Shown piece by piece: positions 1 through 19,376 of a DNA stretch of 19,376 nt. How positions within the stretch are numbered: the stretch's first letter is position 1; each line of letters opens with the position of its first letter. The DNA is from a bacterium. GTDB lineage: Bacteria; UBP15; UBA6099; JAJRTR01. Where the stretch lies: the NCBI GenBank assembly GCA_024278215.1, contig JAJRTR010000056.1, forward strand, positions 1-19,376, read 5' to 3'. Both the position numbers and the translations under genes were made by a program. The notes under the pieces are model-generated. The model saw only the letters and a program-made list of their open reading frames with translations. It was not told where the DNA came from and searched no databases.

Positions 1-1465
1 ACAACAGCTTTCCGAGATCGGCCTTTTCAAGTTTCGAATATCGCGTTCTGAGCGTTATGTCGAGCTGCCTGAAAACTGAAGAGTACGAGTTGATGAGTTG
101 CCTTTGGGCAATGCTTATTTTTTTTATTCCACTGAACGGGTCGAGCAGTTCGTTAGCCAGTTGCTGATATTCGCCGTGCAATTGTGAAGCGATGTGAAGC
201 AACGTCTTGTGGTCGATGCCCGCTGCTCCGGCAAGCAGGTTGTCCCTGAAATCGGCTGCAATCCGCATATTTCTGTTTCTTGCCGCCTCTGAATATGCCG
301 GGGCGTCTTTATTGAAGGCGGCAGTGAACGGGTCTGTAAAACCAGGCGGCAGATCAAGCAGTTTTTGGATTGTTTCGACGGGTTTCAAGCGGGCCGATGA
401 TGTGGCCGTGTCTGAAGGAAACAGGATGTTCGTTCTCTTAACATAATCGACGTAACTCCATTCGGAGCCGAACTTTTCATCGAGCATACGGCCGTAGTCG
501 GCAAGCCATGCGGGTGGCGCGACAAATTCCGGGCACCGGGCGGTTTGGGAGTTCTGCTTGCCTGCCATACAGTATGCCGCCGCGCGCAGGGCGTTGCGCC
601 GGGAGATTGTCCACACTGCCTGCGGGGACATCATATCTGTTCCGAGGCCGGCTTCAGAAGCCGCTTTCGCTATATCTTCCGAAATCGAAATGATCATGTC
701 CGGCGCGGGCTGTTCTCCGCTGTCGCGCGTGATCTCCATCTTCATGAGGGGGCCGGACAGGTCTGCATCGAGCGCAGTCTGTGCCTTGCCGCCGAGGGCC
801 CTGTCGCCGAAAGTATTTTTCGCGAATCTCTCGTAAGCGTATACCGATGCCGACACGAGCGCGTTGCTGACTGTTTCAGCCTGCCGCGCATCTTCGTCCG
901 GCACGTAAGCGAAGTCAAAAAACAGTTCAGGCGCCACAATATTTTTTATAATAGTCACATCCAGGTCACCCGGCAGCACATCGCGTTTTTCTATTATGCC
1001 ATGGTCGATCACACCAGCGAAAACCGCCGCTTCGAGATTCGTCTCGGGAGAAACAACAACCTTGTTTTCACCTGAATCGACCGGCGGCGCAATCGCGGAA
1101 AGCAGTGGTTCACCTTCTGCCGTTTCGACCCGCACAATAAGATTTCGCTCGCCCGCAGGGACGCCCTCGAGCCTGAAGACGCCGTTTTTAAGCTGCGCGG
1201 CCGGCACCTGCGTGAGCGGCGCGAGTCCCGTTCCGTCGGGCTGCACACGATACAACCGCACGACAGCGCCGGCTTTCAACTGCGCGACATTGCCCGCTTC
1301 CGCGAGTTCCAGCCCGAAACCCGTAAATGCGTCGATCCTGCCGGTGACGACACCTTCGGGCGCGCCCGCTCTACCCTGGTCCTTTTTCCCGCCGCCGCAG
1401 CCGCCGGCAACAAGCACGAAGCCCAGTATAATGACAATCAGAATGATTATTTTGTACTTTCTCAT
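1..1465 (-). CDS. Putative lipoprotein of unknown function (3' end beyond the window)
   Basis: An uninterrupted minus-strand reading frame begins at the ATG at 1465 and runs off the left edge, so only the first 488 residues are seen. The start is preceded by a GGGGAAG ribosome-binding site. Residues 5-18 are strongly hydrophobic and are followed by LVAGGC, a slightly relaxed lipobox, so the protein is probably lipid-anchored at about Cys21. Residues 35-110 (VTGRIDAF..., then FRLEGVPAGERNLIVRV) resemble a small beta-sandwich of the carboxypeptidase-regulatory type, common in surface lipoproteins. The remainder, rich in acidic and helical segments with a few Cys, I do not recognise. It is separated by 184 bp from the upstream GH2-like gene on the same strand and could be cotranscribed with it. 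Function unknown; the reading frame itself is secure. Confidence 0.8.
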   Translation of the reverse strand, partial: MRKYKIIILIVIILGFVLVAGGCGGGKKDQGRAGAPEGVVTGRIDAFTGFGLELAEAGNVAQLKAGAVVRLYRVQPDGTGLAPLTQVPAAQLKNGVFRLEGVPAGERNLIVRVETAEGEPLLSAIAPPVDSGENKVVVSPETNLEAAVFAGVIDHGIIEKRDVLPGDLDVTIIKNIVAPELFFDFAYVPDEDARQAETVSNALVSASVYAYERFAKNTFGDRALGGKAQTALDADLSGPLMKMEITRDSGEQPAPDMIISISEDIAKAASEAGLGTDMMSPQAVWTISRRNALRAAAYCMAGKQNSQTARCPEFVAPPAWLADYGRMLDEKFGSEWSYVDYVKRTNILFPSDTATSSARLKPVETIQKLLDLPPGFTDPFTAAFNKDAPAYSEAARNRNMRIAADFRDNLLAGAAGIDHKTLLHIASQLHGEYQQLANELLDPFSGIKKISIAQRQLINSYSSVFRQLDITLRTRYSKLEKADLGKLL

Positions 1466-1606
1466 TGCTTCCCCGTTTCCGGCGCAGCCGGATTGCCGTC
1501 CTTTTGTGATATGTCAGAATTCTAACTGAAGCTGTAAGAAAATCATAACTGTGAATGAAAAGAAGCTCACTACTGCCATGTCACACTTGTAAATGTGCGG
1601 GATGTG

Positions 1607-1628
1607 GGCGGGATCACCGCAGCCCGCC
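1607..1628. other. GC-rich hairpin between two minus-strand genes
   Basis: GGCGGG (1607-1612) pairs with CCCGCC (1623-1628) across a 10-base loop, 22 bases past the stop of the GH2-like gene. No U-tract follows in the minus direction, so a classical intrinsic terminator is doubtful. It may be an attenuator or an mRNA end-protecting stem. The rest of 1466-1649 shows nothing else I can name. Confidence 0.3.
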
Positions 1629-1649
1629 GGATCATATTATTGATAACCG

Positions 1650-4100
1650 CTATAACATGCCTGAATTTATGAGATGAATGATAGTGGCCGCCACGGTACA
1701 GACTGCAATATTCGACGCGACGAGAAGGGTGGCGGCGGCAATGGGAGACAGTCCGAATACTCGCGAAATAATATTATGTTGAAGATATATTTCCCAGATC
1801 ATTATTGCGCCGACAATCACGGGAGCGCCGAACGGAAGGAACGGAATCACAATATACAGGGGCCGCAGGGCCACGCATCTGCTGAGCAGTTCGAACACTC
1901 GCAGGGGTTCCCCCCCGGTGAAGATCGACACGATGAGTGAAACAAGCAGCAACCACCCCAGCTGCAATCCGAAAAACACGGCGAAGGACGACCGGTAGGA
2001 GTGCATCCAGATATACACCGCGCTTCGAGCGGCGGCAGAGTAGCCTGTCGGATCGAGCACCGAATGCGGCGCGAGCGCGGAGAAGGCAAACGCGGCCGCC
2101 GCGGCACCCGCAAGCAGCATCGGGAGTCCGAAAAACAGCAGGTTTCCCGTCGTCCGGCCCGGTGCGTCGTCGGTGGCGGCGAGTTGTTCGGGCTCGACGA
2201 AAGCAGGCCACAGCAATCCGTATCCCGCCCATACCATATATAACGGCACAAGCAGCATCAGCAGTACGAGAAACTCTTTGCCGGGGAAAACAAAGCCGGT
2301 TATCGAGCGGCGGCGGCTGAGCGGCTCGCCTGAAAGGCCGGCGATATGCTCGTAGGCGAGTTTGGGTTCGCGCTGCGATGTAAGCAACCCCGAGAAGACG
2401 GTGTTGTTTTGCCCGCGGGGGTCCACAAGCGGGCCTTCGTAATCGGCGAACGAGTCCAGGAACCACCCTGCCGCCGCCCTGCTCCGGCCAAGCAATCTGT
2501 CTATGGTCAGAATCGTATTTGTCTGATCTGTTTCCGAGTCTTTGATATTTATCTCACCGGTGTTTCCGGGTATACCCTGCGCGCCGTAGTCCACGACGAT
2601 AGTCTGTTTCGCGCCCGGCGCATATTCCCTCGAGATTCCGCCGACTGATTTTTCCTGAGCCCGCGCACTTTTTCCGAACATGTTTATCGTATTGAAATCA
2701 CTTGCCGGGTGAGATATGTAGCCGGTGCCCCGCGCGGCGATATAGACGGGTCTGGTGCCGTCCAGTGAGCGGATGAGTTCCGTGAGGCGTGCTGTAGTGC
2801 CGAAAGACAGGTTGCCGGCATCGCCCGGAGCGACTGAGAGCCCCCAGGCGACAATCGAAGGCCGGTTCCTGTCGCGCAGGATCATGCGCCGTATCCGGTC
2901 CTCGACCTCATCGACGTAGCTGCCGCCCGCGCCGAGCCATTCGTATGCCGGTACCGGGAATTCCTCGACAACGAACAGTCCGCGCCGGTCGCATTCGTCC
3001 AGCATCGCCGGGTGGACCGGATGCGCGAAACGAACGGCGTTGAACCCGGCGGTTTCGATTCTGTCGAGATCGGTTTTCAGGGTGTCGACATTGACGACCG
3101 GCCCCCTGCCGCCGGGCATCTGCTCGCGCCATGTCACGCCCCGCAGTTTCGGCGGATTATCGTTCGAGCCACGGTTGCCGGCGGCGGCATTCCGGCCCTG
3201 CACGATTCCGAATTTCGCGGCTATGCCGTCTGCCGTGCCTGTAAGCCGGATGGCGACAAGAGACACGACATACAGTTCGGGTGTCCGGGGTGTCCAGGCG
3301 ATTACGGGCGACACATCGCCCTCCCACGTCACATTGCCCGAACCGTCTTCGTTCCAGGTGATCCCGGCATCGAACGTCATGACATGTGCACCTTCGGCAT
3401 TCTGTATCTTGCCGAAAACCATGACTTGCGAGCTGGTGTCGGAATCCAGCGCGGCCGAGACGATTATCGTCGCTGTCGCGCCTCGAATGGAAAGTGTCTG
3501 AACCCGAACATCTCTGAACCGCAGATCTTTTCGCAGTTCGAGATAAGCTTCCCTGTAGATGCCGCCGAAATTCTTTTCGTCACCGGGCGGCTCGAGACCG
3601 GGGATTGTCCTGCTGTTGTCGAGCGAAACTTCGATGACGCTCTTCTTCTCGTAATCGACAAAATCAGTTATATCCATCTCGAGCGGCGTGTATCTCGAGA
3701 AACCGCTGGATACGAGTTCCCCGTTGACGCGGACCTCCGAGTAACCGGCGAGCCCGCCGAAACAGACGAATGTGCGACCGTCACGCCAGTCGTCGGGAAA
3801 CTCGAATTCGAGGCTGTACAGTGATTTTCCCACATAGTTTTCGAGGCCGGGAATAGAATTCCAAGCATGAGGCACCACGACTGTATGCCACCCGTTATCC
3901 TGCCCGGTGCGGAACCGCCATTTACCGTTAAGCCAGAGTTGTTTGCGGAAAGGATTGGGCGGCGGCTCTACCGGCTCGAACAAAACCGGCGCACTTTTAT
4001 AGTCGGGCCTGACGGTGTTGCCCGGCGCTGTTAGAAAAAGCAGTCCGGCCATAGCCGCGAGCACCAGCAATGCAAGGCCATATTGAGGCGATCTGGTCAT
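1650..4100 (-). CDS. GH2-like membrane-anchored protein, probable catalytically dead glycosidase, with polytopic C-terminal domain
   Basis: 816 residues. An N-terminal signal anchor (residues 8-25) precedes a GH2 sugar-binding jelly roll (about 50-190, with WLNGKWRFR and VVVPHAWN motifs), an Ig-like domain (about 195-300) and a beta-galactosidase-type TIM barrel (about 305-585). The barrel shows the family hallmarks GFNAVRFAHPVHPAMLDECD and RDRNRPSIVAWGL. In active GH2 enzymes the segment after the conserved Trp reads W-x-L-x-N-E; here it is W419-G-L-S-V423-A424, so the Asn-Glu acid/base pair is missing. The nucleophile motif, normally E-[YF]-G, reads D504-Y-G. Residues 607-816 form about five hydrophobic helices, loosely reminiscent of Yip1-type domains, which GH2 enzymes normally lack. 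It probably binds glycans or serves as a cell-envelope scaffold rather than hydrolysing sugar. It is divergent from the peptidase gene at 4280. I see no clear Shine-Dalgarno before the ATG. Confidence 0.85.
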   Translation of the reverse strand: MTRSPQYGLALLVLAAMAGLLFLTAPGNTVRPDYKSAPVLFEPVEPPPNPFRKQLWLNGKWRFRTGQDNGWHTVVVPHAWNSIPGLENYVGKSLYSLEFEFPDDWRDGRTFVCFGGLAGYSEVRVNGELVSSGFSRYTPLEMDITDFVDYEKKSVIEVSLDNSRTIPGLEPPGDEKNFGGIYREAYLELRKDLRFRDVRVQTLSIRGATATIIVSAALDSDTSSQVMVFGKIQNAEGAHVMTFDAGITWNEDGSGNVTWEGDVSPVIAWTPRTPELYVVSLVAIRLTGTADGIAAKFGIVQGRNAAAGNRGSNDNPPKLRGVTWREQMPGGRGPVVNVDTLKTDLDRIETAGFNAVRFAHPVHPAMLDECDRRGLFVVEEFPVPAYEWLGAGGSYVDEVEDRIRRMILRDRNRPSIVAWGLSVAPGDAGNLSFGTTARLTELIRSLDGTRPVYIAARGTGYISHPASDFNTINMFGKSARAQEKSVGGISREYAPGAKQTIVVDYGAQGIPGNTGEINIKDSETDQTNTILTIDRLLGRSRAAAGWFLDSFADYEGPLVDPRGQNNTVFSGLLTSQREPKLAYEHIAGLSGEPLSRRRSITGFVFPGKEFLVLLMLLVPLYMVWAGYGLLWPAFVEPEQLAATDDAPGRTTGNLLFFGLPMLLAGAAAAAFAFSALAPHSVLDPTGYSAAARSAVYIWMHSYRSSFAVFFGLQLGWLLLVSLIVSIFTGGEPLRVFELLSRCVALRPLYIVIPFLPFGAPVIVGAIMIWEIYLQHNIISRVFGLSPIAAATLLVASNIAVCTVAATIIHLINSGML

Positions 4101-4155
4101 AAGACGGTAAAAGTATACAAAAAAAAACAGTGGGTGTATAGAAAAACAAACTTAT

Positions 4156-4204
4156 GAGCCAATCGCAGCCGACCGCGCCGCGAAAATAATTTTGCAAGCG
4201 GCTC
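4156..4204 (-). repeat. MITE-like palindromic element, copy A (49 bp)
   Basis: On the minus strand the element begins GAGCCGCTTGCAAAATT and ends GCGATTGGCTC, so its ends are inverted repeats (GAGCC/GGCTC and beyond). It is flanked on both sides by TTAT (4152-4155 and 4205-4208), which looks like a 4-bp target-site duplication. It shares GAGCCG-TTGCAAAATT and GGTCGGCTGC with the element at 8146-8208, and a related stretch at 8910-8950. It sits between the divergent GH2-like and peptidase genes, where it could affect either promoter. Confidence 0.6.
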
Positions 4205-4267
4205 TTATGTCCTGCCGCGTCGCATGTCCATTACAGGCTGAAAGCTGTTCCCGGCGCGATTTCAGGA

Positions 4268-4273
4268 TATAAT
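4268..4273 (+). promoter_or_regulatory. Consensus -10 box just upstream of the membrane peptidase gene
   Basis: A perfect TATAAT lies at 4268-4273, only 6 bases before the ATG at 4280. A transcript starting 6-8 bases downstream would begin at or next to that ATG. Either the mRNA is leaderless or translation starts at the in-frame ATG at 4295, preceded by GGGAAAAAAG. No good -35 hexamer is present (4245-4250 is CTGTTC). Confidence 0.35.
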
Positions 4274-4279
4274 TATTTT

Positions 4280-6646
4280 ATGGGAAAAAAGTTTATGCTT
4301 CTGTCTCTTCTGTGCATAGCCGCATCGGCGGTTGCCGGTGTCTTCATGGCCGCCACGCCCCTGCTGAACGTCATCGGTTATGAAAGCGGCGCGGCGGCAG
4401 CGATCTTCATTTCCGTTGTCGCGTGCATACTGGGGGTCGCGGCGGGAAGAGCCACGCGGACGGCGGACGATGCAGCCGCCGCGCCCGCTGTGCTTTCGGT
4501 CAACAGGGCATATATGCTAAGTCTTGCGGCGGGTTTCGCGTCGCTCGCGTCGCTCGCGTCGATTATCGCCGCAAAAACGTTCTTCTTCGACAAATGCAAT
4601 ATCGGAACCGGCTTCCCGATTTTCGCGTGGATAGCCGTTCCCACCCTGATCCACACAACAGCAGTGGGCGTTTTCCTTGGCCGCCGCTGCTCGAAACGAT
4701 GGACGGCCACCCTGCTTTTCGCGGCATACTTCCTGCTCTCGGCGGTCGCGACACTTATGGAGTTCCTTCTCGGGCAGCACCAGGTTGTGAACAACCTGAT
4801 TATCGGCGCTTTCACCATGACCGGCTTCAACGGCTGGGCGCTTGTCGTGCCCGATTCCTTCTATGTATATCGAATTCTTATTATGTTTTTTTCAGTTTTC
4901 TTCATCGGGCTTGCGATCCTTGCGCGACCCGGCGGCGGCGAACTCTCAAAAACGGACCATTTCATCGGCTGGCGCAACGTGGTCGTTCCGCTGGTCGTTT
5001 TTGTCGCATGTGTTGTTTTCGTGCCCGACCAGACAGGTTTCGGCTCGGGGCGCAGGACGCTCGACGCCGAACTGTCCGAAACGATCGACACGGGGAACGC
5101 GGTTATTCATTTCTCGCCGGGCGCTATGACACGCGACGAACGCCGCCGCGCCGCCGCATATACCGAATGGTGGCTGCTGCGGATTCGCGACGCTCTTGAT
5201 ATGGAGCAGCCGTGGAAAGTGCAGATATATCTTTACCGCGACAGCGACCAGATGGAACGCCATACCTGCGCGCGCGACTTCTATTTCGCGCAGCCCTGGA
5301 AACAGACGCTCCATATCGAGAAACGTTCTGTCGGCACTGAGATTATGAAACACGAACTCACACACGTCATGATGGGCGCATTCGGCAGCGGCATTTTCGG
5401 CACACCGTACAATATGGGCGCGGTGGAAGGCATAGCTGTGGCGGTAGAAGAAGACCTGTTCCGTGGGGCGGATTCGCAGGAAAAGTACGCCGCCGCGCTT
5501 CAGGCTCATGTGATAGCGCCGGGAACACAGACTATCAGCAACGCAGGCTTCGGCGCGACGACGATGTGGAAATCTTATGATATGGCCGGTGGATTCGTCG
5601 GATTCCTGCTCTACAGGTACGGTCCTGAAAAGTATGAGAAATATTACGCGCATACCGATGCGCAAAAGGCATACGGCAAAACGCTGGGCGGGTTGAATAA
5701 AGAATGGTACGACTGGCTCGCCGGGATCGAAGTCAGGCCCTATGTGCTGAAATATGTCGCACACAAGTATGACGACACGGCTTTTCCGGCTTTCTACAAG
5801 ACGAGATGTCCGCGTGTGGGCTCGCGCGAAAAGGAGGAAGAGAGTCCATATCGGAAAGTGGGCGCGCTGCGGGAGGAAAAGAAATACGACGAGGCGGCAG
5901 CGTTGTGCGGGGCCTATTATGCGAAGAACAACGACCCGGAGTGGCTTGTACGCAAAGCCCGGGCTCACAGGGAGGCAGGAGAATATCAAAAAATGGCCGC
6001 CGCCGCGCGGCAGGCGTCGAACGCGGAAAAGATTCAGCCGGGCACAAAGGGCCGGGCATACCTTCTCGAAGCATGGGCATACGCAAAACTCGGCGATTTC
6101 GCCGCCGCCGCCGATGCTCTCGAAGCGTTGAGCGAATACGGGGTTTATGAACCTGAATACACGGAGATCGCACTGAGAATCGCTCGCCGGAAGGGCACGA
6201 ACAGGATTCTGTTGTGCGCGTATCTGCACCGTGCATATTCAGATGCCGCATACGGGAAATTGCTGGAAACCGCCGCCGCGCTCGATCCTGATTTCGGTAT
6301 TATCTATCAGCAGGCGGCAGCGAGTATCGGGAAAGATACGTTCAGGAACATTGACGGATACCTTGAGCGGTTTTCGGAGCTTACGGAGAAATTCCTGAAA
6401 CTGAGCCCCGGCCTGAATGAAACGAAATACGATCTCTTACAACGACTCGGCACGGCATATCTCGATGCCCGCCGCTACGATGAAGCAGTCTCGACATTCA
6501 ATAGAATGACCGGATTCGCCGCCAGCGGCAAAGACGTTTACCAGGCCCGTGAACTTGCGGCCCGTGCGGCATTTGTTGGAGCGTACAACAGTGTCGAACC
6601 GCGCGCTGAAACGTCCCCTGGCGGCGTCGAAATTGACTCTCCTTGA
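4280..6646 (+). CDS. Polytopic membrane protein with peptidase-MA-like HExxH domain and TPR-like tail
   Basis: 788 residues. The N-terminal 250 residues hold about seven hydrophobic helices (for example residues 4-27, 33-55, 75-97, 108-130, 194-214 and 228-247). A soluble region follows with H358-E-L-T-H362 and a downstream glutamate in AVE383GIAVAVEED. This is the zinc-ligand pattern of gluzincin metallopeptidases of the peptidase-MA type: two His plus a Glu about 20 residues on, with the catalytic Glu at 359. Residues from about 510 to 770 are Ala/Tyr-rich helical pairs of TPR character (KKYDEAAALCGAYY, RRYDEAVSTFNRM). A membrane-anchored metalloprotease with a protein-binding tail is likely; the substrate is unknown. 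It is the only plus-strand gene before the NtrC-type regulator and diverges from the GH2-like gene, suggesting a possible joint role in the envelope. The start could also be ATG 4295. Confidence 0.8.
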   Translation: MGKKFMLLSLLCIAASAVAGVFMAATPLLNVIGYESGAAAAIFISVVACILGVAAGRATRTADDAAAAPAVLSVNRAYMLSLAAGFASLASLASIIAAKTFFFDKCNIGTGFPIFAWIAVPTLIHTTAVGVFLGRRCSKRWTATLLFAAYFLLSAVATLMEFLLGQHQVVNNLIIGAFTMTGFNGWALVVPDSFYVYRILIMFFSVFFIGLAILARPGGGELSKTDHFIGWRNVVVPLVVFVACVVFVPDQTGFGSGRRTLDAELSETIDTGNAVIHFSPGAMTRDERRRAAAYTEWWLLRIRDALDMEQPWKVQIYLYRDSDQMERHTCARDFYFAQPWKQTLHIEKRSVGTEIMKHELTHVMMGAFGSGIFGTPYNMGAVEGIAVAVEEDLFRGADSQEKYAAALQAHVIAPGTQTISNAGFGATTMWKSYDMAGGFVGFLLYRYGPEKYEKYYAHTDAQKAYGKTLGGLNKEWYDWLAGIEVRPYVLKYVAHKYDDTAFPAFYKTRCPRVGSREKEEESPYRKVGALREEKKYDEAAALCGAYYAKNNDPEWLVRKARAHREAGEYQKMAAAARQASNAEKIQPGTKGRAYLLEAWAYAKLGDFAAAADALEALSEYGVYEPEYTEIALRIARRKGTNRILLCAYLHRAYSDAAYGKLLETAAALDPDFGIIYQQAAASIGKDTFRNIDGYLERFSELTEKFLKLSPGLNETKYDLLQRLGTAYLDARRYDEAVSTFNRMTGFAASGKDVYQARELAARAAFVGAYNSVEPRAETSPGGVEIDSP

Positions 6647-6705
6647 GATGATTACGAAGAAGCGTAGATGCCGGCATTTAACCCCTTGACTTTGCATGGC
6701 ATGTG

Positions 6706-6738
6706 GTATTTTGCATCGCCACTGTTGTATTTTGCAAC
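6706..6738 (+). promoter_or_regulatory. Two direct copies of GTATTTTGCA spaced 21 bp, upstream of the NtrC-type gene
   Basis: GTATTTTGCA occurs at 6706-6715 and 6727-6736, exactly 21 bp (two helical turns) apart. The second copy lies within TGTTGTATTTTGCAAC (6723-6738). That 16-mer recurs unchanged at 8216-8231 ahead of the sigma-54 promoter. The flanks make CTGTTG (6722-6727)/CAACAG (6735-6740) an inverted repeat. This is probably an operator for the adjacent regulator, which would then be autoregulated. A TTGACT at 6686-6691 followed at 15 bp by TATTTT could be a housekeeping promoter overlapping the first copy, but the spacing is short. Confidence 0.5.
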
Positions 6739-6785
6739 AGTTGTGATATTATTGATATGAAAATATTGTGCGAGTTGAGCCGAAG

Positions 6786-8147
6786 ATGAGAAAAAATGCG
6801 CGATTACTGATAGTGGACGACGATGAGGTGGCACGGAAAAACCTGGCCAGGATATTAAAACGCAAAGGCTGCCGGATTTCTTCCGTAGCTTCCGGTGCTG
6901 AGGCTGTCGCGAAGCTTGGCAGGGAAAGTTTCGACCTGGTCCTGGCCGACCTGATTCTCGAGGAGGGCGTCAGTGGTCTTGATGTACTTGAAGCAGCGAA
7001 AAAGAGATGCCGCGACACGGAGGTTATCATCATTACCGGTTATGCCTCCGTGGAGACTGCTATCGGGGCGATGAAAAAAGGTGCGTATCACTATCTTCAG
7101 AAACCTTTTCGCGCTGAGGAAGTCAGACACCTTGCGGCACAGGCTCTGGAGAAGACAAGGTTGAGAAACCAGGTCAGAGAACTGGAAGAGGAAATACGGT
7201 CCGGCGCTCAAACGCATGACATTATAGGCAAAAGCAGAAAAATTCTTTCGATATTGGATTTGATCGAACAGGTGGCACCCACGGATGCCAATGTGATAAT
7301 TACAGGTGAATCGGGGACAGGCAAGGAACTGGTCGCCTCCGCCATACACAGGCAAAGCAGAAGGGCCGGGAAACACTTTCTGCCGATAAACTGCGCGTCT
7401 TTCACCGACGAGCTGCTGGCGAACGAGCTTTTCGGACATGAAAAGGATGCCTACACGGGGGCGACATCGTCGCGTGCCGGGCTGCTCGAGAGCGCCGACG
7501 GGGGCACGGTGTTTTTCTACGAAGTGGCTGAAATGCCTGTCCCGATGCAGGCCAAGCTGCTTCGCGTAATCCAGGAACGCGAGTTGATCCGTGTCGGCGG
7601 AAACCGTCACATTCCGATAGATGTGCGAATTATCGCAGCGACGAACAAAGACCTGAAAAAACATGTCGCCCAGGGTTTATTCCGCGAGGACCTTTATTAT
7701 CGCCTCAATGTGATCCACCTCCACATGCCCGCGCTGGCCGAGCACAAGGAAGACATACCGCTCCTTGCCTCCTATCTCCTCGAGCAGATACTAAAACAGA
7801 TGGATAAGCCGGTGAAAGGGTTTTCGGATGAGGCGATGAAAATATTGAAGGGGTACGATTATCCGGGCAATGTGAGAGAACTGGAGAATATTATAGAGAG
7901 GGCTGCCGCGCTGTGCCGCACGGATGTGATAGATACAGATGTTCTGCCGGATGATCTCAAGGGTGTGGCGATATACAGATATGATACGGAAAAGCACGGC
8001 ATGAAAAGCATGAAAGAGATCGAAAAAGAGTATATCCGCTGGGTTTTGAACCAGGTCGGCCATAACAAATCCCGTGCCGCCAAAATTCTTGGAATCGACA
8101 GGGCGTCTTTATACCGGAAGCTGAAAAACTATGAAATAGGCGATTGA
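6786..8147 (+). CDS. NtrC-type sigma-54-dependent response regulator with atypical ATPase motifs
   Basis: 453 residues from ATG 6786; a GTG at 6768 would add six residues but has no better ribosome-binding site. Order: receiver domain (residues 5-120, acidic triad DDD 10-12, phospho-acceptor D55, then ITGYAS and QKPF), linker helix, AAA+ sigma-54 activation domain (about 145-380) and a Fis-type helix-turn-helix (about 405-450, NKSRAAKILGIDRASLYRK). Walker A is canonical (G174-ESGTGKE) and the arginine-finger region FREDLYYRLNV is intact. Two key motifs are changed. The sigma-54 contact loop GAFTGA reads D221-AYTGA, and Walker B, normally LFLDE, reads VFFY245E. Each differs from consensus by what could be a single base. 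It probably controls the sigma-54 promoters at 8367-8415; whether it still hydrolyses ATP normally is open. Its stop codon overlaps a MITE-like element. Confidence 0.93.
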   Translation: MRKNARLLIVDDDEVARKNLARILKRKGCRISSVASGAEAVAKLGRESFDLVLADLILEEGVSGLDVLEAAKKRCRDTEVIIITGYASVETAIGAMKKGAYHYLQKPFRAEEVRHLAAQALEKTRLRNQVRELEEEIRSGAQTHDIIGKSRKILSILDLIEQVAPTDANVIITGESGTGKELVASAIHRQSRRAGKHFLPINCASFTDELLANELFGHEKDAYTGATSSRAGLLESADGGTVFFYEVAEMPVPMQAKLLRVIQERELIRVGGNRHIPIDVRIIAATNKDLKKHVAQGLFREDLYYRLNVIHLHMPALAEHKEDIPLLASYLLEQILKQMDKPVKGFSDEAMKILKGYDYPGNVRELENIIERAAALCRTDVIDTDVLPDDLKGVAIYRYDTEKHGMKSMKEIEKEYIRWVLNQVGHNKSRAAKILGIDRASLYRKLKNYEIGD

Positions 8148-8208
8148 GCCGATTGCAAAATTCCGATTCTGCCGTGGTCGGCTGCAAACATAATTCTGCG
8201 ATCGGCTC
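8146..8208 (+). repeat. MITE-like palindromic element, copy B (63 bp), inserted in a stop codon
   Basis: The element starts GAGCCGATTGC (8146-8156) and ends GCGATCGGCTC (8198-8208), 10 of 11 bases inverted. It is flanked by GATT on both sides (8142-8145 and 8209-8212), a probable 4-bp target duplication. The TGA stop of the NtrC-type gene takes its T from the flank and GA from the element. Removing the element plus one GATT gives GGC GAT TAA, so the protein would end at the same residue. An internal GGTCGGCTGC is shared with copy A. Confidence 0.6.
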
Positions 8209-8215
8209 GATTAAG

Positions 8216-8231
8216 TGTTGTATTTTGCAAC
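8216..8231 (+). promoter_or_regulatory. Putative enhancer (upstream activating sequence) for the NtrC-type regulator
   Basis: TGTTGTATTTTGCAAC here is identical over 16 bases to 6723-6738 upstream of the regulator gene. The GTTG/CAAC ends are inverted, as expected for a dimeric Fis-type DNA-binding domain. It lies about 170 bp upstream of the -24 element at 8401, a typical enhancer distance for sigma-54 systems. Confidence 0.5.
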
Positions 8232-8249
8232 GATGAATCTCTGAAGGAG

Positions 8250-8310
8250 TTCGTCTGAAAAACCGGGAAAAAATCTCCTGAAAAAAAACTTGAAACTTTT
8301 TTTAGACGAA
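8250..8310. repeat. Long A/T-tract inverted repeat between enhancer and promoters
   Basis: TTCGTCTGAAAAA (8250-8262) and TTTTTTAGACGAA (8298-8310) are inverted with one G-T mismatch, around a 35-base loop. A-tracts at 8258-8262, 8268-8273 and 8281-8288 and a T-tract at 8297-8303 recur every 13-15 bases, so the DNA may be bent. It could help loop the enhancer onto the promoter, or act as a weak transcript-end hairpin for the regulator gene. The sequence does not decide between these. Confidence 0.35.
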
Positions 8311-8366
8311 ACCACATTATCCCCTATTGGCAATAACAGCATTATCATATCATCTACCCCAGCCGT

Positions 8367-8382
8367 TGGCAGGCAATATGCA
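8367..8382 (+). promoter_or_regulatory. Second, weaker sigma-54-like -24/-12 site
   Basis: TGGCAGGCAATATGCA matches TGGCACGnnnnTTGCA at all but two defined positions and keeps the obligatory GG and GC exactly 12 bases apart (8368 and 8380). It lies 33 bp upstream of a perfect site, so it may be an alternative promoter or a sigma-54 holding site. Confidence 0.45.
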
Positions 8383-8399
8383 AAGCCAATTATGACAGT

Positions 8400-8415
8400 T
8401 GGCACGGGTTTTGCT
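8400..8415 (+). promoter_or_regulatory. Sigma-54 (-24/-12) promoter of the stress/permease/signalling operon
   Basis: TGGCACGGGTTTTGCT is a full match to the RpoN consensus TGGCACGnnnnTTGCW, with GG at 8401-8402 and GC at 8413-8414. Transcription would start near 8426, leaving a leader of about 16 bases with a GAGGCGGTGA ribosome-binding site. It fits the NtrC-type activator encoded immediately upstream. Confidence 0.85.
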
Positions 8416-8441
8416 TAGAGAAAGCGAGGCGGTGAATTGAG

Positions 8442-8924
8442 TTGGCATCGGAACGTTGCATACTTACACTTTTTGATAATCCCGACATCAGGCCGGAGGC
8501 GGTCAGGTATGCATGTGGGCTGGCAAAACGTGTAAACGCGAGCATCATTATGTTTCTGGTGCTGATTTTCAGCGAGCAGAGCGGGCAGAAGCCCGACGAC
8601 ATCCGGGTGCAGGAATTGAGAACGCTGGGTGAGGGGTTGTTGAGTCCGTTTCTTGAGGCGGCAAAGAGAGAGGGCATTGAGGTGCGCGGGGAAGTCAGGG
8701 TGGGGGAACCGGCATCTGAAATGCTGAAGTTCCTTGCCGAAGATCATGTGCTTCATTCGGTGGTGTGGGGCGGAGACAACAGTGTTCTGGACACAAAGAG
8801 GTTAAGGCATGAAGATCACTGGCTGGACCGGATAAAGGATAAATTCGGGTGTCCGCTCGTGTCGCCGAAAGGACCGGATGCGCAGGAGCGAAAAGAAGGT
8901 ATTTCCATAGAGCCGATTGCATAA
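8442..8924 (+). CDS. Divergent universal-stress-protein-like protein
   Basis: 160 residues from a TTG at 8442. A stop lies just upstream in frame (8433), the next in-frame ATG is deep in the domain, and GGTGA at 8431-8435 is well spaced. The alternating strand/helix pattern (RCILTLFD, PEAVRYACGLAKRVNASIIMFLVL, EGIEVRGEVRVGEPASEMLKFL) is that of the UspA alpha/beta fold. The usual C-terminal ATP-binding motif (Gly-x2-Gly-x9-Gly-Ser/Thr) is not seen; WGGDNSVLDTKRLRHEDHW occupies that place, so nucleotide binding is doubtful. It is the first gene of the sigma-54 operon, 69 bp before the kinase-like gene. The last residues, EPIA and the stop, are encoded by a copy of the dispersed repeat. Confidence 0.75.
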   Translation: MASERCILTLFDNPDIRPEAVRYACGLAKRVNASIIMFLVLIFSEQSGQKPDDIRVQELRTLGEGLLSPFLEAAKREGIEVRGEVRVGEPASEMLKFLAEDHVLHSVVWGGDNSVLDTKRLRHEDHWLDRIKDKFGCPLVSPKGPDAQERKEGISIEPIA

Positions 8925-8950
8925 TTCTGATTCGGGCGGCGGTCGGCACC
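8910..8950 (+). repeat. Dispersed repeat, copy C (partial element overlapping a gene end)
   Basis: GAGCCGATTGCATAATT...GGTCGGC matches the first two thirds of copy B (8146-8208) with scattered changes. The right-hand inverted end is degenerate and no flanking duplication is visible. Read in frame it supplies Glu-Pro-Ile-Ala-stop to the universal-stress-like protein, so the repeat has become its 3' coding end. Confidence 0.5.
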
Positions 8951-8993
8951 ACAGAAAAACAGTAAAGAAACCTGCGGTGAAAGGGATAGAGAG

Positions 8994-10538
8994 ATGCAGA
9001 TTATATGTATAGGCAGAGGTAGTTATTCGAAAGGGAAAGAACTTGCGGAGACACTGGCGGAAAATATCGGCTGCCAGTGCGTGAGCAGGGAAGACATGAT
9101 CGAGGAGGCGATAAAAAGCGGGGTAGCCGTGGGCAAACTCGAGACGGCGATACTCAAGCCGCACATCTTCAACGAGCGCCTGGCGATAGAGAAAGAGCTT
9201 TTTCAGGCGTTCAGCACGAAATATCTGCTCGAGCGTGCGGCGACGAACGGCGGATTGGTTTATCATGGCCGCGCCGGTCATCTTCTGCTGCCCGGCATCA
9301 GCCACGTGCTTCGAGTCCGCGTGGTAGCCGACAAGGAGTTCAGGATCAATGACGTAATGAACCGGCTGAATCTGAACCGCGCAAAAGCCAAATCGTATAT
9401 CGAAAGTGTCGATGAAGATATCAGGCGATGGGTGAGGATGTATTACGGGGTGGAATGGGAAGAGGCCTCTCAGTATGATGTGATTCTCAACCTCGAGCAG
9501 ATGCACGCCTGGAATGCGGCGACCGCATTATGTGCACTTGCGGAATTGCCCGAGTTCCAGATAACACCGGCGTCGAGGAAAGCTATAGCGGACCAGCTTC
9601 TTGCGGCGAGGGCGCGTCTGGCGCTGGCCGAGGATGAATCGACCTATAACGCCCGGCTCGCTGTCCGGGCCGACAACGGCACAGTGTCCGTGGTGTACCA
9701 GTTGCAGCAGGCGGAGGCGGCGGACAAGATACCGGAAGTTCTCAAAAAGCTCGACGGGGTGAAAGATGTCGTATGCACGATGGCGCAATCCAACATCTTA
9801 TGGATTCAGGAGAAGTATGACCCGGAATCGGAATCGTTCAAGAATATATTCAGCCTGGCTCAGAAATGGGACTCCGCGGTCGAGCTGTTGCGCCTCGTGC
9901 CGAGCGAGGGAAACGAGCAGGACGAGACAATACAGGTGACGGGCGCTCCGGATGCGGCTGAACTTAAAAGTGGAACCGGCGGCGGGCGAAAAAAAGGCGC
10001 GTATAACGGCGGAATCGAGGACGATGATGATGAGCAGGTCGAGCGGGAGGACGACGGCGGACTGAACAGGACACTGACCGAGCTTGCCAGGCTGGGCCGG
10101 TCCGGTGGCGGGCGTTCGGTGCGAACGACTCCTCGCAGGCTGGTAAAAGCGATAGATCATTCTGTGGAATATAATCTGCTTGTCGTCGGCGATGTATTTC
10201 TCTCCAAGGGGCACGCGGCCCAGGTGCGTATGGCCCAGGAGATGTGCGGGCTTCTCAATGAAAAGATAAAAGTGCCGGTGGTGATGGCGGACGAACTCAA
10301 GCAGCAATTCTTCTTCGGCACAAGACAACTGCTCAACATGCTCGCATATCTTACCATCACCGCAGTGATTTATTTTACCGTATTCACTCATCAGGCACAG
10401 ATTCTGGAATTCCTGCATGACGACAACCCCACGGCTAAAATTCTTTCCGCCGGCGCGGTATTCGTCTTTGTGCCTGTTGTTGCTTATGTCTACGGCACAG
10501 CGAGCAGTCTGTTTCTGAAACTCCTGCGGATCGAATAG
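8994..10538 (+). CDS. Cytidylate-kinase-like / BON-like / membrane fusion protein
   Basis: 514 residues; ATG with AAGGGA seven bases upstream. Residues 1-205 resemble the cytidylate-kinase-like family. A P-loop-like G9-SYSKGK15 carries Glu where Ser/Thr is usual, followed by LAETLAENIGCQCVSREDMI, an Arg-containing lid (NRAKAKSYIESVDEDIRRW) and YDVILNLEQM. Residues about 215-285 (TYNARLAVRADNG, LDGVKDVVCTMAQS) look like BON-type folds. A low-complexity acidic linker (GIEDDDDEQVEREDDGG) leads to a small alpha/beta segment (YNLLVVGDVFLSKGHAAQVR) and two membrane helices at about 446-464 and 484-503, ending close to the C terminus. The catalytic part should face the cytoplasm. Its neighbour is TauE/SafE, so it may regulate or couple to that permease. 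Whether it phosphorylates any nucleotide is unproven. Confidence 0.75.
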   Translation: MQIICIGRGSYSKGKELAETLAENIGCQCVSREDMIEEAIKSGVAVGKLETAILKPHIFNERLAIEKELFQAFSTKYLLERAATNGGLVYHGRAGHLLLPGISHVLRVRVVADKEFRINDVMNRLNLNRAKAKSYIESVDEDIRRWVRMYYGVEWEEASQYDVILNLEQMHAWNAATALCALAELPEFQITPASRKAIADQLLAARARLALAEDESTYNARLAVRADNGTVSVVYQLQQAEAADKIPEVLKKLDGVKDVVCTMAQSNILWIQEKYDPESESFKNIFSLAQKWDSAVELLRLVPSEGNEQDETIQVTGAPDAAELKSGTGGGRKKGAYNGGIEDDDDEQVEREDDGGLNRTLTELARLGRSGGGRSVRTTPRRLVKAIDHSVEYNLLVVGDVFLSKGHAAQVRMAQEMCGLLNEKIKVPVVMADELKQQFFFGTRQLLNMLAYLTITAVIYFTVFTHQAQILEFLHDDNPTAKILSAGAVFVFVPVVAYVYGTASSLFLKLLRIE

Positions 10539-10630
10539 TATAATTGAACCTTTGCGTTTTCATAGAAACAACCGATTTTTCCGGGGACACGGTCCGGAGT
10601 TAAAGAACAAGTATACGGAGGAACAGGATA

Positions 10631-11767
10631 ATGTTGGGAGAGTTAGGCGGATTGTTTATTTCACTGCATTTCTCAAATGCCGCTCAAGTAGTAGTACTGG
10701 GCTTTGTCGGAGGAGTGCTGAGCGGATTCATCGGTAGTGGGGGCGCGTTTTTTATGACTCCCGGCATGATGAACCTGGGCGTGCCCGGAATCGTGGCCGT
10801 GGGCAGCAACATCACGCACAAGTTCGGCAAAGCGATGATGGGCTCTAAGAAGCACGGGGAAATGGGGCACGTGGACAAGAAATTAGGTGGTTATCTCCTG
10901 GTGACGTCATTCGTCGGCATCAGGATCGCTGTCTGGATCAACAGCATGTTGTTCAAGGGCGGCGGCGGCAGCCACGGGGTAGGCGGGGGCGCGGCGTCCG
11001 ATCTCTATATCAGCCTTGTGTTTGTCACCATTTTGTTTTTTGTCGCCGTGTCGATGCTCAAGGACGCTTTTTCATCCGGCGGTTCCGATGATTCCGAGGG
11101 TGGGCCCTCCACCAAGCTGGTCGAGTTCTTTTCAAGGCTTTATCTTCCGCCGATGATCAATTTCCCGGTGGCGGACGTAAAGATTTCGCTGTGGATACTC
11201 ATGATTGTCGGGCTTGCCACAGGCTACCTTGCGGGCACCATCGGAGTCGGCGGATTCATCGGTGTTCCCGCCATGATCTATGTCTTCGGGCTCCCCACGC
11301 AGGTCGCCGCCGGCACCGAACTGTATCTCGCCATGTTTATGGGCGGTTTCGGCGCTCTCAATTACGCATACGAGGGTTATGTGGATATCCGTCTGACTAT
11401 GCTGATGTATCTCGGCTCACTTATCGGTATTTATTTCGGCGCATACGGCACAAAAGTTGTCAAAGAGGTAATCATTCGTATCGTTACCGGAATGATCATT
11501 ATTCTATGTGTTTTCAGCCGCGGTATCGCCATACCCATGTATATGCGCCAGTTGGGTTGGCTGAATATCAACCCCGGCTATGATATTTACTTCAACCAGG
11601 CCAGCAAGGCGCTGCTGTTCATCAGTGGAATCACGGGCACGCTCGTTATTTTATTTTACGTCGTCAAGGCCTACCGCCAGCGAAACCGCACCTATGCCAC
11701 ACTCAAGGCAACCAGCACTATGAAACAGCGGATGGAAGCTGCCGGTGTGAAGGCCGCGGGCAGTTGA
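10631..11767 (+). CDS. TauE/SafE-family (DUF81) anion permease
   Basis: 378 residues; the ATG has a strong GGAGG nine bases upstream. The two inverted halves of the family are visible: GFVGGVLSGFIGSGGAFFM near residue 25 and ATGYLAGTIGVGGFIGVPAM near residue 200. Each is followed by several hydrophobic helices, about eight to nine in total. A Gly-rich loop (GGGGSHGVGGG) and a hydrophilic loop (SSGGSDDSEGG) separate the halves. Family members export or import sulfite, sulfoacetate or other small organosulfur anions; the substrate here cannot be read from sequence. It lies 92 bp behind the kinase-like gene in the same direction, and that interval shows only the ribosome-binding site. Confidence 0.88.
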   Translation: MLGELGGLFISLHFSNAAQVVVLGFVGGVLSGFIGSGGAFFMTPGMMNLGVPGIVAVGSNITHKFGKAMMGSKKHGEMGHVDKKLGGYLLVTSFVGIRIAVWINSMLFKGGGGSHGVGGGAASDLYISLVFVTILFFVAVSMLKDAFSSGGSDDSEGGPSTKLVEFFSRLYLPPMINFPVADVKISLWILMIVGLATGYLAGTIGVGGFIGVPAMIYVFGLPTQVAAGTELYLAMFMGGFGALNYAYEGYVDIRLTMLMYLGSLIGIYFGAYGTKVVKEVIIRIVTGMIIILCVFSRGIAIPMYMRQLGWLNINPGYDIYFNQASKALLFISGITGTLVILFYVVKAYRQRNRTYATLKATSTMKQRMEAAGVKAAGS

Positions 11768-11782
11768 AAGCACCGGCTTTCA
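11765..11782 (+). terminator. Hairpin at the permease stop codon
   Basis: TGAAAGC (11765-11771) pairs perfectly with GCTTTCA (11776-11782) around ACCG, and a GTTTTT follows nine bases on. The stem begins at the TGA stop itself. It may be a partial terminator separating the upstream part of the operon from the signalling part. The distance to the T-run makes it weak. Confidence 0.35.
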
Positions 11783-11973
11783 CCATAAATGTTTTTCGCA
11801 ACAACTGCCGAAAAACGCAGTGTTTGATACAATATCAACGGAACCTGCGCTTCAGAATGATACAGCGGCGCTTCGACAGGGGCCATCTCATTTATTTACG
11901 CTCGTAAGCGACAACAACCTGTCGCCTTCAGCGCGACAGAGCCCCGCGACGAAACCTGGAGAAAGAGCAATCT
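11783..11973 (+). promoter_or_regulatory. Leader of the first PEP-synthase-like gene with two inverted repeats
   Basis: No convincing gene lies here. The region holds a palindrome, TTGATACAATATCAA at 11824-11838, which could be an operator, and a 7-bp hairpin, CTGTCGC/GCGACAG at 11919-11939. The ribosome-binding site GGAGAAAGAG (11958-11967) supports the ATG at 11974. No sigma-54 site is visible. Confidence 0.3.
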
Positions 11974-14343
11974 ATGAACTGGTGGCGGAAACTATCAGGC
12001 ACGCAGCCTAAACTTGATCCGAATACGATTTTGAGGCTGAAATGCGCCAGGTTTCATCATGTGCAGGAGAACTATAAGAAGTTCAACAACCTGATAAATG
12101 ACGCGATTGAAAAACTGGGCGGCGAGTATGTCATCGACAAACAGTATCTCTCGTCTCTCCTCGAGAACGCTTTCAGCCTTGCCGGCGAAATCGTGCACGA
12201 CATGAACATGATGTCCGGTTATCAATACAGTGACCTTTTTTTCAAACTTGACAGGATGAAATCGAATCTCAGGCGTATTCTCGCGTGGCAGCCACAGATA
12301 AAATCCGGCGACCTGGTTATCTCGCTTTCCGACATTGATGAACTTGACCACTACCACCAGGTCGGCGGTATTTTCACCCGCCTTGCCGAAATAAAACAGC
12401 GATTGGGTCTGCTCGTGCCGGAGGGTTTCGTTATTTCATTCTCCGCTTTTTCCATGTTTGTTGATTACAACGGGCTCGAACCGCTCATGAACCTTGCAGA
12501 TGCGCGGCCTACAAAGGTTATGGAGGAGTTGCGCGGCAAAATGCGCGTTGCAACCCTCCCGCCCGATCTCGCGGGCGACATCGAGACGGCTGTGCGCCGG
12601 CTGTGCGAAATATACGAACCACCACACAGATTCATTCTCAGGGGCGCCGCGCTGGGTGAGGAATATAATAAACATTCGGCAGGCAACCTCTGTGCCGTGG
12701 AAGCGGTCGGTCCCGGCGATGTCCTGAATGCTTACAAAGCGGTGTTGGCCGCTATGTATGGCGGACAGGCGGTTGAGAACCGCATCAAGCTGGGACTCGA
12801 TCCCAAATGTGATGTGGCGGTAGCCGTATCCAGAATGATAAACGCCGAGATCGAAGGCAGCATCTACACCGTCAGTCCCGACACCCCCCATAACGGAAAT
12901 ATCCGCATAGAAACATTATCGAACGGCGCGCCCGACGCGGCATACGAGGCATCCCGCAGACCTCCCTACAACGTCGAAACATATCCGGAAGAAGAAACAT
13001 CTAAAACCCGACTCGCACGGCGCGACATCTCAGGCCTCGCGGAAAAGGCGATGCGGATTGAGCGTTATTTCAAAGGCCCGCAGGAGATCGTATGGGTGCA
13101 GGATAAGAAAAAAGACACCTACATTATACAATCAAAACCTCTCATACTGGATGTGGAGCACAGCATTCCGCCGGGAGAGCTGGCCGAGGCAGTCGCACGC
13201 CACGAGTCGCTGTATGACCAGGCGGGCAAAGTCGCCTGCCCCGGCATAGCGTGCGGCAGCGTCCACCTGATCTCCGGAAGGCAGGACCTCGAAAACCTGC
13301 CGGAGAACGGCGTGATTGTGATCGAGAAGTTCGAGCCAGTAATGGACCTTATGCTCGTATTGTCGCGGGCAGCGGCAATACTCGCCGACACCGGCGCGCC
13401 TACCGGACATGCCGCATCGCTCGCCCGCGAATTCCATGTCCCGACCATTGTGGGACTGGGCGATGCCTCACGGCGCCTCAAGCCCGGCGACACTGTAACC
13501 GTGGACGCCGATGATAATGTCGTCTATATGGGCGAAGTCAGCGAACTGCTCCACTACCAGCTCCAGGAATACTTAAATCTTGAAAATGAGAAAGAATATA
13601 ATCTATTGCGGTTCATGCTGCACCGCATATCCTCCGGCGGAGTTGTAGGCGCCGGATCGAGCAGGACAAAACTCAGGGACCGCGAAACTCTCGACAACAT
13701 CATCCGTTTCTGCATGGACGTAACCAGTCGCGAAATGACACATGCGATCGAGTCGATAAGGGCGGGATTACTCAAATCAGCTCCACACATTGAAAGCGGC
13801 CCGGGGCTGAAACTTCACCTGATCGACCTCGGAGACGGCATCGAACCCGCGGGAGCATCAGGGAATAAAATCATTGAAATGGATGCGGTCAGGTCGCCGC
13901 TGTTTCGTGCCCTGTGGGAAGGACTGTCCGGCGCGGAAGCGGCGAATCGCAATCCTGCCGCTTTCGGACTTGCCGCGATCTCGGCGGAACGTCTCCATCT
14001 GAACCTGGCGACAGGCGCGCGCACTTATATTCTGGATGCGTACCAGTGCGGCGACGACGAATACAATTACATCTACGTGCACATTTCCGACCGTTTGTAC
14101 GCAGAAGACAGGAGCGAGCGCCGGATTCTGTGGCTGAAGGGGATCCTTGAGAAATTCGATTTTCGCACTTTTCGCAGCGATGATGGAATTACCGTATGGA
14201 GATATGTCATGCCGGCAACAGAAACCGCGCGGCTATTGACTATAATAGGCAGGATGCTGGGCTACGCCGAGAATCAGGATATGCAAGTACATGCCGGTAT
14301 GCCTGTCGAAAAAGAAATAGAAGTATTCCTGAAACAACAATAA
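11974..14343 (+). CDS. PEP-synthase-like signalling protein 1 (ATP-binding + phosphohistidine domains, no PEP barrel)
   Basis: 789 residues; strong ribosome-binding site. Residues 1-115 are helical and align in pattern with the start of the second paralogue (14895). Residues about 125-390 are a diverged PEP/pyruvate-binding ATP-grasp-type domain: GGIFTRLAEIKQRLGLLVPEGFVIS, then ILR223GAALGEE where PEP synthases have RSSATAED, and GPQEIVWVQD...YIIQSKPL. Residues about 420-520 form the mobile swivel domain with the phosphoryl-carrier H479 in TGAPTGH479AASLAREFHVP. The C-terminal TIM barrel of PEP synthase/PPDK, which binds PEP/pyruvate, is absent. Instead there are about 270 residues of unknown fold (ETLDNIIRFCMDVTSREM, ARTYILDAYQCGDDEYNYIY). 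Seven bases before its stop ends the coding block of a receiver gene pair. Likely role: ATP-dependent histidine phosphorylation feeding an unknown acceptor. Confidence 0.8.
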   Translation: MNWWRKLSGTQPKLDPNTILRLKCARFHHVQENYKKFNNLINDAIEKLGGEYVIDKQYLSSLLENAFSLAGEIVHDMNMMSGYQYSDLFFKLDRMKSNLRRILAWQPQIKSGDLVISLSDIDELDHYHQVGGIFTRLAEIKQRLGLLVPEGFVISFSAFSMFVDYNGLEPLMNLADARPTKVMEELRGKMRVATLPPDLAGDIETAVRRLCEIYEPPHRFILRGAALGEEYNKHSAGNLCAVEAVGPGDVLNAYKAVLAAMYGGQAVENRIKLGLDPKCDVAVAVSRMINAEIEGSIYTVSPDTPHNGNIRIETLSNGAPDAAYEASRRPPYNVETYPEEETSKTRLARRDISGLAEKAMRIERYFKGPQEIVWVQDKKKDTYIIQSKPLILDVEHSIPPGELAEAVARHESLYDQAGKVACPGIACGSVHLISGRQDLENLPENGVIVIEKFEPVMDLMLVLSRAAAILADTGAPTGHAASLAREFHVPTIVGLGDASRRLKPGDTVTVDADDNVVYMGEVSELLHYQLQEYLNLENEKEYNLLRFMLHRISSGGVVGAGSSRTKLRDRETLDNIIRFCMDVTSREMTHAIESIRAGLLKSAPHIESGPGLKLHLIDLGDGIEPAGASGNKIIEMDAVRSPLFRALWEGLSGAEAANRNPAAFGLAAISAERLHLNLATGARTYILDAYQCGDDEYNYIYVHISDRLYAEDRSERRILWLKGILEKFDFRTFRSDDGITVWRYVMPATETARLLTIIGRMLGYAENQDMQVHAGMPVEKEIEVFLKQQ

Positions 14344-14356
14344 GGAGATGTCTTTT

Positions 14357-14740
14357 ATGAGTAATAAATTGCGAACTCTGATATTGGATGACGAATCAAT
14401 AGTTTGTAAGCGTCTCAAACCGGCCCTCGAAAAAAGCGGCTACGAGGTTGAAACTTTTGATAATCCGACCGATGCCCTCAAAAGGATCGACCAGGAAGAG
14501 TTCGATATAGTAGTCACGGACATCAGGATGGATGAGATCGACGGGATACAGGTGCTCGAACATGTTCTCGCAAGATCGAGCCGGACCAGGGTCATTATTA
14601 TCACCGGTTACGCAACGGTCGAAATGGCGCGTGAAGCGCTCGCCAAAGGCGCTTTCGACTTTATTGCCAAACCCTTCAAACCCAACGATCTGCGCGCGGT
14701 CATCGCAAAAGCCGCCAAGGAACTCAAAAGCGAAAAATAA
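14357..14740 (+). CDS. Stand-alone receiver (CheY-like single-domain response regulator)
   Basis: 127 residues. I choose ATG 14357 because AAGGAG (14342-14347) is spaced nine bases from it; ATG 14348 abuts that site. The entire protein is one receiver domain: D11-D12 acid pair, phospho-acceptor D55 in VVTD55IRMDEIDG, the Thr of ITGYAT and the Lys of AKPFKP. No output domain follows, so it acts by protein-protein contact or as a relay intermediate. It begins 13 bases after the stop of the PEP-synthase-like gene, and AAGGAG overlaps that gene's stop. It sits between the two PEP-synthase-like paralogues and shortly before the histidine kinase, a position that makes it the obvious shared partner. 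Confidence 0.92.
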   Translation: MSNKLRTLILDDESIVCKRLKPALEKSGYEVETFDNPTDALKRIDQEEFDIVVTDIRMDEIDGIQVLEHVLARSSRTRVIIITGYATVEMAREALAKGAFDFIAKPFKPNDLRAVIAKAAKELKSEK

Positions 14741-14750
14741 TTGGGTCAGG

Positions 14751-14785
14751 CCGGGATAATTGCATAATTGAGCCCGGTTGTTTTT
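14751..14785 (+). terminator. Probable intrinsic terminator after the receiver gene
   Basis: CCGGG (14751-14755) pairs with CCCGG (14773-14777). Inside, AATT (14758-14761) can pair with AATT (14766-14769) around GCAT. TTGTTTTT follows at once. The inner ATTGCATAATT also occurs in the dispersed repeat at 8910-8950. Confidence 0.5.
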
Positions 14786-14799
14786 GCGCTTTTCCCAAT

Positions 14800-14823
14800 G
14801 TTCCCAACGGGAATGGTGGGAAC
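14800..14823. promoter_or_regulatory. Inverted repeat (possible operator) upstream of PEP-synthase-like gene 2
   Basis: GTTCCCA (14800-14806) and TGGGAAC (14817-14823) are perfectly inverted with a 10-base spacer. Allowing one mismatch, the arms extend by AA/TT. The right arm overlaps the -24 region of the sigma-54-like site at 14814-14829, so a bound protein could block it. Confidence 0.35.
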
Positions 14824-14829
14824 GTTGCA
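14814..14829 (+). promoter_or_regulatory. Possible sigma-54-like promoter of PEP-synthase-like gene 2
   Basis: TGGTGGGAACGTTGCA has the invariant GG and GC exactly 12 bases apart and a perfect TTGCA at -12. The -24 half matches TGGCACG at only four of seven positions. It would start transcription near 14840, 55 bases before the ATG. It follows a likely terminator, so a separate promoter is expected here. Confidence 0.4.
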
Positions 14830-14894
14830 ATACACATGCAGGATAAATAAGATACAAAGAACACACCCGGTTGTTGTCATTGAGGAGAATCTGG

Positions 14895-16757
14895 ATGTCG
14901 ATTTTTTACCGAAGGATGGTTCATACCGATTTCTACAATGCCGATGCGATGCGGCGCAGAAGCGAGGTGAAAAGAAGCATTCTGAACATGAGCGGACTTC
15001 TGCGCCGGGACATCGAGAATCTGGAATCCGAAATCCGCTATTTCCCTCCGTACAGTTCCCGTATGCGGCAATATATTCTGCAAATTCTCGAAAGAACGCT
15101 GCTCCTTACTGAAAACCTCAATTTTTTAACCGGAGATAAGTATCAGTTCCTATATGCGGCGCATCAGCAGGTGGAAAACGCTGTACGCGCATATTTTAAG
15201 TCTCTCGAATCCCGAGAAGGCTCTGTCCTGGTCGTTTCACCGGCTGAAGCGGACACTGTCGATGAAAAACTTATCGGCGACAAGTCCGCAAAACTTTTCA
15301 ACCTGAAAAAAAACTTCCCCGGGAACGTGTCTCCCGGTTTTGTTGTTACCACTGCGGCCTATCGACTGTTTATTGATGAAAACGAATTGGAAGAGAAAAT
15401 TCATACGCTACTTAAAGACCTGGATGTAATCGCCAATCGGGACCTGTTCCACATCCGTACCCGCGCCATCAGGAAGTTGATGGAAGAAGCCGCTGTCCCT
15501 GAACGCATAACGGCGGAGATACGCGAGTGGAGCGAGAAAACCGCCGGTCGGGACAGCCGATGGGCCGTGCGCTCGAGCGGCATCGGCGAAGGCGGGCGAG
15601 CGACCTTTGCCGGGCAGTTCGACAGCTTCCTCAATGTCGCGGGCGACAGCCTGCCCGACGCATACCGGAAAGTCATCGCGAGCCGTTTCACTGATCGGGC
15701 TGTTTATTATCGTCTGGCCGGCGGCTTCAGTGAAACCGATACGCCTATGGCGGTTTTGTTTATGCCCATGATCGACGCCCGTTCCGCTGGAGTGCTCTAC
15801 ACGAGTGACCCCGGCGACAGTTCGTCGGATCGCATGATTCTGAACTCCGTGTGGGGGCTCGCCGCGGACCTGTTAAGCGGGCGTGCCGACCCCGATACAT
15901 TTATTGTCAGCCGTTCGGCACCGGGGCGGATAATTAAAAGCTATGTAGCCGAAAAGCAAACCGCCGTGGTACCCGGCGCCGATGGGCTGACCGGCAAAGA
16001 GCAACTCGCAACGGCCAGGAGCGGCGCGCCGTCGTTGTCGGAAAACGAGATATCCGATCTGGCGCAACTCGGCCTTGCGATAGAAAAACACCTTGGCGCT
16101 CCGCAGGATATCGAGTGGGTAGTGGATCGACAAAACAAGTACTGGATTGTGCAGTCGCGGTGCCTTCTGCTGCCGCGGCGGCGCGACCGGAGTGGCGGCA
16201 GACCGGAACAAGCCGAGTTGCTGACAGAGGGCGGCGATACGATCTTCCCCGGCTGGACGACCGGCCCCGTGTTCACTCCCGGCAGCGATGCCGCTTTGAT
16301 CGAGACGCCGTCGGGCGCGATACTGGTTGTGAAGAAACTTCATTCGGGAATTGTCGAGGTTCTGCCTTACCTCGCCGGCTTGATCGCCGAACAAAGCGAT
16401 CATACGGGACGCATAGCTTCGCGTGTGCAGGAATATGGGCTTCCATGCCTGTTCGGGGTGGACAATGCAACGGAAAAACTCCCGCCCGGTACGCATATCG
16501 TACTGGATGCCGCGCACCGCTCTGTCTTCGCCGCCTCAGCGCCCGAAACGGATGACGCCCCTGACGCCAGAGGCGACAATGACGGTTTTTCCAGTGTGCC
16601 CGGCACACTTTCCGAGCTGATATTCAAGTCGAAACATACCGATCCGGTCGACCTCTCAAGCGAATCCGCACAGGGCGTCTCTCTTTATGATATTGTTAGG
16701 TTCGTTCATGGAAAAGCAGCGAAATTCAATCCTGTTTCAGGACGGGATCAGGGCTGA
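14895..16757 (+). CDS. PEP-synthase-like signalling protein 2 (shorter paralogue)
   Basis: 620 residues. ATG 14895 is chosen because GAGGAG (14882-14887) lies seven bases upstream; a TTG at 14871 would add eight residues. A helical N-terminal domain (about 1-108) resembles that of paralogue 1. The ATP-binding domain is closer to classical PEP synthase: IGDKSAKLFNLKKNFPGNVSPGFVV, R226-SSGIGEGGRATFAGQFDSFLNV, AGVLYTSDP, and GAPQDIEWVVDRQNKYWIVQSR. The swivel domain keeps the carrier histidine in EQSDH503TGRIASRVQEYGLP. The protein ends soon after, with SLYDIVRFVHGKAAKF matching only the beginning of the C-terminal region of paralogue 1. It therefore lacks both the PEP barrel and most of the other paralogue's tail. 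It lies 89 bp before the histidine kinase. Probably an ATP-dependent phosphohistidine protein in the same circuit. Confidence 0.82.
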   Translation: MSIFYRRMVHTDFYNADAMRRRSEVKRSILNMSGLLRRDIENLESEIRYFPPYSSRMRQYILQILERTLLLTENLNFLTGDKYQFLYAAHQQVENAVRAYFKSLESREGSVLVVSPAEADTVDEKLIGDKSAKLFNLKKNFPGNVSPGFVVTTAAYRLFIDENELEEKIHTLLKDLDVIANRDLFHIRTRAIRKLMEEAAVPERITAEIREWSEKTAGRDSRWAVRSSGIGEGGRATFAGQFDSFLNVAGDSLPDAYRKVIASRFTDRAVYYRLAGGFSETDTPMAVLFMPMIDARSAGVLYTSDPGDSSSDRMILNSVWGLAADLLSGRADPDTFIVSRSAPGRIIKSYVAEKQTAVVPGADGLTGKEQLATARSGAPSLSENEISDLAQLGLAIEKHLGAPQDIEWVVDRQNKYWIVQSRCLLLPRRRDRSGGRPEQAELLTEGGDTIFPGWTTGPVFTPGSDAALIETPSGAILVVKKLHSGIVEVLPYLAGLIAEQSDHTGRIASRVQEYGLPCLFGVDNATEKLPPGTHIVLDAAHRSVFAASAPETDDAPDARGDNDGFSSVPGTLSELIFKSKHTDPVDLSSESAQGVSLYDIVRFVHGKAAKFNPVSGRDQG

Positions 16758-16846
16758 ACCATATCCGCGACAAGGCTGCCTGCCCTACACTTCTATCGTT
16801 TTTACGCTGACCATAACCCGCGCCAATACATGGAGATCCGACGATT

Positions 16847-18460
16847 ATGAAGACCAACAGACAAAACGATGGCAACGACGACGCAATATTGAAGGATTCA
16901 CCGTATTTCCTTTCAGAGAACACAGACGTGAAGACCGCCCTGTTGAAAGACGATTCCGAAACGAAAATACTCAGGGCGCTCCTCGAGCGGCCCGGATTCA
17001 GTATCCGCGCTCGTCTGGCGCTGGGATTCCTGTTGTTTTTCGCCTTGAGCGTGGGCATCACCATCACCGCGTACATCGCCCTCAATCACATGGAGCGCAA
17101 ATTGATTTTCCTGGAAGTTGCCGATCTATTCACAAATGAGATACAACAGGCCCGCCGGTACGAGAAAAATTTCTTTCTGTACGGTTCCGACATTTCCAAT
17201 GTCCTGGAGCATATAGACATCGCCGATCAGCTTCTGGACTCCGCCAGAAGCGAGCTGGTCTCGGTAGTCGGCGAAAAAAACATGCGAACGATGGAGAGCC
17301 ATCTTAGTAAATACAAGAAACTCGTCATTAAAATAAATACACTCAGCATTGATCAGGAATCCTCCGAACTACCCGAATACAAGGAAATAGCCGAAGAGCT
17401 TCGCTCGCACGGCACGGAGATGCTATCGTTCGCAATCGACATGTCACGCAAAGAGCGCGACAAAGTCAATGACATGATACGTGTCGCCAAAATGGCTCCC
17501 GTCGTCTTTTCGATTATCATTTTTCTGCTTATGCTCTACGAGACCAATTTCCTTGCCCGGCACATTATCCGCCGCCTCAACCGACTCATGGAAGCCACCC
17601 AGCGTGTGGCGAACGGCGATTTCACCCCCATCATGCCACATCGCCGCTTCCGCGACGAGTTCACCAACCTCGCGGTGGCCATGAACAGCATGATGAGCCA
17701 GCTCATGCACCGCCATGAAATCCTGGTGCGCTCACATAAACTCCGCGCGGTGGGCACACTCACCGCAGGCGTAGCCCACGAACTGAACAACCCGATAAAC
17801 AATATCATGCTCACCTCGGAAATGCTGAAGGAGGATTACAGCGAACTCTCCGACGAAGAACGACTCGACATGGTGTCCGACCTGGTGAGCCAGGCGGAAA
17901 GAGCGCGGAAAATCGTCAGCAACCTCCTCGATTTCGCCCGGGAAAGCGAGATCGAACCGGAATTGCTCGATGTCGGACAGATTATTCGTGAAACTCTCGC
18001 GCTGGTCGGCAACCAGTTGAAGCTCCACAACGTGAAGCCGCAACTGGACATTGCACACAACCTGTCTCCCGTTCACGGTGACAAACAGCACCTCAGCCAG
18101 GTTTTCTTCAACCTGATTATGAACGCGATCGACGCAATGCCCGAGGGCGGGAAACTCATAATAAACGTATCGAACTCATCCTTCGAGGCCTCCTTTCTGG
18201 AAGTAAGAATAAGTGATACGGGGAAAGGTATCCCCGAGCATTTGATAGGCTCCATATTCGACCCGTTCTTCACCACCAAACCTACCGGCAAGGGAACCGG
18301 GCTGGGACTTTCCGTTTCCATGGGTATCATCAGAAAACACGGGGGCGCCATCCGGGTGGAAAGCAAAGTCGGCGAAGGGACGTCCTTTTCAATCCTGCTG
18401 CCCATCTCCACGGTGCCGGCCGAGATCATGCACGAAAAATCTCAGAAAAACGGGGAATGA
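16847..18460 (+). CDS. Membrane sensor histidine kinase (helical sensor, HAMP, HisKA, HATPase)
   Basis: 537 residues; GGAGA ten bases before the ATG. A cytoplasmic N-terminal stretch of about 55 residues precedes the first membrane helix (about 57-80). The periplasmic sensor is all-helical (about 82-220; EIQQARRYEKNFFLYG is typical of helical-bundle/HBM sensors). A second helix (about 222-240) leads into a HAMP domain (LMEATQRVANGDFTPIMP). HisKA carries the phospho-acceptor H311 in TAGVAH311ELNNPINNI. The HATPase domain shows the N box (NLIMNAIDAMPEGG), G1 (DTGKGIP), F box (FDPFFTTK) and G2 (GTGLGLS). All catalytic motifs are intact. It is the only kinase in the window. Likely targets are the receiver at 14357 and perhaps the NtrC-type regulator. 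Confidence 0.95.
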   Translation: MKTNRQNDGNDDAILKDSPYFLSENTDVKTALLKDDSETKILRALLERPGFSIRARLALGFLLFFALSVGITITAYIALNHMERKLIFLEVADLFTNEIQQARRYEKNFFLYGSDISNVLEHIDIADQLLDSARSELVSVVGEKNMRTMESHLSKYKKLVIKINTLSIDQESSELPEYKEIAEELRSHGTEMLSFAIDMSRKERDKVNDMIRVAKMAPVVFSIIIFLLMLYETNFLARHIIRRLNRLMEATQRVANGDFTPIMPHRRFRDEFTNLAVAMNSMMSQLMHRHEILVRSHKLRAVGTLTAGVAHELNNPINNIMLTSEMLKEDYSELSDEERLDMVSDLVSQAERARKIVSNLLDFARESEIEPELLDVGQIIRETLALVGNQLKLHNVKPQLDIAHNLSPVHGDKQHLSQVFFNLIMNAIDAMPEGGKLIINVSNSSFEASFLEVRISDTGKGIPEHLIGSIFDPFFTTKPTGKGTGLGLSVSMGIIRKHGGAIRVESKVGEGTSFSILLPISTVPAEIMHEKSQKNGE

Positions 18461-18764
18461 GAAACAATTCACAGCTGCATTTACAAGAAAAACCTTGTGT
18501 GTTTCTGAAAAACGATATTATTCGCTTCGCACGGATTGATTCCTGTTCCGAGGACAATATCTACAAGCAAAAATAGTTGCCGTCCCGATCGAAGCGAATA
18601 ATTCCCACAGAGTTCAGTCTGTGGCGAAAGATGTTTCCGTCGATGGGCACTTCGTAACATTATATGTAAAGCTGGTATTTTTTCTTGTTTGGTCCTATTC
18701 TATTCGGCGGGTATGTGAATACATGATAATATTGTTGAAAGGTAAATAACAGGTTGCAACATTT
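18461..18764 (+). other. 304-bp AT-rich intergenic region before the ClC gene
   Basis: No coding frame of note. It contains the long inverted repeat listed separately, a weak ACAAG/CTTGT hairpin just after the kinase gene (about 18483-18498), and possible -10-like AT-rich sequence near 18725-18732. GTTGCAAC at 18753-18760 is an 8-bp palindrome close to the ClC start. I found no sigma-54 site and no recognisable riboswitch. Confidence 0.4.
18517..18602. repeat. 13-bp perfect inverted repeat with 60-bp interior
   Basis: ATTATTCGCTTCG (18517-18529) and CGAAGCGAATAAT (18590-18602) are exact reverse complements. After a two-base mismatch, CGG (18532-18534) can also pair with CCG (18585-18587). 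It may be a structured RNA or the remnant of a small mobile element; it has no similarity to the GAGCC repeats. Confidence 0.55.
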
Positions 18765-19376
18765 ATGAAAGACAGCATTTTATCTGCGATTAACAAGGTG
18801 TCCTCGAACTATGTGAGAAAATGGATCGGATTGAGTATCCTTATAGGAATAGCAGCCGGACTGGGTGCAATACTTTTTTTCTGGGCTATCAGAGAAGTCT
18901 CCGATCTCCTGATGGTAGCCGGTGCGGGCTATAAGCCACCTGCGCCGGCAGGGGAAGGTCCGACCATACTGACGGCAATAGCCCGGCCATGGCTGTTCCC
19001 GATCATCACGGGCCTGGGCGGTCTGGCAAGCGGACTCATAGTATATTCGTTTGCGCCGGAGGCTGAAGGACACGGCACGGATTCCGCTATAGATTCTTTT
19101 CACAATAAGGGTGGTTTCATCAGGCGGCGCGTTCCGATTGTCAAGGTTATTGCTTCCGCGATAACAATAGGTTCAGGCGGTAGCGCCGGGCGTGAGGGTC
19201 CGACAGCCCAGATAGCCGCGGGCGTGGGGTCCGCACTCGCAGACCTTTTCAGACTTAAGCCGCATGACCGGCGGTTGGCTATGGCGGTGGGGATCGGCGC
19301 GGGGATCGGCGCGATATTCAAAGCGCCTCTCGGCGGTGCCATACTCAGTATGGAGATTCTCTACCGTCGCGATTTC
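18765..19376 (+). CDS. ClC-family chloride channel/antiporter (5' part, cut by window end)
   Basis: 204 residues are present from ATG 18765, and the frame is open to the last base. Membrane helices occur at about 21-43 and 75-97. The protein shows the ClC signature [11 protein letters not shown] at residues 130-140, including the gating glutamate that couples proton exchange in antiporters. It continues with GVGSALADL and [23 protein letters not shown], the usual ClC helix order. The first selectivity motif, GSGIP in E. coli ClcA, reads GHGTD here, a variant seen in many bacterial ClC proteins. The family moves chloride, and some members fluoride, across the membrane. Translation initiation is weak-looking; no clear Shine-Dalgarno stands at the usual distance. 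Following the histidine kinase after 304 bp, it may be a separate transcription unit. Confidence 0.9.

Follow-up and report, generated by a model that had tools for sequence, protein, structure and literature searches.

Here, we analyse an operon in which two PEP-synthase-like paralogues, termed P1 and P3, flank a lone receiver. The genes and domains listed below lie on a window of 19,376 nucleotides, i.e., the whole stretch of DNA that was analysed.

6768-8147, + strand: NtrC-type sigma-54 activator (Pfam scan), recurrent at the operon head in the neighbourhood survey
8442-8924, + strand: Usp-like protein (under the Pfam cut-off), recurrent operon member in the neighbourhood survey
8994-10538, + strand: Cytidylate_kin2 protein (Pfam scan), recurrent operon member in the neighbourhood survey
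10631-11767, + strand: anion permease of TauE/SafE type, encoded in the same operon (Pfam scan), recurrent neighbour
11974-14343, + strand: P1, barrel-less PEP-synthase-like paralogue, 789 aa, proposed carrier half (PPDK_N and PEP-utilizers; AlphaFold2 model, pLDDT 84.9)
12019-12306, + strand: family-specific helical domain at the N-terminus of P1, with three long helices (model and HMM N of the family)
12319-13173, + strand: P1 ATP-grasp domain, fold retained, catalytic residues gone (conserved columns, residue alignment, VIA structure match)
13222-13542, + strand: P1 swivel domain (14/14 conserved columns; family HMM)
13408-13410, + strand: P1 H479 codon CAT, catalytic swivel histidine (alignment)
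13561-14340, + strand: P1 C-terminal domain, acceptor-like conserved motif residues gone (12/35 conserved columns)
14348-14740, + strand: lone receiver, 130 aa, phospho-acceptor D58 (PF00072)
14895-16757, + strand: P3, barrel-less PEP-synthase-like paralogue, proposed kinase half (620 aa from ATG at 14895; ORF of 628 aa from TTG at 14871; PPDK_N and PEP-utilizers)
15255-16184, + strand: P3 ATP-grasp domain, K, R, E, Q, R all intact (39/45 conserved columns)
16227-16535, + strand: P3 swivel domain, degenerate (8/14 conserved columns)
16410-16412, + strand: P3 Arg506 codon CGC, at the catalytic-histidine position (ungapped alignment with the nearest orthologue)
16847-18460, + strand: HAMP-HisKA-HATPase_c sensor kinase, 537 aa, H311 (Pfam scan)

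The Pfam scan placed PPDK_N before PEP-utilizers in both P1 and P3, i.e., an ATP-grasp followed by a swivel, and matched no barrel family in either protein, in agreement with the original prediction that both lack the PEP/pyruvate-binding barrel. Scores against the NCBIfam PEP-synthase equivalog were far under its cut-off, and those against the NCBIfam model of rifampin phosphotransferase (RPH) were 70-210 for a cut-off of 999. The family to which the two proteins are related is made up of a helical N-domain, an ATP-grasp, a swivel with its histidine, and an unclassified C-domain of ~250 residues that is conserved in most members. All six residues (K, R, E, Q, R, H) are retained in 188 of 210 full-length relatives, and several of the exceptions are misalignments; apparent loss of H in L152, L200, L202 and L244 arose in MAFFT add mode, with the swivel histidine confirmed by HMM alignments, and apparent loss of E or Q in L175, L203 and L250 arose in the same mode. 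The N-terminal helical domain is present in both window proteins (family HMM N, 30 bits for P1 and 26 bits for P3) and is also part of what short proteins in the P1 position retain elsewhere. Neither chain unites a competent ATP-grasp with a swivel histidine, K, E and R being absent from P1 and the histidine from P3. Judged by sequence, P1 and P3 are classified as divergent relatives of a barrel-less swivel dikinase family, not as complete members.

The ATP-grasp fold of P1 matches 2ols (VIA Z 30.1, 270 aligned residues, rmsd 2.2), but 25/45 conserved columns are present and the catalytic Lys, Glu and Arg are replaced by I133, V373 and K388, respectively. The P1 swivel is spared relative to the other domains of the protein (Fisher p = 7e-5), and H479 aligns with the catalytic histidine of PEP synthase (PpsA) and PPDK. 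In P3, the ungapped alignment over 30 residues of LAGLISERGNPGGHAATLAREFGVP with LAGLIAEQSDHTGRIASRVQEYGLP of the nearest orthologue puts Arg506 at the catalytic position and was the ground for rejecting H503 as an alternative catalytic histidine; H503 lies three residues away and aligns with the proline in the NP motif of the family. Sequencing error is an unlikely source of the exchange of His for Arg, given that changes affect five further conserved columns of the swivel. The original prediction that both proteins keep an ATP-binding domain and the swivel histidine (H479 and H503) thus stands for the ATP-grasp fold in both, for the ATP-site residues of P3 and for H479, but not for the ATP site of P1 or for H503. 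As P3 lacks the swivel histidine and P1 a competent ATP site, the two are not equivalent phosphohistidine carriers. Instead, as far as their residues indicate, each retains what its partner has lost, i.e., the ATP site in P3 and the swivel histidine in P1. This distribution over two polypeptides applies at the residue level only, with remnants of the other's domain kept in both.

The C-domain of P1 can still be detected in degenerate form (HMM C 40+43 bits), and that of P3 is truncated (7/35 conserved columns). A frameshift was rejected as the cause of this truncation; the gap between P3 and the kinase gene is only 90 bp, and the C-domain matches of the genome are P1 and a further paralogue, C206, only. 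For the C-domain, the best Foldseek match (RecJ) had an E-value of 0.027, outside the limit of E <= 0.001, and VIA-align gave only unrelated rows with Z <= 6.0 (1kaf, Z 6.0, 105 aligned, rmsd 4.3). No known fold is therefore assigned to the C-domain, which does not imply that its fold is novel, and in the family at large the conserved domain could be an ordinary acceptor domain. Since the family's C-terminal motif is missing from both P1 and P3, the pair has no obvious acceptor for phosphate.

A receiver with an intact phospho-acceptor between the paralogues and a complete sensor kinase after them had also been predicted, and both are there. Receiver residues D14, D15, D58 and K108 are intact (D58 is D55 when numbered from Met4), D58 is invariant in 95/95 receivers adjoining family members, and kinase and receiver, each with its phospho-acceptor, have the make-up of a His-Asp phosphorelay. 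Conserved co-occurrence in other genomes had been set beforehand as a test of the proposed signalling setting. A lone receiver was found within 4 kb (<=4 kb) of family members at 10/16 and 7/13 loci in two draws, as compared to 0/19 canonical control loci of PEP-synthase, PtsI or PPDK genes (p = 4e-5 and 5e-4), and lone receivers, histidine kinases and TauE/SafE permeases are all far commoner beside the family than beside canonical PEP synthases. The objection that these genes lack conserved linkage fails, since the same linkage is present in Desulfobacterota, Acidobacteria, Myxococcota and one Latescibacterota genome, and lone receiver and kinase linkage bear out the signalling setting. Both paralogues flank the receiver in 20/31 tandem pairs. 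Across 16 operons, the co-variation of P3 amounts to r 0.86 with the receiver and Mantel r 0.79 with the kinase; receiver and kinase co-vary with r 0.71. The family is present in 50/118 sampled Desulfobacterota genomes (about two fifths), with up to 12 copies per genome.

The order TauE, complete paralogue A, lone receiver, B and C is conserved in 25 Desulfovibrionales genomes; in B, the ATP-grasp residues are gone (score 0.07 of that of A) but the swivel histidine is kept in 25/25, and the adjoining C is kinase-competent and retains its own swivel histidine. The P1 slot can function without a carrier, as P1-position proteins in 13 Desulfobacterota operons have neither ATP-grasp nor swivel and consist of N- and C-terminal domains only, and as Asp replaces the swivel histidine in the Latescibacterota P1-position protein. 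Fully dead paralogues beside histidine kinase and receiver likewise occur (L188, L190). The window's own genome encodes, in addition, a complete member, G000:C206, which has K, R, E, Q, R and H together with a full C-domain and belongs to a TauE-PEPS-receiver-receiver-CMPK cluster. The exact complementary state, with intact ATP-grasp and His replaced by Arg, was seen in the window's genome only; six same-order genomes searched as closer relatives lack the family, and searches of Latescibacterota and Myxococcota did not turn up the reduced pair again.

Complementary losses and the recurrent gene set with receiver, kinase and transporter suggest that the pair is probably one receiver-linked enzyme. 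We tentatively propose, as a plausible but still somewhat doubtful reading, that P1 and P3 each supply one half of a single swivel-type dikinase without a barrel, which works in trans, is linked to the receiver and has the anion permease as output. Briefly, P3 would bind ATP and, in a P1-P3 complex, phosphate would pass from its ATP-grasp to H479 on the swivel of P1, which is presumably unable to use ATP by itself. Control of the pair would lie with the neighbouring histidine kinase and lone receiver, the receiver possibly gating it and probably docking on the N-terminal helical domain that P1 and P3 have in common; the output may reach the TauE/SafE-type permease encoded just upstream. Domain make-up, complementary losses, conserved linkage, phospho-competent receivers and an invariant histidine on kinase-dead paralogues elsewhere are supported directly. 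The retention pattern (25/45 and 14/14 columns in P1, 39/45 and 8/14 with His to Arg in P3) favours a trans dikinase, as do the Desulfovibrionales B beside kinase-competent C, a neighbour linkage absent from canonical PEP synthases, and co-variation of P3 with receiver and kinase. Occurrence of the complementary state in a single genome, the lack of an obvious phosphate acceptor in either protein, the histidine on Desulfovibrionales C, and the carrier-free or Asp-bearing P1-slot proteins count against it.

Alternatively, P1 and P3 might be a pair of pseudoenzymes, with P3 sensing ATP or another adenine nucleotide, P1 serving as scaffold, and the receiver and kinase reading their conformation while no phosphate moves between them. 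The loss of the C-terminal motif from both proteins and of part of the catalytic core from each fits this explanation, as do the P1-slot homologues reduced to two domains in 13 genomes and the fully dead paralogues; we nevertheless regard it as unlikely, since a pure scaffold needs neither the full P1 swivel nor the complete set of P3 ATP-grasp residues, and kinase-dead B keeps its histidine throughout. Decay of duplicates without present function, to which the many missing family-invariant columns and the single known case might point, is given little credence, as both genes are long intact ORFs with GC3 similar to neighbouring genes and their losses are not evenly spread but fall in different domains (Fisher p = 7e-5, 0.001 and 0.008). 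The complete C206 could phosphorylate P1 in place of P3, leaving P3 a separate role, which counts against a trans dikinase; we consider this very unlikely as P1 and P3 are complementary within one operon and no sign of cross-talk between the clusters was seen.

The original prediction further suggested that phosphate may pass to or from a signalling protein. In such a relay, phosphate would move between H479 of P1 and Asp58 of the receiver, and a two-component receiver would be supplied by ATP-grasp chemistry. The position of the receiver between paralogues, the invariance of D58, and the loss of the usual acceptor domain from P1 and P3 speak for such a relay; a dedicated histidine kinase that co-varies with the receiver adjoins it in the same operon, however, and the family at large retains its C-domain as possible acceptor. 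No swivel histidine is known to pass phosphate to a receiver, and we see only a slim chance for this relay. Improbable as well is a bolder combination, where the ATP-grasp subunit phosphorylates the swivel histidine of a separate protein and this phosphohistidine exchanges phosphate with the lone receiver to control the anion permease; such a route would merge PTS/PEP-synthase chemistry with His-Asp signalling.

Among known systems, PpsA and PPDK share the order of ATP-grasp and swivel with P1 and P3, which differ in having no PEP/pyruvate barrel, an additional N-terminal helical domain and another C-domain. PTS enzyme I uses a homologous swivel histidine domain for protein phosphotransfer (2wqd, Z 16.6, 123 aligned, rmsd 1.9), but it uses PEP and has a barrel, whereas the P1/P3 family has an ATP-grasp and no barrel. 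RPH is a dikinase that likewise has no barrel and combines an ATP-grasp with a swivel; its structural match has Z 29.0 over 382 aligned residues (rmsd 15.1, inter-domain). Its swivel is C-terminal, with the rifampin-binding domain in between, unlike P1 and P3, in which the swivel directly follows the ATP-grasp, no drug-binding domain was matched, and the context is signalling. Swivel dikinases are so far known for small-molecule phosphorylation, and the proposed trans dikinase would add a signalling context.

Similar in gene content is the Desulfovibrio nitrate cluster, which has the gene set of the window (TauE, histidine kinase, lone receiver, dikinase-like) and in which transposon mutants in the TauE (DVU0251), receiver (DVU0247) and PPDK-like (DVU0246/Dde_0604) genes are nitrate-resistant (PMC4001038); this shared phenotype in a cluster of like architecture favours a trans dikinase. 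The likeness of DVU0246 is drawn through the syntenic L265 cluster (TauE, Phosphonate-bd, histidine kinase, receiver, 863-aa dikinase-like protein, DSP phosphatase), whose dikinase-like member has all four family domains. The nitrate cluster has a single complete dikinase with PtxB-like and phosphatase genes, in contrast to two half-proteins with Cytidylate_kin2, Usp and NtrC genes in the window. For the family, whose members match profiles of canonical PEP synthases and carry no assigned biochemical function, one cluster provides a mutant phenotype, nitrate resistance in sulfate reducers. If neighbouring paralogues do divide the kinase and carrier roles of a phosphohistidine system linked to a receiver, this would offer a testable mechanism for that industrially relevant trait. 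Precedent for trans transfer comes from HpeHI, where it is established between separate ATP-grasp and swivel polypeptides; it is proposed for the homologous CreHI and phenylphosphate synthase PpsAB (PMC12167813). As in P1 and P3 at the residue level, ATP-grasp and swivel histidine reside on separate polypeptides in all three, and HpeI (9goj) is a structural match to the fold of the P1 ATP-grasp (Z 23.9 over 275 aligned residues, rmsd 5.9). In these enzymes, however, the domains are cleanly divided and the substrates are phenols, and they differ from the window in C-domain and in receiver/TauE context, whereas P1 and P3 each keep a degenerate copy of the other's domain.

The PEP-synthase-like paralogues P1 (789 aa) and P3 (620 aa) of the window appear, from their aligned catalytic residues, to have divided one enzyme between them, with the carrier retained by P1 and the kinase by P3. 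Both lie in the following operon; each carries PPDK_N and PEP-utilizers domains and, as the original prediction stated, no PEP barrel.

6768-8147, + strand, NtrC-type activator, first gene of the operon
8442-8924, + strand, Usp-like, operon member
8994-10538, + strand, Cytidylate_kin2 protein, operon member
10631-11767, + strand, TauE/SafE permease, operon member
11974-14343, + strand, P1, PPDK_N (ATP-grasp) and PEP-utilizers (swivel)
14348-14740, + strand, lone receiver, between P1 and P3 (4 bp after P1)
14895-16757, + strand, P3, PPDK_N (ATP-grasp) and PEP-utilizers (swivel)
16847-18460, + strand, histidine kinase, after P3
18765-19376, + strand, ClC-type chloride channel, 5' part only, downstream of the histidine kinase; the gene continues past the window end

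The channel gene is a further anion-related neighbour, and the Cytidylate_kin2 protein is a recurrent module partner also found near many family members.

The best NCBIfam models for P1 and P3 are PEP-synthase models, both scoring well below cut-off. Their family comprises proteins of ~800-900 residues that start with a helical N-domain, continue with ATP-grasp and swivel, and end in a C-domain of ~250 residues. The C-domain has no Pfam match and its conserved residues include PLNLxDP...CRTxHDIxRFxHEK...NYxxFRFxGG; for its predicted structure (pLDDT 87), Foldseek against the PDB found nothing significant and VIA-align Z never exceeded 6.0. All six catalytic residues (ATP-grasp K, R, E, Q, R and the swivel His) are present in 188 of 210 distinct full-length relatives; in several of the others the apparent losses are alignment artefacts. 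A 636-aa Latescibacterota relative (L149 9469-11379) with all catalytic residues lacks the C-domain and has no TauE or receiver in the 19 kb of its locus covered, and an 801-aa relative (L258 7302) has an intact C-domain without a recognisable swivel. The family occurs in 50/118 Desulfobacterota genomes and, by one stringent query, in 31/41 Desulfovibrionales genomes; it is rare in a draw across Bacteria (12/386) and absent from the six same-order genomes examined. The window's own genome has a second cluster (G000:C206, L146 9171-13615), ordered HK - TauE - PEPS - receiver - receiver - Cytidylate_kin2, whose PEP-synthase-like protein (880 aa) is a complete family member.

Alignment to solved PEP synthases and to relatives upheld only half of the proposal that both paralogues keep the swivel histidine: H479 of P1 is the catalytic one, but P3 has Arg506 there, and the proposed H503 aligns with the Pro of the NP motif of the family, three residues before that position. 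The ATP-grasp site shows the converse: in P1 Lys is replaced by I133, Glu by V373 and Arg by K388, and in P3 all of K, R, E, Q and R are present. P1 and P3 are therefore not equivalent. Of the alignment columns that at least 85% of 80 relatives share, P1 keeps 25/45 in the ATP-grasp, 14/14 in the swivel and 12/35 in the C-domain, and P3 39/45, 8/14 and 7/35 (C-domain truncated). As columns are not independent, Fisher p values are only descriptive, both for the sparing of the P1 swivel versus its other domains (7e-5) and for P3 versus P1 in ATP-grasp (0.001) and swivel (0.008). In the P1 model (pLDDT 84.9) the fold of the ATP-grasp is preserved (2ols, Z 30.1, 270 aligned, rmsd 2.2), the swivel superposes on that of enzyme I (2wqd, Z 16.6, 123 aligned, rmsd 1.9), and H479 is predicted to start a helix, as a swivel His should.

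Independent support comes from 25 Desulfovibrionales genomes (loci including L306-L329 and L150), where the genes run TauE - A - receiver - B - C, the receiver overlapping another called frame in a few. A is a complete family member. In B the catalytic residues of the ATP-grasp are gone (HMM score 0.07 of A), yet the swivel His is still there in 25/25. The ATP-grasp of C is intact; its swivel has diverged (0.56 of A) but is conserved, with its own His in the motif GNPxDHL (25/25). That the kinase-dead B preserves its swivel His suggests that it is charged in trans. B and C are not orthologues of the window pair, which is a parallel case with further reduction. What occupies the P1 slot differs among window-type operons: a complete protein in a Polyangiaceae genome (L056), one without ATP-grasp and with His replaced by Asp in a Latescibacterota genome (L039), and N- and C-domains only in 13 Desulfobacterota operons. 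Two Desulfovibrionales paralogues (L188 4963-7650, L190 4890-7637), upstream of HK - receiver - complete PEPS, have lost ATP-grasp and swivel His and have an intact C-domain.

The predicted linkage to a receiver recurs in other genomes. A lone receiver lies within 4 kb of 29/36 loci found with P3, and TauE of 26/36; since that set was picked by similarity to P3, the Desulfobacterota draw (receiver 10/16, TauE 7/16) and the Bacteria-wide draw (7/13 for each) are fairer. Around canonical PEP synthase/PtsI/PPDK loci both counts are 0/19. The receiver sits between members in 20/31 adjacent tandem pairs, and its phospho-acceptor Asp is invariant in 95 receivers beside family members. Across window-type operons, P3 distances correlate with those of the receiver (r 0.86), kinase (0.79) and TauE (0.42). 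A comparable Desulfovibrio 'nitrate cluster' (DVU0251-0245/Dde_0597-0605) encodes TauE, a PtxB-like protein, HK, receiver, PPDK-like protein and dual-specificity phosphatase; insertions in the TauE, receiver and PPDK-like genes confer nitrate resistance, which the authors of PMC4001038 suggest may reflect a leaky thiosulfate transporter. Judged by its gene order and domain annotation, the PPDK-like DVU0246 is a likely family counterpart; L265, in the same gene order, encodes a member with all four domains.

As the most likely mechanism we tentatively propose, at slightly less than even confidence, that P3 would phosphorylate H479 of P1 in trans, that the HK-receiver pair would control P3/P1, and that the output would act on the TauE-type permease. 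What has been observed is the architecture, the state of the catalytic residues, the linkage and, for a related cluster, a mutant phenotype; the transfer, a complex, gating and the permease output are what we infer. Because the C-domain motif is lost in P1 and P3, the phosphohistidine itself may be the signal, or may meet the receiver. HpeH, phosphorylated in trans by HpeI, is a precedent for the P3 to P1 step (PMC12167813). To our knowledge, the uncharacterised C-domain, a kinase-carrier split between degenerate paralogues that flank a receiver, and the combination of a trans dikinase with TauE and receiver are undescribed in the literature searched; trans dikinases and TauE/receiver clusters are known, each separately.
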